Assembly: GCF_023078355.1 (NCBI RefSeq)
Contig: NZ_CP095552.1
Span: 124,001 to 188,000, forward strand
DNA from: Gordonia hongkongensis
Lineage (GTDB): Bacteria; Actinomycetota; Actinomycetes; Mycobacteriales; Mycobacteriaceae
Length of the DNA: 64,000 bases
Direction: 5' to 3'
Positions 1 to 64,000 of the stretch are shown in pieces (position 1 is the stretch's first letter; the number at the start of each line of letters is the position of its first letter). The notes under the pieces were generated by a model, which searched no databases, was not told the origin of the DNA, and worked only from the letters and a program-made list of their open reading frames with translations. The translations under genes were made by a program, and so were the position numbers.

Positions 1-410
1 TGGGCGCGTCGGCGAACGACGGCCTCGGGTTTGGCGATGCGCTCACGAATCGTTCTCGCCGCCGCTGATGGCGGTTCGAATACTGAAGTGGCACAACGAC
101 TCGGCCTCAATCGCAGTACCGTGCGGCGCTGGCGAGGCCGGTTCGTCGAGCACCGCTGCGAGGGGTTGCTCGACGAACCCCGGCCTGGGCGACCTCGCAC
201 CGTCGACGACGAGCAGATCAAAAACTTGATCACCGCGACTCTCGAGACCACTCCGAAGAATGCGACACACTGGTCGACGCGGGCGATGGCCGAGCATCTC
301 GACATGTCACAGTCAACCGTGTCGCGTGTGTGGCGGGCGTTCGGATTGGCTCCGCACAAACAGGATTCGTGGAAGCTGTCGAGAGATCCCTTGTTCACCG
401 AGAAGGTCCG
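1..410 (+). pseudogene. IS630-family transposase, 5' part (truncated by window edge and by IS3)
   Basis: The frame is open from base 1, so the true start lies left of the window. It encodes the DNA-binding half of an IS630-type transposase: an HTH segment (roughly codons 20-50, reading NTEVAQRLGLNRSTVRRW) and a second winged HTH segment (STRAMAEHLDMSQSTVSRVW). It stops being IS630-like at FTEKVR, exactly where the IS3 terminal repeat begins at 411. The rest of the gene resumes at 3269 in the same frame class. The first catalytic Asp, normally in a DEKSQ motif, is in neither piece, so the enzyme is dead. Family assignment is by recognition of the conserved blocks. Confidence 0.88.
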
Positions 411-463
411 TGAATCACCCCTGGTTTGATGCCGCTTCCTTCTGAGTCAGGAAGGATGAGCAC

Positions 464-775
464 ATGCCTAAGAAGATCGATCCGGAGGTCCGTTCGAGGG
501 CCTTGCGTTTGCTGGAGGCGCACGGCGGCGAGTACACGTCGTTGACTGCCGCGGCAGAGGCGATCGCCAAGCAGGTCGGTGTCGGTGGGGAGACGGTACG
601 TCGGTGGGCCGTGCAGGCCCAGGTCGATGCCGGCGCCCGGTCGGGGACCACGTCGAAGGAGTCCGCTGAGATCAAGCGACTCAAGGCGGAGAACAAGCAA
701 TTGCGAGAGGACGTTGCCATTTTGAAAGCGGCGACGACTTTCTTCGCGGGGGAACTCGACCGCCGCAACCGATGA
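464..775 (+). CDS. IS3-family transposase OrfA
   Basis: A 103-residue DNA-binding subunit of an IS3 transposase. It has an N-terminal helix-turn-helix (about residues 10-55, ending GGETVRRWAVQAQ) and a C-terminal leucine-zipper-like coiled coil (about 65-92, KESAEIKRLKAENKQLRED), followed by the common ATTFFAGELDRR tail. The ATG is preceded by a purine-rich GGATGAG. The stop overlaps the OrfB ATG by four bases with OrfB in the -1 frame, the arrangement used in this family for programmed frameshifting to an OrfAB fusion. OrfA itself looks intact, but its OrfB partner is destroyed. Confidence 0.9.
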   Translation: MPKKIDPEVRSRALRLLEAHGGEYTSLTAAAEAIAKQVGVGGETVRRWAVQAQVDAGARSGTTSKESAEIKRLKAENKQLREDVAILKAATTFFAGELDRRNR

Positions 776-1431
776 TCGTGGCGTTCATAGATCAGATGCG
801 CGCCAACGGTTTTGCGGTCGAGTCGATCTGTCGGGTCTTGCGTGAGCAGGGCTGCATGATTGCCGCACGAACCTACCGGGCATCGCGAACACGCACGCCT
901 GCCGCTCGGACCGTCTCCGATGCCCACGTCGTCGATGCGGTGCGCACCGTGGTCTGGCGCACCGATGACGACGGCCGGCGGAAGATGACTCCGGAGGGCC
1001 TCTACGGGCGGGTGAAGATGCGCGCCCATCTGCATCGGACAACACTGCCCGGGGTGTCCTATGGCGCCGTTGATCGAGCGATGAAAGTGCTAGGCCACAA
1101 CGGGATTCGAAGGTCCAAGGGAGTCCGTACGACCGTGCGGTCCGCTGATGGTGTACGTGCGGAGGATCTGGTGAATCGACAGTTCAGTGCCGTCGAGCCG
1201 AACCGGGTGTGGGTGACCGATTTCACCTACTGCCGGACGTGGGCGGGGTGGGTGTACGTGGTGTTCATCATCGACGTGTTCTCACGTCGGATCGTGGCGT
1301 GGCACGCCTCGACGTCGAAGACGGTGGAGCTGGTGACGGTCCCGCTTCGGATGGCGCTGTGGCAGCGGAAACGAGAGGGTCATCCGGTGAAAGCTGCTGA
1401 GCTGATTCATCATTCGGATGCTGGAAGTCAG
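772..1431 (+). pseudogene. IS3 transposase OrfB, 5' fragment
   Basis: First part of the DDE integrase-like transposase. It contains an HTH_21-like region (residues about 50-110) and the start of the rve catalytic core, with the first catalytic Asp in WVTDFTY and the second in HHSDAGSQ. The frame is cut right after DAGSQ by the IS30 element. The 3' part resumes at 2928 with YTSVTLTE. Joining the pieces across one copy of the 3-bp duplication CAG restores HHSDAGSQYTSV in frame, which proves a simple insertion. Confidence 0.9.
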
Positions 1432-2927
1432 GGCGGATTCAACTGGTCGTCGCAACACCATGATCATGGAGGTGTTTGCGGTGGCTACGGCGGACTGGAG
1501 TCGGAGGACCAGCGATGTGGCGGTAGGTGTTCGTCGGCAGTGGCGTGCTGATCGTGCACTTCGGCCGGCGATGCGATCGCCGGGGCGGCCGGAGCCGTCG
1601 CGGCAGGTGCAACGTGAGTTTTGGCGGGTGGTCGCGACGGGGGTGAGCACGGCACAGGCATCGATCGCTGTCGGTGTGTCGGTGCCGGTGGGTACACGCT
1701 GGTTCCGCCACGCTGGCGGCATGAGGCCGCTGAGTCTGGATGAGCCTTCGGGCCGCTATCTATCCTTCGCCGAACGGGAAGAGATCGCGCTGCTACGCGC
1801 CCAGGATCGTGGGGTGCGTGAGATCGCACGGTGGATCGGGCGGAGTCCGGCCACGATCTCGCGTGAGCTACGGCGCAACGCCGCAACCAGGAGCGGGAAG
1901 CTCGAGTATCGGGCGTTGGTGGCGCAGTGGAAAGCCCAGCAGGCCGCCAAGCGCCCGAAAACAGCGAAGCTCGTGGCCCACGTCGAGTTGCGGGAGTACG
2001 TACAGGACCGCCTGGCCGGCGTTGTCCGCCGTCCCGATGGCACGATCGCTGCGGGCCCCACGCCACCGCCATGGAAGGGGCTTAACAAACCGCACCGGGC
2101 CAACCGGCGGTGGTCGCTGGCGTGGAGTCCAGAGCAGATCTCCCAGCGTTTGAAGGTCGACTTCCCCGATGATGAATCCATGCGTATCAGTCACGAGGCG
2201 ATCTACCAGTCCCTGTTCATCGAGGGCCGCGGCGCGCTCAAACGTGAGCTGGTCGCGTGCCTGCGCACCGGACGTGCACTGAGGGAGCCGCGGGCCCGCT
2301 CGCGCAACAAGCCGCAGGGTCACGTCACCTCCGATGTCGTGTTCAGTCAGCGCCCTGCCGAGGCCGAGGACCGTGCCGTCCCCGGGCACTGGGAGGGTGA
2401 TCTGATTATCGGAACTGGGAGATCGGCGATCGGCACGATCGTTGAACGTCGTAGTCGTGCAACACTTCTGGTGCATCTGCCACGCCAGCAGGGCTGGGGT
2501 GAGCAGCCGCCTGTGAAGAACGGGCCCGCACTCGGTGGCTACGGTGCCATCGCGATGAATGCAGGACTGACAGCGTCGATCGCCGCGCTGCCGCAGCAGT
2601 TGCGCAAAACGTTGACGTGGGATCGCGGCAAGGAACTGTCCGCTCACGCCCAGTTCGCGATGGACACCGGAACGCAGGTGTTCTTCGCCGATCCGCACTC
2701 ACCGTGGCAGCGACCATCCAACGAGAACACCAATGGTGTTCTGCGCCAATATTTTCCTAAGGGAACTGATCTGTCGCGGTGGTCAGCTGAGGACCTCGAG
2801 GCCATCGCCTACACCCTCAACAACCGTCCTAGAAAAGTCCTTGGATGGAAAACTCCCGCCGAAGTCTTTGGCGAACAACTACACTCGCTACAACAACCCA
2901 GTGTTGCATCGACCGATTGAACGCGCC
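1432..2927 (+). mobile_element. IS30-family insertion sequence inside IS3 orfB
   Basis: A 1496-bp element with imperfect terminal inverted repeats of about 27 bp. The left end begins GGCGGATTCAACTGG; the reverse complement of the right end begins GGCGCGTTCAATCGG, and both continue into CGTCG/CGATG then CAACAC. It is flanked by a 3-bp direct repeat CAG (1429-1431 and 2928-2930), a clean target-site duplication. It carries one complete transposase gene. Intact ends plus an intact gene imply that it is the youngest of the three nested elements and possibly still mobile. Confidence 0.88.
1460..2920 (+). CDS. IS30-family transposase
   Basis: A 486-residue DDE transposase. The N-terminal HTH has the family signature (about residues 90-130, SFAEREEIALLRAQDRGVRE then GRSPATISRELRRN). 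The rve catalytic domain shows the triad: Asp in WEGDLIIG, Asp in TWDRGKE, Glu in PSNENTNG. It ends with the usual NNRPRKVLGWKTPAEVF block. I chose the ATG at 1460 because it lies inside the element; the open frame extends to 1418 only across the IS boundary. No frameshift or internal stop is seen, so it appears functional. Confidence 0.9.
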   Translation: MIMEVFAVATADWSRRTSDVAVGVRRQWRADRALRPAMRSPGRPEPSRQVQREFWRVVATGVSTAQASIAVGVSVPVGTRWFRHAGGMRPLSLDEPSGRYLSFAEREEIALLRAQDRGVREIARWIGRSPATISRELRRNAATRSGKLEYRALVAQWKAQQAAKRPKTAKLVAHVELREYVQDRLAGVVRRPDGTIAAGPTPPPWKGLNKPHRANRRWSLAWSPEQISQRLKVDFPDDESMRISHEAIYQSLFIEGRGALKRELVACLRTGRALREPRARSRNKPQGHVTSDVVFSQRPAEAEDRAVPGHWEGDLIIGTGRSAIGTIVERRSRATLLVHLPRQQGWGEQPPVKNGPALGGYGAIAMNAGLTASIAALPQQLRKTLTWDRGKELSAHAQFAMDTGTQVFFADPHSPWQRPSNENTNGVLRQYFPKGTDLSRWSAEDLEAIAYTLNNRPRKVLGWKTPAEVFGEQLHSLQQPSVASTD

Positions 2928-3268
2928 CAGTACACATCGGTTACACTGACTGAGCGGCTGCGGCTCGAAGACATCGCCGCGTCGATCGGGTCGGTCGGAG
3001 ACGCCTACGACAACGCTCTGGCCGAGTCGGTGAACGGGCTGTACAAGACCGAGTGCATCCGGACCACGATCTTCCACTCCGGCCCGTACCGGACGATCTC
3101 CGACGTCGAGTTCGCGACCGCTGGTTGGGTCGACTGGTACAACAACAGCAGGCTGCACTCGAGTATCGGCCAGATTCCCCCGACCGAGTTCGAAACGCTC
3201 CACTACGCTGGCCTCGGCCCCGAGGACCAGCCCACACTGGAGGCGGCACAAAACCCTAGGGTGATTCA
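2928..3268 (+). pseudogene. IS3 transposase OrfB, 3' fragment
   Basis: C-terminal part of the IS3 catalytic domain, resuming with YTSVTLTERL. It contains the third catalytic residue in the typical context GDAYDNALAESVNGLYK and the WVDWYNNSRLHSSIG block. It is the direct continuation of the fragment ending at 1431. The reading frame runs through the right terminal repeat without a stop and continues out of frame into IS630 sequence, so no natural C-terminus is preserved here. Confidence 0.88.
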
Positions 3269-3792
3269 CCCAGCCGATCTTTCCCATGCTCCCGGGCACC
3301 CCGCAACGGGCCAGCCACGACTATGTGCGCAACGGCACCTCCAGTCTGTACGCGGCGTTGGACATCGCGTCGGGAAAAGTGATCGGTTCGCTTCACTCAC
3401 GGCATCGGGCAACAGAATTCATCGGGTTTGTCCGCAAGATCGACGCCGAGGTGCCCGACGAGCTCGACGTCCACCTGGTCATGGACAACGCCTCTACCCA
3501 CAAGACGCCCGCGGTCAAACGATGGCTGACCTCGCACCCACGATTCGTTGTCCACTTCACCCCGACGAGCTCATCCTGGATGAACCTCGTCGAACGCTGG
3601 TTCGCCGAACTGACCACCAAGAAGCTCCAACGCTCCACCCACCGCACCGTGAGAGCGCTCAACGCCGACATCAGAGCATGGATCGAGACCTGGAACGACA
3701 ACCCCCGCCCCTACGTGTGGGTCAAGACCGCTGACCAGATCCTCGACTCCATCGCCCACTACTGCACACGAATTAATGACTCAGAACACTAG
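3269..3792 (+). pseudogene. IS630-family transposase, 3' part (DDE domain)
   Basis: Continuation of the gene broken at 410, starting TQPIFPMLPGTP. It holds the second catalytic Asp in HLVMDNASTHK and the third acidic residue in SSWMNLVERWFAEL, and ends at TAA-free stop TAG (3790-3792). It is in the same frame class as the 5' part. About 30 codons including the DEKSQ Asp are absent between the two pieces. The right end of the IS630 element is not certain; it lies somewhere after 3792. Confidence 0.85.
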
Positions 3793-3847
3793 CGGGAATT
3801 ATGTCATAACGTAGGTTATCGGCGAATCTTGGAGAAAATCAGGTCAT

Positions 3848-3867
3848 TTCGTCATCAATGACGAAAC
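3848..3867. repeat. Perfect 9-bp inverted repeat just beyond IS630
   Basis: TTTCGTCAT and ATGACGAAA are separated by CA. It lies between the IS630 stop and the fragment of a host gene. It may be the element's end or a site the element inserted next to; the left IS630 end is outside the window, so I cannot test this. Confidence 0.5.
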
Positions 3868-3999
3868 TGTGGAGCAATCACGAACCGTTCGGCCGTCGAG
3901 GCGTTCTCCAAGCTGATCCTGCGGAACGAGTACACCCTCTCCGACGTCGAGAAGGTCATCGCCGGGGACACCGATGCCGTCGACGTGCCACCCGACTAG
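3862..3999 (+). pseudogene. C-terminal remnant of an unidentified protein
   Basis: An open frame after a TGA at 3859 reads as a protein C-terminus (ITNRSAVEAFSKLILRN, then EYTLSDVEKVIAG...DVPPD) ending at TAG 3997-3999. It has no start codon of its own. The composition is ordinary protein-like with amphipathic helices. I infer that it is the 3' end of a host gene whose 5' part was separated by the IS630 insertion. The family is not recognised. Confidence 0.45.
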
Positions 4000-4085
4000 A
4001 CCCCGTCCAGCGGTGGGCCGCGACCTCTCACGGTCGCGGCCCAGCGCCCCGGCCCCGCTCACACCCGCCACCTCGAGGAACCATC

Positions 4086-4425
4086 GTGACCATCACCGCC
4101 GAACTTTTCCCCCGCTGCGCCCTGCCCGGCTGCGCGATCCCCACCGACACCCAGGGCCACCCCTGCAGACAATGCCGCCGTGACCTCGGAACCCTCGTGC
4201 GCCACAACCCCGGCGGCCGCCGACGCCCAAACCGGCCGCGACCACGACGTCGCCCTGGCCTACCGGGCTTAAGAACAGCTACGCATCGCCGACGCCGCCG
4301 AACAACGCATCGCCCTCCAGATCGGTCAGCGCGAGAAGCCCGGACAGTCCAGTTGGCTGTGCGAGAAACGCCGAAGGTGTGACATTCTGTCCGTTCCGTA
4401 CCCGAGGAGTGCGAACGTTCTGTAG
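4086..4425 (+). pseudogene. Degenerate small Cys-rich (zinc-ribbon-like) protein gene
   Basis: The GTG at 4086 begins a frame reading LFPRCALPGCAIP then HPCRQCRRDLG, a CxxxxC plus CxxC arrangement. After about codon 45 the protein-like sequence moves by +1 to a second frame (DAQTGRDHDVALAYRA, in-frame TAA at about 4270, then EQLRIADAAEQRIAL and SSWLCEKRRRC). The order Cys-rich head, helical linker, then WLCEKRRRC matches a small actinobacterial ORF I know as hypothetical. One frameshift and one stop make it non-functional. It directly follows the remnant at 3862-3999, so both may derive from one decayed locus. Confidence 0.55.
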
Positions 4426-4534
4426 GTATCGCGCGACGGGCGGTGCGACCACCATGGATGCACTGCGCATCGTCGCGCGCCATGCCCGAACGCACCCCGC
4501 CCAATCGGGGGCCGACACTTCCTGGACGGACTCC

Positions 4535-5974
4535 ATGACCGCACTCGACGCCGCGACCCCGTCGGCACCCGGACCGGGCCATTCGGGCCCGCAGGCCGAG
4601 GCCGAACTCGAACTGATCCCCGAGTCCGCGAAGACCCATGACGTGCGCGGACAGTTCTGGATCTGGGCCGGTGCGAACATCGCGCCGATCAACTGGGTGC
4701 TGGGTGCACTCGGCGTCACGATGGGCCTCGGGCTGTGGGAGACGGTGGCGGTCCTCGTCGTCGGCAATGCCATCGGCATGACCATCTTCGGCGTCTTCGT
4801 CGTCATCGGTCAGCGCACCGGGGTCACCGGAATGGTGCTGTCGCGAGCCGTCTTCGGACGCCGCGGCGCCTACGTTCCCGCCGCCGTCCAGGCCCTGGTC
4901 TGCATGGGCTGGTGCGCGGTCAACACCTGGATCGTTCTCGACTTGGTGATGGCGCTGCTCGGCGAGATGGGACTCGTCGACCCGGACCTCGACAACAACG
5001 CCGCACGGATCGTCGTGGCCGCGGTCATCATGGGGATGCAGGTGACGATCGCGTGGTTCGGGTACCGGGTGATCTCCGCGTTCGAACGATGGACGGTGCC
5101 TCCGACGGTCGCGATCCTGCTCGTCATGACCGTCGTCGCGTGGGTCGGCCTCGACGTCGACTGGGGACAGACGACCGCTCCGGAGCTCACGGGATCGGCC
5201 CACATCGGCGCGATCACGGCGGTGATGACCGCGATCGGCATCGGCTGGGGTCTGACGTGGATCGGTTACGCCGGCGACTACTCGCGCTTCGTGTCCCGGG
5301 ACGTCCCGTCGCGCAGGCTGTTTCTCGCCAGTGCACTCGGGCAGTTCATCCCGGTCGTCTGGCTCGGAGTGCTGGGTGCGTCCCTGGCGACATTGAGCGA
5401 CTCCGCCGACCCGGGTGAGATCATCGTCGACGCCTACGGCGTTCTCGCACTGCCGGTTCTGTTGCTGGTGATCCACGGACCGCTCGCGACCAACATCCTC
5501 AACATCTACACGTGCACGGTGTCGACGCAGGCGCTCGACATCCGCGTCGACCGGCGCGTGCTGAACCTGATCATCGGCGTCGTGGCGATGGCGGTCGTCG
5601 TCTACTTCGTGCTCAATAGCGACTTCGCGACCACCATCGACTTCTGGCTGGTGTCGATCGTCGGCTGGTTGAGCCCTTGGGGCAGCGTTGTTCTCGTGCA
5701 CTGGTTCCTGATCGCGCGGCAACAGATCGACGCCGAGAGTCTGTTCGCCACACCGGCGGACAGCGTCCTGCCGATGGTCCGGCCGACCGCCCTCGTCGCA
5801 CTCGCTCTCGGTGTCACCGCGACCTGGATGTTCATGTACGGGATGCTGCCGGCACTGCAGGGGCCGGTTGCGGTCGCACTGGGCGGGATCGACCTGTCGT
5901 GGCTCGCCGGGGCAGTCGTTGCCGGCACCTCCTACTGGACCATGGAGAAACTCACCGCGCCACGCGCTGCCTGA
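4535..5974 (+). CDS. NCS1-family purine/cytosine-type permease
   Basis: A 479-residue inner-membrane secondary transporter with about 12 hydrophobic helices. Blocks typical of NCS1/cytosine permeases are present: WIWAGANIAPINWVLGAL early, GQRTGVTGMVLSRAVFGRRG, and WIGYAGDYSRFV mid-protein. Substrates of the family are nucleobases, hydantoins or related small heterocycles imported with H+ or Na+. I chose the ATG at 4535, four bases after GGACGGA; the open frame extends upstream to 4379 without a better ribosome site. The next gene, 123 bp downstream on the same strand, is a hydrolase, so the pair may import and open a ring compound. The substrate itself is unknown. Confidence 0.85.
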   Translation: MTALDAATPSAPGPGHSGPQAEAELELIPESAKTHDVRGQFWIWAGANIAPINWVLGALGVTMGLGLWETVAVLVVGNAIGMTIFGVFVVIGQRTGVTGMVLSRAVFGRRGAYVPAAVQALVCMGWCAVNTWIVLDLVMALLGEMGLVDPDLDNNAARIVVAAVIMGMQVTIAWFGYRVISAFERWTVPPTVAILLVMTVVAWVGLDVDWGQTTAPELTGSAHIGAITAVMTAIGIGWGLTWIGYAGDYSRFVSRDVPSRRLFLASALGQFIPVVWLGVLGASLATLSDSADPGEIIVDAYGVLALPVLLLVIHGPLATNILNIYTCTVSTQALDIRVDRRVLNLIIGVVAMAVVVYFVLNSDFATTIDFWLVSIVGWLSPWGSVVLVHWFLIARQQIDAESLFATPADSVLPMVRPTALVALALGVTATWMFMYGMLPALQGPVAVALGGIDLSWLAGAVVAGTSYWTMEKLTAPRAA

Positions 5975-5975
5975 A

Positions 5976-6018
5976 GCCCGTCCCGCCAGAGCCGTGGCGG
6001 TCGGCGGCGACGACGGGC
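5976..6018 (+). terminator. Imperfect hairpin after the permease gene
   Basis: GCCCGTC (5976-5982) pairs with GACGGGC (6012-6018), enclosing a second small stem CCGCCA/TGGCGG. It begins two bases after the permease stop and has no U-tract, so it could be a weak terminator or a processing hairpin between the two genes. Confidence 0.4.
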
Positions 6019-6064
6019 GAAAGCCGCCTGCCGCATCAGGTCGTCGACTAGGGTTCGGCGCAGT

Positions 6065-6093
6065 GGAGGCAACGCGGCCTCCTGGTGAGGAGG
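6065..6093 (+). promoter_or_regulatory. Alternative hairpins over the hydrolase ribosome-binding site
   Basis: CCTCC at 6078-6082 can pair upstream with GGAGG(C) at 6065-6070 (loop AACGCG, six base pairs) or downstream with the Shine-Dalgarno GGAGG at 6089-6093 (loop TGGTGA, five base pairs). The two pairings exclude each other. The first would leave the ribosome site free, the second would hide it. Confidence 0.35.
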
Positions 6094-6097
6094 TTCC

Positions 6098-7057
6098 ATG
6101 GCCACCGTCCACACCGCGACCGGCCCGATCGATTCCGCTGACCTCGGGAACGTGTTGGTGCACGAGCATGTGTTCGTCGTCGGCGAGGAGTTCCGGCAGA
6201 ACTATCAGGACGATTGGGACGAGGACGAGAAGGTCGCCGAAGCTGTCCGCGACCTGACCGAACTGAAGGAACTCGGGATCGACACGATCCTCGACCCGAC
6301 GGTTCTCGGTCTCGGCCGGTACATCCCACGCATCCAGCGGATTGCCGAACAGATAGACCTCAACATCGTCGTCGCGACCGGGTTGTACACCTACAACGAC
6401 ATCCCGTTCCAATTCCACTACGCGGGACCGGGAATGCTCTTCGACGTCCCGGAGCCGCTGGTCACCCTGTTCACGAAGGACCTGACCGAGGGGATCGCGG
6501 ACACCGGTGTGCGAGCGGCCTTCCTGAAGTGCGCCATCGAATCACAAGGATTGACACCGGGAGTTGAGCGCGTGATGCGCGCGGTGGGACAGACGAGCGC
6601 CCAGACGGGGGCGCCCATCACCGTCCACACCGATCCGCACAGTCAGTCGGGTCTGGTCGCCCAGCGGGTCCTCGCCGAGGAGGGAGCCGACCTGACGAAG
6701 GTGGTCATCGGCCACTCCGGTGACAGCGTCGACCTCGACTACCTGATGAAGCTCGCCGACGCCGGTTCCATCCTCGGCATGGATCGTTTCGGGCTCGACC
6801 TCCTCCTGCCATTCGACGAGCGCGTGAACACGGTCGCCGAACTCTGCAAGCGCGGCTACGCCGACCGTATGGCCCTCGCGCACGACGCCGCCTGTTTCAT
6901 CGACTGGTTCGACCACGAGGCCAAGAAGCAGGCACTCCCGAAGTGGAACTACCGGCACATCAGTGAAGAGGTGTTGCCGTCGCTGCGGGAACGCGGGGTG
7001 AGCGAGGCCGACATCACGACCATGCTCGTCGACGTGCCGCGCCGCTACTTCGAGTAG
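6098..7057 (+). CDS. Phosphotriesterase-family metal-dependent hydrolase
   Basis: A 319-residue member of the amidohydrolase superfamily, PTE/PHP branch (family length about 320-350). The binuclear metal ligands can be placed: H22 and H24 (VHEHVF), K144 as the likely carbamylated bridge (AAFLKCAIES), H177 (TVHTDP), H206 (VIGHSGD) and D229 (GMDRFG). Such enzymes hydrolyse lactones, esters, amides or organophosphates; native substrates are usually lactone-like. The ATG at 6098 has a strong GAGGAGG four bases upstream. It follows the NCS1 permease on the same strand and overlaps the end of the convergent TetR gene by 13 bp. The substrate cannot be read from sequence. Confidence 0.9.
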   Translation: MATVHTATGPIDSADLGNVLVHEHVFVVGEEFRQNYQDDWDEDEKVAEAVRDLTELKELGIDTILDPTVLGLGRYIPRIQRIAEQIDLNIVVATGLYTYNDIPFQFHYAGPGMLFDVPEPLVTLFTKDLTEGIADTGVRAAFLKCAIESQGLTPGVERVMRAVGQTSAQTGAPITVHTDPHSQSGLVAQRVLAEEGADLTKVVIGHSGDSVDLDYLMKLADAGSILGMDRFGLDLLLPFDERVNTVAELCKRGYADRMALAHDAACFIDWFDHEAKKQALPKWNYRHISEEVLPSLRERGVSEADITTMLVDVPRRYFE

Positions 7058-8379
7058 GGCCGCGATGCACGGACCACTTGGCTTCGCGGAATGTCCGCGA
7101 GCCGGCGCGGACTCAGGCCCTGGGTACCGGGACCGCCACAGAGTTCGACCGGGCTCAGGATGGCGGATGCCAGCGCGCGGAACTCGCCTTCGATGCCCGG
7201 CCGCGAGCGGAGCTCTGGCGACGAGATGACCTGGTAGACGAATCCGGCAAGTGCCTGCGTGAGCGCGTTGGCATCGGCGTGCGCCAGGGTCGGTGAACGG
7301 GCCAGGATCGCGGCAGTCCACTCAGCGGTGTAGTCCGACGCGGTCCGGCGAAGTGAGACCTGGTCTGCTTCCGGCAGATACACGATGTCCTGGAGGGCGA
7401 TGACCAACACTCGACCGTTCGGGCCGAGCGAGTAGTCGAGGAACACACCTACGAGGACGTCCAGCGCTTCAACCGCCGAGGACTCCGCCAGTGCGTCGAC
7501 GGATATCCAGTGCAGATTCTCGAGACCTCGACGCATGATGGTCATCAGGATGTCGGTCTTTCCCGCGTACTCCTGGTAGACCGTCGCCGGCGACACATCC
7601 GCTTCGGCGGCGATCTCGTGGATTCGGACGTTGGGAAATCCGCGCGCGAAGAACATCCGGGTCGCGGCGGCGAGTATCCGATCACGCCGCGCAGCGGGCC
7701 GTCGGCTGGATCCATCGGCGAACCGCGCGCGGGACTGTGCCCCGCGGGGAAGCGGACAGCTCAGGATCGAGTCCACGACCGCCCGCTGGATCTGCGTGAG
7801 CCGCCGTGGGGTGAGCGAACCCCGCATCGCGGCGGTGCTCGAGAACACGCTGACCGCCGCGGTCGCGAGGAGTTTCGCGGTCTGGGCGTCGATGCCGGCC
7901 TCGGTGGCGTCGAACTTCGACGCCAATGCGTCGATCAGCATGCGGTGGTGCCCGTCCATGTCGTCGAGATCGGATCGGTCGAGATGCCGTCGCTCGCGGG
8001 TCCACAGTGTCGAGACGTCGCCGTGCGCCGCCCTGGTCGCAAGCAGGTCGAAGAACACGCCGAGCTGTTCGGCCGGCGATTCGCTGCGCTCCTCGGCTTG
8101 GGTCAGGAGTGCGCGTACCCCCTCCACCTGCGTCGCCAGCGCTTTCGCGAGAATGTCCTGCTTGGACGGAAAATACCGGTACACCGCCGGCCCGGTCAGT
8201 CCGACGGCGGCGCCGATCTCCTCGACGCTCACATTCCGGTAGCCGGCGTCCTGAAAGAGCGAGGTCGCTTCCGCGATGAGCTGCTCGACCCGCGGTTCCG
8301 GGGGTCGCCCCGGCCTCTCGTCTCGAGGCGCGGGAGCCGGCGCCGACCGTGACGGGGACGGAGGTGTGGGTGAGTTCAT
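7045..8379 (-). CDS. Tandem TetR-family transcriptional regulator (two HTH domains)
   Basis: A 444-residue protein, about twice the usual TetR length. It has two complete TetR DNA-binding domains: residues about 30-80 (TGPAVYRYFPSKQDIL) and about 232-280 (SPATVYQEYAGKTDIL), each followed by its own helical ligand region. A Pro/Ala-rich disordered stretch precedes the first. Its 3' end overlaps the phosphotriesterase-family gene tail to tail. A perfect 7-4-7 palindrome at 8404-8421 lies 24 bp upstream and is a likely self-operator. Possible targets are the permease/hydrolase pair or the polysaccharide operon that starts at 9034. It acts in the cytoplasm; the ligand is unknown. Confidence 0.88.
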   Translation of the reverse strand: MNSPTPPSPSRSAPAPAPRDERPGRPPEPRVEQLIAEATSLFQDAGYRNVSVEEIGAAVGLTGPAVYRYFPSKQDILAKALATQVEGVRALLTQAEERSESPAEQLGVFFDLLATRAAHGDVSTLWTRERRHLDRSDLDDMDGHHRMLIDALASKFDATEAGIDAQTAKLLATAAVSVFSSTAAMRGSLTPRRLTQIQRAVVDSILSCPLPRGAQSRARFADGSSRRPAARRDRILAAATRMFFARGFPNVRIHEIAAEADVSPATVYQEYAGKTDILMTIMRRGLENLHWISVDALAESSAVEALDVLVGVFLDYSLGPNGRVLVIALQDIVYLPEADQVSLRRTASDYTAEWTAAILARSPTLAHADANALTQALAGFVYQVISSPELRSRPGIEGEFRALASAILSPVELCGGPGTQGLSPRRLADIPRSQVVRASRPYSK

Positions 8380-8403
8380 CGCGCGCCGGCAGCCTTTCCT
8401 GCT

Positions 8404-8421
8404 CGAGGTCTGACGACCTCG
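8404..8421. promoter_or_regulatory. Candidate TetR operator
   Basis: Perfect inverted repeat CGAGGTC-TGAC-GACCTCG, 24 bp upstream of the double-TetR start codon. The size and position are typical for an autoregulatory TetR site. Confidence 0.5.
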
Positions 8422-9033
8422 GGGTCACTTTCCATTCGTTGGAGCCCGCCGGGTGGATCCCAACAGTGCCGCGAATCACACTCGCGATTCTGAGATCGAA
8501 ACCGAACGACTCTTGACCACGCGGCGTAGGCGTGTGTTTCCGGCTCGGGGCCGCAGACCGCGGTCGTCGGACGACGCTTCGAACCCAGCTGTGAATCGCA
8601 GGTCGACGACGCAGCGCGTGTAACGGCGACTCACTGAATCCGCCGACCGCGTGTGGAGGCCGGCCGCTGTGCTGGGGTTTCATCCCGTCTTCGCGGCCGG
8701 AAGGCAGTGCGTTACCGCGTGTATCGGCCATTAACCCGGGACGTGTGCTCCGCGGCTGGAGGATGCCTGTCCGTACCGTCAGGTACATAGGCCAGGCACG
8801 AGTTCGGTTGCGCTGCGGCGCGTTCCGAGTTCGGAATCCGTTCACTTTGCGAAGCTCCACAGGTGCGCTGTACGCCTCCCCATCTCGCCAATCCTCTGCT
8901 AGTGTGCGAATCGGGTCGTCGGGGAGGACGGCCCTGTCTCTCTACTTCAGAACGCGCACTCGCTCGACTCGTTCAGTCGATGCTTCCGGGGGGAAGTCTC
9001 GTACACACACGTGTGGTTGGACCGTGCGCGGGA
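8422..9033. other. Long non-coding divergent region before the glycan operon
   Basis: About 610 bp with no convincing ORF between the TetR gene (minus) and the first glycosyltransferase (plus). It should hold the promoter of the ten-gene operon. A -10-like TAGTGT is present at 8900-8905 but no matching -35 could be placed. Its length suggests a long untranslated leader or several regulator sites. Confidence 0.4.
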
Positions 9034-9903
9034 ATGGACACAGTGATCGAAATGACCGGCCAGAACAACGGGACCGCAACTGTTGCGGCGCAACCAACAG
9101 ATGCCCAGCATCGACTCAGCAATGGATCATTCGTTGGGTACCGAGATCTCGGCCCGACGACATCCACGGTGAGCCTCATCATTCCGGTCCGCAATGAAGC
9201 ACGGAACATCGGTTGGGTGTTGGAACAGATCCCCAAGCGGATCGACGAGATCATCCTCATCGACGGAAACTCCACCGACGCAACACTCATCACCGCGCGG
9301 AGTTACCGCCCCGACATCAAGATCGTGCAACAGAGCGGACCCGGCAAGGGCAGTGCGTTGCGTACCGGTTTCGCCGCCGCGACGTCCGACATGATCGTCA
9401 TGATGGACGCCGATGGCAGTATGGCTCCGCAGGAGATCACGCATTTCCTGCACTTCCTCGAGAACGGTTACGACTTCGTCAAGGGGTCGAGGTTCATGGG
9501 CGGGGGCGGGTCACTCGACATCACCCGGTTCCGGCGGTTGGGCAACTACGGGTTGCTCGCGTTCTTCAACAGCTTGTACCGAACCGAGCTGACCGATCTG
9601 TGTTACGGCTTCTGCGCTTTCCATCGGCGATACCTGGATCTTCTGGATCTGCAGGCGACCGGCTTCGAGATCGAGGCCGAGATGACTGTACGCGCGGTGC
9701 AGGCCGGCCTGCGGATCGCCGAGGTTCCGAGCCTGGAAATGCCGCGTCGCACAGGTAATTCCAATCTCAACGCGATCTCCGACGGCCGACGGGTGCTGCG
9801 CACCGTGTGGCAGGCGCGAGGTGGCAGGCGGCCGGCGACGATACGTCCTGATGACAATCATCGAGGCGCCGCCCAGGTCTCCTCGGGTCACCCGGCCGGC
9901 TGA
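9034..9903 (+). CDS. GT2-family glycosyltransferase (polyprenyl-phosphate type)
   Basis: A 289-residue cytoplasmic GT-A enzyme, first gene of the polysaccharide operon. The N-terminal fold shows SLIIPVRNEARNIG (about 47-60), then IDGNSTDAT and the metal-binding MMDADGSM. The overall layout resembles dolichyl/polyprenyl-phosphate sugar synthases (DPM1/DPG), which load a sugar on a lipid carrier. No C-terminal membrane helices are evident, unlike some family members. The ATG at 9034 (MDTVIEM) is my choice; 9052 is an alternative and neither has a strong ribosome site. The next gene begins three bases after the stop. Confidence 0.85.
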   Translation: MDTVIEMTGQNNGTATVAAQPTDAQHRLSNGSFVGYRDLGPTTSTVSLIIPVRNEARNIGWVLEQIPKRIDEIILIDGNSTDATLITARSYRPDIKIVQQSGPGKGSALRTGFAAATSDMIVMMDADGSMAPQEITHFLHFLENGYDFVKGSRFMGGGGSLDITRFRRLGNYGLLAFFNSLYRTELTDLCYGFCAFHRRYLDLLDLQATGFEIEAEMTVRAVQAGLRIAEVPSLEMPRRTGNSNLNAISDGRRVLRTVWQARGGRRPATIRPDDNHRGAAQVSSGHPAG

Positions 9904-9906
9904 GCC

Positions 9907-11013
9907 GTGACCTCCGTCAAGGTCGACGACGCCGGTGAGCGGCGTGGTCGGATCGTGGTGATGACGGATCGGATGAGTCCCGGCGGGGTGAGTCATTTCA
10001 TCCTGCAGGTCGCGACCCACTTCGCGGGCGAGGGACATCAGGTCGACGTGCTGTCGCTGGCGGCCGGTGAATGGGACCATCGGCTCGCCGATGCCGGCAT
10101 CCGACGGCTTCGTCTCACGGACTCCGCAGCACTCCGCGCACTGCGATCCGCCGACGTGATCCATTGTCAGCAACGATTTCTCGGACTGATCGCCGCTGCG
10201 CTCGGGCGTGGTTCCCGCACAGTCGAACACGTACACAACGTGCTCACCGACCATCGCGGCCTGTCGTATCGCACGCAGCGGATCGTCGCGGTGTCGGGCG
10301 CCGTCCGGGCGTCACTACTCGCGAACTTCCCGCACGTGACTGCTGAGCGGGTCTCGGTCGTGCACAACGGAGTACGGAAGCTGGGCGCCACCATTGCGGC
10401 CTATGAAGACAGGCCATACGACCTCGTGAACGTCGCGCGGTTCGACGAGCAGAAGGACCCGCTGCTGTTCCTCGAACTGGTGAAGGAGCTCTCGGAACGG
10501 CGGGAGAGTCTTCGTTGCCTGTGGATCTCTCCCGGTACGGGACCGCTACAGGACGACTTCCTCCGAAGACGCCAGGAACTGCTCCTCGAGGACGTGGTCC
10601 AGATCAGCGTCGGGGACACCCACGCGCACACACGCGCACAGGTTGCCCGGTCCCGGATGTTCCTGCTCACATCGCGGTGGGAGGGCCTACCGCTGTCGGC
10701 GCTGGAGGCGCTGGCCAGCGGCACGCCGGTGGCGACAACCCCGTGCGGCGAGATCGCACACATCGTGAACGAGAGGTCGTGCGGTGTCGCCATCGACCCG
10801 CAGGCAGACGACCGTGCCGACCGGATCAACGACGTGCTGACCAATCGGACGTCATGGAATCGGCTCGCGCACAGAGCTTTCGCCGTAGCGGATGACTTCA
10901 GCGAAGTCCGCATGACGGAACAGATCAGACACATCTACGCCGGGATCGCCCCGGTATTCAGCAAGGTGCCCAGTCGGCACCTCGACAGCCAACGAACAGG
11001 AGGACGGGGATGA
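9907..11013 (+). CDS. GT4-family glycosyltransferase
   Basis: A 368-residue GT-B enzyme. The N-terminal Rossmann half has SPGGVSHFILQVATHFAGEGH, typical of the glycine-rich acceptor loop. The C-terminal half carries the nucleotide-sugar binding block SRWEGLPLSALEALASGTPVATT with the EX7E-like acidic pair. It probably adds a sugar to the lipid-linked glycan on the cytoplasmic face. The start is GTG, three bases after the previous stop, and its TGA overlaps the next ATG by four bases, so translation is coupled. The sugar donor is not predictable. Confidence 0.88.
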   Translation: MTSVKVDDAGERRGRIVVMTDRMSPGGVSHFILQVATHFAGEGHQVDVLSLAAGEWDHRLADAGIRRLRLTDSAALRALRSADVIHCQQRFLGLIAAALGRGSRTVEHVHNVLTDHRGLSYRTQRIVAVSGAVRASLLANFPHVTAERVSVVHNGVRKLGATIAAYEDRPYDLVNVARFDEQKDPLLFLELVKELSERRESLRCLWISPGTGPLQDDFLRRRQELLLEDVVQISVGDTHAHTRAQVARSRMFLLTSRWEGLPLSALEALASGTPVATTPCGEIAHIVNERSCGVAIDPQADDRADRINDVLTNRTSWNRLAHRAFAVADDFSEVRMTEQIRHIYAGIAPVFSKVPSRHLDSQRTGGRG

Positions 11014-12044
11014 GGGTTCTCGTCACCGGACATCTCGGATACATCGGAGCCGAGTTGGTCCCCATGCTCGTCGACGCCGGACACGACGTCGTCGGGCTCG
11101 ACACCGATTACTATCGGGACCGCGACTTCCGCACGGAACCGCTGCGCGTACCCACGCTCGACATGGACATCCGTGACGTCGAGCAGCGTCATCTGGCGGG
11201 GTTCGACGCCGTCGTACACCTGGCGGCACTGTCCAATGATCCGGTCAGCGAGCTGAACCCGGAGCTCACCTACGACATCAATCTCGATGCCAGCGTGGGC
11301 ATCGCCCGAGCCGCGAAGGCGGCCGGCGTTGCCCGCTTCGTCTTCTCGTCGTCGTGCAGCCTCTACGGGGCGGGCGCGGAGGGTGCGCTCACCGAGGATG
11401 CCGAGATGGAGGCCGTCACTCCGTACGGCGAATCCAAAGTCCGCGCCGAACAAGCGATCAGCGAGCTGGCCGACGACGCCTTCTGCCCCACCTTTCTCCG
11501 GAACGCCACCGCGTACGGGATCTCCCGTCGCCTCCGCACGGATGTCGTGGTGAACAACCTCGTCGGGCATGCGGTCACGTCCGGAAAGGTGCTGTTGATG
11601 AGCAATGGCGCCGCCTGGCGACCGCTCGTCCATGTCCGCGACATCTCGCACGCGATCGTCACGGTCCTGCAGGCGCCACCGGCGACCGTGCACAACGAGG
11701 TGTTCAACGTCGGTCGCAACAGCGACAACCATCAGATCCGGGATGTCGCGAAGATGGTCGCCGACATCGTGCCCGAGTGCGAGGTGGCCTTCGCCGACGA
11801 CGTCGTCGTCGACATCCGGAACTACGTCGTCGACTTCACCAAGATCGAGACGTCGCTACCGGGCTATGCGCCGCAGTGGACCCTGGCCACCGGCATCGCG
11901 GAGATCCACGCCGCCTACGTCGACGCGGGCCTGAGCGCGGACCGGTTCAACGGAAACGACTTCGTCCGGCTGCGAGTCCTGCGCGAGCTCCTCGACGCCG
12001 ACGTGCTCGACGCCGATCTGCGATGGACGGGTGATCGGTCATGA
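11010..12044 (+). CDS. NAD-dependent sugar epimerase/dehydratase (extended SDR)
   Basis: A 344-residue extended short-chain dehydrogenase acting on a nucleotide sugar. The nucleotide-binding TGHLGYIG spans residues 6-13, FSSSCSLYG (113-120) supplies the catalytic Ser, and the active-site pair is Y139/K143 (TPYGESK). RPLVHVRDISHAI is the usual substrate-binding block. It could be a 4-epimerase, a 4,6-dehydratase or a reductase; the motifs do not separate these. The next gene makes CDP-glucose, so a CDP-hexose substrate is plausible. It overlaps both neighbours by four bases (ATGA). Confidence 0.85.
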   Translation: MRVLVTGHLGYIGAELVPMLVDAGHDVVGLDTDYYRDRDFRTEPLRVPTLDMDIRDVEQRHLAGFDAVVHLAALSNDPVSELNPELTYDINLDASVGIARAAKAAGVARFVFSSSCSLYGAGAEGALTEDAEMEAVTPYGESKVRAEQAISELADDAFCPTFLRNATAYGISRRLRTDVVVNNLVGHAVTSGKVLLMSNGAAWRPLVHVRDISHAIVTVLQAPPATVHNEVFNVGRNSDNHQIRDVAKMVADIVPECEVAFADDVVVDIRNYVVDFTKIETSLPGYAPQWTLATGIAEIHAAYVDAGLSADRFNGNDFVRLRVLRELLDADVLDADLRWTGDRS

Positions 12045-12808
12045 AAGCGGTGATCCTCGCAGGAGGCAGAGGCACCCGGATCAGTGAGGAGTCCGTCGAC
12101 CGGCCGAAACCCATGGTCGAGATCGGCGGACGCCCGATCATCTGGCACATCATGCAGATCTACGCGGCCGCCGGCGTCACGGATTTCGTTGTGCTGCTGG
12201 GCTACAAGGGCTACATGATCAAAGAGTTCTTCGCCAACTACTTCCTGCACGCCAGCGATGTCACCGTGGATCTGGGCACCGGCGCGATCGAGAACCACTC
12301 GTCGAACGGTGTGCCGTGGCGCGTCACCCTCCTCGACACCGGTCTGGACACGATGACCGGCGGCCGCCTCCTGCGCGCTCGCGAACACATCGGCAACGAG
12401 ACCTTCTCGTTCACCTACGGTGACGGTGTCGCCGACATCGACATCCGAAAGGTGTTGGCGCACCACGAGATGTCGGGCAGCATCGCGACGGTGACGGCCG
12501 TGCAACCACCCGGGCGGTTCGGCACGCTCGACGTCTCTTCGCCGCAGACCAGATTCGTCGAGAAGCCGGAAGGCAGCAGCGGCTGGATCAACGGCGGGTT
12601 CTTCGTCTCGTCGCCGAAGATCCTCGACTACATCGCCGGCGACGCCACCCTGCTGGAGAAGGAGCCGCTGGAGACCCTGTCCGCTGAGGGGCAGCTGTCG
12701 GCATACCAGCACGACGGATTCTGGCGCGGGATGGACACCATCTGGGACAAGGTCTTCCTCAATGATCTCTGGGATCGCGGAGAGGCGCCGTGGAGGTGCT
12801 GGTCATGA
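12041..12808 (+). CDS. rfbF: Glucose-1-phosphate cytidylyltransferase
   Basis: A 255-residue nucleotidyltransferase of the RfbF type, making CDP-glucose from CTP and glucose-1-phosphate. The signature is at the N-terminus (MKAVILAGGRGTRISEE, then RPKPMVEIGGRPIIWHIM). Further RfbF-like blocks are VLLGYKGYMIKEFFANYF, FTYGDGVADID and the C-terminal DGFWRGMDTIWDK. Length matches RfbF (about 255-260). CDP-glucose is the entry point for 3,6-dideoxy and other CDP-hexoses in O-antigens and surface polysaccharides. It is translationally coupled on both sides. Confidence 0.88.
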   Translation: MKAVILAGGRGTRISEESVDRPKPMVEIGGRPIIWHIMQIYAAAGVTDFVVLLGYKGYMIKEFFANYFLHASDVTVDLGTGAIENHSSNGVPWRVTLLDTGLDTMTGGRLLRAREHIGNETFSFTYGDGVADIDIRKVLAHHEMSGSIATVTAVQPPGRFGTLDVSSPQTRFVEKPEGSSGWINGGFFVSSPKILDYIAGDATLLEKEPLETLSAEGQLSAYQHDGFWRGMDTIWDKVFLNDLWDRGEAPWRCWS

Positions 12809-13989
12809 CGACCTCGATGGATCGAGCCACCTCGACGGTGCCCGTCTACCGCCCCTACCTGGGCGAGGATGTCCAGCAGGCTGCAGTCGATGCCCTCGCG
12901 GCCGGATGGCTGGGCATGGGTGCACTCAGCAAGCAGTTCGAGGAGGAGGTCGGAACCTACCTCGGCGCATCCGAAAGAACTGTCGTGTCGACGAATTCGT
13001 GTACCGAAGCGCTTCATCTGGCGGCCCGGCTGATCGGACTCGGCCCGTCCGATGAAGTGATCTGCCCGTCGTTCACCTACGTCGCGGGTCATCAGGCGTT
13101 GACACGAACCGGGGCTGAGGTCGTCTTCTGTGACGTCGAACCGCGGTACCTCAACATCGACCCGCAGCGTGTGCGCGAGCTGATCACGCCTCGCACCAAG
13201 GCGATTCTGGTGGTCGACTATCTCGGCTTCCCGTGCGATCTCGACGAGCTCATGGCCATCGCGCGCGAGCACGGGTTGCGGGTGATCGAGGACGCCGCCC
13301 ACGCCTTCGGCAGCGTCCGGGCTGGACGCCGCGTCGGATCACACGGTGACATCACATGTTTCAGCTTCGGACCGGTGAAAATGATCACGACGCTCGAGGG
13401 TGGGGCGATCGTCACCTCCGATCCCGCTGATCTGCAGGTGCTTCGGGAACTTCGGCATCTCGGCATCGACTCCGACACCGACGCGCGATATCGGAACCAG
13501 CGCAACTGGGACTTCGACGTCGTCCGGCAGGGCTACCGGTGCCACCTGGGCTCGGTGCCCGCCGCGATCGGACTGTCGCAATTGGCCAGGGTCGACGAGT
13601 TCATCGCCAATCGCCAACGCTACTGTCGGTTCTACGATTCGGCATTCTCCGACATCCCCGAGCTCGAGCTATTCGACACGGACTGGTCTGACGTAGCTCC
13701 GTACATCTATGTGATCAGGACCGGCGGTCGCGCCGAACGCGCCCAGTTGGTCGAACACCTCAAGTCCGCAGGAGTCGCCACCGGAATTCACTTCCAGGGT
13801 GCGCATGAGTTCAGTTACTACCGGAACAGCCGACGCGGTGACCTGTCCGTGACCCAGGCCGCTGCCGACCGTGTTCTGACCCTTCCGCTGCACTCGTACA
13901 TGAGCGAAGCGGATCTCGACCGGGTCGTCTCCGCGGTGACATCCTTCTACCGTCCCGCCATCGGTTCGGGGCGGGCCACGGACGGATAG
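12805..13989 (+). CDS. DegT/DnrJ/EryC1/StrS-family sugar aminotransferase
   Basis: A 394-residue PLP enzyme that aminates or otherwise modifies a nucleotide keto-sugar. The N-terminal substrate segment reads VYRPYLGEDVQQAAVDALAAGW. The PLP block is IEDAAHAFGS (about 161-170) and the Schiff-base lysine is K192 in FSFGPVKMITTLEGG. K is retained, which favours an aminotransferase over the dehydrase subgroup (E1/ColD-like) where His replaces it. The ATG at 12805 has GGAGG upstream and overlaps the previous stop (ATGA); the frame also opens at GTG 12790. The likely donor is a CDP- or other NDP-keto-hexose made by the two genes before it. Confidence 0.88.
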   Translation: MTTSMDRATSTVPVYRPYLGEDVQQAAVDALAAGWLGMGALSKQFEEEVGTYLGASERTVVSTNSCTEALHLAARLIGLGPSDEVICPSFTYVAGHQALTRTGAEVVFCDVEPRYLNIDPQRVRELITPRTKAILVVDYLGFPCDLDELMAIAREHGLRVIEDAAHAFGSVRAGRRVGSHGDITCFSFGPVKMITTLEGGAIVTSDPADLQVLRELRHLGIDSDTDARYRNQRNWDFDVVRQGYRCHLGSVPAAIGLSQLARVDEFIANRQRYCRFYDSAFSDIPELELFDTDWSDVAPYIYVIRTGGRAERAQLVEHLKSAGVATGIHFQGAHEFSYYRNSRRGDLSVTQAAADRVLTLPLHSYMSEADLDRVVSAVTSFYRPAIGSGRATDG

Positions 13990-13991
13990 AC

Positions 13992-16205
13992 GTGGTTCAC
14001 CGACTCGAGGTCGCGATCGCGAGGGCGCTACCGAGCCCGCCGACTGCGCACTCGGTGCCTGACCGTGCACCGGCCGTCGTCGCCCTCCTGTCGATGACGG
14101 TGATCGCGGTCTCGACGCTGATGTGCGTTCTGACGGCGTCCGGGGTGGCTCCGCTCCTGCCCGAGGGGCTCCGCGCCGTGGCGGTGGTGAGTGTGACCCT
14201 GGTTCTCCCCGGGCTACCGATCGCGGGGCTGTTCGGGTGGCCGCGCAACGGACTTCTGCCGAGCGTCGCCATCGCCCTGTCGTTGAGCACCACCGCCATC
14301 ATCGGGCTGGCCTCCCTCCTCGCCGGCTTCTGGCATCCGCTGCTCGCGCAGGGAGTCATCCTCGTGATCGCTGCCGTCGCAACCGGGGTACTCATCAGAG
14401 CGCGATGCCCGCATCCGTCGTCCGACCTGCGCGCTGGCGCGGGAGCGGCGGCGTCGGCGGTGATCACGTCGGTCCGGACGTTCGATCGGGTCACCGCGGC
14501 ACTGCTGGTGGCCGCCTTCGTCCTCTTCCTGATCGCCGTCGCCCGACTGCATCCCGAGCAGGCAGGTGTGTACGGGCTCGTACCGATTCTCGGGATCACC
14601 TACTTCATCGGATTGGCTGCGCTCTGCGTGGCCCTGTTCCGGGAGTATCGTCGACGCCGACTGCACCGGACGGGTCTCGCCGCGACCAACGTGATGCTCA
14701 TCGTCTACATGAGCATGCCGGTCGCATGGTCCAGTGGCACACCGCCTTTCCCGACCGCCTACGTGCACCGGTTCCTCACCGATTGGTACTCCGAGCTCGG
14801 CGCGCTGCCGCCCGCGGTCGACGGCCGGATCAGCTGGAGTGGCTTCTTCGCGGGCGCGGCGCATGTGATGAGGACGGGTGGGCTCGACGACAGCACGGTC
14901 TTCCTCACCAGCGCGTCGCTGATCTTCGGAACTCTGCTGATGTTCCCCCTGTACGCACTCGGACACAGCGTGTCCGGAAGCGCGCGCGTCGGATGGGGGA
15001 CCATCACCATCTACATTCTCTTCAACTGGTATCAGCAGGATTACTTTGCGCCCCAGGCGCTCGCGATGCAGTTGTACGTGACGATCGTGGCTGTGCTGAT
15101 CTGGCAGCTGAGGGTCTCACCCCTCCCGCCCGTCGGCTTCTGGCGCGTATGGCGACGCGTGCCAGGACGACCACGTGGTCGTGGACGTGGATTCTCATAC
15201 GCGGTCGAGGGAGTTGTGATCGTCCTCGTCGCCGCGATGGTGGTCAGTCACCAGTTGACCCCGATGGTGACCATTGCCGCCCTGGCGGGGCTCGCCCTCG
15301 TCGGGTCCACACGACACAAACTGCTCTGGCTGGCCGGGCTGCTCCTGTTCAGTGCGTGGTTCACCTTCGGTGCGAGCGGGTATTGGCTGGGGCACCTCGA
15401 TCAGATCCTGACCGAGATCGGCGACGTCACCGCGAGTGTCAGCTCCGGGCTGTCTGACAGAATCACCGGGGATCCGGTCTACGGTCGGATGCAGTACCTC
15501 AGGATCGGTGGCACCGCCCTGCTCCTCCTGGTGGCCACAATCGGCTGGTTCCGTCTCGGCAAGAGCCGATTCCGATCACCCCTCGCCGTCCTGTCCCTGG
15601 TCCCGTTCGCACTCGTCGTGGTGCAGAGCTACGGCGGCGAGGTGCTCGTACGGTGCTTTCTGTATGCGTCACCCGCGCTGGCCGCACTGGCCGCGCTCGC
15701 CGTGGTCGGTGCGGCGCGTCGAATCCGAGGTTCCGCGCGCATGCCCGCCACCGTGTTCGCGATCAGTGCGGTCGCACTCACTCTCGTGGTCGCGGTGTTG
15801 GGGGTCTCCAATCGTGCGCTCAACACCTCGTTCGAGTATTCGCGGCCGGCCACCGTGCGGGTTTCCGACGAGCTGGTGGCCCAGGCGCCGTCTTCCGCGA
15901 TCGCCTATTGGGGGCAGGGCTCGACGATCGGACTGCCGCGGGCCTACGACATCGGGGCCTCGTGCATCGCCGAACAGCGCGAGTTGGCGGAATGCACTGC
16001 GGCTGAGGACATCGACTATCTGCTGGTATCCGAGGAGGACGAGAAGCTGTTGCAGTACCGGTACGGGATCAGCCCGGACGAGGTCGCCCGACAACTCGCG
16101 CTGATGGTGCAACGGGACGGTTTCGTCTCCGCCTACGACGACGGAGAGGTCCACGTGCTGAAGCGTCTGGGGGCTCCCGACATCGATCTGGAGGCCGCGC
16201 CGTGA
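13992..16205 (+). CDS. Large polytopic membrane protein of the glycan operon
   Basis: A 737-residue protein with about 12-14 hydrophobic helices (first at about 31-55, last near 600) and a soluble C-terminal part of about 120 residues, predicted outside. An internal basic stretch (about 380-400, rich in Arg/Gly) is a cytoplasmic loop. The aromatic loop WYSELGALPPAVDGRISW and the helix NWYQQDYFAPQALAMQLYV are reminiscent of GT-C-type integral membrane transferases, but no family motif is certain. In this operon it could polymerise, transfer or ligate glycan. The GTG start lies two bases after the aminotransferase stop. No function is assigned. Confidence 0.75.
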   Translation: MVHRLEVAIARALPSPPTAHSVPDRAPAVVALLSMTVIAVSTLMCVLTASGVAPLLPEGLRAVAVVSVTLVLPGLPIAGLFGWPRNGLLPSVAIALSLSTTAIIGLASLLAGFWHPLLAQGVILVIAAVATGVLIRARCPHPSSDLRAGAGAAASAVITSVRTFDRVTAALLVAAFVLFLIAVARLHPEQAGVYGLVPILGITYFIGLAALCVALFREYRRRRLHRTGLAATNVMLIVYMSMPVAWSSGTPPFPTAYVHRFLTDWYSELGALPPAVDGRISWSGFFAGAAHVMRTGGLDDSTVFLTSASLIFGTLLMFPLYALGHSVSGSARVGWGTITIYILFNWYQQDYFAPQALAMQLYVTIVAVLIWQLRVSPLPPVGFWRVWRRVPGRPRGRGRGFSYAVEGVVIVLVAAMVVSHQLTPMVTIAALAGLALVGSTRHKLLWLAGLLLFSAWFTFGASGYWLGHLDQILTEIGDVTASVSSGLSDRITGDPVYGRMQYLRIGGTALLLLVATIGWFRLGKSRFRSPLAVLSLVPFALVVVQSYGGEVLVRCFLYASPALAALAALAVVGAARRIRGSARMPATVFAISAVALTLVVAVLGVSNRALNTSFEYSRPATVRVSDELVAQAPSSAIAYWGQGSTIGLPRAYDIGASCIAEQRELAECTAAEDIDYLLVSEEDEKLLQYRYGISPDEVARQLALMVQRDGFVSAYDDGEVHVLKRLGAPDIDLEAAP

Positions 16206-16396
16206 TCGCGACCGTCCTACTGTTCGTCACGGCCGCAGCTCTTTTCGTAGCCGCCGCCGTTCGGCGCGAGCATCGGGTCCCTCCATGGGGAGCGGTGTCC
16301 ACCGATCGCGTGTCACAGGTCCTCACCGTCGTGGCGATCACGACCACGGCGATCGCCTGCGCTTCCGCCCTGCTCTACATGGTGGGCCGGATATGA
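16202..16396 (+). CDS. Small membrane protein embedded in the glycan operon
   Basis: 64 residues with two predicted transmembrane helices (about 2-20 and 40-60) joined by a basic loop (AVRREHRVPPWG). It starts with GTG overlapping the previous stop by four bases and its stop overlaps the next ATG by four bases, so it is very probably translated. It is likely a helper of the 737-residue membrane protein. No family is recognised. Confidence 0.7.
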   Translation: MIATVLLFVTAAALFVAAAVRREHRVPPWGAVSTDRVSQVLTVVAITTTAIACASALLYMVGRI

Positions 16397-17223
16397 CGCG
16401 TGCGCGAGGTGGTTGGTTCCGTACATTCCTGCAACTGCTGACGGTGGTTCTCCTCGCCCCGATCGTCGGATGTGGGATGACACCGGCGCGGGGGTTTCCT
16501 CGCGGGGACCTCCCCGGCTGGAAGCAGGTGTTCTTCGACGACTTCGATCGTGATGCGCAGGTGGGGAGTTGGGCGAACGAGTGCTCCCCGTACGACGTCG
16601 TGTACACCGGCGCGGAAGGTCAGCAGTGGTTGACCTATCCGCGGTGTTTCCCGGACACCTTCGACCGTCGGCCGTATCGAGCGGACGAGGTACTGAGTGT
16701 GGACAACGGGTACCTCGTCTTCGATCTGCACAACGTCGACGGGGTTCCGGCTGGGGCGAGTGCATCACCGATACTCGACACCGGTAGCCAATACCAGACC
16801 TACGGGCGTTACTCGGTCCGGATGCGGGTCGACACGCCAGACCTCGACGAGTACTACGTCGCATGGCTCCTGTGGCCGCAATCGGAACAGTGGCCGCGGG
16901 ACGGCGAACTCGACTTTCCCGAAGGCTGGCTGTCGAGAACCGTTGGTGGATGGCAACATTTCGCGGGCGAGGGTTCCTGCGACGGGTGCAAGATCCCGTC
17001 CCGGGACATCGGGGCGCGCTTCACCGACTGGCACACCTACACCATCGAATGGTCGCCGGGGCGTGTGCGGTACCTGCTCGACGACACCGTGGTCCTGGAC
17101 AGCACGCAGTGGGTCCCGACGACACCGATGCGCTGGCAACTGCAGACCGAGACCCGGGGCGACGGGAACAACCGCGGCCGGGTTCTCGTGGACTGGGCTG
17201 CGGTGTGGTCGTACGAGGAATGA
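16393..17223 (+). CDS. GH16-like glycoside hydrolase lipoprotein
   Basis: A 276-residue exported protein with a concanavalin A-like fold. The N-terminal signal has a lipobox PIVGC with Cys27, so it should be anchored on the outer face of the membrane. The GH16 catalytic signature ExDxxE is present as DGELDFPEG: E172, D174 and E177. ARFTDWHTYTIEWSPGRVRYLLDD is the usual downstream strand block. GH16 enzymes cut or transglycosylate beta-1,3/1,4 glucans and galactans. Inside a biosynthetic operon it probably trims, releases or remodels the polymer. The start ATG overlaps the previous stop. Confidence 0.85.
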   Translation: MTRARGGWFRTFLQLLTVVLLAPIVGCGMTPARGFPRGDLPGWKQVFFDDFDRDAQVGSWANECSPYDVVYTGAEGQQWLTYPRCFPDTFDRRPYRADEVLSVDNGYLVFDLHNVDGVPAGASASPILDTGSQYQTYGRYSVRMRVDTPDLDEYYVAWLLWPQSEQWPRDGELDFPEGWLSRTVGGWQHFAGEGSCDGCKIPSRDIGARFTDWHTYTIEWSPGRVRYLLDDTVVLDSTQWVPTTPMRWQLQTETRGDGNNRGRVLVDWAAVWSYEE

Positions 17224-17265
17224 CCCTGCACGACCGAAGACTTCGACCGGAACTGAAGAGGACTG

Positions 17266-18252
17266 ATGGGAAATAGTGACATCGGCAAGTTGTCGGTGGT
17301 GATCTGTGCCTACACCACCGACCGATGGGCTGACCTGATCCGATCGGTCGACGCCGCCGAACGCGAACTGACCGACGACGATGAACTGATCGTGGTGATC
17401 GACCACAACGACGAGCTGTTCGACCTGGCGAGGCGGGAGTTCGCCTCGTCGCTCAAGCCGCTGATCTGGGTGGTGGCCAACGACGAGAAGCGCGGTCTCT
17501 CCGGTGCCCGCAACTGCGGCACCCGTCTCGCGTCCGGTCAGGTCGTCGGGTTCGTCGATGACGATGCTGCCGTCGAACCCGAATGGCGCCGGCGACTTTC
17601 CGAGCAGTTCACCGACTCCGATGTAGCGGCGGTGGGCGGATACGCGGAGCCGGTGTGGCCCGGCGGCCGACCCCGTTGGTTTCCCCGGGAATGTGACTGG
17701 ACAGTGGGATGCAGTTACGCGGGTTTGCCGACCGCGCCGGCGCCGGTCCGCAACCTGATGGGGTGCAACATGGCGTTCCGTCGCCGGACCCTGCTCGACG
17801 TCGGGGGATTCGACACCGACCTCGGACGGGTGGGCACGCTTCCGGTGGGCTGCGAAGAGACCGAGTTGTGCATCCGGATCGCCCGATCTGACCCGGCCGC
17901 GAAGATCATCTTCGACCCGGATGTCCGTGTGCGACACCATGTGAGCCGGAACAGGACACACGTCCGGTACGTCTTGCGGAGGTCGTTCGGCGAGGGCGTC
18001 TCCAAACGACAGATCAGTGGCCTCGTCGGGGCAGCGGACGCCACGAGCTCGGAGCGTTCGTATCTCGCCAGGACGGTCCCGGCGGCCGTCCTGCATTACC
18101 TTCGTGACAGTGTGACGGCCGAGAAGCGCCGGACGGATCCCGGAGGACTCGGACGTTGCACCGTTCTCGCCGGGACCGTCGTCGCAGCAGGTCTGGGCTA
18201 CCTCTTCGCGATGCTGACCGAGGCGCGAAGCGCGTTGAGTCCTCAGACATGA
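17266..18252 (+). CDS. GT2-family glycosyltransferase
   Basis: A 328-residue enzyme with a GT-A domain: KLSVVICAYTTDRW (about 8-21), the GLSGARNCGTR block and metal-binding FVDDDAAVEPEW. MGCNMAFRR and CEETELCIRI match rhamnosyl/galactofuranosyl-type GT2 proteins. A C-terminal hydrophobic helix (about 300-318) may tether it to the membrane. It sits 42 bp after the GH16 gene, the only real gap in the operon, and overlaps the flippase gene by four bases. Confidence 0.87.
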   Translation: MGNSDIGKLSVVICAYTTDRWADLIRSVDAAERELTDDDELIVVIDHNDELFDLARREFASSLKPLIWVVANDEKRGLSGARNCGTRLASGQVVGFVDDDAAVEPEWRRRLSEQFTDSDVAAVGGYAEPVWPGGRPRWFPRECDWTVGCSYAGLPTAPAPVRNLMGCNMAFRRRTLLDVGGFDTDLGRVGTLPVGCEETELCIRIARSDPAAKIIFDPDVRVRHHVSRNRTHVRYVLRRSFGEGVSKRQISGLVGAADATSSERSYLARTVPAAVLHYLRDSVTAEKRRTDPGGLGRCTVLAGTVVAAGLGYLFAMLTEARSALSPQT

Positions 18253-19532
18253 GCATCGTGAGCAGGCCGGTGATGCTCGGCTCGAGGGCGATGACGGTGG
18301 ACTCCGTTGCCGTGGTGGCGAGCTTCTTCGTCACGGCTGGGGCGGGAATGCTCTTCTGGGTGGTCTCGGCCCGGGTCATCCCTCCACATGCGCTCGGCAT
18401 CCAGACCGCGCTGTTGTCACTTGTCACGACGGTCGGCACCATCACCGCGTACGGGGTGGGAAGTGCCTACAAGGCGATGCTGTCGACGCCCGACTGCCCA
18501 CGTCGCGAACGGTTGCTCGAGGGCCTGCTCATCACCATCGGCTCGGCCGCCGTCTTCGGCGTGATGGGCGGGATGATCGCGGGCGACATGCTCGAGAACC
18601 GGGTGGCGACCGTCGTGCTGGTGGCCTGCGGGTCCGTCGTCATGGCGCTTTTCGTACTCAAGGACGCCGCTCTGATCGGACTGCACGCCTCGCGCTGGCT
18701 TCCGATCGTCAATGTGGCCGCCGTGGTTCTGAAAGTGGCCCTCGTCTGCGTGTTGGCGAGTGTCGTGGGGCTCGCTGCGGTGTGGGCCACGATCGTGCCC
18801 GCCCTGCTCGGGGCGTGCGTGGTGTTCGTCGTCCTCGTGCCGCGGATTCTGCGGCGCCCCGAGAACCGCACAAGCCCGCACCGTGTCGTGGTGGTGGATC
18901 GCGCCCAGATGCCGATGTTCGCTCTGCGCGATGGCATCGGAAGCGCGACCTCGTTCGGACTCATCCTCGTGCTGCCGTTCCTCACCACGCTCGTCGCCGG
19001 ACCGGTTGCGGGTGCGACTCTGGCCTTGGCGCTCGCGGTGGCACAGGTGCTCGACTTCGTGCCGGATGGCATCGGAGCAGCACTCACCGCGCATCTCGCG
19101 CGCGATCCGGCGGCACTGGCCGGGCAGATCCGTCGAATCTGGGCCATCTCGCAATGTCTGGTCGTCGTCGGAGCAGGGGTTCTGATCGCAGCCTCGCCGC
19201 TCGTCGGGAAGATCTTCGGCCCGGCCTACTCGGGCTCGGAGTTCACGACGTCGTTGTGCCTGCTCGCGGCCGCCTCGGTCCTGCGCGTCCCGTATTCGAT
19301 CTGGATGTCAGTACTCCGGGCGGAGTTGGACACCAAGACGATCCTGCGAGGCAACACGGTGGTGTTCGTCATCACCTTTCCGGTCACCCTCGTGCTGGCG
19401 GGCACCTGGGGCAGCATCGGTGCGGGCTCGGGTTTGCTCGTCAGCTCGCTCCTGCTGGGCGCTGTCGGCACCTGGGACCTGAGACGACGATGGTTGTCGA
19501 ACGCAAAGGGTCACCGCAAGCTCGTCTGGTAG
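18249..19532 (+). CDS. Wzx-like polysaccharide flippase (MOP superfamily)
   Basis: A 427-residue protein with about 12 hydrophobic helices throughout and no soluble domain. Its layout resembles lipid-linked oligosaccharide flippases: an early helix pair (FFVTAGAGMLFWVVSARVIPPHALG), paired helices about every 30 residues and basic connecting loops. The expected role is moving undecaprenyl/decaprenyl-linked repeat units across the inner membrane. It is the last gene of the operon. The ATG at 18249 overlaps the preceding stop; the open frame upstream is inside the previous gene. Its end overlaps the convergent SDR gene by 22 bp. Confidence 0.8.
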   Translation: MSIVSRPVMLGSRAMTVDSVAVVASFFVTAGAGMLFWVVSARVIPPHALGIQTALLSLVTTVGTITAYGVGSAYKAMLSTPDCPRRERLLEGLLITIGSAAVFGVMGGMIAGDMLENRVATVVLVACGSVVMALFVLKDAALIGLHASRWLPIVNVAAVVLKVALVCVLASVVGLAAVWATIVPALLGACVVFVVLVPRILRRPENRTSPHRVVVVDRAQMPMFALRDGIGSATSFGLILVLPFLTTLVAGPVAGATLALALAVAQVLDFVPDGIGAALTAHLARDPAALAGQIRRIWAISQCLVVVGAGVLIAASPLVGKIFGPAYSGSEFTTSLCLLAAASVLRVPYSIWMSVLRAELDTKTILRGNTVVFVITFPVTLVLAGTWGSIGAGSGLLVSSLLLGAVGTWDLRRRWLSNAKGHRKLVW

Positions 19533-20308
19533 CGGCGCATCCCACGCAGCCACCGGTCGTAGTCGGCGCCCTTCTGGCGGTACATGTCGAGGACCTCCGG
19601 GTGCGGGAGGATGAGGAAGCGTTCGTCGGCGACGGCCTCCAGGACGATCGCGGCCACCGTCCCGGGGGTGAGTACCGCGCCGGCGCTCTCGACCGCCCGC
19701 TGCATCAACCGCTGTTCGGTGGTGGCGGAATCACCGTCGGGCCGTAGCAGTTTGGTGTCGACACCCATCGGGCAGAGGCAGCTGACCCGGACTCCGGCGT
19801 CGCCGTGGGTGATGTTGAGCCATTCCGCGAAGCCGACCGCGGCATGTTTGGTGACCGAGTACGGCGCGTTGCCGATCTGGGTGAGCAGACCCGCGGCCGA
19901 CGCCGTGCTGACGAAGTAGCCGCTGCCTCGTTCCACCCAGTCCGGGATGAGGCGTCGAGCAGCTCGTATGTGGGCGCGGAGGTTGACGTCGAAGGCGAGA
20001 TCCCACACGTCCTCCTCGGTGTCGACACCGCCGCCCAGTCCGACCCCGGCGTTGGCGAAGTAGAGGTCGACCGGACCGAAGGTGTTCTCCGCCAACCGGA
20101 CCGCGGCGTCGATGTGTTCGTCGGACGAGGCATCACCGGCGAGCGCGGTAGCCGAATCGCCCAGCTCCTCGGCGACGGCCCGGGCACCGGACTCGTCGAG
20201 ATCCGTGACGACGACCCGCGCGCCCGCATCGACCAGGGCATGCGCGATGGCCGCGCCGATACCTCCACCGCCACCCGTGACGATGGCAACCTTGCCTGCG
20301 ACGTCCAT
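19511..20308 (-). CDS. Classical short-chain dehydrogenase/reductase
   Basis: A 265-residue Rossmann enzyme. TGGGGGIGAA (11-20) binds NAD(P), D36 after the second strand suggests NAD(H) preference, NAG lies in the YFANAGVG block, and the catalytic residues are S137, Y150 and K154 (APYSVTK). It oxidises or reduces an alcohol/ketone of unknown identity. The ATG at 20308 has AAGGAG seven bases upstream; the longer frame to 20503 crosses repeat sequence and is unlikely. It is on the opposite strand from the glycan operon, which it overlaps by its last 22 bp, so it is not part of it. Confidence 0.88.
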   Translation of the reverse strand: MDVAGKVAIVTGGGGGIGAAIAHALVDAGARVVVTDLDESGARAVAEELGDSATALAGDASSDEHIDAAVRLAENTFGPVDLYFANAGVGLGGGVDTEEDVWDLAFDVNLRAHIRAARRLIPDWVERGSGYFVSTASAAGLLTQIGNAPYSVTKHAAVGFAEWLNITHGDAGVRVSCLCPMGVDTKLLRPDGDSATTEQRLMQRAVESAGAVLTPGTVAAIVLEAVADERFLILPHPEVLDMYRQKGADYDRWLRGMRRYQTSLR

Positions 20309-20367
20309 GGATCTCCTTCGATCGCCGATGTGTGGGTCCAGAGTTACCAGACGGCGGGGCGAAATCC

Positions 20368-20451
20368 CGCTCCCTGAGGTGCGAGGAGCGTAAGCCGCCG
20401 GGCCGAGCAAGCGACGAAGGAGCGCGTCGAGGTCGACGAGCCTCGAAGGGC
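20368..20451 (-). repeat. Dispersed intergenic repeat, copy 1
   Basis: On the minus strand this begins CCCTTCGAGGCTCGTCG and ends CGCTCCTCGCACCTCAGGG. The same two blocks occur at 51215-51260 and 55949-56026. Here they are separated by about 40 bp of unrelated GC-rich sequence. It lies in the divergent spacer between the SDR and the RibD-like gene. Confidence 0.7.
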
Positions 20452-20547
20452 CCCGACAGAGGTCACGAGACTCTCGACGCCGATGACTTTCCCGCCGCCC
20501 CACGGTCTGACATCGTGACGTTCACCGAAGTGACGAGAGGCAGCGCA

Positions 20548-21090
20548 ATGGGAAAGATCCACGTCCACGAGTTCATCACCCTCGACGGCAGCTACGAGGA
20601 CCCGAGTTTCACGATGCCGTACGGTTTCCCCGACGCGCTCGGCGAGACACTCAGTTCGTTCATGAACGACTGCACCGGAATCCTGCTCGGACGCAACACC
20701 TTCGAGATGTTCGGCCCGGCATGGTCGGACCGGACCGTCGACGACGATCCCGGCGCCCCGTTCTTCAACGGCACCACCGAATACGTGGTGTCCTCGACCC
20801 TCGACGAGGCGACCGGGTGGCAGAACTCCGAGGTCATCGGGGCCTACGACGCGGACCGGACCCGCGACCTCAAGAAGGACCGTGACCTCTACATCAGCGG
20901 CAGTGGCACCCTCGTGCGGGCGCTGCTGCGCGACAAGCTGATCGACGAGTTGCACCTGCTGGTCTATCCGGTCGTCCTCGGCAGCGGTGCCCGCCTGTTC
21001 GACGGTCTGGCCGACCTGCCGCTCACGCTCGTCGGCACCGACGTCTTCGACAACGGCGTCGTGCACCTGTCGTACAGCTCCACCGACTGA
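20548..21090 (+). CDS. RibD C-terminal/dihydrofolate-reductase-like protein
   Basis: A 180-residue protein of the YwjB/RibD_C family, NADPH-dependent reductase fold. Visible blocks are FITLDGSYEDP near the N-terminus, GILLGRNTFEMFGPAW, the nucleotide-binding YISGSGTLVRALL and LLVYPVVLGSGARLF. Members reduce pteridine- or pyrimidine-like substrates, but most have no known role. The ATG at 20548 follows GAGAGG; the upstream frame enters a repeat and is rejected. It stands alone. Confidence 0.85.
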   Translation: MGKIHVHEFITLDGSYEDPSFTMPYGFPDALGETLSSFMNDCTGILLGRNTFEMFGPAWSDRTVDDDPGAPFFNGTTEYVVSSTLDEATGWQNSEVIGAYDADRTRDLKKDRDLYISGSGTLVRALLRDKLIDELHLLVYPVVLGSGARLFDGLADLPLTLVGTDVFDNGVVHLSYSSTD

Positions 21091-21167
21091 GCGGCTGTTG
21101 CCGGATTGGCCTCGGAGGTGCTCGGGACGTCACCCCGCTCTCTGAGGAGCAGAGACACCGGCGGAGA

Positions 21168-22448
21168 TCACACCCCCGGCGACCCGCCGGCGAGGTCCAT
21201 CGCGGTGAGGAGCAACCGGGCGACGCGGGCGTAGGCCTGGTGCTCGGCCTCGCAGAGCGCGATCTCCTCGTCGCCGAGTTCGGCCTTGCGGGCGGTCGTG
21301 AGATTGTCCATCCACTCCCGCATCTCGGCCGCGCAGATGTCGAAGAACTCGTGGACGCGCTCACGGTCCTGACGGCACATGGCCAGCACGGTCGTCGGGG
21401 AGAGCTTGTTGTCGAGCTTCTGGTTGACCCGTAGGAGCCCCTGCAGCGCCACGGGAAGGCGATCGCCACGGCGGCGGTGCTCCAGTTTGGGGCCGCTCTC
21501 GAGGCGTCGGATCATCTCCCCGCGCGCCGACCGGGCGAAGTCGTCCCAGCGTCGGAGTGCGGCATCGAGATTGGCCGGACTGAAGACCGCGACGTCGATG
21601 CGGCGCTGGGCGAAGACGAGCCCGTTGCGTACGACCAGCGCGACTTCGGGCCACCGCGGCGAGAACTCGGCGACGACCATTCCGAGCAGCGAGGGTGCGG
21701 GCACCGACGAGCTGAGGATGGTCACGATCTCCAGGGAGCGGGCGTCTCGGGTCGGCCGGAGCAGTGAGGTGCCCGTCGACCGCAGGAAGATGGCCTTGCG
21801 TGGGCTCACCACGGCGGGACGTCCGGCCGCGCTCATCGCGGCGCGGGCCAGTTCCACGAGATGGTCTTTCGACTGCGGCACCACCCCGCCCTCGACGGGG
21901 GCGTCGAGGAAACGGGCCGGGGCGGTGAAGCGCAGGGTGTCGGCGTCCGTGCTGCCGGCTCGATCCGAGTCGACCGGCCGGCCGGCGTCGGTCTCGTCGG
22001 CGTCGATACCGTCAGCCGGGGAGTGGTGTCGGGCGAAGGACGGGTCGCCGATGCTCACGAACGACGGGTGGATGACACCCCACACCTCGCGCAACGCCCG
22101 CACGGCGGCGCCGGCGAGGTCGCCGGACCGAACGGCATCGGCTTCGAAGCAGAAGGCGCTGCGACCCTCGAGCCGGCACCAGCCTCGGTCGACGATGTAG
22201 GTGGCCTGGCGCATCCACCGGTCCTTGTCGGTCCAGGTGAGGTCCCCCGCCGAGATGGTGCAGCGCAGGCGGTCCGCCGACTCTCGACTCCCGGCCACCG
22301 CGAAGGTCATCCGTCGTCGCCATCCGCCGGCGGCCGCCTCGACGATCGACAGCGTCTGACCCGGCAGGAGACGTGGCACCCGAACCGCGAGAGTGTCGGC
22401 GAAGTCCCGCCAGGCCGCCTCGAGGTCGGCGTCGAAATCGGGGGACAT
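21168..22448 (-). CDS. TY-Chap-like protein, paralogue A
   Basis: 426 residues. The N-terminal 130 residues (ADLEAAWRDFADTLAVRVPRL, GQTLSIVEA, FAVAGSRESADRLRCTI, EVWGVIHPSFV) resemble the TY-Chap (YopN/CesT-YbjN-like) domain of actinobacteria; the assignment is tentative. A Ser/Asp-rich linker (about 147-172) joins it to a larger domain containing RPAVVSPRKAIFLRS and a C-terminal helical bundle. It is a paralogue of the protein at 23476-24645, with the same domain order. It is the last of three minus-strand genes; GAGGAG precedes the ATG. No catalytic motif is seen; a peptide-binding or chaperone role is only an inference. Confidence 0.65.
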   Translation of the reverse strand: MSPDFDADLEAAWRDFADTLAVRVPRLLPGQTLSIVEAAAGGWRRRMTFAVAGSRESADRLRCTISAGDLTWTDKDRWMRQATYIVDRGWCRLEGRSAFCFEADAVRSGDLAGAAVRALREVWGVIHPSFVSIGDPSFARHHSPADGIDADETDAGRPVDSDRAGSTDADTLRFTAPARFLDAPVEGGVVPQSKDHLVELARAAMSAAGRPAVVSPRKAIFLRSTGTSLLRPTRDARSLEIVTILSSSVPAPSLLGMVVAEFSPRWPEVALVVRNGLVFAQRRIDVAVFSPANLDAALRRWDDFARSARGEMIRRLESGPKLEHRRRGDRLPVALQGLLRVNQKLDNKLSPTTVLAMCRQDRERVHEFFDICAAEMREWMDNLTTARKAELGDEEIALCEAEHQAYARVARLLLTAMDLAGGSPGV

Positions 22449-22535
22449 GCAGGCTCCTCGTGGGCGGGACGTACGCGGACCGGATCCGAATAGTACGACG
22501 CCGCGCAGACACCCGTGGCGACACCCGCAACAGAA

Positions 22536-23333
22536 CTACAGGGGGGCGGAGTGCTCGATCGTCTCGTCGTAGACCGGGTCCCACGGGAGATCGTGGTCGG
22601 CGTAGTCGGTGCTCGTCAGCGCCACGTGGGGTACCGGTTCCCCGGTGAGCGATTTCCACGTGATCGAGTTGACGATGCGGACCGCGGCGGCGTCGGACGT
22701 CGTCGGATGCCAGGTGTCCGCGGACTCCAGCGGACCCATCACGCGCGGCGCGGGGAGCCGGGGATGCGCACCGGACTGCCCGGCTCGCGACATGTCGCAG
22801 AGCACACAGGTCCCCGACGCCGACGGCAGATGACGGCGGCGTCCGGCCCACGCTTCGGCGCGCATCGGGATGACCGTCAACTGCACGAGCGTCCCGGCGG
22901 CGCTTCCGACGGCGTGCGTCGACGGTGCGACGAACTGACGGTTGCCGCCGGCAAGGCTCCGATACGAGGCGAGGGACGGTTGTGTGGGCACCTCGAGGTA
23001 GTCTCCGGCGTCGAAGTCCGGTGCGCCCGTGAACGCGTGGCCGCTGATGACGTTGACACCGTCGACGCCGACCATCACCAGGAACGGATGTAGGTGCGGT
23101 GAGGAGAAGTCGAGCCAGGTGGCCTCCGACTGCCACATGGGGATGGTCGCGTGCGCGTCGCCGTCGGGTGAACCCTGAGCGAGGCGGAGGGCGCCATGGC
23201 CGCCGACCGCGCCGGGCCGTCCGACCGGGTCCGGGGTGCGCAGAGCCCGCTGAAACGTGACGTGCAACCGCGCGTCGCGACCCAGTTCGGGAAAGGTGAT
23301 CGTGAGTGCGCCGCGATCCGTGGTGATGGCCAT
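22536..23333 (-). CDS. Uncharacterised protein between two TY-Chap-like genes
   Basis: 265 residues, no signal peptide and no membrane segment. Sequence features are a beta-rich middle (HPFLVMVGVDGVNVISGHAF) and Trp-containing strands (MWQSEATWLDF). A single pair of cysteines lies in SGTCVLCDMSR, a CxxC that could bind metal or form a disulphide. The position between two paralogous genes, 87 and 142 bp away on the same strand, suggests a shared function. I do not recognise the family. Confidence 0.6.
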   Translation of the reverse strand: MAITTDRGALTITFPELGRDARLHVTFQRALRTPDPVGRPGAVGGHGALRLAQGSPDGDAHATIPMWQSEATWLDFSSPHLHPFLVMVGVDGVNVISGHAFTGAPDFDAGDYLEVPTQPSLASYRSLAGGNRQFVAPSTHAVGSAAGTLVQLTVIPMRAEAWAGRRRHLPSASGTCVLCDMSRAGQSGAHPRLPAPRVMGPLESADTWHPTTSDAAAVRIVNSITWKSLTGEPVPHVALTSTDYADHDLPWDPVYDETIEHSAPL

Positions 23334-23475
23334 GTGAGGGCTCCGATCGATGACTGAACCGCTGAGGGTTGCCTAACCGATTGAACGCCTCATCTGGCCG
23401 CGGTGCGATGCTCCGCGTCGAAAATCGTCCGCGCAGACTACGTGCAGAGGTGTTGTCGGTACCGATTTGCCTGAG

Positions 23476-24645
23476 TCACTTGGCCGGTGAGCTGCGATCC
23501 GCGGCGTCGTCGTCGGACAGCACGACGACGCGCAGCGCCGCCCGCAGGTTGTGCGTGGTCGCCTTCCAGGCTTCGGCTTCATGGCGGCACGCGTCGGCCT
23601 CGGCCGGGTCCGACGCGGCGGCCGCGTCGACCGCCGACCGCCGCCAGGTGAGGTGCTGCTCCTCGCTGGTGTTGATGTACGAGAGGATGTCGGCCTGGCT
23701 GTACCGGCAGATCTTGGCGACCTCGCGGGCGGACAGCGAGCGGCCGTCGGGGTCGAGTTCGAGCAGTGTCTGCAGAGCGTCGGGGAAACGGCCGTCGTTC
23801 CTCGCGGTCAGTGGTGCGTCCTCACCGACCTTGGCGATGACCGACGGGGCGCAGTCGGCCAGGAACGTGAACCACTCGGCCAGCGCCGAGCTCAGGTTGT
23901 GCGGATGGAATACGGCGCACTCGACGGTCAGCGTCGCGAAGACCTCGTCCTCGAGGAGATGCACACGTACCGCCGACCCCATGGTCGGCTGGGCGGCGAC
24001 GATGTCGGCGGCGCGCCGGCGGTCGGTGATGTCACCGGCGAGGCGCGCGAAGAACTCGAAGCGGGGTGCGTCGCTGCGCGGACTCAGCCACGACGAGACG
24101 GGCTTGGTGGGCAGGGCGATGTCGCCGTCGGCGTCGGTCTGGATACGGCAGCCGGTGAGGTCCTCGAGCGAGCCGACGAGCAAGGCCCGCAGATGGTCGG
24201 CGTCGAACGGCTGGACCGCGACCTCGATCTGGGGTTCGGGGCGCGCGGCAGGCGAATGGTCCAGGAACGCGGGGTGCACGACCTCCCAGACCTGCCGGAG
24301 CGTCAGCACCGTCGTGTGCGCGAGCTGATCGACGCGGCGCCGCCCGACTTCGAAGATGTGGGTTCCGTTGCGCAGACGTCGCCACCCGAGGGCGGCGAGG
24401 AGGTCGAGATGCTCGGCGAAGTACTCCGGCGTGGGATGCAGGTCGGTGTCCTCGATGGTGCAGCGCAGCCGGCGCGAACCGGTGACCGAGAATCGCATCG
24501 TCCCGTGCGGACCCTCCGGGATGGCGGGGTCCTGCTGGATCGTGAGGGTCTCGCCCAGCTCGAGATGCGACAGACGATCTCCGACGTGCAACGCGAACGT
24601 GCGCCACGCGTCGTCGATGTTCGAGTCCACGGTGAAGTCGGTCAT
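23476..24645 (-). CDS. TY-Chap-like protein, paralogue B
   Basis: 389 residues with the same plan as paralogue A: N-terminal domain (IDDAWRTFALHVGDRLSHL, GETLTIQQD, FSVTGSRRLRCTI, QVWEVVHPAFL), a middle domain, then a C-terminal helical part with an Ala-rich amphipathic end. Here the linker is shorter. The ATG at 24645 has AAGGGAG upstream; the longer frame to 24711 is without support. It is the first gene of the three-gene minus-strand group. Function unknown; TY-Chap relatives are thought to bind partner proteins, so a secretion or complex-assembly role is possible. Confidence 0.65.
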   Translation of the reverse strand: MTDFTVDSNIDDAWRTFALHVGDRLSHLELGETLTIQQDPAIPEGPHGTMRFSVTGSRRLRCTIEDTDLHPTPEYFAEHLDLLAALGWRRLRNGTHIFEVGRRRVDQLAHTTVLTLRQVWEVVHPAFLDHSPAARPEPQIEVAVQPFDADHLRALLVGSLEDLTGCRIQTDADGDIALPTKPVSSWLSPRSDAPRFEFFARLAGDITDRRRAADIVAAQPTMGSAVRVHLLEDEVFATLTVECAVFHPHNLSSALAEWFTFLADCAPSVIAKVGEDAPLTARNDGRFPDALQTLLELDPDGRSLSAREVAKICRYSQADILSYINTSEEQHLTWRRSAVDAAAASDPAEADACRHEAEAWKATTHNLRAALRVVVLSDDDAADRSSPAK

Positions 24646-24890
24646 CTCGACTCCCTTCCTCGTGCGCTGACGTGCATGCGCATTGTGCAGCGATGTCAGG
24701 ATCGGGAGCACGCTCCACCGAGCTGTTCGACGGCCGGCCCCGAACCCGCCTTCGGACTTCAGGTTATGTGACTCGGCCGACAGACTTGGTCACTTGAACA
24801 GACCCGTCGACGAAGCCTTGCCCGAACCGTACCCCTAGGTCGGCGGCCCGGCTGACTCAGGCATCGGTTGTTAACCGACAAGAAGTACTT

Positions 24891-24912
24891 GTGTCCCCAG
24901 CCCGGGGGACAC
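24891..24912 (-). terminator. Hairpin after the anti-sigma kinase gene
   Basis: GTGTCCCC and GGGGACAC pair perfectly around a 6-nt loop, 18 bp beyond the stop of the minus-strand gene ending at 24931. There is no long U-tract, as is usual in actinobacteria. Confidence 0.5.
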
Positions 24913-24930
24913 CCGTCTCACGGGCGGTTC

Positions 24931-25392
24931 TCAGACGCTCTGTCGTTGACGCCAGCTCAGGGTCACCGAGGTCCCGTGCGGTCCGCTGGTGACGTCGGAT
25001 GCGTCGCAGAGTGCCGAGATCAGGGCGAGTCCGCGACCGCGGTACGGCGACGACGACGCATCTGTCTTCCACTGCCCCGTGTCGGTGACCCTGACCTCCA
25101 GGGACTCGTCGCGCGTCTTCCGCGCCCGGACATCGATGGCACCGGGCCGGGTGCCGGGCGATGGGGTGGCGTAGGCGTGCTCGGCCGCGTTGGCGACCGC
25201 CTCGTAGACCGCGAGGACGATGTCGCTGCGACGCTCGACGTCCACGCTGATCGTCGCGTCCAGCCACTGCGCGAACTGTTGCCGGAAGCGGTAGGCGGAC
25301 TCGGGAGAGGCCGTGACCGAAAATGCGAGACCGGTCGCGTCCGTCCCGTCCGAGTCGCCGGGGTCTCGGTGAGCCGATGAGATCCGAACCAT
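24931..25392 (-). CDS. Anti-sigma regulatory factor (RsbW-like ATPase)
   Basis: A 153-residue single-domain HATPase_c_2 protein. The N-box helix reads DIVLAVYEAVANAAEHA (about 62-78) with the ATP/Mg Asn; the G1 box is VRVTDTGQWK and the G2-like loop is YRGRGLALISALCD. Such proteins bind a sigma factor or phosphorylate a STAS antagonist on Ser. Its partner gene lies six bases upstream and encodes that STAS protein, so the two form a partner-switch module. No sigma-factor gene is next to them. Confidence 0.85.
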   Translation of the reverse strand: MVRISSAHRDPGDSDGTDATGLAFSVTASPESAYRFRQQFAQWLDATISVDVERRSDIVLAVYEAVANAAEHAYATPSPGTRPGAIDVRARKTRDESLEVRVTDTGQWKTDASSSPYRGRGLALISALCDASDVTSGPHGTSVTLSWRQRQSV

Positions 25393-25398
25393 CTGTGA

Positions 25399-25830
25399 CT
25401 AACCAGCCGGACGGTCGGCCAGCCCCTCTGTGGTGGTCATGGCCGTGATCGCATGGTTCAGCGTCGGGTAGAGCACCATCGTCTGGTCGAGGCCCATGAT
25501 GGTGAGGGGGCGGGCGGTCGCCGGTCCGGCGGCCACGACTCCGAACATGCCGGTGGGTGCGATGGCCTCGTGTGCCGCGACGAGCGCCGCCATCCCGGCG
25601 GAGGCCAGGAACTCGGTGGTTGTCAGGTCGATGATCAGACCGTCGGGTTGTCCGCTCAGCGCCTGCGACACGGCGTCGGACAATTGCGGGGCGGTGAGCA
25701 CGTCGATGCTGCCCTCCACGGTCAGGATCACCAGTTGCTCATGTGCTGCGGACACCACCGACATCAGCGCGCGTCCGGCACTCAGGCCACTGTCGTCGAC
25801 GATCACAGCATCAGGATTCTCTGCCTGCAT
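25399..25830 (-). CDS. STAS-domain anti-sigma factor antagonist
   Basis: A 143-residue SpoIIAA/RsbV-like protein. A mostly disordered N-terminus of about 28 residues precedes the STAS fold: LVILTVEGSIDVLTAPQL, then LIIDLTTTEFLASAGMAAL, where S77 is the expected phosphorylation site. Unphosphorylated it should bind the adjacent RsbW-like kinase and free a sigma factor. The ATG at 25830 follows GAGAGGG; the longer frame upstream is not supported. It forms an operon with 24931-25392. Confidence 0.86.
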   Translation of the reverse strand: MQAENPDAVIVDDSGLSAGRALMSVVSAAHEQLVILTVEGSIDVLTAPQLSDAVSQALSGQPDGLIIDLTTTEFLASAGMAALVAAHEAIAPTGMFGVVAAGPATARPLTIMGLDQTMVLYPTLNHAITAMTTTEGLADRPAG

Positions 25831-25977
25831 CGGGTGGCCCTCTCTACGGGGGACGGCGGCAGCCCGACTTGCGGCCCCGTCCCGGGAGATGTACGACGGC
25901 AGCTGCTCAACCGGTGATCCCATCGTGCCACGGCATGACGCCACGCCGGTACCGGGGTGCGCGAACGCCCTCGGCGG

Positions 25978-27177
25978 TTACTTTCCGAAGAGCCGGCCGA
26001 GGAAGGGGATGGTGTCGGCTTGCGACCGGACCAGCGTGCCGCTGTGGTCGCTCGGATAGGTCCGGAAGGTCACCGGCTGGCGGTTGGCGGTCAGCGTCGC
26101 CGCATAGGCCGCGGTGGTGGGATACGGCACGTCGGTGTCGAACAGGCCGTGGCCCATGAAAAATGGCTTGTCGAAACCCTTTTCGGGCATGCCCAGGTAA
26201 TTCGCCAGGGTCGCGGAGAATCTCGGCAGACTGGTCAGCGGGGCGGTGAAGTAGTCGCCGAGCGAGACGCCCCGGAGCTGCTCCTCGAATTCGCCGACGC
26301 AGCGGGTCTCGGCGAGGGCCACATACTTCCGGCCGGTCGGCGTGAGGATGCGATCGATGCCGAGCTCGGGGTGTGCGTATCGGAGTCCGGCGAGGATGTA
26401 GCTGAGGTAAGCGGTCAGCGCCGGGGTGATCGCCACCGGCGGGACACCCGGACCCGCGATCTGGACCAGTCGTTCGATGTAGGCCGGCGTGCCGGTGCCG
26501 ACGGCACCCCGGTAGTCGAGCTCTTCACCGCCGAACTCGGTCGCGTAGCGCGCGGTGTAGATGGCCGCGCCGCCGCCCTGTGACTGCCCGACCGCCGCCC
26601 AGGAGCGCGACAACCGTTGTGCGACAGGTCGAGTCGAGGAGAACTCCCGGCCCGCTCGCACCATGTCGACGACGTTGTGGGCCGTCGTGCGGCCGTCGAG
26701 GTAGGCGTGCAGACCCGGGGTGCCCAGGCCGGCGTAGTCGCTGGCCACGATGGCGTAGCCCTGCTGCATCCACTTGGCGAGGTACGGCAGGTCGCGCTCG
26801 GGCAGGCCCGGACCCCGGACCGAGGGGGCGCAGTCGTCGCCGATCCCCGACGTCCCGTGGGCCCACGAGATCACCGGCCAACCGCCCGGCGGTGCCGTCC
26901 CCCGTGGGGTGAACACGGTCCCGGTGCTGAGCGCCTTCTTGCCGAAAGCATCGGTCGTGACATAGGTCAGGACGGTGGCGTCGGCGGAGCCGGGCACCCA
27001 GAACTGCGGGGCGAGCGGCCTGGCGGAGACGACCGTGCCGACGTCGCCGAGGTTCGACGGCGAGGAGATCGCCGGGCCGGCGGCGAGGGTCCCGGCCGCT
27101 CCGGAACCGCCGATCGCGACCGCCGCACACACGGCCAGTGTCAGAACCTTGCGGTGCCATCGCGTCACGATCCACAC
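25978..27177 (-). CDS. Secreted lipase (LIP family alpha/beta-hydrolase)
   Basis: A 399-residue exported hydrolase of the secretory lipase family. An N-terminal signal (residues 1-33: basic WHRK then a hydrophobic run ending TLAAG) targets it outside. The nucleophile is S199 in AVGQSQGGGAA; acid and base are probably the Asp of GLFDTDVPYP and the His of YPSDHSGTL. An oxyanion loop SWAHGTSGIG is present. Likely substrates are triacylglycerols or related esters. GTG is taken as start; an ATG is not available nearby. It stands apart from the STAS operon by about 150 bp. Confidence 0.87.
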   Translation of the reverse strand: MWIVTRWHRKVLTLAVCAAVAIGGSGAAGTLAAGPAISSPSNLGDVGTVVSARPLAPQFWVPGSADATVLTYVTTDAFGKKALSTGTVFTPRGTAPPGGWPVISWAHGTSGIGDDCAPSVRGPGLPERDLPYLAKWMQQGYAIVASDYAGLGTPGLHAYLDGRTTAHNVVDMVRAGREFSSTRPVAQRLSRSWAAVGQSQGGGAAIYTARYATEFGGEELDYRGAVGTGTPAYIERLVQIAGPGVPPVAITPALTAYLSYILAGLRYAHPELGIDRILTPTGRKYVALAETRCVGEFEEQLRGVSLGDYFTAPLTSLPRFSATLANYLGMPEKGFDKPFFMGHGLFDTDVPYPTTAAYAATLTANRQPVTFRTYPSDHSGTLVRSQADTIPFLGRLFGK

Positions 27178-27314
27178 CGTACTGCGAACGGGTTCCGGTC
27201 GTCGATTCCTCGCCTGTTCCGTTATCGCTCAGTTCCTTTCGGTGCGCCGGGAGCGGGACCGTCGGCCACGGCAATACCCTGGTTCGGACAAACCCGGCAG
27301 AGAGGTGTCACGGC

Positions 27315-27965
27315 ATGGCGTTGCGGACGGTCGGGTTGCCGACCCCGGGGGAGATGAAACCGAGGTGGGCTGCGTACGCGGCACTGCTGGCCGTGCGGGG
27401 TGAACGCTGGGCGCAGGGGGCGCATGCGACCGCCCACGGGTGGCATTACGACGACGGCGGAGGCAACTGGGCCGACGTGGTGTTTGCCGGTTCCGGCCGC
27501 GCGGTGCTCGTCGGGCACGACCATGAGTACTCCGAGACGTATTTCCGCGAGGGGGCGACGTACTTCGGCGAGGAGGAGACCGACCTGCTCGCCGATGCGC
27601 CCGGCTGGTGGGAAGCGGCGATCGTGCCGTACCTCGACCGGCAGCGCACCGAGGGGATGTGGATCGGGTTCATCTACGGCTTCGACGGCCGGTGGATGCG
27701 GTCCGACTACGACGCCGATGACGGCTTCACCAGCATCGGTCTGCCGTTCACCGACGACGAGACAACCGGCGACGCACTCGTCGATCTACTCGGCAACTGG
27801 TTCGGCGAGCTGGGACTCACGTCGCGGGCCGGCCTCGGCACCAGGCTTCGGGCGATGGTCGCCGCCGGTGATGCGCCGACGGCGGCAGACCTGCGGCGGA
27901 TACTCGGACCGGCGGCCGCGCACGCCGACATCGACGCGGCAGTGGCTGCGGCACAACGTTTCTGA
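27315..27965 (+). CDS. Uncharacterised cytosolic protein
   Basis: 216 residues, acidic, rich in Trp, Gly and Asp, with no signal or membrane segment. The segment GHDHEYSETYFREGATYFGEEETDLL followed by MWIGFIYGFDGRWMRSDYDADDG suggests a compact alpha/beta fold; an Ala-rich helix closes the protein. The ATG at 27315 is preferred because the upstream frame overlaps the promoter region of the divergent lipase. I do not recognise the family and give no function. Confidence 0.65.
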   Translation: MALRTVGLPTPGEMKPRWAAYAALLAVRGERWAQGAHATAHGWHYDDGGGNWADVVFAGSGRAVLVGHDHEYSETYFREGATYFGEEETDLLADAPGWWEAAIVPYLDRQRTEGMWIGFIYGFDGRWMRSDYDADDGFTSIGLPFTDDETTGDALVDLLGNWFGELGLTSRAGLGTRLRAMVAAGDAPTAADLRRILGPAAAHADIDAAVAAAQRF

Positions 27966-27995
27966 CGATGTCAGGTCCGTCGCGCCGCGCGTCCG

Positions 27996-29516
27996 TCACC
28001 GCGAGCGCAGTTCCCGCTTGAGCAGTTTGCCGCTCTGGTTGCGGGGGAGCTCGTCGACGAACCGCACCTTCTTCGGGACCTTGAACGGCGCGATCCGGGA
28101 CCGGACGTGCTCGATCAGTTCCTGCTCGGTCACCGACCGGCCGTCCCGCACCACGACGACCGCGGTGATGGCCTCGATCCACTTCTCGTCCGGCTCGCCG
28201 ATGACGGCCACCTCCGAGACCGCCTCGTGGGTGTAGATCGCGTCCTCCACCTCGCGGGAGGCGACCAGGATGCCGCCGGTGTTGATCACGTCCTTGATGC
28301 GGTCGACCACCGTGATGAAACCCTCGGCGTCGCGGGTGACGAGGTCGCCGGAGTGGAACCAGCCGTCACGGAACGCGTCCTCGGTGGCGGCCGGGTTCTC
28401 CCAGTAGCCGCGGCACAGTTGCGGCGAACGATAGAGGATCTCGCCGGCAACCCCGGGTTCGACGTCGTTGCCGTCGGAGTCGACGACCCGGGTCTCGACG
28501 AAGAACACCGGCCGACCGCACGAGGACGGCCGGTCCTCGTGCTCCTCCGGGCGCAGAACCGTTGCCAGCGGCCCGATCTCGGACTGCCCGAAGCAGTTGT
28601 AGAACTGCATGCCGGGGAACTGCTCGCGGAGCCGGTTCAGCACGGTCACCGGCATGATCGACGCGCCGTACTGGGCCTTGCGCAGCGAGGACAGATCTCT
28701 GGTCGCCAGGTCCGGGTGACCGGCGAGCGGAACCCAGACGGTCGGCGCGAGGAACAGCGACCCGATGCGGTCCGCCTCGACGCGACGCAGGATCTCCGGG
28801 ATGTCCGGGGTCGCCATCAGCCGGACGGTCGCGCCCACGGAGAGGTACGGAAGCATGAAGACGTGCATCCCCGCCGAGTGGTAGAGCGGCATGGCGATCA
28901 GCGGGTTGTCATCCGCGGTGAAGTCGAGGGCGACCACCGACGACACGTACTCGCTGATGAGTGCCGCGTGGGACATCATGGCGCCCTTGGGCTTCGAGGT
29001 GGTTCCGGAGGTGTAGAGGAGCTGGGCGAGATCGTCGCCGTCGGCCGCCGAGGTGAACTGGCCGGCCGGGCTGGTCGCCGTCTCGAGAAGCGAATCGTCG
29101 GCGTCGCGCAGCGGGACGATCTCCTCGACCTCGGCGAGATCGCCGCGGATCTCGTCGATCCGTTCGGACAGGGCGGGGTCGACGAGGACGGCACGTGCGC
29201 CGGACTGCACGACGAGATAGCGGAGCTCCTCACCTCGCAGCGCGTAGTTGATCGGGACGTGGACGAGTCCCGCGCGGCAGCACGCCAGGAAACCGATGAC
29301 ATACGCGTCCGAGTTGGTGCCGTATGCCGCCACCCGGTCGCCCTGCTGCAGTCCGCGTGCCAGCAGCCCGGTGGCGGCAGCGGACACCGCGTCGTCGAGC
29401 TGTCGATAGGTGAAGGAACGGTCGTCGAAGACCAACGCGGTGCGGTCGGGATGCCGCGCCGCGGACCTGCGGAGGATGCCGTCGATGGTGTTGGCGGAAG
29501 AAGGTCGCGAAGCCAT
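27996..29516 (-). CDS. Acyl-CoA synthetase (AMP-forming, FadD-like)
   Basis: A 506-residue ANL-superfamily enzyme that activates a carboxylic acid to acyl-AMP and then acyl-CoA. The AMP-binding P-loop is LLYTSGTTSKPKGAMMSH (about 160-177), the A5 motif is NCFGQSEIGP, and the C-terminal hinge reads GDLVTRDAEGFITVVDR. The catalytic lysine is in NQSGKLLKREL near the end. Length and layout suit medium/long-chain or aryl acids. Convergent with the gene ending at 27965 (30 bp apart). The substrate cannot be assigned. Confidence 0.88.
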   Translation of the reverse strand: MASRPSSANTIDGILRRSAARHPDRTALVFDDRSFTYRQLDDAVSAAATGLLARGLQQGDRVAAYGTNSDAYVIGFLACCRAGLVHVPINYALRGEELRYLVVQSGARAVLVDPALSERIDEIRGDLAEVEEIVPLRDADDSLLETATSPAGQFTSAADGDDLAQLLYTSGTTSKPKGAMMSHAALISEYVSSVVALDFTADDNPLIAMPLYHSAGMHVFMLPYLSVGATVRLMATPDIPEILRRVEADRIGSLFLAPTVWVPLAGHPDLATRDLSSLRKAQYGASIMPVTVLNRLREQFPGMQFYNCFGQSEIGPLATVLRPEEHEDRPSSCGRPVFFVETRVVDSDGNDVEPGVAGEILYRSPQLCRGYWENPAATEDAFRDGWFHSGDLVTRDAEGFITVVDRIKDVINTGGILVASREVEDAIYTHEAVSEVAVIGEPDEKWIEAITAVVVVRDGRSVTEQELIEHVRSRIAPFKVPKKVRFVDELPRNQSGKLLKRELRSR

Positions 29517-29585
29517 GCCGTCGACGATACTTGGATGCCCTAGTGAACCGTGGCGGATCCGCCCATCAGGGCCCGGGTGTGCCCG

Positions 29586-30218
29586 TCAGGGCCAGAAGAT
29601 GGTGCCGTTCAGGAAGTCCTGGGCGAATCGGTTGCCGGTTCGGTACTCGCCGCCGAGCGGGACCCCGAAGTACCCGCCCGCTCCACCGGTCTCCTCCCAC
29701 TTGCGCCGGATCTGGCCCCAGACGATCTGCGCGCCACCGGTTTTCGACCATGTGACCACACCGCCCTGGAAGTCGTTGCTCCGTCCGCTGCCCGACCGGT
29801 ACTCGTTGCTGACCGGATAACCCAACGCACCGCGCTCGGCCCCGGCCTTCTGCCACCGGCTCCGGATCGCGCCGCCGACCTGGTGTGCCGTACCGCCGTC
29901 GGCGGCGGGGTGCCAGTAGAACGACGTGTCGCGTGAGAACACCTGGAATCTGCCACGCTTGGCTCCCGCGCGTTCGGGGCCGGTCGGGACGCCCCACTTG
30001 AAGAAGCCGCCCGTCGACGAGTAGGCCTCGCCGATCTTGCCGCCGACGAGGTGACCGTTGATGATCCGATCGGCCTGCGCACTCGGCGCGAGCATCACCA
30101 GCGACACCATCGTCGCCACGACCGCGACGCTCGCCACCCGCCGTCGGACGCGTCTGCGAACGGACTCCGGACGGAGGTCACGGGCGGGGCTCGGCGTCGA
30201 CGTGGTGAGAGCAGACAT
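29586..30218 (-). CDS. LGFP-repeat secreted cell-wall protein
   Basis: A 210-residue exported protein. A long basic N-region with RRRVRRRVAS precedes the hydrophobic signal core and an APSAQA cleavage-like site near residue 49. The mature part is about three LGFP repeats of roughly 50 residues, each with the pattern G-x-P-x(n)-G-x-Y/F-FQGG/FSRD-x-W (for example GALGYPVSNEY, SNDFQGGVVTWS, GYFGVPLGGEY). LGFP modules anchor proteins or enzymes to mycolyl-arabinogalactan, which supports a mycolic-acid organism. The role of this short version is unknown. Confidence 0.85.
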   Translation of the reverse strand: MSALTTSTPSPARDLRPESVRRRVRRRVASVAVVATMVSLVMLAPSAQADRIINGHLVGGKIGEAYSSTGGFFKWGVPTGPERAGAKRGRFQVFSRDTSFYWHPAADGGTAHQVGGAIRSRWQKAGAERGALGYPVSNEYRSGSGRSNDFQGGVVTWSKTGGAQIVWGQIRRKWEETGGAGGYFGVPLGGEYRTGNRFAQDFLNGTIFWP

Positions 30219-30289
30219 GCGCGCGATGGTACGGACGTCCCACGACGCCTGCTGTTGGGCAGCTCACATCAGGGGTCTCACCGCAGGCG

Positions 30290-32065
30290 TCAGGGGCCCG
30301 CGGGAGCCTCGGGTGGGGGTGAGTTCTCCGTGGTGGTCGTGGTGGTCGTCTCCTCCGGGGCTTCCGCGGCGGGCGGCGCGGCATGAGTGGAGGGGTCCGG
30401 CGCCGGCGGATCCGTCGTCAGGGGGCCCGGCGCAGGCTGGTCGGGACCCGGGGCGGCGGGCGGTACGACGATCCAGTTCGCCGACCGGACGGTCACCGTC
30501 TTCGATGCGCCGACCGCCGTCAGCGTCAACGTCCACACCCCGGTGCTGGTGGTGGACCCGGACACCGAGGTGCGCTGTAGGGCCGAACCGGCGACCGACC
30601 GCGTCACGCCGTCGGTGCACGAGAGGGCGACCGTACCCGCCGAAGAGCTGCCGGGGGTCGTGCAGCCCACCGACAGCCCCGCGTCGTCGAAGCTGAAACT
30701 GCCGATGAATTCCCCCGAACCGCTGAACGAGGTCGGCGTCGCGGGGGCCTCGGCCGGGGCTTCCGGTGCCGGCGCGCCGGGGACGCCCGGCTCCGACCCG
30801 GGCTCGGGCGCCTCCGGACCCGGCGCCTCGTACCCGGGCGCCTCGGGGGCCGGGGCGTCGGAGGCGGGCACCGATTCATCCGGAGGCGGCGCGTCCGAGG
30901 CCGGTCCCGGGTTGCCCGGCGCGGCGGGCGTGACCGCGGAGTCCGATTCGGACGAGTCCGGTCCAGCGGAGTCCGGAGCCGCCGAGTCCGAGTCCGGTGC
31001 TCCTTCCGGCAGACCGCCGTGCTCCTCGGCCCGCTCCTCGAGGGCCGGGGCGGCCGCGGGGTTGCCCGGCGCGATCAGTCCGTTGTGCTCGGCGTCCTCC
31101 TCGGTGTCCGCCTCGAACGGCGTGTTCAGCGCGGCCGGGGTGGGCAGGGGACCCGACGGTGGCGGGAAGCGGCTGAGATCGAGCAGTCCGCCGAGCGGTT
31201 GCGAGAAGATCTGTCCGGTCAGGTAATTCAGCAGCTGGAGCGCGTCGCCGACCGGGGTGCCGGGGGCAGCCGGGACCGACGGCGCGGGCACGATGGTCGT
31301 CGACTTGCCGACCGCGGTGACGTTCTGGTTGTTGTACGCGATGCGGGTGACCGATCGACTCTTGTACCCCTCCCACGTCCGGCCCTCCAGCCGGTACCCG
31401 CCGAGCGGGGCGGCGGCCGGCGGAGCGAGCGGATTGCCGCACGAGCACATGGCGCGCGGGACGCCGGCGGAGTCGACGTAGACCGCCGTCCCACGCTGCA
31501 GGACGGACTGGAACGGGACCGCTCGGCCGGAGGTGTACGAGTGGTTGGTCACCCAGGTGTCGGTGGTCAGCACCACGGGGGTGAGGGTGTTCAGATAGTG
31601 CGGGATGTCGGCGGTGCCGATGCCGTAGACGCCGGCCCAGGCGCGAGCCGCCGGGGGATCGGCGAGCAACCGGTTGCTGAGTGCCGCGGTGTCGCAGGCG
31701 GCGGTGTCTCCCGCGGCATACAGCCCGGCGTCGGTGCCGTTGACCGCGCGGCCACCGAGGTCGGCTGCGCCCGCGGTACCGGTGAGTGCCACGTTCGCCG
31801 GGAGGTCGCCGGCCCCGGACACGAGGACCGGATCGGTGAACGGATCGATCCCGGGGTCGTTCGCCGCGGTCAGGGTGAGGCCGGGGACGTAGATGTCCCC
31901 GTCGCGGGCCTTGACGACGAAGACGATGCCCGCGGCGAGGACGAGCGCGAGGACGACCACGACGGCGCTCAGTACGAGGGTCAGTGCGCGACGACCGTCG
32001 GGCTGCGGCGGGATCGCGCCGTACGGGGTCGACGGGTGGGTCGGGGGACCGGGTGGATAGGTCAT
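30290..32065 (-). CDS. DUF6777-type membrane-anchored protein with Pro/Asp/Ser-rich tail
   Basis: 591 residues. A Pro-rich cytoplasmic start (about 1-26) is followed by one transmembrane helix (about 28-51) and an extracellular region. The DUF6777-like domain follows (about 55-260): IYVPGLTLTAANDPGIDPFTDP, GLYAAGDTAACD, LTPVVLTTDTWVTNHSY and MCSCGNPLAPP. Next comes about 140 residues of low-complexity Pro/Ala/Glu/Asp/Ser, then a small beta domain with two Cys (VGCTTPG, LSCTDG) and a Pro/Thr-rich end. The linker looks like a wall-spanning spacer. Function unknown. Confidence 0.75.
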   Translation of the reverse strand: MTYPPGPPTHPSTPYGAIPPQPDGRRALTLVLSAVVVVLALVLAAGIVFVVKARDGDIYVPGLTLTAANDPGIDPFTDPVLVSGAGDLPANVALTGTAGAADLGGRAVNGTDAGLYAAGDTAACDTAALSNRLLADPPAARAWAGVYGIGTADIPHYLNTLTPVVLTTDTWVTNHSYTSGRAVPFQSVLQRGTAVYVDSAGVPRAMCSCGNPLAPPAAAPLGGYRLEGRTWEGYKSRSVTRIAYNNQNVTAVGKSTTIVPAPSVPAAPGTPVGDALQLLNYLTGQIFSQPLGGLLDLSRFPPPSGPLPTPAALNTPFEADTEEDAEHNGLIAPGNPAAAPALEERAEEHGGLPEGAPDSDSAAPDSAGPDSSESDSAVTPAAPGNPGPASDAPPPDESVPASDAPAPEAPGYEAPGPEAPEPGSEPGVPGAPAPEAPAEAPATPTSFSGSGEFIGSFSFDDAGLSVGCTTPGSSSAGTVALSCTDGVTRSVAGSALQRTSVSGSTTSTGVWTLTLTAVGASKTVTVRSANWIVVPPAAPGPDQPAPGPLTTDPPAPDPSTHAAPPAAEAPEETTTTTTTENSPPPEAPAGP

Positions 32066-32268
32066 CGCGCAGCTCCTACTGGTCCACTCCTGCCCGGGCG
32101 GGCAATCGTTCGACCCGAGCCCAGTATCGGCGCGTCACAGAACGGGGAGCAAGGCTTGACCAGCATTTTCACGTCGTCGATGGCAAATCTCGACCGTTTG
32201 GACCACACCGCCGTAACGCCGCGCGGCGGGGCACCGACACCAGTCCGGGCCCCGCGCGCGGAGCCGGG

Positions 32269-33747
32269 TCAGGCCCGGCCGAACACCATCGATTCCTCGA
32301 CCTTGTTGATGCGGTGGTCGATGGCGTCGCGGTAGTAGTTGTGCCGCACCTGCCAGTGACCGCGGGTGCCCGACTTCGGCAGTGCATCCGGGGACCGTTC
32401 GACGTACCCCGCCTTGAGATCCCACAGCGGCCGCGAACCCATGACCTCCGAACCCAGATGCGGATAGGCATGGGTGTAGCCGTTCGTGCGCATGTACCTG
32501 ATCAGGTCGGCGACGGCGCGAGCGGTCATGTCCGCGCGAAGGGTCCACGAGGCGTTCGTGTAACCGACCGACCAGGCGAGGTTCGGGACGTCCTCGATGA
32601 GGTAGCTCTTGAAGACGAAGCGGTCGTGCGGTTTCACCTCGGCGCCGTCGACGCGGAGCCGGGTACCGCCGAAGCCGAGCAGTTGCAGTCCGGTCGCGGT
32701 GACGATGATGTCGGCGTCGAGGTGCTTGCCCGAGGTGAGGGTGACCCCCGTGGCGTCGAACCGGTCGATGTGGTCGGTGACCATCTCGACCTTGCCCTCG
32801 GTGATGTCGGCGAAGAGGTCGGCGTCGGGGACCATGCACATCCGCTGGTCCCATGGGTTGTACGTCGGATTGAAGTGGACGTCGACCGGATAGTCCTCGG
32901 GCAGGTTCGCGACGACGTTGTTGCGGATCATCTTGCGTCCGAGCTTCGGGAACCGGTGGGTCAGGTGCACGATCGCGGCCGTCTGGGCGGCGTACCTGGT
33001 GCGGATGACCTTGTGCGCCGCCTGCGGTGGCAACAACTTCTGCACGAGCGGTGCCAGGTACTGCTTCTGCTTGGACGAGAAGATGTATGACGGCGAGCGC
33101 TGCAGCATCGTGACGTGCTCGGCCTGCTCGGCGAGGCTCGGGATGAGACTGACCGCCGTCGCGCCGCTGCCGATCACCACGACGCGCTTGCCCCGGTAGT
33201 CGAGGTCTTCGGGCCAGTGCTGCGGGTGCACGATCTGGCCGGTGAAGTCGTCGGCACCGGCGAACCGTGGTGTGTAGGGGTTGTCGTAGTCGTAGTAACC
33301 GGTTGCGAAGATGACGAACCTCGCCCGGTGGGTCTCGCGGCGCCGGTCCTCACCGACCTCGACCCCCAGCGTCCAGGTGTCCGTCTTCGAGTCCCAGTCG
33401 GCGGTCAGGACGTGCTGCCCGAACCGGATGTGCTCGGCGATGGCGAACTTGTGGGCGGTGTCCTCGATGTACTCCCGGATGTCGTTTCCGTGCGCCAGCG
33501 CCCGCGGCTTGCGCCACGGCTCGAACGGGTAACTCAGCGAGTAGATGTCGCTGTCGGACCGCACGCCGGGGTACCGGAACAGGTCCCACGTCCCGCCCAT
33601 GCGTTCGCGGCGTTCGAGGATCAGATAGTCGGCGTCGGGATTCTGCTCCTTCAGCCGATAGGCGCAGTCGATGCCGGACAAGCCGGCGCCGATGATGATC
33701 ACGTCGCGCACGGTTGGCTGTGTGGCGTTCGGTTCGCTGTCGGTCAC
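32269..33747 (-). CDS. Flavin monooxygenase, Baeyer-Villiger type
   Basis: A 492-residue class B flavoprotein monooxygenase. FAD-binding GAGLSG is at 20-25, NADPH-binding GSGATA at 193-198. The Baeyer-Villiger fingerprint FxGxxxHxxxWP is present as F168...H174...W178-P179. FATGYYDYD is the ATG-containing linker. These enzymes use NADPH and O2 to convert ketones to esters or lactones, or oxidise S/N. The start is GTG with GAGGAGG upstream. Its gene is divergent from the molybdopterin oxidoreductase with a 132-bp spacer, so joint control is possible. Confidence 0.9.
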   Translation of the reverse strand: MTDSEPNATQPTVRDVIIIGAGLSGIDCAYRLKEQNPDADYLILERRERMGGTWDLFRYPGVRSDSDIYSLSYPFEPWRKPRALAHGNDIREYIEDTAHKFAIAEHIRFGQHVLTADWDSKTDTWTLGVEVGEDRRRETHRARFVIFATGYYDYDNPYTPRFAGADDFTGQIVHPQHWPEDLDYRGKRVVVIGSGATAVSLIPSLAEQAEHVTMLQRSPSYIFSSKQKQYLAPLVQKLLPPQAAHKVIRTRYAAQTAAIVHLTHRFPKLGRKMIRNNVVANLPEDYPVDVHFNPTYNPWDQRMCMVPDADLFADITEGKVEMVTDHIDRFDATGVTLTSGKHLDADIIVTATGLQLLGFGGTRLRVDGAEVKPHDRFVFKSYLIEDVPNLAWSVGYTNASWTLRADMTARAVADLIRYMRTNGYTHAYPHLGSEVMGSRPLWDLKAGYVERSPDALPKSGTRGHWQVRHNYYRDAIDHRINKVEESMVFGRA

Positions 33748-33879
33748 GGGGACCTCCTCGGTGGGGATGCCTCAGGTGCTGTCATCATGCAACACTTGTC
33801 TTCAGATGTGAACGGAATCACACCAACCGTAGGCCTGCCCGCCTGCGGCCAGTCATCGCGCGAGGTCAGGGGACGCAAG

Positions 33880-36120
33880 ATGCCGATGGAAAAACACACT
33901 TACTGCCGAATCTGTGAGCCGCTGTGCGGCATGATCGCGACCGTCGAGGACGATCGGCTGATCTCGTTGCGGCCGGACAAGGAGCACCCGCTGTCGCGGG
34001 GCTTCGCGTGTCCGAAGGGGATCGCGTTCGCCGAGATCGTCAACGATCCCGATCGTCTCCGGCACCCGCTCCGGCGACGCCCCGACGGCGAGTTCGAGCA
34101 GATCTCATGGGACACGGCGCTCGAGGAGATCGGCCGCCGGCTCGTCGAGGTGCACCAGAAATCCGGCAGCGACTCGATCGGCTGGTACTTCGGCAACCCG
34201 GCGACGTTCTCGACCGGACACACGCTGTGGACCGCGATCTTCATGAACCTCCTCGGCACGCCGCACGTGTACTCGGCGGGATCCCAGGACGTGAACAACC
34301 GCTTCGTCGCCAGTCACTTCCTGTACGGCAACCCGCTGACCGCGCCGATTCCCGACATCAACCGGGTCGACTACCTCGTCATCGTCGGGGCGAATCCGGT
34401 GGTGTCGCATGGCAGCGTGATGAGTTCGCCGCGAATCCGTGAGGGACTGAACGCGATCACCGCACGCGGCGGGTCCGTCGTCGTGGTCGATCCGCGCCAC
34501 ACCGAGACCGCCCGTGAGTTCGACTGGCTGCCGATCACGCCCGACACCGATGCGTTGTTCCTGCTGTCGCTCCTACACGTGCTGTTCGACGAGAACCTCG
34601 CCGACCGTGAGCGGCTTCGGCGGCAGGCGCGCGGCGTGGCGGAGCTCGAGACGCTCGTCGCGGCCTACGCGCCGGAGGTGACCGCGGGCCGGACGGACAT
34701 CGATCCGGAGCGTGTGCGCGCTGTCGCCCGCTCGCTCGCCCGTACGGAGCGGGCCGCGGTGTACGGACGGGTGGGTACCTCACTGGGGCGCACCGGCACG
34801 CTGACGACCGCCCTGCTGGACATGGTGAACCTCGTCGCGGGCAACCTGGACGTACCGGGCGGGTCGATGTTCGGTGATCTGGGGATTCCGGGTCAGCGCC
34901 TGGGCGTCGCCGCGCTGCAACGGCTTTCGAGCTTTCGCTGGGCGGGGCGCCGAAGCCGCGTCGGCAGCCTGCCGCAGGTCCTCGGGACCGCGCCGGCGTC
35001 GTTGATGGCCAAGGAGATCACCACCCCGGGCCGCGGGCAGCTGCGCGCGCTGTTCGTCAGCGCGGGCAATCCGGTGCTGTCGGTTCCGAACGGCGACGAA
35101 TTACGTTCGGCGCTGGACGAACTCGACCTCATGGTGTCCCTGGACATCTACCGCAACGAAACCAACGCCCGGGCCGACTACATCCTGCCGGCCACCACGA
35201 TGTATGAACGCGAGGACTTCCTGCTCCCGTTCCAGGCCCTGTTCACCACTCCGTTCAAACAGGCCACCGAGGCTGTGATCCCACCACAGGGCGAGGCGCG
35301 AGAAGAGTGGACGGTCATCAACGAACTGATCGGCTTCCTGTCGTCGGAGAGCCTGCTGATTCGCTCGCTGCACGTCGGCACCCAGCTGGCGCGACGCGTG
35401 GGCCGGCCGGTCACCCCGCGCCGGGTCTCGGATCTGGTGATCCGAATGGGATTGGGAGGAGACCGATTCGGCCTTCGACGCGGTGGACTCACCTACCGCC
35501 GGCTCGTCGAGGACCATCCACACGGTGTCGTGGTCGCCGACGACCTCGCGCCGGGGCAGCTGGCCAAGAACGTCACGTATCTCGACGGCCGGATCCGGTT
35601 GACCGCACCGGAGTTGATGACCGAGGTCGAGCGACTCGGTGTCGCTGACGACGCAGGGTATCCGTTGCGGCTCATCGGGATGCGCGAGATCCGGTCGGAG
35701 AACAGCTGGCAGCACAACGCGCCGATGTTGTTGCGCGGCGGACGGTCCCACGCGGCCCGGATGCACCCCGACGATGCCACGGCACGCGGGCTGGCCGAAG
35801 GCGACCTCGCGACGGTGGAGTCCCGGCACGGTCGGATCTCGTTGCCCGTGACCGTCACCGAGGACATCAAGCCCGGCGTCGTCGCGATCCCGCATGGATG
35901 GGGACACAACGGCTCCGGCGGTTGGACGCAGGCGAACGCGGCTGCGCAGAACGATCTGGGTGCCGGTGGCGTGAACGTCAACGCACTCATCTCGTCCGAC
36001 CCGGCCGACCTGGAGCGACTTGCCGGGATGGCGAACATGACCGGGGTGCCGATCCAGGTGTCGGCGTTGACCGAGAGCCGGGTGCGGTCCGAGACGGATG
36101 CGCAACCCGCTCGAACCTGA
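33880..36120 (+). CDS. Molybdopterin-dependent oxidoreductase, single-subunit
   Basis: A 746-residue bis-MGD enzyme of the DMSO-reductase superfamily. A [4Fe-4S] site is formed by C9, C12, C16 and C44 (CRICEPLCGM, GFACPKG). GWYFGNPATFS, VIVGANPVVSHGSV and VDPRHTETA form the central cofactor-binding blocks; the C-terminal molydopterin dinucleotide domain has LRLIGMREIRSENSWQHN and IPHGWGHNGSGG. There is no Tat signal, so it is cytoplasmic. No FeS or membrane partner is adjacent. The reaction is not identifiable; assimilatory-type or broad reductase roles are both possible. ATG 33880 is supported by AGGGGA; upstream frame is antisense to the monooxygenase. Confidence 0.88.
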   Translation: MPMEKHTYCRICEPLCGMIATVEDDRLISLRPDKEHPLSRGFACPKGIAFAEIVNDPDRLRHPLRRRPDGEFEQISWDTALEEIGRRLVEVHQKSGSDSIGWYFGNPATFSTGHTLWTAIFMNLLGTPHVYSAGSQDVNNRFVASHFLYGNPLTAPIPDINRVDYLVIVGANPVVSHGSVMSSPRIREGLNAITARGGSVVVVDPRHTETAREFDWLPITPDTDALFLLSLLHVLFDENLADRERLRRQARGVAELETLVAAYAPEVTAGRTDIDPERVRAVARSLARTERAAVYGRVGTSLGRTGTLTTALLDMVNLVAGNLDVPGGSMFGDLGIPGQRLGVAALQRLSSFRWAGRRSRVGSLPQVLGTAPASLMAKEITTPGRGQLRALFVSAGNPVLSVPNGDELRSALDELDLMVSLDIYRNETNARADYILPATTMYEREDFLLPFQALFTTPFKQATEAVIPPQGEAREEWTVINELIGFLSSESLLIRSLHVGTQLARRVGRPVTPRRVSDLVIRMGLGGDRFGLRRGGLTYRRLVEDHPHGVVVADDLAPGQLAKNVTYLDGRIRLTAPELMTEVERLGVADDAGYPLRLIGMREIRSENSWQHNAPMLLRGGRSHAARMHPDDATARGLAEGDLATVESRHGRISLPVTVTEDIKPGVVAIPHGWGHNGSGGWTQANAAAQNDLGAGGVNVNALISSDPADLERLAGMANMTGVPIQVSALTESRVRSETDAQPART

Positions 36121-36280
36121 ACGCACGCACCGGTTCCCCAGACAAGCAGTGATGCTCGCGCAGGGAGCCGGTGTGTGTTCTGGGTTTGGCGCGGTGGCCC
36201 GTGCGTCCGTACGTCATCCCGCCCACGGAGTCCGGACTCTTCCGTGTTCGAGGCGAACGGATCGCACCCGGGTCATGCAG

Positions 36281-36319
36281 CACGATTCTCACCGACGGAT
36301 CGCGTCGGTGAGAATCGTG
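36281..36319. terminator. Perfect 16-bp hairpin between convergent genes
   Basis: CACGATTCTCACCGAC (36281-36296) pairs fully with 36304-36319 around the loop GGATCGC. It lies 160 bp after the molybdopterin gene and 33 bp before the end of the minus-strand fasciclin gene, so it can end transcription from both sides. Confidence 0.8.
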
Positions 36320-36351
36320 GAAAGCGCTCTCGCGCAGTGTTTACGGAGAGA

Positions 36352-37017
36352 TCACATGCCGGCCGGGGGCATGAGCACGCTGTCGATGAGGTACACCTGC
36401 GCGTTCGAGGTGGTGACGCCACCGCAGACCACGCCGGCCTCATTGACCTTCAGGTTGTCGCCCGATCCGGTCACGTTGACCTGCTGACCCTCGAGAGTGG
36501 TGTGCTCCCCGACGATCTGGTCGGGGGTCGCCTGGCCCTCGACCACGTGGTAGGTCAGGATCTTGTTGAGCAGGTCAGCGTCGGTCTTGAGCTGCTCGAC
36601 GGTCTCCGGGGGCAGCTTCGCGAAGGCGTCGTCGGTCGGCGCGAACACGGTGTACTCACCCTCGTTGAGGGTCTTCACGAGGTTGACCTCGGGGTTCAAC
36701 TGACCCGAAAGTGCTTGTGTCAGAGTCGTGAGCTCGGGGTTGGTGGCCGCCGCGGTGGCAACGGGCACGGTCGACATCCCGTTCACCGATGCCGGTCCCG
36801 AGGGATTGGCCTCGGCGTAGGCGGCGCAACCCGGCCCGACGAGGTTGGCGGCCGGATCGGCCATCGCGCTCTCGCTCATCATGGCGCTGGATTCTGTTGC
36901 CGCGCCGGTCGTTCCGCTCGAGGTGTCCGAATCGTCACTGGAGCAACCGGCCATCACGCCGACGGCGAGGACCAGTCCGGTCAACGCTCCTGCTACATGG
37001 GGAATTCGCTTGATCAT
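36352..37017 (-). CDS. Fasciclin-domain (MPT70/MPT83-like) lipoprotein
   Basis: A 221-residue secreted lipoprotein. The signal peptide ends in the lipobox VMAGC with C25, followed by a Ser/Thr/Asp-rich linker to about residue 60. The fasciclin (FAS1) domain has the H1 block [22 protein letters not shown] and the H2 block LTYHVVEGQ, ending LIDSVLMPP. The [19 protein letters not shown] stretch is the usual lead-in of MPT70/MPT83-type proteins. FAS1 domains mediate adhesion or protein contacts. No SigK-type operon is visible nearby, unlike mycobacterial mpt83/mpt70. Confidence 0.88.
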
Positions 37018-37153
37018 CGCCGATCCAATCTGTGTTGGGGTGTCGACTGCGCCTGGCCGGCAGCCTCACAACGTCTTCGGCGCCCGGGCGCCTGCGGATT
37101 GGTCGGAGATGAGACTGATCGACGAATGCCCGGTGTAGCTCACCGCGCAGGCG

Positions 37154-37735
37154 TCACTTCGCCCAGTCGGCGTCGGCCCACTGCTCGGCCCATTCCTGCC
37201 CTTCGGAGATGGCGCCCATCGTGGTCTGGCCGTCGAGCGCCTCTCGGATGATGTCGGCGTGACCGCAGTGGTGGGCGGTCTCCCGGATGAGGTGGATGAT
37301 CATGGCCCGAATCGACAGCCACTCGCGTTCCGGCTGCCACGGCGCCGTGGGCTGAGGGATCAGCTCGTCGAGGCTCTCGGCGTCGGCGATCACGCGGTCG
37401 AACTCGGCTGCCCCACGGTCGTATGCGGTCAGCCAGCCGGCGAGAGTCTCGTCGCCGGTCATCTCGTACTCGGTCATGGCCTGGCTCATGTCGAACTCGG
37501 CGTTCTCGTCCCGCTCGGTGATGACGCGGGCCGCGTTCTCCTCGCCGTGCGCGAGATGCTTGATCAGCGCGCCGATCGTGAGGGTGCTGACCGTCGACTG
37601 CTTGCGGGCATCGTCGTCGGAGAGGTTGCGTGCGGTGATCTTGAGCATGTTGCGCTGATCCTGCAGCAGGATGAGCAGGTCGCGCTTCTCGCCGGTGACG
37701 TCGACGCTGAGTTCGGTGGAGGTGTAGGTGCTCAT
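37154..37735 (-). CDS. DinB-family protein (DUF664-like)
   Basis: A 193-residue four-helix-bundle protein of the DinB/MDMPI superfamily. Helix 1 is KRDLLILLQDQRNMLKITARNL. Potential metal ligands occur in the expected spots: H65 in LIKHLAHGEEN and the HLIRETAHHCGHADIIRE block with paired His. Relatives are thiol (mycothiol/bacillithiol) dependent transferases or hydrolases with a divalent metal. The ATG at 37735 has GAGAGGA upstream. It is divergent from the PNPOx-like gene. Confidence 0.86.
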   Translation of the reverse strand: MSTYTSTELSVDVTGEKRDLLILLQDQRNMLKITARNLSDDDARKQSTVSTLTIGALIKHLAHGEENAARVITERDENAEFDMSQAMTEYEMTGDETLAGWLTAYDRGAAEFDRVIADAESLDELIPQPTAPWQPEREWLSIRAMIIHLIRETAHHCGHADIIREALDGQTTMGAISEGQEWAEQWADADWAK

Positions 37736-37927
37736 GATGTGTCCTCTCGGTTGGTGTGAGGACCACGCTATGAGCGATAGAGGACAATTCCGGTCCTCGT
37801 TCTTCCGTTGCTTGGAAGGCAATTCTGGAAGCCTCATCCTGCTCCCTGGGTGGATCCCCCTCTGCGGTCACCGACGCCGGCGAGCAAATTTGTTGAGCCG
37901 GGCGCGTTCGGAGGCGACCATGTCCGC

Positions 37928-38563
37928 ATGACTTCGACCGGCAGTACCCCGTCCGACGCGACTTCGCGGCTGGCGTCGTTGACGCGCAAGCCCGATCGGG
38001 CAGCCGATCGCGAGCTGCTCGACGCCCTGCTCGACGAGACCAAAGTCGGGACCCTCAGCACCGTCGTCGACGGTCTGCCATGGTCGGTGCCGATGCTCTT
38101 CGCCCGGGACGGCGACGCGATCTTGCTGCACGGATCGACCGGGGCGGGTGCGCTTCGGCACGTCGCCACGGGTGCGCCGGTGACGTTCACGGTGTTCGCG
38201 CTGGACGGGCTCGTCGTCGCCGACACCCTCTTCGACCATTCGGCGAACTACCGGTCGGCGGTCGTACGCGGAGTCCTCGAAGTCGCCGACGACGCCCAGG
38301 TAGCTTTGGAAGTGTTGTCCGACAAGCTGATTCCGGGGAGGGTGGCCGAGGTCCGGCCGACGACGCGCAAAGAGTTGGCAGCGACGGTGGCCCTGCGACT
38401 GCCGATCGTCGACGGCCAGTGGATCGCCAAGGCGCGGACGGGCGGGCCGGGTGGGGAGTCCGCGGACTGGACCGGCGTGGTTCCCGTGCGGACCGTGTAC
38501 GACGCCCCGGTCACCTACAGCGGCGACGTGCCGCCCGACTCGGTACGAGCGCTCCTGGACTGA
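37928..38563 (+). CDS. Pyridoxamine-phosphate-oxidase-like flavin/F420-binding protein
   Basis: A 211-residue split-barrel protein. ELLDALLDETKVGTLSTVVDGLPWSVPMLFA near the start and ILLHGSTGAGALRHV are the usual cofactor-binding strands. Actinobacterial members bind FMN or F420 and carry out redox chemistry on unknown substrates; this one resembles the nitroimidazol-resistance-like subgroup. The ATG at 37928 is used; ATG 37920 is out of frame. GGAGG lies 13 bases upstream. A strong terminator follows at 38574-38628. Confidence 0.85.
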   Translation: MTSTGSTPSDATSRLASLTRKPDRAADRELLDALLDETKVGTLSTVVDGLPWSVPMLFARDGDAILLHGSTGAGALRHVATGAPVTFTVFALDGLVVADTLFDHSANYRSAVVRGVLEVADDAQVALEVLSDKLIPGRVAEVRPTTRKELAATVALRLPIVDGQWIAKARTGGPGGESADWTGVVPVRTVYDAPVTYSGDVPPDSVRALLD

Positions 38564-38573
38564 TCTCGCCAGA

Positions 38574-38628
38574 ACCGGAGATGCGCAACCAGCGGATAGG
38601 GGTGTGACCCGCTGGTTGCGCGTCCGGT
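38574..38628. terminator. Long hairpin after the PNPOx-like gene
   Basis: GCGCAACCAGCGG (38583-38595) and CCGCTGGTTGCGC (38609-38621) pair perfectly around a 13-nt loop. An outer stem ACCGGA/TCCGGT extends it past a short bulge. It starts ten bases after the stop at 38563. Confidence 0.8.
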
Positions 38629-38774
38629 GATCGCGTCGTGGGGCAGGCGAGGTCCTCGGAGTCTGCCCGACGCGATCGGCTGTTGGCGCGGCCCGGCTGC
38701 GGGTCGCGCAGTCGGTTCATCGTTCGCGCACGGTGGCGCCGTTACGCGCCAGGTTGGCGCACCACGGCAGCCAT

Positions 38775-40352
38775 TCACCGCTGGCGCAGCAGGAACCGCT
38801 GGATCTTGCCGCTCGGCGTCTTGGGCAGGGCGTCGACGAAATGCACGGTGCGCGGGTAGGCGTGCGCGGCGAACTGCGTCTTGACCAGCTGCTGGAGCTC
38901 GGCTTCGAGCGCATCGGTGCCCTCGACCCCGTCCGCGAGGACGACGAACGCCTCGAGGACCTCGCCGCGGAGCTCGTCGGGGCGCCCGACGACGGCGACA
39001 TCGACGACCGATGGATGAGTGATCAGCACGCTCTCGACGTCGAACGGGCCGATCCGGTAGCCGGCCATGATGATCACGTCGTCGTCGCGTGCGTTGAAGA
39101 AATAGCGGCCCTCGTCGTCCACCCGCCCGGTGTCACCGGTCAGGTACCACCGCCCGTCCGGCGAGAAGCGCTGTTTGGTCTTCTCCGGAGCGTCGAGGTA
39201 ACCCGCGAACCACATCAGCGGGCTGGCCGGGACGTCGATGGCGATCTGACCGTCGACGATCCCCGCGGCGAAGCCGGGCATCGGCTGTCCCATCGAGCCC
39301 GGGACGAGGGTCTCGTGGACCGACTCGTGCCAGTGGTTGTTGATGAACATGCCGTGTTCGGTCTGGCCGTAGTGGTCGCGGACCTCGGTGCCGATGGCCC
39401 GCAGCGCCCAGTCGATGACGTCGGGGGTCAGGGGTTCGCCCGCCGACGACGCGCGGCGCAGCGAGAAGCCCGAGATGCGCGGGTCCTTGCTGAGCGCTCG
39501 GTAGACGGTCGGTGCCGCGGCGAAATTGGTGACGCCGAGGTCGCCGAGGATCTTCGCGGTCAGTTCGGGGGTGAAGCCGGCGTGTAGCAGGAGGTTGCGC
39601 CGGCCGGCGGCCAGCGGCCCGAGCACGCCGTAGTAGAGGCCATAGGCCCAGCCGGGGTCGGCGGCGTTCCAGAACACGTCGTCGGCGCGGACATCCAGGC
39701 CGAAGTGCATGTAGGCGACGAACGAGGCGAGCGCCTTGACCGGGACCGGGACGCCCTTCGGCGCGCCGGTCGTGCCGCTGGTGAAGAGCAGGATCAGGGT
39801 GCCGTCGCCGCCGACCGCGACCGACTCGGTGACCGGCTCGTGCGAAGCGATGAGTTCCTCGAACTGGTCGCCGGCGATCACCGTGGTGACCCCGTCGATG
39901 CTCGCGAGCTTGTCCGCCTGACTCGACTCGGTGATCACGACCTTCGCGGCGCCGGCCTGCAGCCGCATCTCGATCGCGGGTGTCGCGAACGCGGTGAACA
40001 GCGGGATGTAGATCGCGCCGAGGCGGGCGATGGCCAGCAGCGAGACGACGAGCTCCTCGCGCTTGCCCATGAGGACGCCCACCGTGTCGCCACGACCGAT
40101 GCCCATCTCCGCAAGGGCCGCCGCGAGTCTCTTGGACCGCTCGGCCAGTTCGCCGTAGGTGATGTCGGTGGTGACCGGACGTACGCCGCCGGACTGCTGA
40201 TCGTCGGTCTGCTCGACCTCGATCACCGTGAAGGCGATCGCCTCGGGATCGTGCCCGTCGACGAGGAGTGCCGCCGCATCGGCGTCGGACGCCCCGTAGA
40301 TTGCCAACCATCGTTCGACCATGTCGGTGGGGGTCGTGGTGGCCTGTGTCAT
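38775..40352 (-). CDS. AMP-forming acyl-CoA synthetase (acetyl/medium-chain type)
   Basis: A 525-residue ANL enzyme. P-loop LILLFTSGTTGAPKGVPV, the A5 motif DHYGQTEHGM and the hinge YLTGDTGRVDDEGRYFFNARDDD are all present; catalytic Lys in TPSGKIQRFLL. The WNAADPGWAYGLYYGVLGPL region is typical of acetyl-CoA-synthetase-like and medium-chain ligases. ATG 40352 is inside a longer frame to 40418 but has the better ribosome site (GAGG). It is divergent from the GAF-LuxR regulator gene across 95 bp, which suggests it is that regulator's target. Confidence 0.88.
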   Translation of the reverse strand: MTQATTTPTDMVERWLAIYGASDADAAALLVDGHDPEAIAFTVIEVEQTDDQQSGGVRPVTTDITYGELAERSKRLAAALAEMGIGRGDTVGVLMGKREELVVSLLAIARLGAIYIPLFTAFATPAIEMRLQAGAAKVVITESSQADKLASIDGVTTVIAGDQFEELIASHEPVTESVAVGGDGTLILLFTSGTTGAPKGVPVPVKALASFVAYMHFGLDVRADDVFWNAADPGWAYGLYYGVLGPLAAGRRNLLLHAGFTPELTAKILGDLGVTNFAAAPTVYRALSKDPRISGFSLRRASSAGEPLTPDVIDWALRAIGTEVRDHYGQTEHGMFINNHWHESVHETLVPGSMGQPMPGFAAGIVDGQIAIDVPASPLMWFAGYLDAPEKTKQRFSPDGRWYLTGDTGRVDDEGRYFFNARDDDVIIMAGYRIGPFDVESVLITHPSVVDVAVVGRPDELRGEVLEAFVVLADGVEGTDALEAELQQLVKTQFAAHAYPRTVHFVDALPKTPSGKIQRFLLRQR

Positions 40353-40447
40353 CGTGAACCTCGCTCCGTACTGAGTAAGCTGAGTCACAGTGTCCTCCGC
40401 GACCGGCCCCAGGAACACCCTCGGAAGAGGGGGAGAAGTGAGGTGAG

Positions 40448-41251
40448 ATGCCCGAGCCGCTGAGCGGGATCGTCACCGAGGCGTTGCGCCGGGTGCGCAA
40501 GTCCAGTGGGGTGCCACTGGCCTTCGCGGGTGTCCTGAACGGACCGTCGAACCTGCGTCTGCAGCATTTCGCCGGTACGACCGTGGGCGCGTTGAACGGG
40601 GTGTCGGTCGACGTCGGGCACGGGCTGGGCGGCAAGGTCGTCTCGCTGAACCGCCCGATGGTCGTCGACGACTACCTCCGCACGCCGCGGATCACCCATC
40701 GCTACAACACGATCATCGAGCGTGAAGGGTTGCGCGCCATGATGGCCGCTCCGGTCATCGTCGATCGGACGCCCGTGGCGGTGCTCTACGGCGCGCTGCA
40801 CACCCCGGACCCGATCGGCGGGCGGATGCTCGACGTCCTCGCGATGGAGGCCCGCACCGTCGAACACGAGATCGTCGCGTCCCGCGCGCGGCTCGAGCAC
40901 GCCGCGCAGGACGAGGCGGAGATGCGCGACCGGATGACCGCGGCCTACGCGCGGCTTCGGTCGCTGGCCGAGACGGTCGACGACGCCCGGCTCGCCGACG
41001 AACTCGCCGCGATCACCGAGGCCCTGATCGCCGCGAGCCCGGCGTCGACGACGCAGGTGGAACTGACCGGCCGGGAGCAGGACGTGATCTCCCTTGCCGC
41101 ACTGGGCTATTCGAACGCCCGCATCGCGGAGACCCTCGGGGTCACCGTGTACACGGTGAAGGGCTACATGAAGGACGCGATGCGCAAGCTCGGGGCGTCG
41201 TCGCGGCTGGAGGCCGTGGTGACCGCTCGCAGCGCCGGTCTGCTGCCCTGA
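40448..41251 (+). CDS. GAF-domain LuxR-family transcriptional regulator
   Basis: A 267-residue cytoplasmic regulator. Residues about 10-140 form a GAF ligand domain (GLGGKVVSLNRPMVVDDYL, GLRAMMAAPVIVDRTPVAVLYG). A helical linker leads to a C-terminal LuxR/NarL HTH (about 201-267: LTGREQDVISLAALGYSNARI, TVYTVKGYMKDAMRKLG). No receiver domain is present. It probably senses a small molecule, perhaps an organic acid, and controls the divergent acyl-CoA synthetase. ATG preceded by GTGAG. Confidence 0.86.
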   Translation: MPEPLSGIVTEALRRVRKSSGVPLAFAGVLNGPSNLRLQHFAGTTVGALNGVSVDVGHGLGGKVVSLNRPMVVDDYLRTPRITHRYNTIIEREGLRAMMAAPVIVDRTPVAVLYGALHTPDPIGGRMLDVLAMEARTVEHEIVASRARLEHAAQDEAEMRDRMTAAYARLRSLAETVDDARLADELAAITEALIAASPASTTQVELTGREQDVISLAALGYSNARIAETLGVTVYTVKGYMKDAMRKLGASSRLEAVVTARSAGLLP

Positions 41252-41317
41252 CGGACTCCGCTCGCGTTCCCCGGTCGGAGGGGTTGATCCGCGCGCAGAT
41301 GGGTATCACCGGGTCCC

Positions 41318-42205
41318 ATGCGAGCACTCTCGGCGGCACTGCTGGCCCTCGGCCTCATCGGAACACTCGTGGTCGCCGCCCCGGCGCCGGCGCATGCGGC
41401 ACCGGCCGAGACGTGTGGAACCGATCTCCGCCCGGCCGACCGCGAGCGGATCGTCGAACTCAGTACCTACGAGCAGGATTCGAAGGACCTCCCTCTCGTC
41501 CAGCTACGACGAAACGTCGACAAGCTGTACGGGATCGTCGACATCCTCACCGACCGCCGCGACCGGCGCGGATTGTTCGCCCTCGGGCTGGCAGCGGTGG
41601 AACGCGACGCGGTGATGCCGCTGCAGAACAACCCGCGCGTCTTCCAGACTCCGCGGTGGGCGCCCGTCATCAGTCTCGAACTCCTCAACCGGTTCCTCGA
41701 CGCCGTGCGAGGCGAATTCGGCGGCGGACCTGTCGCACCCCAGTGGCGGCACTACTTCGACATGGCCGACGACTGCGCAGTCCCCGGCCAACGGGTCGCG
41801 ATGGCCGGTTACAACGCGCACATCACCGTCGACCTCGCCTATGCGACCGCCGACGCCCGGGCCACGACGGCGAATGCGCGGGATTTCTTCTTCATCGTCG
41901 ATGCGATTGCCGCACATGGTAATTCGATCGTCATCGCGACACTCCGTGAATACGGCGTCAACCTCGGACCGATCTTCCGGTTCTACGTGGTCGGTGAGGG
42001 CCTCGACCGCGTCGTGGGCGCCGGCCGGGCGACCGGGCCGATGCTGCGGGCCGCCGACGTCGGATACAACGTGCTGACGTTCCGCAACGGACTCGCGCTC
42101 CAGGATCCGGCGACCGCTGCTCGGGCACGCGGCGACGTGACCGGGCTGTGGAACACCGGCGAGACGGCGTTGACCGCGTTCCAGCGGGTCGGGCTGGTCC
42201 GATGA
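41318..42205 (+). CDS. Secreted DUF5995-family protein
   Basis: A 295-residue exported protein. The signal peptide (1-28) ends PAHAAPA. The mature part carries the DUF5995-like blocks MPLQNNPRVFQTPRWAPVISLELLNRFL, GYNAHITVDLAYA and FFFIVDAI. Members are usually about 250-300 residues, all-helical, of unknown function, some lipid-binding by analogy. Two Cys (about 33 and 153) may form a disulphide. It is followed by a strong terminator at 42393. Confidence 0.78.
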   Translation: MRALSAALLALGLIGTLVVAAPAPAHAAPAETCGTDLRPADRERIVELSTYEQDSKDLPLVQLRRNVDKLYGIVDILTDRRDRRGLFALGLAAVERDAVMPLQNNPRVFQTPRWAPVISLELLNRFLDAVRGEFGGGPVAPQWRHYFDMADDCAVPGQRVAMAGYNAHITVDLAYATADARATTANARDFFFIVDAIAAHGNSIVIATLREYGVNLGPIFRFYVVGEGLDRVVGAGRATGPMLRAADVGYNVLTFRNGLALQDPATAARARGDVTGLWNTGETALTAFQRVGLVR

Positions 42206-42392
42206 CCGGCCGGTCGGCCTCATCGGCGGGTGTCGGGCAGGTCACGTCGGACGGGCCGGAATATCCCGAGCGGGGTCGTAGTTGTACCCCGCGACGGTGA
42301 CGGACTCAATGCCCCGGGTCCCACCCTTTTGCCGCTTCGAGCGGCCTGTTTGCCGAGAGGCGCACTGACCGGCACCGTCCCTTTACACATCG

Positions 42393-42421
42393 AAGCCGCC
42401 GACCCCTCGGGTCGGCGGCTT
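42393..42421. terminator. Perfect 13-bp GC hairpin between convergent genes
   Basis: AAGCCGCCGACCC pairs with GGGTCGGCGGCTT around a 3-nt loop, followed by TT on the plus strand and preceded by T-rich bases on the minus side. It separates the DUF5995 gene (plus) from the small gene ending at 42446 (minus). Confidence 0.85.
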
Positions 42422-42445
42422 TGATGTTCTCCGAGCAGACGGGTC

Positions 42446-42721
42446 TCAGTGGTCCCGCAGCTTCTCGATGAGCTCGTCCTTCTTCAGGTCGGAGTAGCCC
42501 GAGAGGTCGAGTTCCTTGGCGCGGTCCTTGAGCTCGTCGACCGTCCAGTCCTCGTAGGACCCGGACTTGCCGCCGCTCTTGCCGACGTCCGACCGTGAGC
42601 TGTTGGCCGCGGCGTTGGCGATCCGAGCGGACTTCTCCTTCGAGTTGCCCTCGTCGCGCAGCTTCTCGTAGAGCTCGTCGTCCTTGACCGAAGGTCCAGG
42701 GTCCTTCTTCTTCTCTGCCAT
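42446..42721 (-). CDS. Small Rho-N/SAP-like basic-acidic protein (DUF7218-like)
   Basis: 91 residues, highly charged. The N-terminal part (about 1-45: MAEKKKDPGPSVKDDELYE, SKEKSARIANAAAN) is lysine-rich and the C-terminal 35 residues form a Rho-N/SAP-type helix-extended-helix (WTVDELKDRAKELDLSG, KKDELIEKLRDH), a fold that binds nucleic acid. Such small proteins are common in actinobacteria and may be stress-related. Monocistronic; divergent from mscR. Confidence 0.8.
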   Translation of the reverse strand: MAEKKKDPGPSVKDDELYEKLRDEGNSKEKSARIANAAANSSRSDVGKSGGKSGSYEDWTVDELKDRAKELDLSGYSDLKKDELIEKLRDH

Positions 42722-43049
42722 GGTCTACCTCCTCGTGGTGGAGATGAGCGGTCCGCACCAGGGTTGCCAGATGCGTCGGTGGTCAAACAACGGGATCGGG
42801 GTGGACGGATCGGACGCTGTGTTCACGATGACCGAACCCGAAGCGGGTGCGCGGTTCGTCGAACTACGGTTACATCCGAACGGGCGCGTAGATAATCACA
42901 GTAGACGACGACCACTCTGAGTAGTCGATATTGATCGGTACCGATAAGGTTGTGGCGATGTGTTCCGGCGACGTCACCCATACGTCGCCGCACTCGCAGC
43001 ACACGTCGCACCCGTACCCCGAACAACGCAGTTGCGGAAGGAACAACGT
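42722..43049. promoter_or_regulatory. Divergent spacer with an 8-bp inverted repeat upstream of the mycothiol dehydrogenase
   Basis: No gene seen in these 328 bp. GGCGACGT (42967-42974) and ACGTCGCC (42982-42989) form a perfect inverted repeat with a 7-nt spacer, 60 bp before the dehydrogenase start, and could be an operator for a formaldehyde- or thiol-stress regulator. Confidence 0.4.
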
Positions 43050-44138
43050 ATGTCGCAGACAGTCAAGGGAGTCATCTCGCGCAGCAAGAAGGCGCCGACA
43101 GAGGTCGTGGACGTGGTGATCCCGGACCCGGGTGCGCGTGATGTGGTGGTGGCGATCAAGGCGTGCGGTGTCTGCCACACCGACCTGGCCTACCGCGAGG
43201 GCGGCATCAACGACGCGTATCCGTTCCTGCTCGGCCACGAGGCCGCGGGTGTGGTCGAGTCGGTCGGTTCCGATGTCACCCACGTCGAGGTCGGCGACTT
43301 CGTCGTCCTGAACTGGCGGGCGGTGTGCGGGCAGTGTCGAGCGTGTAAGCGGGGGCGTCCGTGGTACTGCTTCGACACCTTCAACGCCAGCGTCCCGATG
43401 ACCCTGACCGACGGCACCGAACTGACCCCCGCACTGGGCATCGGGGCGTTCGCCGAGAAGACCCTCATCCACGAATTGCAGTGCACCAAGGTCAATCCGG
43501 ACACCGACCCCGCTGTTGCCGGGTTGCTCGGCTGCGGTGTGATGGCCGGAATCGGGGCGGCGATGAACACCGGCAACGTCGGCCGCGGCGACTCGGTCGC
43601 GGTCATCGGGTGCGGCGGTGTCGGTGATGCCGCGATCGCCGGCGCCCGTCTGGCCGGTGCGACGACGATCATCGCGATCGACCGCGATGCGTCGAAGCTG
43701 GAGTGGGCGAAAGATCTCGGTGCCACCCACACCATCGACGGCTCGAAGGTCGACGATGTGATCGCCGCGGTGCAGGAACTGACCGACGGCAACGGCGCCG
43801 ACGTCGTGATCGATGCGGTCGGCCGCCCGGAAACCTACAAGCAGGCCTTCTACGCGCGCGATCTCGCCGGGGTCGTCGTGCTGGTCGGTGTGCCGACCCC
43901 AGAGATGACCCTGGAGATGCCGCTGGTCGACTTCTTCTCCCGCGGTGGTGCGTTGAAGTCGTCGTGGTACGGCGACTGCCTGCCCGAGCGCGACTTCCCG
44001 ATGCTGATCGACCTGTACGAGCAGGGTCGTCTGCCGCTGGACAAGTTCGTCACCGAACGCATCGGCATCAACGACGTCGAGGCCGCGTTCTCGGCGATGG
44101 AAGCCGGCAAGGTGCTGCGATCGGTGGTGGAACTCTGA
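43050..44138 (+). CDS. mscR: S-(hydroxymethyl)mycothiol dehydrogenase
   Basis: A 362-residue zinc alcohol dehydrogenase, family length 361. It oxidises the adduct of formaldehyde and mycothiol with NAD, the glutathione-independent formaldehyde pathway; MscR can also act as nitrosothiol reductase. Catalytic zinc ligands are C42 and H63 with E64 ([14 protein letters not shown]); structural zinc C93, C96, C99 and C107. The nucleotide fold has [12 protein letters not shown]. The ATG at 43050 follows GGAAGGAA. Its TGA overlaps the next ATG, so the hydrolase is coupled. Mycothiol restricts this to actinobacteria. Confidence 0.92.
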
Positions 44139-44767
44139 TGTCGGATCTGCGCATCGACAACGTCGTCACCTCGGGCACGTTCAGTCTCGACGGCGGCACC
44201 TGGGACGTCGACAACAATGTGTGGCTCGTCGGCAACGACGACGAGGTCATCATCATCGACGCCGCCCACTCCGCGCAGCCGATCCTCGCCGGCGTCGGCA
44301 ACCGCACCGTGAAGGCGATCGTGCTGACCCACGGGCACAACGACCACGTCACCGTCGCCCCGGAACTGTCGCAGGCCACCGGAGCGCCGATCCTGCTGCA
44401 CCCCGGCGACGACATGCTGTGGAACGACACCCATCCCGATGTCGCGCACCAGGATCTCGAGGACGGGCAGAAGATCGGGATCGCCGGTACCGAGCTGACG
44501 ATCATCAACACCCCGGGCCATTCGCCGGGCTCGTCGGTGATCCACCTGCCCGAGGCGAAGGTGCTGTTCTCCGGCGACACCCTGTTCCAGGGCGGGCCGG
44601 GCGCAACAGGCCGCTCGTACTCGAGCTTCCCGACGATCATCGCCTCGATCACCGAGAAGATCTTCACCCTCGACCCCGAGACCAAGGTCTACACCGGTCA
44701 CGGCGACGGCACGACCGTCGGCGACGAAGCTCCTCATCTCGAAGAGTGGATCAAACGGGGTAGCTGA
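44138..44767 (+). CDS. Metallo-beta-lactamase-fold hydrolase linked to mscR
   Basis: A 209-residue MBL-fold protein. Its metal site is HGHNDH (H65, H67, D69, H70), with further ligands in TPGHSPG and SGDTLFQGG and a terminal GHGDGT. It looks like a glyoxalase-II-type thioester hydrolase and probably splits the formyl-mycothiol product of the dehydrogenase. The start overlaps the mscR stop by one base, the conserved arrangement of this gene pair. Transcription should end at the hairpin at 44782. Confidence 0.9.
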   Translation: MSDLRIDNVVTSGTFSLDGGTWDVDNNVWLVGNDDEVIIIDAAHSAQPILAGVGNRTVKAIVLTHGHNDHVTVAPELSQATGAPILLHPGDDMLWNDTHPDVAHQDLEDGQKIGIAGTELTIINTPGHSPGSSVIHLPEAKVLFSGDTLFQGGPGATGRSYSSFPTIIASITEKIFTLDPETKVYTGHGDGTTVGDEAPHLEEWIKRGS

Positions 44768-44781
44768 GGCGGTACGTCCTT

Positions 44782-44815
44782 CGGCCGACTAACGGCGGTT
44801 GCCGGTAGTCGGCCG
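44782..44815. terminator. Two-tier hairpin between convergent genes
   Basis: CGGCCGACTA (44782-44791) pairs with TAGTCGGCCG (44806-44815) and encloses CGGC/GCCG around GGTT. It lies between the hydrolase (plus, ends 44767) and the MarR gene (minus, ends 44829). Confidence 0.8.
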
Positions 44816-44828
44816 GCCTCGAAGACCT

Positions 44829-45275
44829 TCAGGAGATCTCTGCGACAAGGCTTTTCAGCAACCGCCGGAAGGTCGCTGCCTGACCGTCGGACATGGCGCC
44901 GCGGAGTAGCTCGTCTTCCACGGCTCGGATCTCGGCCCGGACGCCATCGTGCAGTGAACGCCCCTCCGGCGTGGTCGAGACGGTCCACTGGCGACGACTG
45001 CCCGACCTGTCCCTGGACACGAGGCCCCGCTGCTGGAGTTCGTCCAGGTGCTTGCCGAGCCGTGTCGGATCTCGCCCGGTGCGTTCGGACAACTCACGCT
45101 GCGACACTGCCGGCGTCGCGGCGATCTCGCTCACGATGGCGTACTCCCACATCGACAGTCCGGCGGCCCGGAGGATCGGCTCCTCGAGGGTGATCAGATG
45201 CGGTATCAGTCGCCCGAGAAGTGCGCCGAGATCGGGCTCTGCGCCCGAGGCACTGTCGTCGTTCACCATCGACAT
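44829..45275 (-). CDS. MarR-family transcriptional regulator
   Basis: 148 residues, winged HTH. Recognition part: ATPAVSQRELSERTGRDPTRLGKHLDELQQRGLVSRDR (about 53-90) and wing SRRQWTVSTTPEGRSL. There is no Cys pair suggesting redox sensing, so it probably binds a small ligand. It faces the 183-residue gene at 45417 across a spacer with a perfect 22-bp palindrome, its likely operator. ATG at 45275 is used; 45269 is a close alternative. Confidence 0.87.
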   Translation of the reverse strand: MSMVNDDSASGAEPDLGALLGRLIPHLITLEEPILRAAGLSMWEYAIVSEIAATPAVSQRELSERTGRDPTRLGKHLDELQQRGLVSRDRSGSRRQWTVSTTPEGRSLHDGVRAEIRAVEDELLRGAMSDGQAATFRRLLKSLVAEIS

Positions 45276-45285
45276 CCTCTCTCGA

Positions 45286-45307
45286 ATCGTCTACCGTGGT
45301 AGACGAT
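45286..45307. promoter_or_regulatory. MarR operator
   Basis: Perfect inverted repeat ATCGTCTACC-GT-GGTAGACGAT, 11 bp upstream of the MarR start codon and 110 bp before the divergent gene. Size and spacing match classical MarR-family sites. It should control both genes. Confidence 0.75.
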
Positions 45308-45416
45308 CGCTGCGAACGGCCTCTCCCGTGCGGTGCGGGAGCATCCTCTCATCATCGCGGTCCACCGGGACTGATCGACAGATTGATCGGGCATTGTCTG
45401 GAAGAAGGGACGTCGA

Positions 45417-45968
45417 ATGGATACATCGGCTTTGCGGGCGGTCACTGACGATGTGGGTGCGCAAGTCTCGGAGATGACAGTCGGTGACATGGCCATCGGG
45501 ACCACTTCGGGGTGGGGCGACCTCGGTGATCTGTACCTGGCCGCCGTCGAACGAAACACGCGTCTCACAGCGCTCCTCACCGGCGAGGAGCTGAACTCTC
45601 GGCGAGCTGCACCGATGGACAGGGCATCGTTCCCGCTGGTGGCGGACCAGTACGGAGGCGGATTCGAACACCGATACCGGCGAAGTGCCGACCTGCTGGT
45701 CGCCGCCTTCGCCGAAGTCCTCGACACGCAACGGGTCGTCGACCTCGACGGCACCCACACAACTGTGCGAGCGCTCTACGACCACGCGGTCCGCGATGCC
45801 TTCCTGCTCACGTGGAACATCGCGACCGCAATCGACATCCGGTACCAGCCGCGACCCGACATCGTCCGAGGGGTCGTACAGACGATGCTCTCGGACCTCG
45901 AGGATGCCGATCTGGCAACGGCAGTCGACGTCCTCGTCCAACTGACGGGTCCACACCGGGACAAGTGA
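45417..45968 (+). CDS. Uncharacterised protein, possibly TIGR03086/MDMPI-like
   Basis: 183 residues, helical, no signal. MTVGDMAIGTTSGWGDLGDLYLAAVERNTRL near the start resembles the WTVGDLLGHL-type helix of maleylpyruvate-isomerase-like (TIGR03086) proteins but lacks the classic CPxW motif and the metal His pattern is incomplete. It is preceded by GAAGAAGGGA and divergent from the MarR gene, so it is probably the MarR-controlled gene. The assignment is weak. Confidence 0.55.
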   Translation: MDTSALRAVTDDVGAQVSEMTVGDMAIGTTSGWGDLGDLYLAAVERNTRLTALLTGEELNSRRAAPMDRASFPLVADQYGGGFEHRYRRSADLLVAAFAEVLDTQRVVDLDGTHTTVRALYDHAVRDAFLLTWNIATAIDIRYQPRPDIVRGVVQTMLSDLEDADLATAVDVLVQLTGPHRDK

Positions 45969-46076
45969 GCAGTCGGGTTGGACTGCGATGCCGCGTCCGC
46001 TGGGTGTCGCGGTCCGCTCAGCTTTTTCTCAGGGGTCGGAATCGATCGCTCGAGCCGCAGGCGTAACGTCGCGCGA

Positions 46077-47444
46077 ATGAGCGATTCCGCGGTCCGCAAC
46101 ATCGACCATCCCGATCAGGCGCCGGTACCCCGCAGCCGCATCGTGGTCGCGTCGATGATCGGGACGAGCATCGAGTTCTTCGACTTCTACATCTATGCCA
46201 CGGCCGCGGTCCTCGTGTTCCCGGTGCTGTTCTTCCCCAAGGGGGACGACACCGCGGCGCTGCTGTCGTCGTTCGCGACCTTCGGCCTCGCGTTCGTGGC
46301 GCGGCCCATCGGCTCGATCCTGTTCGGGCACTTCGGCGATCGCATCGGACGTAAGGCGACGCTAGTCGGTTCGCTGCTCACCATGGGCATCGCGACCTTC
46401 GTCATCGGCCTGCTGCCCACCTACGATTCCGTCGGCTATCTCGCGCCCGCGCTGCTTGCGCTGATGCGGTTCTGCCAGGGCCTCGGGCTCGGCGGGGAGT
46501 GGTCGGGCGCAGCGCTTCTCGCCACCGAGACGGCCGAGAAGGGCAAACGGGCGTGGGCCGCGATGTGGCCGCAGCTGGGTGCGCCGATCGGGTTCTTCTT
46601 CGCCAACGGCACCTTTCTGCTGCTGATGCTCGCCCTCGATTTCGATGCCGCGACCGCCGACCCCGACCACGCCTTCATGACCTGGGGCTGGCGAATCCCG
46701 TTCCTGGCCAGTGCGATCATGGTGGCCGTCGGGCTATACGTGCGTCTGAAGCTCACCGAGACACCGGTGTTCGCGAAGGCCGTCGCGGACGGCAAGAAGG
46801 TCAAGGCGCCGCTGGCAGAGGTCGTCAAGACCAGCTGGCGTCCGCTCATCGCGGGCACGTTCATCATGGTCGCGACGTACACGCTTTTCTACATCGTGAC
46901 CACCTGGGTGATCTCCTACGGCACCGGCAAGGTGACCGACGAATCGGGTGTGAAGCTCTCCATCAGCTACGTCGACTTCCTGCAGCTGCAGCTCGTCGCG
47001 GTCCTCTTCTTCGCCGCGTGCGTGCCGATCTCGGGGCGCCTCGCCGACCGGTACGGCCGCCGCGCCTTCCTCATCGTGATCACCGCGGCGATCATCGTCT
47101 TCGGTCTGTGCTTCCAGTGGCTGCTCGACCCGGCGTCGATGACCGACGGCATGATGCTGTTCTTCCTGATCCTCGGAATGACGCTGATGGGTCTCACCTT
47201 CGGGCCGATGAGCGCGATCCTGCCCGAGCTGTTCCCGACCAACGTGCGCTACACGGGTTCGGGCGTGGCCTACAACGTGGCGTCCATCCTCGGCGCCGCC
47301 GTGGCCCCGTTCATCGCGACGTGGATCGTCGCCGACTACGGCGTCGGCTGGGTGGGCGTGTATCTCGCGGTCGCCGCCTGCGCCACGATGATCGCCCTGC
47401 TCAGCGTCCGCGAGACCAAGTCCGTCGACCTCACCGAGGTCTGA
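46077..47444 (+). CDS. MFS transporter, metabolite:H+ symporter (MHS) type
   Basis: A 455-residue inner-membrane transporter with 12 helices. The first helix block ASMIGTSIEFFDFYIYATAAVLVFP and the loop GHFGDRIGRKATLVGSLLTMG are signature features of the MHS branch (shikimate, proline/betaine, alpha-ketoglutarate, citrate). RLADRYGRRAFL is the second-half repeat of the loop. The substrate is probably a carboxylate or betaine. ATG 46077 is the first Met after the upstream gene; no regulator is adjacent except MarR at 44829. Confidence 0.87.
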   Translation: MSDSAVRNIDHPDQAPVPRSRIVVASMIGTSIEFFDFYIYATAAVLVFPVLFFPKGDDTAALLSSFATFGLAFVARPIGSILFGHFGDRIGRKATLVGSLLTMGIATFVIGLLPTYDSVGYLAPALLALMRFCQGLGLGGEWSGAALLATETAEKGKRAWAAMWPQLGAPIGFFFANGTFLLLMLALDFDAATADPDHAFMTWGWRIPFLASAIMVAVGLYVRLKLTETPVFAKAVADGKKVKAPLAEVVKTSWRPLIAGTFIMVATYTLFYIVTTWVISYGTGKVTDESGVKLSISYVDFLQLQLVAVLFFAACVPISGRLADRYGRRAFLIVITAAIIVFGLCFQWLLDPASMTDGMMLFFLILGMTLMGLTFGPMSAILPELFPTNVRYTGSGVAYNVASILGAAVAPFIATWIVADYGVGWVGVYLAVAACATMIALLSVRETKSVDLTEV

Positions 47445-47516
47445 GCAGGACGGGTTGTCGGGGGCTCGGCGTACCGTCGGACAGGTGAATGCGCGTCCGG
47501 CAGCAGGTGAGGCGAC

Positions 47517-49034
47517 ATGAGGCTGATCGACGTCGTCGAGACCTCCGCGGATGTCGCGCGAGACCGGTCGCGGATACGGAAGACGACGGTGCTCGCCGAG
47601 GCGCTCTCCCAGGCGACCGACGAGGAACTGCCGGTCGTCGTCGCCTGGCTGTCGGGGGAGATCCCGCAGGGCCGGCTCGGCGTCGGGTGGCGGTCGCTGT
47701 CCAAACTGATGGCACCACCGGCCGATTCGCCGACCCTCGAGGTTGCTGCCGTCGACGCCGCGCTCGGCGAGCTCGCGTCCGCGTCGGGTCCGGGTTCGAC
47801 GAAGCGGCGCGGCGAGATCATCGCGTCGTTGTTCGCCGCGTCGACCGAGTCCGAGCAGAAGTTCCTCGTGGCACTGCTCACCGGTGAATTGCGGCAGGGG
47901 GCGCTGGCCGGTGTCATGACCGACGCCATCGCGAAGGTCACCGGCCAGGATCTGGCTCTCGTGCGCCGCGCGAACATGCTGACCGGTTCGCTGCCGGTCA
48001 CCGCCGCGCTGGCCCGGTTCGGCGCGGAGTCGCTGGCGGGGGTCGGCCTGGAGGTCGGACGCGCCGTCGAACCGATGCTCGCGACACCCGCCGACGACCT
48101 CGACTCCGCGCTTACGCTCCTCGGGCCCGACCTCGTCGTCGACTACAAGCTCGACGGTGCCCGAATCCAGGTGCACCGCAACGGAGCCGAGATCTCGGTG
48201 TTCACCCGCACGCTGCGCGACGTGACGGCGAACGTCCCCGACCTCGTCTCGGTGATCGCCTCCCTGCCCTGCGATTCGGTCATCCTCGACGGCGAGACGT
48301 TGATGCTCTCCGACGACGGGCGCCCACGGTCGTTCCAGGACACCATGAGCCGCTTCGGCTCTGGACCCACCGCGGCCGGCGAACCCGAACGCCTGCTCAA
48401 GCCGTTCTTCTTCGACTGCCTGCATCTCGACGGCGTCGACCTCATCGACCGGCCGCTGTCCGAGCGGCTCGCTGCGATCGACTCGATCGCGCCGCAGTTG
48501 CGAATCCCCGCGGTCACCCGGCCGAGCGTCGAGGAGGCCCGCAGCCACTTCGACGCCGCGCTGGCCGACGGCCACGAGGGCGTGATGGTGAAATCGCTCG
48601 CCGGCCTGTACGTGGCCGGACGCCGCGGAAAGGCGTGGCAGAAGGTCAAACCGACGCACACGTTCGACCTGGTGGTGCTCGGCGCCGAATGGGGCTCGGG
48701 CCGGCGGTCGGGGTGGCTGTCGAATCTGCATCTCGGCGCCCGCGATCCCGAGACGGGCGAGCTCGTGATGGTCGGCAAGACGTTCAAGGGCCTGACGGAC
48801 GAGCTGTTGCGCTGGCAGACCGAGGAGTTCCCGAAGCACGAGACGCACCGGGACTCGTACACGGTGTACCTGCGTCCGGAGATCGTCGTCGAGATCGAAC
48901 TCGATGGTGCGCAACGGAGTTCGAGATATCCGGGCGGAGTCGCGCTGCGCTTCGCGCGCGTGGTGCGTTACCGCCCGGACAAGACTCCCGCGCAAGCCGA
49001 CAGCATCGAGGCGATCCGCGCGCTGTTGAAGTGA
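47517..49034 (+). CDS. ligB: ATP-dependent DNA ligase
   Basis: A 505-residue enzyme like mycobacterial LigB. The N-terminal helical DNA-binding domain (1-170) precedes the adenylation domain with the AMP-attaching lysine K211 (DYKLDGARIQVHR, KxDG), and motifs FTRTLRDV, LDGETLML and GHEGVMVK. The C-terminal OB-fold ends EIELDGAQRSSRYPGGVALRFARVVRYRPDK. It seals nicks with ATP and is usually non-essential beside LigA. ATG follows AGGTGAGG. A large hairpin follows at 49037. Confidence 0.92.
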   Translation: MRLIDVVETSADVARDRSRIRKTTVLAEALSQATDEELPVVVAWLSGEIPQGRLGVGWRSLSKLMAPPADSPTLEVAAVDAALGELASASGPGSTKRRGEIIASLFAASTESEQKFLVALLTGELRQGALAGVMTDAIAKVTGQDLALVRRANMLTGSLPVTAALARFGAESLAGVGLEVGRAVEPMLATPADDLDSALTLLGPDLVVDYKLDGARIQVHRNGAEISVFTRTLRDVTANVPDLVSVIASLPCDSVILDGETLMLSDDGRPRSFQDTMSRFGSGPTAAGEPERLLKPFFFDCLHLDGVDLIDRPLSERLAAIDSIAPQLRIPAVTRPSVEEARSHFDAALADGHEGVMVKSLAGLYVAGRRGKAWQKVKPTHTFDLVVLGAEWGSGRRSGWLSNLHLGARDPETGELVMVGKTFKGLTDELLRWQTEEFPKHETHRDSYTVYLRPEIVVEIELDGAQRSSRYPGGVALRFARVVRYRPDKTPAQADSIEAIRALLK

Positions 49035-49036
49035 GT

Positions 49037-49107
49037 CCGAAAACCACCCGTAGGAAACGGACAGCCGACGATGCGTCGCGTGTCCGGTTCCACAGGGTGG
49101 TTTTCGG
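49037..49107. terminator. 71-bp inverted repeat between ligB and the anti-sigma factor gene
   Basis: CCGAAAACCACCC (49037-49049) pairs perfectly with GGGTGGTTTTCGG (49095-49107). Inner blocks GGAA..CGGACA and TGTCCG..TTCC extend the stem. It works for both convergent genes and the run of T or A in the arms gives a partial U-tract on each strand. Confidence 0.85.
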
Positions 49108-49115
49108 CGAGATGC

Positions 49116-49985
49116 TCAGAGCAACGACAGCTGGGCGACAGGGGTGGTGGTGGGACGGTCCGAACCGCCGGGCGGTTCGACGGTGAACGCGAGCGTGGAG
49201 GCGTCGTTGATCCCGGAGAGCACGGCGGTGGTGACCGGTTCGACCTCCTGGTCGGTCATCGTGCCGGCTGAGCGAGCGCCGCCCGGCCCGATGAGCCACA
49301 TCTGGTAGACGGTCCCCGGCTGTGGTGGCGGGACCGAATCCATCACCAGTACACCGGTATCCGCCGACTTGGCGAGATAGACGGTGACATTGCCGGTCGC
49401 TACCGGGCCGCCCGTCGACCGCAGGTCCTCCGCGGAGAAGACCTGTTCGGCCGGTGAGGCGAGTGGGCGGACCTCCGGTTCCGGCGAGCTCGACTCTCCC
49501 ATGACCCACCCGGCGGCGCCGATGGCGACGGCCGCCACCGCCGCGGCGGCGAGATACGTCCAGCGGCGAGGCAGGCGCCGTCGGTCGTCCGATTCGAGCG
49601 TCGGCGTCACGGGGGCGGGAACGCTCGGGTCGGTCGCCGCGGGAGCGGATTGCTGCTGCGGCGGGGGCGATCCCGGCCCGGTCGGCGCCTCGGCGCCCGG
49701 GCCGGCGACCTCCGGCGCGTCGAGACCTGCGTCGGCACGCGCAGCGGAGAGGATGCGATCACGGAGCGTCGGCGGGGGCGGCGTGGCCGTCGTCTTGCTC
49801 ATCGCGGCCAGCGCCTCGCGGGTCGCGCGGACCTGCTTGTCGAACAAGGTCTGAAGATCCTGCGGCGCGGCCGCGACCCGAGCCTGGACGTCGCGCAGTT
49901 CGTCGGCGGACAATGCGTCGAGCGCGACCAGCGGTGCCATCTCCAGCAATTCGGCAGCGTCGGGATCGAGATGATCAGCCATCAC
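49116..49985 (-). CDS. RskA-type anti-sigma factor
   Basis: 289 residues. The N-terminal anti-sigma domain (about 1-75: LEMAPLVALDALSADELRDVQARV) faces the cytoplasm, followed by a Pro/Ala-rich linker, one transmembrane helix (about 143-166) and an RskA C-terminal extracellular domain (PQPGTVYQMWLIGPGGARSAGTM, VEPPGGSDRPTTTPVAQL). It should bind an ECF sigma factor, SigK-like. No sigma gene lies upstream, where sigK would be in mycobacteria. MADHL (start at 49982) is an alternative start. Confidence 0.87.
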   Translation of the reverse strand: MMADHLDPDAAELLEMAPLVALDALSADELRDVQARVAAAPQDLQTLFDKQVRATREALAAMSKTTATPPPPTLRDRILSAARADAGLDAPEVAGPGAEAPTGPGSPPPQQQSAPAATDPSVPAPVTPTLESDDRRRLPRRWTYLAAAAVAAVAIGAAGWVMGESSSPEPEVRPLASPAEQVFSAEDLRSTGGPVATGNVTVYLAKSADTGVLVMDSVPPPQPGTVYQMWLIGPGGARSAGTMTDQEVEPVTTAVLSGINDASTLAFTVEPPGGSDRPTTTPVAQLSLL

Positions 49986-50348
49986 GTGCCTCCTGCCGTC
50001 GTCGAACGATCTGTTGCTGTCCCCCCGAACGCCGCTCTCGGCGAGCGGGCGTCACGTTTCCGCGTGGGCCCGGAGGCAACGAGGCTGCGGCAAGAAGTAT
50101 GACGTGCGCGGATGGTGTCCGGGGTACTCGGGCCGTCGGCTGAACGACTCCTGGTGGAGTCGGGCGCCGGTCGCGTACAGCGAGAGACAGGCGGTCGCCA
50201 CCGGCGGCAGCGTCGCGTCCGTGCCGGGCCACGCGCTCGCGACGTCAGTCTGGGACCCGAGTGTCATGCCACCTGTTCGGATCCATCGGCGTCCCGGATG
50301 GGTTGGGTGACGGATGGGTCGGGGGAGGTCAGCGCGACGTTCGGTGGA
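49986..50348. other. Non-coding stretch between rskA-like gene and yccF-like gene
   Basis: 363 bp. Small frames on both strands are Arg/Pro-rich and look like GC-driven shadows; I support none. No sigma-factor gene or remnant is visible. It should hold the promoter of the anti-sigma gene. Confidence 0.4.
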
Positions 50349-50756
50349 TCACATCCGCACCGGCGTACCGCCGGGCATCTGCTGATCGGTCGGGACGATC
50401 TCGGCGCCGAGGGGCAGAAGCGACACCGGCACCATCTTGAAACTCGCGATGCCGAGGGGGATGCCGATGATCGTGAGGCACATCGCGATGCCGGTGGTGA
50501 TGTGCCCGATCGCGAGCCACAACCCGGCCACGATGATCCAGATGACGTTGCCGATGGTCGACGCGACGCCCGCGGTCGGCTTGCGGATGACAGTTCGTCC
50601 GAAGGGCCAGAGCGCGTAGCTCGCCATCCGGAACGAGGCGATGCCGAACGGGATCGTGATGATCAGGATGCAGCAGATGATGCCGGCGACGACGTAGCCG
50701 ATCGCCATCCACAGTCCGCACAGGACGAGCCAGATGACGTTGAGGATGGTCTTCAT
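50349..50756 (-). CDS. YccF-family inner membrane protein
   Basis: A 135-residue protein with two tandem YccF (DUF307) repeats. Each has a hydrophobic helix and the conserved tail: NVIWLVLCGLWMAIGYVVAGI then IPFGIASFRMASYALWPFGR, and NVIWIIVAGLWLAIGHITTGI then IGIPLGIASFKMVPVSLLPLG. Function is unknown; it sits in the inner membrane. I chose the ATG at 50756 (MKTILN); an earlier ATG at 50771 has no ribosome site. Confidence 0.88.
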   Translation of the reverse strand: MKTILNVIWLVLCGLWMAIGYVVAGIICCILIITIPFGIASFRMASYALWPFGRTVIRKPTAGVASTIGNVIWIIVAGLWLAIGHITTGIAMCLTIIGIPLGIASFKMVPVSLLPLGAEIVPTDQQMPGGTPVRM

Positions 50757-50839
50757 CCCACCATTGTCCATGCGGCGCCGACCGGTGGGGACAAATGCGA
50801 GACGCGCGAGGCCTGCCCGCGGCCCGGCCCGACATTACG

Positions 50840-51103
50840 ATGACCGTCGTGGCGGGAAGTCCGGGGCGGGCGCGTGAGGCGGTGTGGGCGGTGCTCGCCA
50901 CGGTCGTCCTCGTGATCCGCATTCTGGCGACCATCGCGCTCGTGCTGTTCGTGATCGGCTGGGCCGTCGCGGCGGTCCGCGATTCGCTCGACAACGCGTT
51001 CCTCTGGCCGTCGATCGGTGCCGGCATCGCACTGCTCGCGAGCACCTACGTCTACGGCCACCTCCGCGCGCGCTACCCGCGGCACAACGGCTGGATTCCG
51101 TGA
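50840..51103 (+). CDS. Small two-helix membrane protein
   Basis: 87 residues with two hydrophobic helices (about 13-40 and 55-72) and basic ends. It is divergent from yccF by 83 bp and has ordinary codon use. ATG 50840 is preferred; the frame extends slightly upstream. No family recognised. Confidence 0.6.
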   Translation: MTVVAGSPGRAREAVWAVLATVVLVIRILATIALVLFVIGWAVAAVRDSLDNAFLWPSIGAGIALLASTYVYGHLRARYPRHNGWIP

Positions 51104-51214
51104 GTTCTGCGCACCGCTCCCTCGGTGCGTGCGGGCCCGCCCCCGCTCCCTGAGGAGCGGCCGGAGCTTGCGGAGGCCGCGTCACGAAGGGTCCTGGTGA
51201 GGCACGCTCACCAG

Positions 51215-51260
51215 GCCCTTCGAGGCTCGTCGCTATCGCTCCTCGCACCTCAGGGAGCAA
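51215..51260 (+). repeat. Dispersed intergenic repeat, copy 2
   Basis: CCCTTCGAGGCTCGTCG followed by CGCTCCTCGCACCTCAGGG, the same pair of blocks as at 20368-20451 (minus strand) and 55949. It leads directly into the tandem array at 51242. Confidence 0.75.
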
Positions 51261-51394
51261 GAGGAGACTCGCACCGCAGGGAGCAAGGAGGCTCGCACCT
51301 CAGGGAGCAAGAGGAGACTCGCACCGCAGGGAGCTTGGGGAGGCTCGCACCGCAGGGAGCAAGGGGAGGCTCGCACCTCAGGGGGCAGAAGGGG
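51242..51394 (+). repeat. Tandem array of six 24-26-bp units derived from the dispersed repeat
   Basis: Each unit begins CTCGCACC(T/G)CAGGGAGC and ends in a purine run such as AAGAGGAGA. Units 1 and 3 are identical; 2, 4, 5 and 6 differ at a few positions. It has no spacers and so is not CRISPR. It lies 22 bp before the end of the minus-strand TIGR03086 gene. Confidence 0.85.
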
Positions 51395-51416
51395 CCGTCT
51401 GGTCCCCGCAGGGACC

Positions 51417-51980
51417 TCAGGACGCGACGCGACCCAAACGGGCGAGCAGCGTCGTCTGACGATCGGCGCCGGCCGGGATCTCGACCTTGCGGCACACGCC
51501 TTCGGAGTAGATCGCATCGCCGAAACCGTCGACGGCGGCTTCCATCTCGGACAGGTCGTCGTCGGAGAACCGATGGTCGGTACCGGCTGCGCGGGCGATG
51601 TCCCAGCGGTGGGCGACCATGTCGAAACCGTAGAAGCGGATGAGGGTCTCGCCGATCGTCGTCGGTCCGAAGTGTCCGTCGAAGGTGTGTTCGCCGACGG
51701 TCGGGTCGGCGAGCAGTCCGGCGACGGTGTCGCGGTGGGTGTGCCAGGCGGCGGCCGGGTCGTCGAGCGAGGGTGCCGGTCCGGCATCGATGTCGTGGCG
51801 GGAGAAGAACTCGCGCTGGGTGTCGATGACGTGGCCGACGACGTCGCGTCCGGTCCATCCCTCGCACGGCGAGTCCGCGGTCCAGGTGCCGGCGGGCGCG
51901 TCATCGAGGACGGTGGCGAAGCCGTCGGCGAGGCGGACGTAGTGGTCGAGCAATGGTGAGGTGTCGTTGATTGCGGTCAT
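51417..51980 (-). CDS. TIGR03086-family (mycothiol-dependent-type) metalloprotein
   Basis: A 187-residue DinB/MDMPI-fold protein. The motif SPCEGWTGRDVVGHVIDTQREFF (about 37-59) is the family's CxxW..DxxxH block with metal ligand His; FYGFDMVAHRWDIARA supplies the other His pair. Relatives are mycothiol-dependent isomerases or detoxifying transferases. The ATG at 51980 lies 37 bp from the divergent AraC gene. Its 3' end lies beside the tandem repeat array. Confidence 0.86.
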   Translation of the reverse strand: MTAINDTSPLLDHYVRLADGFATVLDDAPAGTWTADSPCEGWTGRDVVGHVIDTQREFFSRHDIDAGPAPSLDDPAAAWHTHRDTVAGLLADPTVGEHTFDGHFGPTTIGETLIRFYGFDMVAHRWDIARAAGTDHRFSDDDLSEMEAAVDGFGDAIYSEGVCRKVEIPAGADRQTTLLARLGRVAS

Positions 51981-52017
51981 GATGAGAGTCAACCGCGAGA
52001 CCACGGGACGGTGATTG

Positions 52018-52845
52018 ATGAAACCCGACAATCCGGCGCGGCTCGACGACGTCGAGCGCGCGCACCTCATCGACCCGTCGGACGCGAGCTTCCGCATCGG
52101 ACGGTGGGCGCCGAGCCCCGATCTGGACGAACTGGTGCGCCGCTTCTGGGTGCCGGTGTGGTGGGTCCCGCCCGGGGCGGAGGCGCCGCAGCGCGTCCTG
52201 CAGTACCCCGTCTGCCTCATCGTCGTCAGCAACACCTACGCCCGCTTCTACGGCGTGGTGACCGGGTTGTCGGAGACGGTGCTGACCGGCGACGGCTGGG
52301 CAGTCGGGGTGATGCTCACGCCGGGAGCCGGGGGAGTGCTGACCGGCGATGTCGGGAAATGGACCGATCGGCATGCCGAACTGTCCGAGGTCTTCGGCGA
52401 CCGGGGCACCGACCTCGAGCGGTCGGTGCGGTCGGTGATGGCAGTCGAACCCGGCGTCGAGGCGACCCAGCGTTCTGCGACCGACCGCGTCGAGGACTGG
52501 CTGCGGTCGTATCTCCCGCTCGACGACGACGGCCGGCTGATCAACGCGATCGTGGAGTACGTGGAAACCGATTCGTCGGTGGTGGCGGTCGCGCAGATCT
52601 GCGAGCGATTTCACCTCACCGAACGCAGCCTGCAGCGGCTGACCCGGCGTCGTCTCGGTCTCACCCCGAAGTGGCTCATCCAACGTCGACGGCTCCACGA
52701 GGCGGCTGAGCGGTTGCGCGACCGGTCGGGAACGCTCGCCTCGCTCGCGGCGGAGCTGTCCTACGCCGACGAGGCGCACTTCGTGCGTGACTTCAAGACA
52801 GTCACCGGTATGACCCCGCGGACGTTCTCCGCGCGGTTCGGCTAG
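52018..52845 (+). CDS. AraC-family transcriptional regulator
   Basis: A 275-residue protein. The N-terminal part (to about 150) is a sensor domain of the DUF6597 type (FRIGRWAPSPDLDELVRRFWVPVWWVP). The C-terminal AraC DNA-binding pair of HTHs is FHLTERSLQRLTRRRLGLTPKWLI and LASLAAELSYADEAHFVRDFKTVTGMTP. The divergent TIGR03086 gene starts only 37 bp away, so it is the obvious target. ATG 52018 is preferred to the adjacent TTG. Confidence 0.88.
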   Translation: MKPDNPARLDDVERAHLIDPSDASFRIGRWAPSPDLDELVRRFWVPVWWVPPGAEAPQRVLQYPVCLIVVSNTYARFYGVVTGLSETVLTGDGWAVGVMLTPGAGGVLTGDVGKWTDRHAELSEVFGDRGTDLERSVRSVMAVEPGVEATQRSATDRVEDWLRSYLPLDDDGRLINAIVEYVETDSSVVAVAQICERFHLTERSLQRLTRRRLGLTPKWLIQRRRLHEAAERLRDRSGTLASLAAELSYADEAHFVRDFKTVTGMTPRTFSARFG

Positions 52846-52967
52846 GCCGGGTACGTCGAGCGGGGCGCAACGACGACGACCTCGGTGGTTGTTGCCGAGA
52901 TCACACCGCGGCAGGCAGAATCGTCGACATATCGGGCAATCGACTCGGCTGATCGTACGGAGGGTGC

Positions 52968-54260
52968 ATGACGGACGCGGCTTCGGTGGCCACGCGCATC
53001 CGCCGGGCGTACGAGGACTTCCTCTCCGGCGGCAATCCGCCGGCCGATGCGGTTCGGTCGATCGTCCGCGACTCGTGGGCGAGGTCCCTGACCGGCGGAG
53101 TGGACCCCAGCGACGCGACCCCGAACGGCGATCGTGCCTCCACGATGTCGCCTGCGGAGTTCGCCGCCTACCGCGCCGCGCATCCCATCACAGCCGTCCG
53201 GCCGTTGGTGCAGTCCCTGATGGTCGACGCCATCGCCGACACGGGGGTCGTCGTCGCACTGACCGACCAGTCCGGGCGTCTGCTGTGGATCGAGGGCGAC
53301 TCGGCCGCTCGTGATCGCGCGGGCCACATCGACTTCGTCGAGGGCTCGGTGTGGAGCGAGGAGGTCGTCGGCACCAACGCCCCCGGACTGGCACTGGCCG
53401 TGGATCGGAGCGTGCAGGTGGTCGGGCCCGAGCACTTCGCCGGACCCGTCCAGGAGTGGAGTTGTGCGGCGGCGCCCGTGCACGACCCGCTGACCGGGCA
53501 CGTGATCGGTGTCATCGACGTGACCGGCGGGCGCGAGGTCGCGGCGCCGTTCGCGCTGGCGGCGGTCCGGTCGGTCGTCGCCGCTGTCGAGCGCGAATTG
53601 CGGGCGGGCGCCGTCGATCTCGCCGACCCGGCCACCTTCGACCCGGCACCGGGCCCGCGGGCCGCGGCCCACCTCGCCGTGCTCGGTGACGGTCCGGGAC
53701 GCTGGCATCGCGCCGCCGACGGGCCCGGCGCCCGCACCCTGTCGCGCCGGCACGCCGAGATCCTCGTTCTGCTGCAAGCGTTTCCGGAAGGTCTGAACAC
53801 CGAACAGCTCGCGTTGAAGCTGGCCGAGGACGGGCTCGACCCGGTCACCGTGCGGGCCGAGATCTCCCGACTCCGCCGCGACCTCGGTGCCGACGTCGTC
53901 GCGAGCCGGCCGTACCGGCTCACACTCGACATCACCTCCGACGTCGACGATCTCCGGTCGCGCATCTCGTCGGGTTCGGACCTCGCGTCGGTCGTCGATG
54001 ACCTCGGCCGCGGCGGGTTGCTCGCCGAATCGACCGCACCGGGGATCGTCGAGATCTTCGAGGAACTCCGCGAGGACCTGCGGTCGCGTCTCTTCGCCGG
54101 CGGCGACGTCGCAGCGTTGCGCCGCTGGACGTCATCGACGCACGGTCGTGACGACCTCGCCGCGTGGCGCCGCCTCGAGCATCGCCTACCCGTGGGCGAT
54201 CCCGACCGGGCCGTCGTCGGCGGCCGCATCCGGCTCTTGGACAAGAGGTACGGAGCCTAG
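52968..54260 (+). CDS. GAF-domain transcriptional activator upstream of aldehyde dehydrogenase
   Basis: A 430-residue cytoplasmic regulator. The N-terminal half is a GAF-like sensor (GVVVALTDQSGRLLWIEGDSA, FVEGSVWSEEVVGTNAPGLAL, SCAAAPVHDPLTGHVIGVIDVTGG), the layout seen in AcoR-type regulators. There is no sigma-54 AAA+ domain. A winged-helix region at about 262-330 reads LSRRHAEILVLLQAFPEGLNTEQLA. It is followed 155 bp later by the aldehyde dehydrogenase and probably activates it in response to an aldehyde or alcohol. Confidence 0.85.
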   Translation: MTDAASVATRIRRAYEDFLSGGNPPADAVRSIVRDSWARSLTGGVDPSDATPNGDRASTMSPAEFAAYRAAHPITAVRPLVQSLMVDAIADTGVVVALTDQSGRLLWIEGDSAARDRAGHIDFVEGSVWSEEVVGTNAPGLALAVDRSVQVVGPEHFAGPVQEWSCAAAPVHDPLTGHVIGVIDVTGGREVAAPFALAAVRSVVAAVERELRAGAVDLADPATFDPAPGPRAAAHLAVLGDGPGRWHRAADGPGARTLSRRHAEILVLLQAFPEGLNTEQLALKLAEDGLDPVTVRAEISRLRRDLGADVVASRPYRLTLDITSDVDDLRSRISSGSDLASVVDDLGRGGLLAESTAPGIVEIFEELREDLRSRLFAGGDVAALRRWTSSTHGRDDLAAWRRLEHRLPVGDPDRAVVGGRIRLLDKRYGA

Positions 54261-54383
54261 CGGCCTGAACTGCATGAACCGCAGGTGGCCGACGTGCAAC
54301 GCACGTGCAACCAACCCGCCCCTAATGTGTGGAACAGATCACAACGGACGCCCTCGGTGTCCCGTGTGACATCCGCAGAGCGT

Positions 54384-54395
54384 CCTCAGCTGAGG
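54384..54395. promoter_or_regulatory. Candidate operator in the aldehyde dehydrogenase promoter
   Basis: A perfect 12-bp palindrome CCTCAGCTGAGG lies 21 bp before the dehydrogenase ATG. A second inverted repeat ACGTGC-AAC-GCACGT is at 54292-54306. Either could be the binding site of the upstream GAF regulator. Confidence 0.4.
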
Positions 54396-54415
54396 CCCAC
54401 ACGCAAGGAGCAACC

Positions 54416-55939
54416 ATGACCGTCTTCGCAAAGCCGGGTGCCGATGGCTCGGTGATGAGCTACGAGTCGCGTTACGACAACTGGATCGGCGGACAGTGGA
54501 CCCCGCCGGTGAAGGGTCAGTACTTCGAGAACCCGTCGCCCGTCGACGGCAAGGTGTTCTGCGAGGTGGCCCGCTCGACCGCCGAGGACATCGACCTCGC
54601 GCTCGACGCCGCACACAAGGCCGCACCCGGATGGGGCAAGACCCCCGTCGCCGAGCGCTCGCTCGCCCTGCTGCGCATCGCCGATCGCATGGAGGAAAAC
54701 CTCGAGAAGCTGGCCGTCGCCGAGACCTGGGACAACGGCAAGGCCGTCCGCGAGACCCTCGCCGCCGACCTCCCGCTGGCCATCGACCACTTCCGCTACT
54801 TCGCCGGCGCGCTGCGCGCCCAGGAGGGGTCGATCTCCGAGGTCGACGAGGACACCGTCGCCTACCACTTCCACGAGCCGCTCGGCGTCGTCGGCCAGAT
54901 CATCCCCTGGAACTTCCCGATCCTGATGGCAGTGTGGAAGCTGGCACCCGCCCTCGCCGCGGGTAACGCGGTGGTGCTCAAGCCCGCCGAGCAGACGCCC
55001 GCGTCGATCCTGTACCTGGTCAGCCTCATCAGCGACCTGCTCCCCGCCGGAGTCCTCAACGTGGTCAACGGATTCGGCGTCGAGGCGGGCAAGCCGCTCG
55101 CCTCGAGCAACCGCATCCGCAAGATCGCGTTCACCGGTGAGACCACCACCGGCCGGCTCATCATGCAGTACGCGTCGGAGAACCTGATCCCGGTCACCCT
55201 CGAACTCGGTGGCAAGAGCCCCAACATCTTCTTCAACGACGTGATGTCCGCCGACGACGGGTTCCTCGACCGTGCGCTGGAAGGCTTCTCGATGTTCGCG
55301 CTCAACCAGGGCGAGGTGTGCACCTGCCCCAGCCGTGCGCTGATCCAGCAGGACATCTACGACGAGTTCATCGCCAAGGCCGTCGACCGCGTCGGAAAGA
55401 TCAAGCAGGGCAACCCCCTCGACACCGACACCATGATGGGCGCGCAGGCCTCGAACGATCAGTTCGAGAAGATCTCCTCCTACCTTGCCATCGGCAAGGA
55501 CGAGGGTGCCGAGGTGCTGATCGGCGGCGAGGCGGCGGATCTCGGCGGTGACCTGTCGGAGGGCTTCTACATCAAACCGACTGTCTTCCAGGGCAACAAC
55601 AAGATGCGCATCTTCCAGGAAGAGATCTTCGGCCCGGTTCTGGCGGTCACCACCTTCAAGGACTTCGCCGACGCCATGCACATCGCCAACGACACCCTCT
55701 ACGGACTCGGCGCCGGAGTGTGGAGCCGCGACGGCGCGACCGCCTACCGGGCCGGCCGCGAGATCCAGGCCGGCCGGGTGTGGACGAACACCTACCACGA
55801 CTACCCGGCACACGCTGCCTTCGGCGGCTACAAGCAGTCCGGTATCGGTCGCGAGAACCACCTCATGATGCTCGAGCACTACCAGCAGACCAAGAACCTC
55901 CTGGTCGGTTACGCTCAGAGCGCCAAGGGTTTCTTCTGA
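54416..55939 (+). CDS. exaC: NAD-dependent aldehyde dehydrogenase (ExaC type)
   Basis: A 507-residue ALDH. Catalytic residues are C302 ([11 protein letters not shown]), E263 ([10 protein letters not shown]) and N166 (IPWNFP). The sequence matches the acetaldehyde/ExaC branch, with the typical C-terminal [24 protein letters not shown] and QTKNLLVGY. It oxidises short aliphatic aldehydes with NAD. AAGGAG lies seven bases upstream of ATG 54416. The DUF779 gene follows, a link known for this enzyme group; the regulator precedes it. Confidence 0.9.
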
Positions 55940-55948
55940 CCCGTCGAG

Positions 55949-56026
55949 CCCTTCGAGGCTCGTCGCTAGCGCTCCTCGCACCTCAGGGAGCGGAGGGGTC
56001 GCGCTCCTCGCACCTCAGGGAGCAGA
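55949..56026 (+). repeat. Dispersed intergenic repeat, copy 3 with an extra unit
   Basis: CCCTTCGAGGCTCGTCG, then CGCTCCTCGCACCTCAGGG twice in tandem (the second from about 56001). It lies inside the operon between aldehyde dehydrogenase and DUF779. Confidence 0.75.
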
Positions 56027-56042
56027 CGAAAGGTGATTGACG

Positions 56043-56468
56043 ATGACCGCCGAGCAGAGTGTTCCTGATCGCGTGGTCGCCACAGACTCCGCCGTGCAGC
56101 TCCTGACCAAGTTGTCGGAGCTGCACGGCGGCCTCATGATCCACCAGTCCGGTGGGTGCTGTGACGGCTCGGCCCCGATGTGTTATCCGGTCGGGGAGTA
56201 TCGCGTGGGCCAGCGAGACGTGCTGGTCGGCGAGATCGAATTACCCGAACCCATTCCGGCCGTTCGGGTCTGGATCAACGGTGACCAGTTCGAGCTGTGG
56301 AAACACACCCAGTTGATCCTCGACGTCGTGAAAGGCCGCGGTGCCGGATTCAGTCTCGAGGCACCGGAAGGGGTTCGTTTCCTCTCGCGGGCACGGGCTT
56401 TCACCGACGAGGAGAACGACCTGCTGGCGACGTCGCCACCACTGACGGGGGCCACCGCCGGCCCCTGA
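56043..56468 (+). CDS. DUF779-family protein, aldehyde dehydrogenase partner
   Basis: A 141-residue protein of DUF779, conserved next to ExaC/AcoD aldehyde dehydrogenases. The signature GGCCDGSAPMC gives C39, C40 and C47, likely a metal or redox site. A second block is WKHTQLILDVVKGRGAGFSLEAP. Its job is unknown; assistance to the dehydrogenase is inferred from context. ATG 56043 follows AAAGGTG. A long hairpin terminates the operon. Confidence 0.9.
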   Translation: MTAEQSVPDRVVATDSAVQLLTKLSELHGGLMIHQSGGCCDGSAPMCYPVGEYRVGQRDVLVGEIELPEPIPAVRVWINGDQFELWKHTQLILDVVKGRGAGFSLEAPEGVRFLSRARAFTDEENDLLATSPPLTGATAGP

Positions 56469-56481
56469 GGTCCGACCCACA

Positions 56482-56528
56482 CAGAATGCGTCGTAGGTAC
56501 CGGAAACCGGTACCCACGACGCATTCTG
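56482..56528. terminator. Long hairpin between DUF779 gene and secreted protein gene
   Basis: CAGAATGCGTCGT (56482-56494) pairs with ACGACGCATTCTG (56516-56528), and an inner GGTACCGG/CCGGTACC closes on an AAA loop with one mismatch between the blocks. It ends both convergent transcripts. Confidence 0.85.
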
Positions 56529-56545
56529 CGTTTGTCCGCGGTGTG

Positions 56546-57010
56546 TCACCACTGGTCGAAGCCGACGTTGACCTGGGGGTATCCGGTGTCGATGTGGTTG
56601 TTCATCCAGTAGTTCTGGGCGTGGGGTCCCCAGATGCTGCTCATGGCGGTGTTGACGTTGTGGGGGTGGTTGGTGAGTTGGTAGTTGGCGGTGGGGCCGA
56701 AGGCGCCGATGCGGTAGATGGCGTTGACGTCGAGGTGGTTGGTGAAGGGTGCGGTGGCGGTGATGGTTTCGGTGGCGCCGGGGTAGAGGATGTGTTGGGG
56801 TGCGTTGATCCATTGGCCGCCGTCGGTGTTGGCGCCTTGGAGGTATTCGGGCTTGTCGGTGTGGTTGGTGATGGTCATGGCGACGGTGGGTTCGCCGGGT
56901 CGGGTGATGGGTAGGGTGCCGGCGTGGGCTGCGCCGGCGGCGCCGAGGGCGATGCCGGTGGCGGCGACGAGTCCGAGGGTGGCGGTGGCGATGCGGGTGG
57001 TGGTTTTCAT
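56546..57010 (-). CDS. Small secreted protein, probably highly expressed
   Basis: A 154-residue exported protein. The signal peptide (1-30) ends AAGAAHAGT. The mature part is beta-rich with many Asn, Thr and His (TITNHTDKPEYLQGAN, LDVNAIYRIGAFGPTANY, HAQNYWMNNHIDTGY). There is no Cys. The codon use is extremely biased to AAC/ACC/CAC/CCC-type codons, unlike its neighbours, a common sign of strong expression. Upstream is GGAGCCC. No family recognised; it may be an abundant extracellular or envelope protein. Confidence 0.8.
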   Translation of the reverse strand: MKTTTRIATATLGLVAATGIALGAAGAAHAGTLPITRPGEPTVAMTITNHTDKPEYLQGANTDGGQWINAPQHILYPGATETITATAPFTNHLDVNAIYRIGAFGPTANYQLTNHPHNVNTAMSSIWGPHAQNYWMNNHIDTGYPQVNVGFDQW

Positions 57011-57230
57011 GGTGGGCTCCGGTGTGGTGTGGGGGTTGTGTTGGTGACACCACTGACTCTGCCGGGGATGGGTGGTCGGGGGATTCCGCTGACCGGGTGA
57101 TCGAGCGGGTGAATGGTGCCTCCACCGATCGGGGGACATGCGGTGGTGGTCGCGGGGCGGCTTCGAGAACGATGATCCGAGGTTGCGCCGGTTCGGGGTA
57201 GCGGAACGCGCAGGCAACTACCATCGAGGG

Positions 57231-57773
57231 ATGTCGAACGCCGACGGCTCTCCGCCTCCCCGCCCGCGCGTCGCCGTCACGCCGCTGCGCCCGCAGCGGC
57301 CGGTCGGACGCTCCCCGGTCACTCGCTATGTGATCCTCGGCTGGTTGGTGTCGGTGGCCCTGGTCGTGGTGACCGTCGGCCTGACGCTGGTGTCGCTGAA
57401 CGACATTCGGGCCGTTCTGGCCGCCGATCTCGTCCGGACCAATCCGGGCAGCGGGACCGATGCCGCACGCGCCGTGGACATCTCGTTGATGGTGGGCGGG
57501 GCGATCGCACTGGTCGTCGTGCTCCTCGGGCTGTACGGGTCCGCGCGACTCTGGGACAGTCGACGGTCCGGCCGGAGCATCCTGACGGTCGGCGCCGTCG
57601 TCGCGGTGGCGGGCGCTGTGGCCTTCCATCTCACGGTCAACCCGTCCGCGACAGCACTCTCCGACGCCGGTTTGCCGGTTGTCGCCCAGTGGGTTCCGGC
57701 GGCGGCCGCGCTTGTCGCGGTCGTCGCCACCGGAGCGTCCTACACCCGGTCGGTCACGGCATCCCTGCGCTGA
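57231..57773 (+). CDS. Four-helix membrane protein of unknown function
   Basis: 180 residues. A Pro/Arg-rich start (1-30) precedes four hydrophobic helices (about 33-55, 87-107, 118-137, 150-172). The loop between helices 1 and 2 is rich in Asp/Arg. It is divergent from the small secreted protein and convergent with iniC, overlapping its end by 20 bp. No family recognised. Confidence 0.65.
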   Translation: MSNADGSPPPRPRVAVTPLRPQRPVGRSPVTRYVILGWLVSVALVVVTVGLTLVSLNDIRAVLAADLVRTNPGSGTDAARAVDISLMVGGAIALVVVLLGLYGSARLWDSRRSGRSILTVGAVVAVAGAVAFHLTVNPSATALSDAGLPVVAQWVPAAAALVAVVATGASYTRSVTASLR

Positions 57774-59258
57774 AACCATGGCCGCCGCTCCGGACCGCCT
57801 CACCGAGTTGGGCGACGATACCCTCGGCACTACGCACCGCGACCTGACATGCCGACGCCGAGGCCGGCGCGAGGAGCGGGTGGCCGGCACGTGCCCGCCA
57901 GGTCCGCGCGGCGTCGATCGCGGCGTCCCGCAGTGTGTACACGTCGGCGGTCGCGGGCAGTCCGAGGCGGGCCGCGGGATCGATGCCCGACCCGCCGATG
58001 AGCCGGGTGATCTCGGCCGTCTGGTCAGCGGGGAGGTCGACGCCCCCGGCCCGGATGGTGCCGAGCAGACGCAGCTCTCGGAAACCGTGGACGTCCGCGA
58101 GTTCCCGGCGAACCGCGGCCCGGACGTCACGCGCCCCCGCCGACGATGACGCGGCCAGGAGGTGATCCATCGTCACCAGCGCCGAATGGGACTTGAGCTG
58201 GTCCGCGCGCTGCCCGAACTGGGTGTCGATGATGGCGCTCAACTCCGAGAGTCCGCTGCGCTCGACGAGTTCGGCGGCCAGCGCCGACGAGGAGCTCGCA
58301 CCGAACCGGATGAGCGTGACCGCCATCCGGATGCCGAAGGCGCCGAAGCGTTCGGCCAGCGAGCGCCGGAGCTCCGCGGGTATGTCGGGCAGGATGTCCG
58401 GCCGGGAGAACCGGTCCATCGTCAGCAGGGCCGCCTCGAGGTCGGGCGCCGGGGTCGCGGCCAGCTGTGCCAGCGCGCGGAACTCGACCTCCCGCATGGT
58501 GCGGGCGGCCAGTGCCAGCAGTCCCGCCACCGGCACGACCGCCTGGCACAGGCCCGTGCGTTCGAGCTCGCCGGCGAACCGTCCGGCGATCTGGTGCGCG
58601 GAGATCATCGCATCCATCCGGCCGGCACCGAGCTCGTCCGCGCGGGAGACGACGCCGATGACACCCAGCGGGCCCGACGATCCGCCGATGGCCGACCCGA
58701 TGCGGCGCAGCATCGTTGTGTCGGTGGCGGTCAGCGAACGCAACAGGTAGACGACGGCGTCGACGCCGGACTGGCCGTCGTCGGGGTGAGGAGCCGGATT
58801 GTCGACGCGGACAACTCCGTCGACAACGACGCCGTGCCCGGGGTGTCGACGATGGTCGTCGACTGTAGGGCACGCGCGGGCCATTCGACATCCAGGCGGT
58901 CGACACGATCGGCGGTGAGCCGCCCGAAATCGAAGCCGAGCCGACCATCGATGCGGGTCACCGGGATGCCCACCGCGCGGCCGTCGTCGACGTGTGCGGT
59001 GACCGACGGCGACCGGCCGTTGCGGTACCAGGTGACGACCCGCGTGCACTCGGTGGCATCGGTGGGGGCGATGTCCTGTCCCACAAGGGCGTTCAGCAGC
59101 GTTGACTTGCCTGCTTTGAGCGAACCGGCCAGGGCGACCCGCACCGGCTGATACAACCGGTGGGCGCACACGTCGAGCTCGGCCTGTGCGTGCGGGTCGT
59201 CGGCGAGGGCGGTGCGGGTGGCGTCGAGAAACCCTCGGGCGCGGGCGATGTCGGTCAT
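57754..59258 (-). pseudogene. iniC: IniC-like dynamin GTPase, broken by a one-base frameshift
   Basis: Restored length would be about 501 residues, as in IniC (493). The first frame (59258 down to about 58786) has the GTPase P-loop GSLKAGKST (45-53) and G3 VDTPG (138-141), then reaches RLLTP at residue 159 and turns into junk ending in a stop. The correct continuation DDGQSGVDAVVYLLRS is in the next frame and runs to 57754 with G4-like VVSRADE. One base is missing at the GGGG run 58783-58786 (plus strand). All other sequence is well conserved, so either a recent mutation or a homopolymer sequencing error. The start overlaps the iniA stop. Confidence 0.85.
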
Positions 59259-61261
59259 CGGCGCGGAAGCTCCGCGGCGGGTTCGTCCGGGTCGAGATGA
59301 TCGGCGGCCTTGCGCAGCGCGGCGACCGCGGTGAGCCGGGACTCGAGTTCGGCGACGCGCCCGGATCGCTCCGAATCGGCGAGGGTCGCGGCAGACTGTG
59401 CGGCACTGAGGGATTCCGAGATCGAGCGTGCGGTCTGTTCGGCGACCGAGGTGAAGTGATCGCGGAGGACTCGCTGGATGACGCGCAACCGATCGCGGGA
59501 TTCCTTGCCGACCTGGAAGCTGACGTCGTCGGTGAACGCGCGCACCGCGACCTTCGCCTTGGCGCGGCGTTCGAGGACCTTCGCCTCCTTGTCATCCCGG
59601 TACGCCTTGGTGCCCAGGAGCAGTCCGGCGCCCACGGACACCGGGTTGATGAGCGCCATGCCGACCATCGTCGAGATGAGTCCGAACATCAGCACACCGC
59701 CGTACGACCCGCGCATGCCGATCAACAGCTTCTGGGCGAGACCGACTCTGCCGCTGTCGAGTTCGGCGAGCTCGGCCACGGAATCGAGCACACCGGTCAG
59801 ATCGGCGACGTCGATGTCGGGCAGCGAGTTCTGGCCGGCCGCCGCGAAGTGGTCGGCCACCCGCTCGGCGAGCCACACCGATCGTTCATGCGCCCAGACG
59901 AAGTTGTCACCGATGACGGCGGCGGTCTGATCGGCCAGCCACTCGCTCAACTGTTCCCAGTCGACCCCCGGATCGCCCTCGTCGATGGCCCGTTCGGCTT
60001 CCCGGGTCACCGCGCGGAGACGGTCCCGCAGGTCGTGGTCGATGTCGGCCGCGAGGTCGGCGATGCCGTCGGCCAGCGTCTGCTGCCACTGAGCGGACTG
60101 ACGCCGCATGGCCTCCGCATCGGACTTGGCCTCCCGGAGTGCGCCGACAGCGCGGCCGGCGGTCTCCGGATCGCGCAGGGCGGCGAGTTCGCTGCCCAGG
60201 GTGAGCGCGAGGTGTTCGCTGACGACCCGCAGATCGGTGGCGACGGTCGTGCGGGTCGCCTGCCGTGCGGTGGACACCACGCGCTCGCGCAGGTACCGGT
60301 ACAGATCGAGGAACCCGGCCTCCGCGTTGAGTTTCTCGTCGCCGAGCCGCAGCGCGTGGGTGCGCAGCACCGATGAGACGGGCAACAGCGGGATGTCGAG
60401 GTCCGCGGTCTGCAGATGGGTGCGGTCGGCGTCGACGATGGCGCGCCAGTGCGGGTACAGGTCGGTCTTCGTGATGAGGCACGCGATGGTCGGGCACAGT
60501 CCGGCGACCTGCTGGAGGAAGGACATCTCCGGCGCGGTGAACTCCTGGCTGGCATCCGACACGACGAGTACCGCGTCGGCTGCCGCGACCATACCCAGAG
60601 TCGCTGCGGCATAAGGGTGTCCGTGGCCGCCGACGCCGGGGGTGTCGACGAGGACGAGGCCGTCGGCGAGCAACGGGCCGGGTGCCTCGATCTCGAGCCG
60701 GAGCACTTCGCGGCCACCGGCGAGCGGGGAGTCCGGGGTGATGCCGGCGATGGCGTCCATCGGCACCGGGATGCGGTTGTCGGCGGCCGGGCCGTCGACG
60801 ATGAGATGGGCCGACGGTTGCGCGGCGTGCGAGATGACCGTCGGCACCGCGGTCGTCTCGTCGTCGCCGACCGAGCACACGTCCAGGTTGAGCAGTGCGT
60901 TGACGAACGAGCTCTTGCCCTGTTTCAGCTGACCCACCACGACGATCCGCAGGCGGGGGTCGGTGATCCGGGTGCGTGCGCCGTCGAGGCGACTGACGAG
61001 ATCGTTACGGCCCGCCTCCCGGGCCACCTCGGACATCGTGGTCAGCAGGTCGCCGATGGTGTTCGGCACCTGCGTCCGTGCCGGGGTCGCCACTGCCGGG
61101 GTCGCCGGGGCTGGGGCCGTGGTCGCGGGTGGCCGGGGCGGGGCAGCGGCGTGTGCCGGTGCGGTCGGGGCTGCTGCCTTCCAGATGGGGGCGGGATCAG
61201 GTGCGTCCCGATCGGCGGCGTGCCGGCCGACGCGAGGTGGTTCGGCGGGTGGAGTGGTCAT
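59255..61261 (-). CDS. iniA: IniA-like dynamin-family GTPase
   Basis: A 668-residue bacterial dynamin-like protein. After a Pro/Ala-rich start (1-60), the GTPase domain has G1 GQLKQGKSS (110-118), G3 VDTPGVGG (205-212) and G4 TKTD (264-267). A long helical stalk follows, with a hydrophobic paddle (about 505-535, LMFGLISTMVGMALINPVSVGAGLLLG) to insert into membrane. In mycobacteria IniA repairs or remodels the plasma membrane and is induced by cell-wall drugs. The ATG 61261 has GAGGA upstream. It overlaps iniC by four bases and follows iniB by 189 bp. Confidence 0.88.
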   Translation of the reverse strand: MTTPPAEPPRVGRHAADRDAPDPAPIWKAAAPTAPAHAAAPPRPPATTAPAPATPAVATPARTQVPNTIGDLLTTMSEVAREAGRNDLVSRLDGARTRITDPRLRIVVVGQLKQGKSSFVNALLNLDVCSVGDDETTAVPTVISHAAQPSAHLIVDGPAADNRIPVPMDAIAGITPDSPLAGGREVLRLEIEAPGPLLADGLVLVDTPGVGGHGHPYAAATLGMVAAADAVLVVSDASQEFTAPEMSFLQQVAGLCPTIACLITKTDLYPHWRAIVDADRTHLQTADLDIPLLPVSSVLRTHALRLGDEKLNAEAGFLDLYRYLRERVVSTARQATRTTVATDLRVVSEHLALTLGSELAALRDPETAGRAVGALREAKSDAEAMRRQSAQWQQTLADGIADLAADIDHDLRDRLRAVTREAERAIDEGDPGVDWEQLSEWLADQTAAVIGDNFVWAHERSVWLAERVADHFAAAGQNSLPDIDVADLTGVLDSVAELAELDSGRVGLAQKLLIGMRGSYGGVLMFGLISTMVGMALINPVSVGAGLLLGTKAYRDDKEAKVLERRAKAKVAVRAFTDDVSFQVGKESRDRLRVIQRVLRDHFTSVAEQTARSISESLSAAQSAATLADSERSGRVAELESRLTAVAALRKAADHLDPDEPAAELPRR

Positions 61262-61450
61262 GGTGTCCTCACGGTAGCGGTGAGTCGGCCCGTCCGGTCG
61301 GCATCGCCGGGGCTCCGCACTCGTTCGGGCGGTGCGTGCGAGCATGCCGGGCGAAGGCGGGGCCGGACGAGGACCGCCCCGGGGCCGGCCCACGTCCAGG
61401 GTTGCTGGAGCGCGGGACGGTCCCGGGGCGGGTTTGCCGACGTGACCCGG

Positions 61451-64000
61451 TCAGTCGGCGTCGGGTCCGGCGTCCGGGGTGTTGACGCCGATCCCGGTGT
61501 CTGTGTCGCCACCGAGGCCACCGGTCAGGCCTCCGGTGAGACCGCCGGTCAATCCGCCGGTGAGGTCGGCGGTCGTGTCGGCCACGCCGCCGACGGTCGA
61601 GTCGACCGCGCCGCCGACGGTGGTGTCGACCGCGCCGCCGAGTTCGGCACCGGTGTCGGTCACGCCGCCCAGGTCCAGGCCGCCGTCCGCGCCGGCACCG
61701 CCGCCGGCGTCCACGCCACCACCGGCCACTGCGCCGCCGGTCAGACCACCGGTCACCCCACCGACGATGTCGGTGGTCGTGTCGAGGGTGCCGCCGACCC
61801 CGGCCTCGAGTGAGCCCGCGGCGTCGCCGACCACGTCCACCGCGCCGCCGGCCGTGCCGGAGATCGCGGTGGTCAGTTCAGAGGTGACCTCCGCGGGCAG
61901 CTCGGTGTCGAGCGCACCGCCCAGGCCGAGGTCGCCGCCCAGACCGAGATCCCCACCGAGGCCTCCGCCCACGCCTGCGCCGGCGCCGAGAGCACCGTCG
62001 AGAACCGGACCGGCGGTGGCGCCCAGATCGGCCTCGCCGAGCCCGGCGCCCAGGCCGGCGAGTCCGGTCTCGAGGGTCCCCTCCAGGCCGCCCTGCAGAG
62101 TGCTGTCCAGCCCGGCGACCAGGTCCGTGCCGGTCTCGGCGACGGTGCCCAGGCCGGCCAGTGTGCCCGCGCCCAGGTTGCCGGTGAGACTGTCGACCAC
62201 TGTGCCGCCGAGGGTTTCGGTGACCAGGAGCGGTCCGCCCACGGTGATGGTGCCCTCGGGGGAGAGGATGAGGCTCGGGTTGACGATCGCCTCGAGTTCG
62301 CCGGTCAGCGCCCCGCCCAGGCCACCCGTCGCCTCCAGGGTCGAGTCCAGGGTCGCGACGAGGCCGTCGGTGGCCGACAGATCCACGTCGAGTGCGGAGC
62401 TGAGAACGGTGCTGAGGGCTGCCGGGAGTTCGGCCCCGCCCGCCAGCTGGCCGGCCAGCGAACCACCCAGCTCACCGCTCAGCGCGGTCCCGAGGACGGC
62501 GCCGAGAGACGCGCCGAGGTCGGCACCCACATCCCCGCCCGCAGCCAGCACGGCCTCGAGGGTTCCGCCGAGGTCGGCGGCGGTCTCGGTCACCAGGCCC
62601 AGTCCCGCGCCGGCGTCGAGTGCGGCGTCCAGCGCCCCGCCCAGCTGTGTGATGAGGGCGCCGTCGACGCCGAGTGCACCGCCGAGGTCCGCGGCCAGCA
62701 GTTCGCCGACGTTCAGGCCGGCACCGGCGGCGGCGTCGAGGATGCCCTCGATGCCTGCGGCCGCGCCCAGCACGCCGCCCAGGGTGGCGCCGAGTTCGCC
62801 CGCGAGCTCACCGCCGCCACCGACGATCGCGCCCAGTTGCGCGGCCAGGTCGGTGGCCAGGCCGCCCTCGAGCAGACCCGTGAGGTCGGCGCCGAGGACG
62901 CCGCCCAGTTCGAGTGCGCCACCCAGCGCGGCCCCCAGGTCGGCGCCCGCGGCAGCACCGAGGACGCCGGTGAGCACGGTGCTCAGCGCGGTGTCGAGGC
63001 CGGCGCCGGCCGACAACAGTCCGTTGAGCGCGGCTCCGAGTTCGGTGCCGAGACCGCCCACGACCCCGAGGCCGCCGCCGAGAGCGCCCTCGACCGCGCC
63101 ACCGAGACCCGCGCCCAGTCCGGCACCGAGTCCCAGTCCCGCTTCGAGTGCGCCGCCGACACCGGCTCCGAGGGCACCGCCGAGACCGAGACCGGTTTCG
63201 AGGGCACCGCCGAGTCCGGCAGTCAGATCGGCGGCCAGGCCACCTTCGAGGGCTGCGGCCAGCGTGCCGCCCAGGGCCGCACCGAGACCGGCGGCGGCTT
63301 CGCCACCGACTTCGAGGCCGGCGGCCAGAGCGCCGGCGAGAGTCGTGCCGAGATCGCCGCCGGCTTCGAGCAGCGCCTCGACGTCGACGATCCCGCCGGC
63401 TTCGAGGACGGATTCGAGCGCCGCGGCGAGTCCGGCCTGAGCGCCGCCGCCGACACCGAGGACGGCGGTCAGGGCGCCACCGAGGACGGCGTTCGCGCCG
63501 GCCGCGCCGGTCAGGACCAGTCCGCCGGTCGCCGCGGCCGTCGACGTCAGGGCCACACCGAGTGCGGTGCCGACGGAGGCGGCAGCGGTGCCGCCCGCGG
63601 CCAGGGTCGAGCTGAGAGCGCCGCTGAGGGTGGCGCTGAGTTCACCGGACAGGTCGGCGATGGCCTGCGCGTCGAGCAGACCCGACAGCGTCGCCGAGAG
63701 GTCACCCGCGACATCGAGAGTGGAGGTCAGCGCGGCGGCCAGGTCGCCGGACAGTTCGGCGCCGAGACCGAGCGCGCCGGTGAGTACCGCCGAGAGCGCG
63801 CCGCCCGCACCGAGACCGGCACCGAGCGCGGCCGCGAGGTCGGCGCCGAGTGCGCCGCCCGCGCCGATCGTGGCGCCGAGCAGACCGCCCAGCGTCGCGC
63901 CGAACGAGCCGGCGAGTTCGCCACCCAGTTCGAGCGCCGCCGACAGCTGCGCGGCGAGACCGCCCCCGAGTCCGAGCCCGAGGTCGGCGCCTGCGGCGAG
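61451..64000 (-). CDS. iniB: IniB-like Gly/Ala/Leu-rich protein, 5' end beyond the window
   Basis: At least 849 residues, open to the right edge in frame. It is almost entirely low-complexity repeats of Gly, Ala, Leu, Asp and Thr with a 7-11 residue period (for example GGALEAGLGLG, AGLGAGLGG, LGATLGGVLGAAA). The C-terminal 60 residues change to TVGGAVDSTVGG and LTGG repeats ending GVNTPDAGPDAD. Position before iniA and composition support IniB. Its size is well above mycobacterial IniB (about 480 residues), as repeat number varies. No signal can be checked here. Possibly a surface or envelope-associated scaffold. Confidence 0.78.
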   Translation of the reverse strand, partial: LAAGADLGLGLGGGLAAQLSAALELGGELAGSFGATLGGLLGATIGAGGALGADLAAALGAGLGAGGALSAVLTGALGLGAELSGDLAAALTSTLDVAGDLSATLSGLLDAQAIADLSGELSATLSGALSSTLAAGGTAAASVGTALGVALTSTAAATGGLVLTGAAGANAVLGGALTAVLGVGGGAQAGLAAALESVLEAGGIVDVEALLEAGGDLGTTLAGALAAGLEVGGEAAAGLGAALGGTLAAALEGGLAADLTAGLGGALETGLGLGGALGAGVGGALEAGLGLGAGLGAGLGGAVEGALGGGLGVVGGLGTELGAALNGLLSAGAGLDTALSTVLTGVLGAAAGADLGAALGGALELGGVLGADLTGLLEGGLATDLAAQLGAIVGGGGELAGELGATLGGVLGAAAGIEGILDAAAGAGLNVGELLAADLGGALGVDGALITQLGGALDAALDAGAGLGLVTETAADLGGTLEAVLAAGGDVGADLGASLGAVLGTALSGELGGSLAGQLAGGAELPAALSTVLSSALDVDLSATDGLVATLDSTLEATGGLGGALTGELEAIVNPSLILSPEGTITVGGPLLVTETLGGTVVDSLTGNLGAGTLAGLGTVAETGTDLVAGLDSTLQGGLEGTLETGLAGLGAGLGEADLGATAGPVLDGALGAGAGVGGGLGGDLGLGGDLGLGGALDTELPAEVTSELTTAISGTAGGAVDVVGDAAGSLEAGVGGTLDTTTDIVGGVTGGLTGGAVAGGGVDAGGGAGADGGLDLGGVTDTGAELGGAVDTTVGGAVDSTVGGVADTTADLTGGLTGGLTGGLTGGLGGDTDTGIGVNTPDAGPDAD

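Follow-up and report, generated by a model that had tools for sequence, protein, structure and literature searches.

A ten-gene operon of Gordonia hongkongensis, probably for a surface polymer, combines CDP-sugar genes with two membrane proteins unmatched in Pfam, NCBIfam, and PDB

Overview

In a 64,000-nucleotide stretch of the Gordonia hongkongensis contig NZ_CP095552.1 (hereafter the window), we identified ten genes on the forward strand, here named A to J (9034..19532), which form a real operon of the surface-polysaccharide type, probably for making a polymer. The best explanation of the operon is a pathway resembling Wzx/Wzy-dependent surface-polysaccharide assembly, with F and G as an unrecognised polymerase and possibly a start by a GT2 glycosyltransferase on polyprenyl monophosphate, a reading to which we give about an even chance of being right. 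The operon itself, its gene families, the CDP-glucose assignment, the absence of the dehydratase triad, and the presence of a PLP lysine by motif are directly supported.

Results

Operon layout and conservation

The ORF positions were rechecked and were all as first read. Four-base overlaps are found at six junctions (B-C, C-D, D-E, F-G, G-H, and I-J), five with the sequence ATGA and one with GTGA, and the remaining gaps measure 3 bases (A-B), 2 bases (E-F), and 42 bases (H-I). All ten ORFs look coding, since the GC content at the third codon position (0.76–0.87) exceeds that of the first and second positions in 10 of 10 genes. The junction measurements agree with the original prediction of one unit of ten genes. 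Its family assignments (a cytidylyltransferase, an SDR, a DegT protein, two GT2 and one GT4 glycosyltransferases, a flippase, and a GH16 protein) were likewise recovered in the Pfam and NCBIfam matches, and the polysaccharide type given to the cluster is supported.

All ten genes were found together in only three genomes, namely the present one and, with the gene order kept, another Gordonia (L125) and Mycolicibacterium tusciae (L038). F and D of the second Gordonia are 74% and 96% identical to those described here, respectively, and the G match of M. tusciae (38%) falls below the cut-off of the locus-wide partner search. A literature search, in which sources were available in part, gave no paper that we recognised as describing the operon, which is not proof of absence. 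A plasmid origin was considered and is unsupported, as F was matched in just three of 72,556 plasmid records, each time weakly and over less than 80% of the query.

CDP-sugar genes

D (12041..12808, forward strand) is an RfbF-type glucose-1-phosphate cytidylyltransferase, scoring 389.2 bits against TIGR02623 (equivalog cut-off 300.25 bits) and matching PDB 1tzf with an E value of 2e-99. The CDP-sugar call made earlier holds on this score, and D is predicted to make CDP-glucose.

C (11010..12044, forward strand) is a GalE-type SDR (PF01370, 157.8 bits). Its best NCBIfam score is to GalE (105.8 bits), below the cut-off of 262.3, and it scores only 30.2 bits against CDP-glucose 4,6-dehydratase, for which none of the five matches in the host genome exceeded the cut-off of 278.45. 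The catalytic triad of 4,6-dehydratases is T-D-E/K. At the positions of T-D-E, C reads S-C-S, with the cysteine retained in 35 of 36 aligned rows, a count that includes our own sequence and two genomes counted twice; the exception is L095, and two further rows were too short. The closest solved structure is 6vo6 (105.7 bits), which we take to be Cj1427 of Campylobacter jejuni, and the acidic triad residues are absent from this protein too in its alignment with C. Cj1427 is a GDP-heptose C4-dehydrogenase, according to the available part of the source (PMC10680097); its substrate thus differs, and its similarity to C is distant.

The same-strand flanks (~1.5 kb) of the 29 best C homologues besides our own contained a D homologue in 19 cases, a C-methyltransferase in 11, and a DegT protein in three, so that 14 of 29 lie beside one of the latter two. 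Among the 11 methyltransferase matches, three are query sequences matching themselves and three are weak (24–29% identity); all four methyltransferases scanned contain PF08421/PF08484. The three DegT neighbours show 28–29% identity to E and come without a D neighbour, and only the three full operons therefore show D, C, and E together. Because its homologues adjoin D homologues, C-methyltransferases, and DegT proteins, C probably supplies a ketosugar, and we propose it as a candidate CDP-hexose C4-dehydrogenase acting without 4,6-dehydration.

E (12805..13989, forward strand) belongs to the DegT/DnrJ/EryC1/StrS aminotransferases (PF01041, 350.1 bits), with ArnB as its closest solved relative (PDB 1mdo, 219.4 bits), as expected from its original description as a PLP aminotransferase. 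Translation most likely starts at the ATG at 12805, within an overlapping ATGA, and not at the GTG at 12790 of the ORF list; counted from this ATG, the PLP lysine by motif is residue 192. The highest NCBIfam scores of E were to PseC (282.1 bits, cut-off 423.5) and ArnB (257 bits, cut-off 631), and it reached 155.4 bits against RfbH (cut-off 423).

An RfbF-type cytidylyltransferase together with a DegT-family protein recalls the CDP-3,6-dideoxyhexose pathway (RfbF-RfbG-RfbH). RfbH/E1-type dehydrases, however, lack the PLP lysine that E retains, E scores far below the RfbH cut-off, no RfbG exceeded the cut-off in the host genome, and C is without the dehydratase triad; this pathway was consequently rejected. 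A route through CDP-4-keto- and then CDP-4-amino-4-deoxyhexose fits best, with the keto and amino groups at a presumed C4 position, and the polymer perhaps carries a rare CDP-derived amino sugar.

Membrane protein F and mini-protein G

F (13992..16205, forward strand) is a multi-pass membrane protein of 737 amino acids with a C-terminal tail of ~130 residues without a hydrophobic segment. Neither F nor its family gave a convincing match in Pfam, NCBIfam, or PDB. F itself scored 18.4 bits against PF10785 (cut-off 25), its profile matched nothing in the PDB at E values up to 10, and no Wzy family of Pfam or NCBIfam matched it. Among 45 F members, only scattered Pfam matches were seen (nine families with E values of 1 or less, none present in more than three members), with none to GT-C families. 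A further nine, more distant members were not matched by Pfam at all, and NCBIfam gave a single weak match for them that stayed under its cut-off. GT-C enzymes often have invariant H, D, and W residues, and such residues are found in the F family alignment. Fusions to flippase parts or to GT2 domains occur in some F relatives, GT2 domains being present on 49 of 76 F-relative proteins among the matches listed.

At the stop codon of F lies G (16202..16396, forward strand), encoding a protein of 64 amino acids with two hydrophobic segments. An ORF of this type occurs at the F stop in 27 of 29 loci compared with 34 of 1740 random positions, and was not seen in the other two loci. The co-conservation of this region (13992..16396), raised as a question when the cluster was first read, is thus found, and both proteins remain unmatched in the three databases, in line with their description as membrane proteins without known family. 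The suggestion that F is a polymerase or a GT-C-type transferase stays supported as a candidate function; we propose that F may be a polymerase or transferase of an unnamed family, with G as its putative partner. We suspect that the imp cluster of Actinoplanes missouriensis may contain an F relative.

Glycosyltransferases, flippase, and GH16 lipoprotein

A (9034..9903, forward strand) is an AglJ-like GT2 glycosyltransferase (PF00535, 88.9 bits) with no hydrophobic segment over the threshold. Its nearest NCBIfam family is AglJ (TIGR04182), where it scores 148.8 bits, below the equivalog cut-off of 325; two other A matches in the host genome are 27% identical. I (17266..18252, forward strand), which has one C-terminal hydrophobic segment, is an AglG-like GT2 enzyme (NF041394, 230.5 bits, equivalog cut-off 440), and B (9907..11013, forward strand) is a GT4 glycosyltransferase (PF00534, 77.8 bits). 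In Haloferax volcanii, AglJ transfers the first sugar onto dolichyl phosphate and AglG the second, onto glucosyl-dolichyl phosphate, as given in the accessible text of PMC3871713. AepG of Haloarcula hispanica, a dolichyl-phosphate GT2 involved in making exopolysaccharide in the accessible text of PMC9943897, is a precedent for such an enzyme in exopolysaccharide synthesis. The likeness to haloarchaeal dolichyl-phosphate assembly is that AglJ and AglG are the nearest curated families of A and I, which occur together. However, the host is bacterial, the operon contains a flippase and F, and no oligosaccharyltransferase was matched among its ten proteins. The carrier chemistry is suggested by resemblance only, because A and I score below the AglJ and AglG equivalog cut-offs, and A is proposed as the putative starter of a lipid-linked unit.

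J (18249..19532, forward strand) is a protein of the Polysacc_synt family with many hydrophobic segments and a PF01943 score of 32.0 bits, which exceeds the cut-off of 28.2 and identifies it as a Wzx-like flippase. It is related to the N-terminal part of one F fusion protein. H (16393..17223, forward strand) is a GH16 lipoprotein (PF00722, 44.5 bits, cut-off 22) with a lipobox cysteine at position 27, as read by eye, and the motif ELDFPE, which fits the GH16 motif E-x-D-x-x-E. Both glutamates are kept in 22 of 22 aligned hits and the aspartate in 21 of 22 (N in L057). We propose that H may trim or transglycosylate the polymer.

Co-occurrence of F with its partners

The machinery extends beyond this Gordonia strain, with F relatives (E <= 0.001) in 37 of the 201 host-family genomes and also in other Actinomycetota. 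With A and I counted at E <= 1e-40, and the four genome tallies, which name only some of the genomes lacking a match, taken as the same 201 genomes, an AglJ-like GT2 was present in 36 of the 37 F genomes and an AglG-like GT2 also in 36; three genomes have A without F and one has F without A. The overlaps of F with these partners were greater than in all 20,000 within-genus shuffles, which covered the 123 genomes of 13 F-bearing genera with a known genus label, the others being left out. Within 20 kb, A was found at 35 and I at 37 of 39 F places. When the flanks of the 29 loci were searched, 20 of them contained A and 26 contained I at 176 bits or more. F, A, and I thus show near one-to-one co-inheritance, and that F travels with archaeal-like GT2s hints at an unusual bacterial polysaccharide assembly.

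F was uncorrelated with the phosphoglycosyl transferases of PF02397, which matched in 30 of 37 F genomes vs 117 of 164 others (p 0.30) and were missing in seven of the 37. Neither PF02397 nor PF00953 gave a Pfam match among the ten operon proteins, and 12 PF02397 queries gave no matches in 41 F-type loci, which extend ~10 kb per side at most and less at contig ends, so that failure to find a partner does not prove that it is absent. The 41 loci come from two collections (29 and 12), with L130 fetched for C and without an F match; there is overlap between L128 and L129, and further loci of the two collections may come from identical or near-identical genomes. Far from the operon, the host genome contains three matches to PF02397 and two to PF00953, the latter family having been sought in this genome only. 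These enzymes could start the chain in trans, an observation that goes against the best explanation.

Discussion

In the Wzx/Wzy-like pathway that we prefer, D would form CDP-glucose, C would form a ketosugar from the CDP-hexose by oxidation, probably of C4 and with no 4,6-dehydration, and E would aminate the product to CDP-4-amino-4-deoxyhexose. A may then place the first sugar on polyprenyl phosphate, a monophosphate carrier being assumed as in haloarchaea, and I and B may extend the lipid-linked chain. After flipping of this unit by J, F would polymerise or transfer the units outside the membrane with the presumed aid of G, and H would trim or anchor the polymer, which is expected to be exported to the surface. 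Cytoplasmic glycosyltransferases, a Wzx-type flippase, and a multi-pass protein occupying the polymerase position are shared with the Wzx/Wzy-dependent pathway. The operon differs by the PF02397 enzyme not found in loci of its type, by the lack of a recognised Wzy or of a Wzz co-polymerase among its ten proteins (no Wzz-type Pfam match), and by the pairing of G with an F that has no Pfam match over the cut-off. The F/G pairing, the F/A/I co-inheritance, the F fusions, and the absence of PF02397 matches in the loci are directly supported. Counting against this pathway are the scores of A and I below the equivalog cut-offs, the genomes that have only one of F and A, the loci in which A, I, or G was not found, and the occurrence of D, C, and E together in three operons only. 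Taken further, with considerable doubt, these genes may represent an actinobacterial polysaccharide class in which an AglJ/AglG-like GT2 pair assembles units on polyprenyl monophosphate without a phosphoglycosyl transferase and F and G polymerise them, here with a CDP-4-amino-4-deoxyhexose unit.

It is possible, though on balance doubtful, that the pathway is an ordinary Wzx/Wzy system, in which a phosphoglycosyl transferase encoded elsewhere makes the pyrophosphate start, A and I extend the chain, and F is a Wzy that has diverged strongly. The Wzx type of J, the flippase parts fused to F relatives, and the PF02397 and PF00953 matches of the host genome are consistent with this, and PF00953 enzymes such as WecA could serve; yet F does not track PF02397, which had no match in seven F genomes or in the 41 loci, and the nearest family of A is AglJ. 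That C is a CDP-hexose epimerase is unlikely. The polymer would then contain an ordinary CDP-derived neutral hexose and a separate amino sugar, with E acting on an unrelated ketosugar. GalE is the strongest NCBIfam score of C, but far below the cut-off, nearly half of the C homologues examined (14 of 29) lie beside ketosugar-consuming enzymes, and the best PDB match is 6vo6. As a point against our preferred reading, this match is itself distant at only 105.7 bits, and C could be an epimerase.

A decoration system, where A makes a polyprenyl-P-sugar that is flipped, F is a GT-C enzyme adding one sugar to an existing wall polymer, and the latter is the polymer to which I, B, and H are assigned, appears improbable. 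Such a system would agree with the polyprenyl-phosphate GT2 type of A by nearest families, with the tracking of A by F, and with the multi-pass topology, tail, and invariant residues of F. However, F follows I just as closely as it follows A, its relatives are fused to Polysacc_synt flippases, and no GT-C family was matched in the 45 members. A membrane-linked GT2 and a large membrane protein are also features of the GtrA three-component glycosylation of the gsf cluster of Actinoplanes missouriensis, as far as the available portion of PMC13390465 describes it, but no GtrA-type flippase gave a Pfam match among the ten operon proteins, whose flippase is of the Wzx type.

If the Wzx/Wzy-like reading with F and G is true, F would represent a polymerase family that our Pfam and NCBIfam searches leave unnamed, and the operon a bacterial polysaccharide route resembling haloarchaeal lipid-monophosphate assembly. 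The CDP-4-amino sugar route would be directly testable with three enzymes, and A together with F would serve as gene markers for loci of this kind in Gordonia, Rhodococcus, Mycolicibacterium, and other Actinomycetota.

Organization and conservation of the operon

The gene calls of the original prediction were found to be right: 9034-19532 holds ten + strand genes, A to J. Six of their junctions are 4-base overlaps, and the others are gaps of 3, 2, and 42 bases. Third-codon-position GC of the genes is 0.76-0.87, and overall GC is 65.2% in the operon compared with 67.7% in the window. The genome of G. hongkongensis comprises 5.41 Mb in two contigs. All ten genes occur in the same order in a second Gordonia (locus L125), with identities to the G. 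hongkongensis copies of 83% for A, 69% for B (a GT4 gene, 9907-11013), 84% for C, 82% for E, 74% for F, 56% for G, 89% for H, 73% for I, and 72% for J. The order of all ten is also kept in Mycolicibacterium tusciae (L038), where G is 38% identical. At position 10448 of L125, D is 96% identical to its G. hongkongensis counterpart, against 56-89% for the remaining nine genes, and D may therefore have recombined. Relatives of F at E ≤ 1e-30 were found in 12 of 59 Gordonia genomes, but a close F only in G. hongkongensis and one other (75%). The operon is thus patchy in its distribution, and it may be frequently moved or lost.

Two - strand genes of the window were also noted for their domains. The gene at 7045-8379, which adjoins a phosphotriesterase-family gene (6098-7057), encodes a single protein with two TetR_N stretches, and that at 21168-22448 a protein with TY-Chap3 and Chap-C domains.

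CDP-sugar genes

D (12041-12808) scores 389 bits to the NCBIfam glucose-1-phosphate cytidylyltransferase (cut-off 300) and matches the PDB enzyme 1tzf at 2e-99, which supports CDP-glucose as its predicted product. The classical step after CDP-glucose is CDP-glucose 4,6-dehydratase, for which none of five matches in the G. hongkongensis genome was above cut-off. C (11010-12044) is a GalE-type SDR that scores 30 bits to this dehydratase family. Its alignment shows S-C-S at the motif position where dehydratases have T-D-E or T-D-K, and 35 of 36 motif-aligned rows retain the cysteine (G. hongkongensis included, two genomes counted twice). The best solved relative of C is 6vo6 (105.7 bits), which we take to be Cj1427. 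Cj1427 is reported to be a C4-dehydrogenase converting GDP-heptose to the 4-keto form (PMC10680097). The aminotransferase E (12805-13989) scores best in NCBIfam to PseC and ArnB, under cut-off for each, and to RfbH it is far under the cut-off of that family; among solved structures, ArnB is its closest match (219 bits). The PLP lysine of the motif is retained. The simplest reading is that C would form a CDP-ketosugar, which E would then aminate.

Matches to C at E ≤ 1e-40 were found in 39 of 346 genomes of the phylum, and same-strand neighbours within ~1.5 kb were surveyed for the best 29 of these 39 besides the G. hongkongensis copy. A D homologue lies beside C in 19 of the 29, a C-methyltransferase in 11 (three weak, 24-29% identity, and three the queries themselves), and a DegT protein in three (28-29% identity), where D is absent. 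All four C-methyltransferases scanned carry PF08421/PF08484. Ketosugars are the substrates both of such C-methyltransferases and of DegT aminotransferases. Eight of the 19 D homologues share only 33-36% identity. The two of these eight that were scored, from L084 and L128 (the latter in the genome of L089), fall under the cut-off of the glucose-1-phosphate cytidylyltransferase family TIGR02623, yet have it as their best family. Two further homologues were scored: that at L093 is under this cut-off, and that at L083, on the strand opposite to C, is above it. The set of cytidylyltransferase, C-type SDR, and C-methyltransferase recurs in other Actinomycetota (L073, L074, L077-L081), and looks like an uncharacterised CDP-branched-sugar route.

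Membrane protein F and mini-protein G

F (13992-16205, 737 residues) gave no Pfam match above cut-off, no NCBIfam match, and no PDB relative by sequence or by profile. Forty-five family members gave scattered weak matches only in Pfam, and nine distant members none in Pfam and one weak match in NCBIfam. Hydropathy shows many segments followed by a tail of ~130 residues without any, and 13 columns are invariant across 45 sequences, including H259, D277, W282, Y351, H420, and Q421. The nearest protein, labelled Gordonia, is 97% identical. In P0052, a stretch related to the Wzx-like flippase J (18249-19532; 26%, 238 residues) precedes the F part (34%, 407 residues). The flippase family PF01943 is matched above cut-off in the F relative P0141 and slightly under it in P0062. 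GT2 domains occur in 49 of 76 listed wider-family proteins (P0074 was checked separately), nearly all of these 49 being from Curtobacterium where named. Such fusions to flippases and GT2 enzymes point to a role on lipid-linked sugars.

Some database entries label F relatives as serine/threonine protein kinase (P0001, P0028, P0034, P0051); a Pfam search of F gave no kinase domain. The F-like P0067 and P0121 contain an APH phosphotransferase domain (PF01636). Outside Actinomycetota, a weak match to F (31.8% across roughly half of the query, E 1e-7) lies on the Deinococcus aetherius plasmid NZ_AP026562.1 (431425-432519).

G (16202-16396) is a conserved partner of F: in 27 of 29 F loci an ORF begins at the F stop that encodes 55-105 residues and two hydrophobic segments, compared with 34 of 1740 random positions (2%) in the same loci passing the same test. 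An [LRQV][RQ]E motif is present in the G position of 23 of the 29. GH16-like matches near F were observed in all 29; the five F loci L132-L136, which are more distant, had none. The lipobox cysteine of the GH16 lipoprotein H (16393-17223) is residue 27, and the protein carries the motif ELDFPE. All 22 aligned matches (E ≤ 1e-20) conserve the two glutamates and 21 of them the aspartate, N replacing it at L057.

Co-inheritance and start of the chain

Among 201 host-family genomes, F was found in 37, A (9034-9903) in 39, and I (17266-18252) in 38. F occurs together with A in 36 and with I in 36, and all three are present in 35 of the 41 genomes having any of them. The exceptions are G143 (F and I, no A at threshold), G032 (F and A without I), G146 (A and I, F absent), G069 and G124 (A alone), and G192 (I alone). 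Shuffling of F inside each genus, across 123 genomes of 13 genera whose label was known (20,000 trials), gave a mean overlap of 14.5 with A (maximum 24) and 14.0 with I (maximum 26), against 36 observed for each. Of 39 F places, 35 have A and 37 have I no more than 20 kb away on the same contig; G134 and G023 have two F places each, and A and I likewise at two places. In the 29 F loci above, a separate set whose flanks reach 10 kb at most, A was seen in 20 and I (at least 176 bits) in 26, and neither at L049, L050, and L058. Phosphoglycosyl transferases (PF02397) occur in 147 of the 201 genomes, in 30 of 37 with F versus 117 of 164 others (p 0.30).

In NCBIfam, AglJ is the nearest family to A and AglG to I, both under cut-off; this also holds for the scored relatives (three of three for A, two of two for I), always under cut-off. 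In Haloferax, AglJ and AglG are among the enzymes by which dolichol phosphate receives its first four sugars (PMC3871713). The Haloarcula GT2 AepG, which resembles dolichol phosphate mannose synthases, takes part in the synthesis of an acidic exopolysaccharide (PMC9943897). At 41 loci, none of twelve PF02397 queries gave a match (one of the twelve recovers the other eleven at 38-45% identity), and seven F genomes lack a PF02397 match. Together with the resemblance to AglJ and AglG, these absences make a chain start on polyprenyl monophosphate plausible by analogy. PF00953 enzymes are possible chain starters; away from the operon, the G. hongkongensis genome has two PF00953 and three PF02397 matches.

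As judged from these comparisons, an AglJ-like GT2, an AglG-like GT2, F, and G, often with a GH16 protein, constitute a recurrent actinobacterial module with variable sugar genes, and the operon of G. hongkongensis is the version in which these are a cytidylyltransferase, an SDR, and an aminotransferase.
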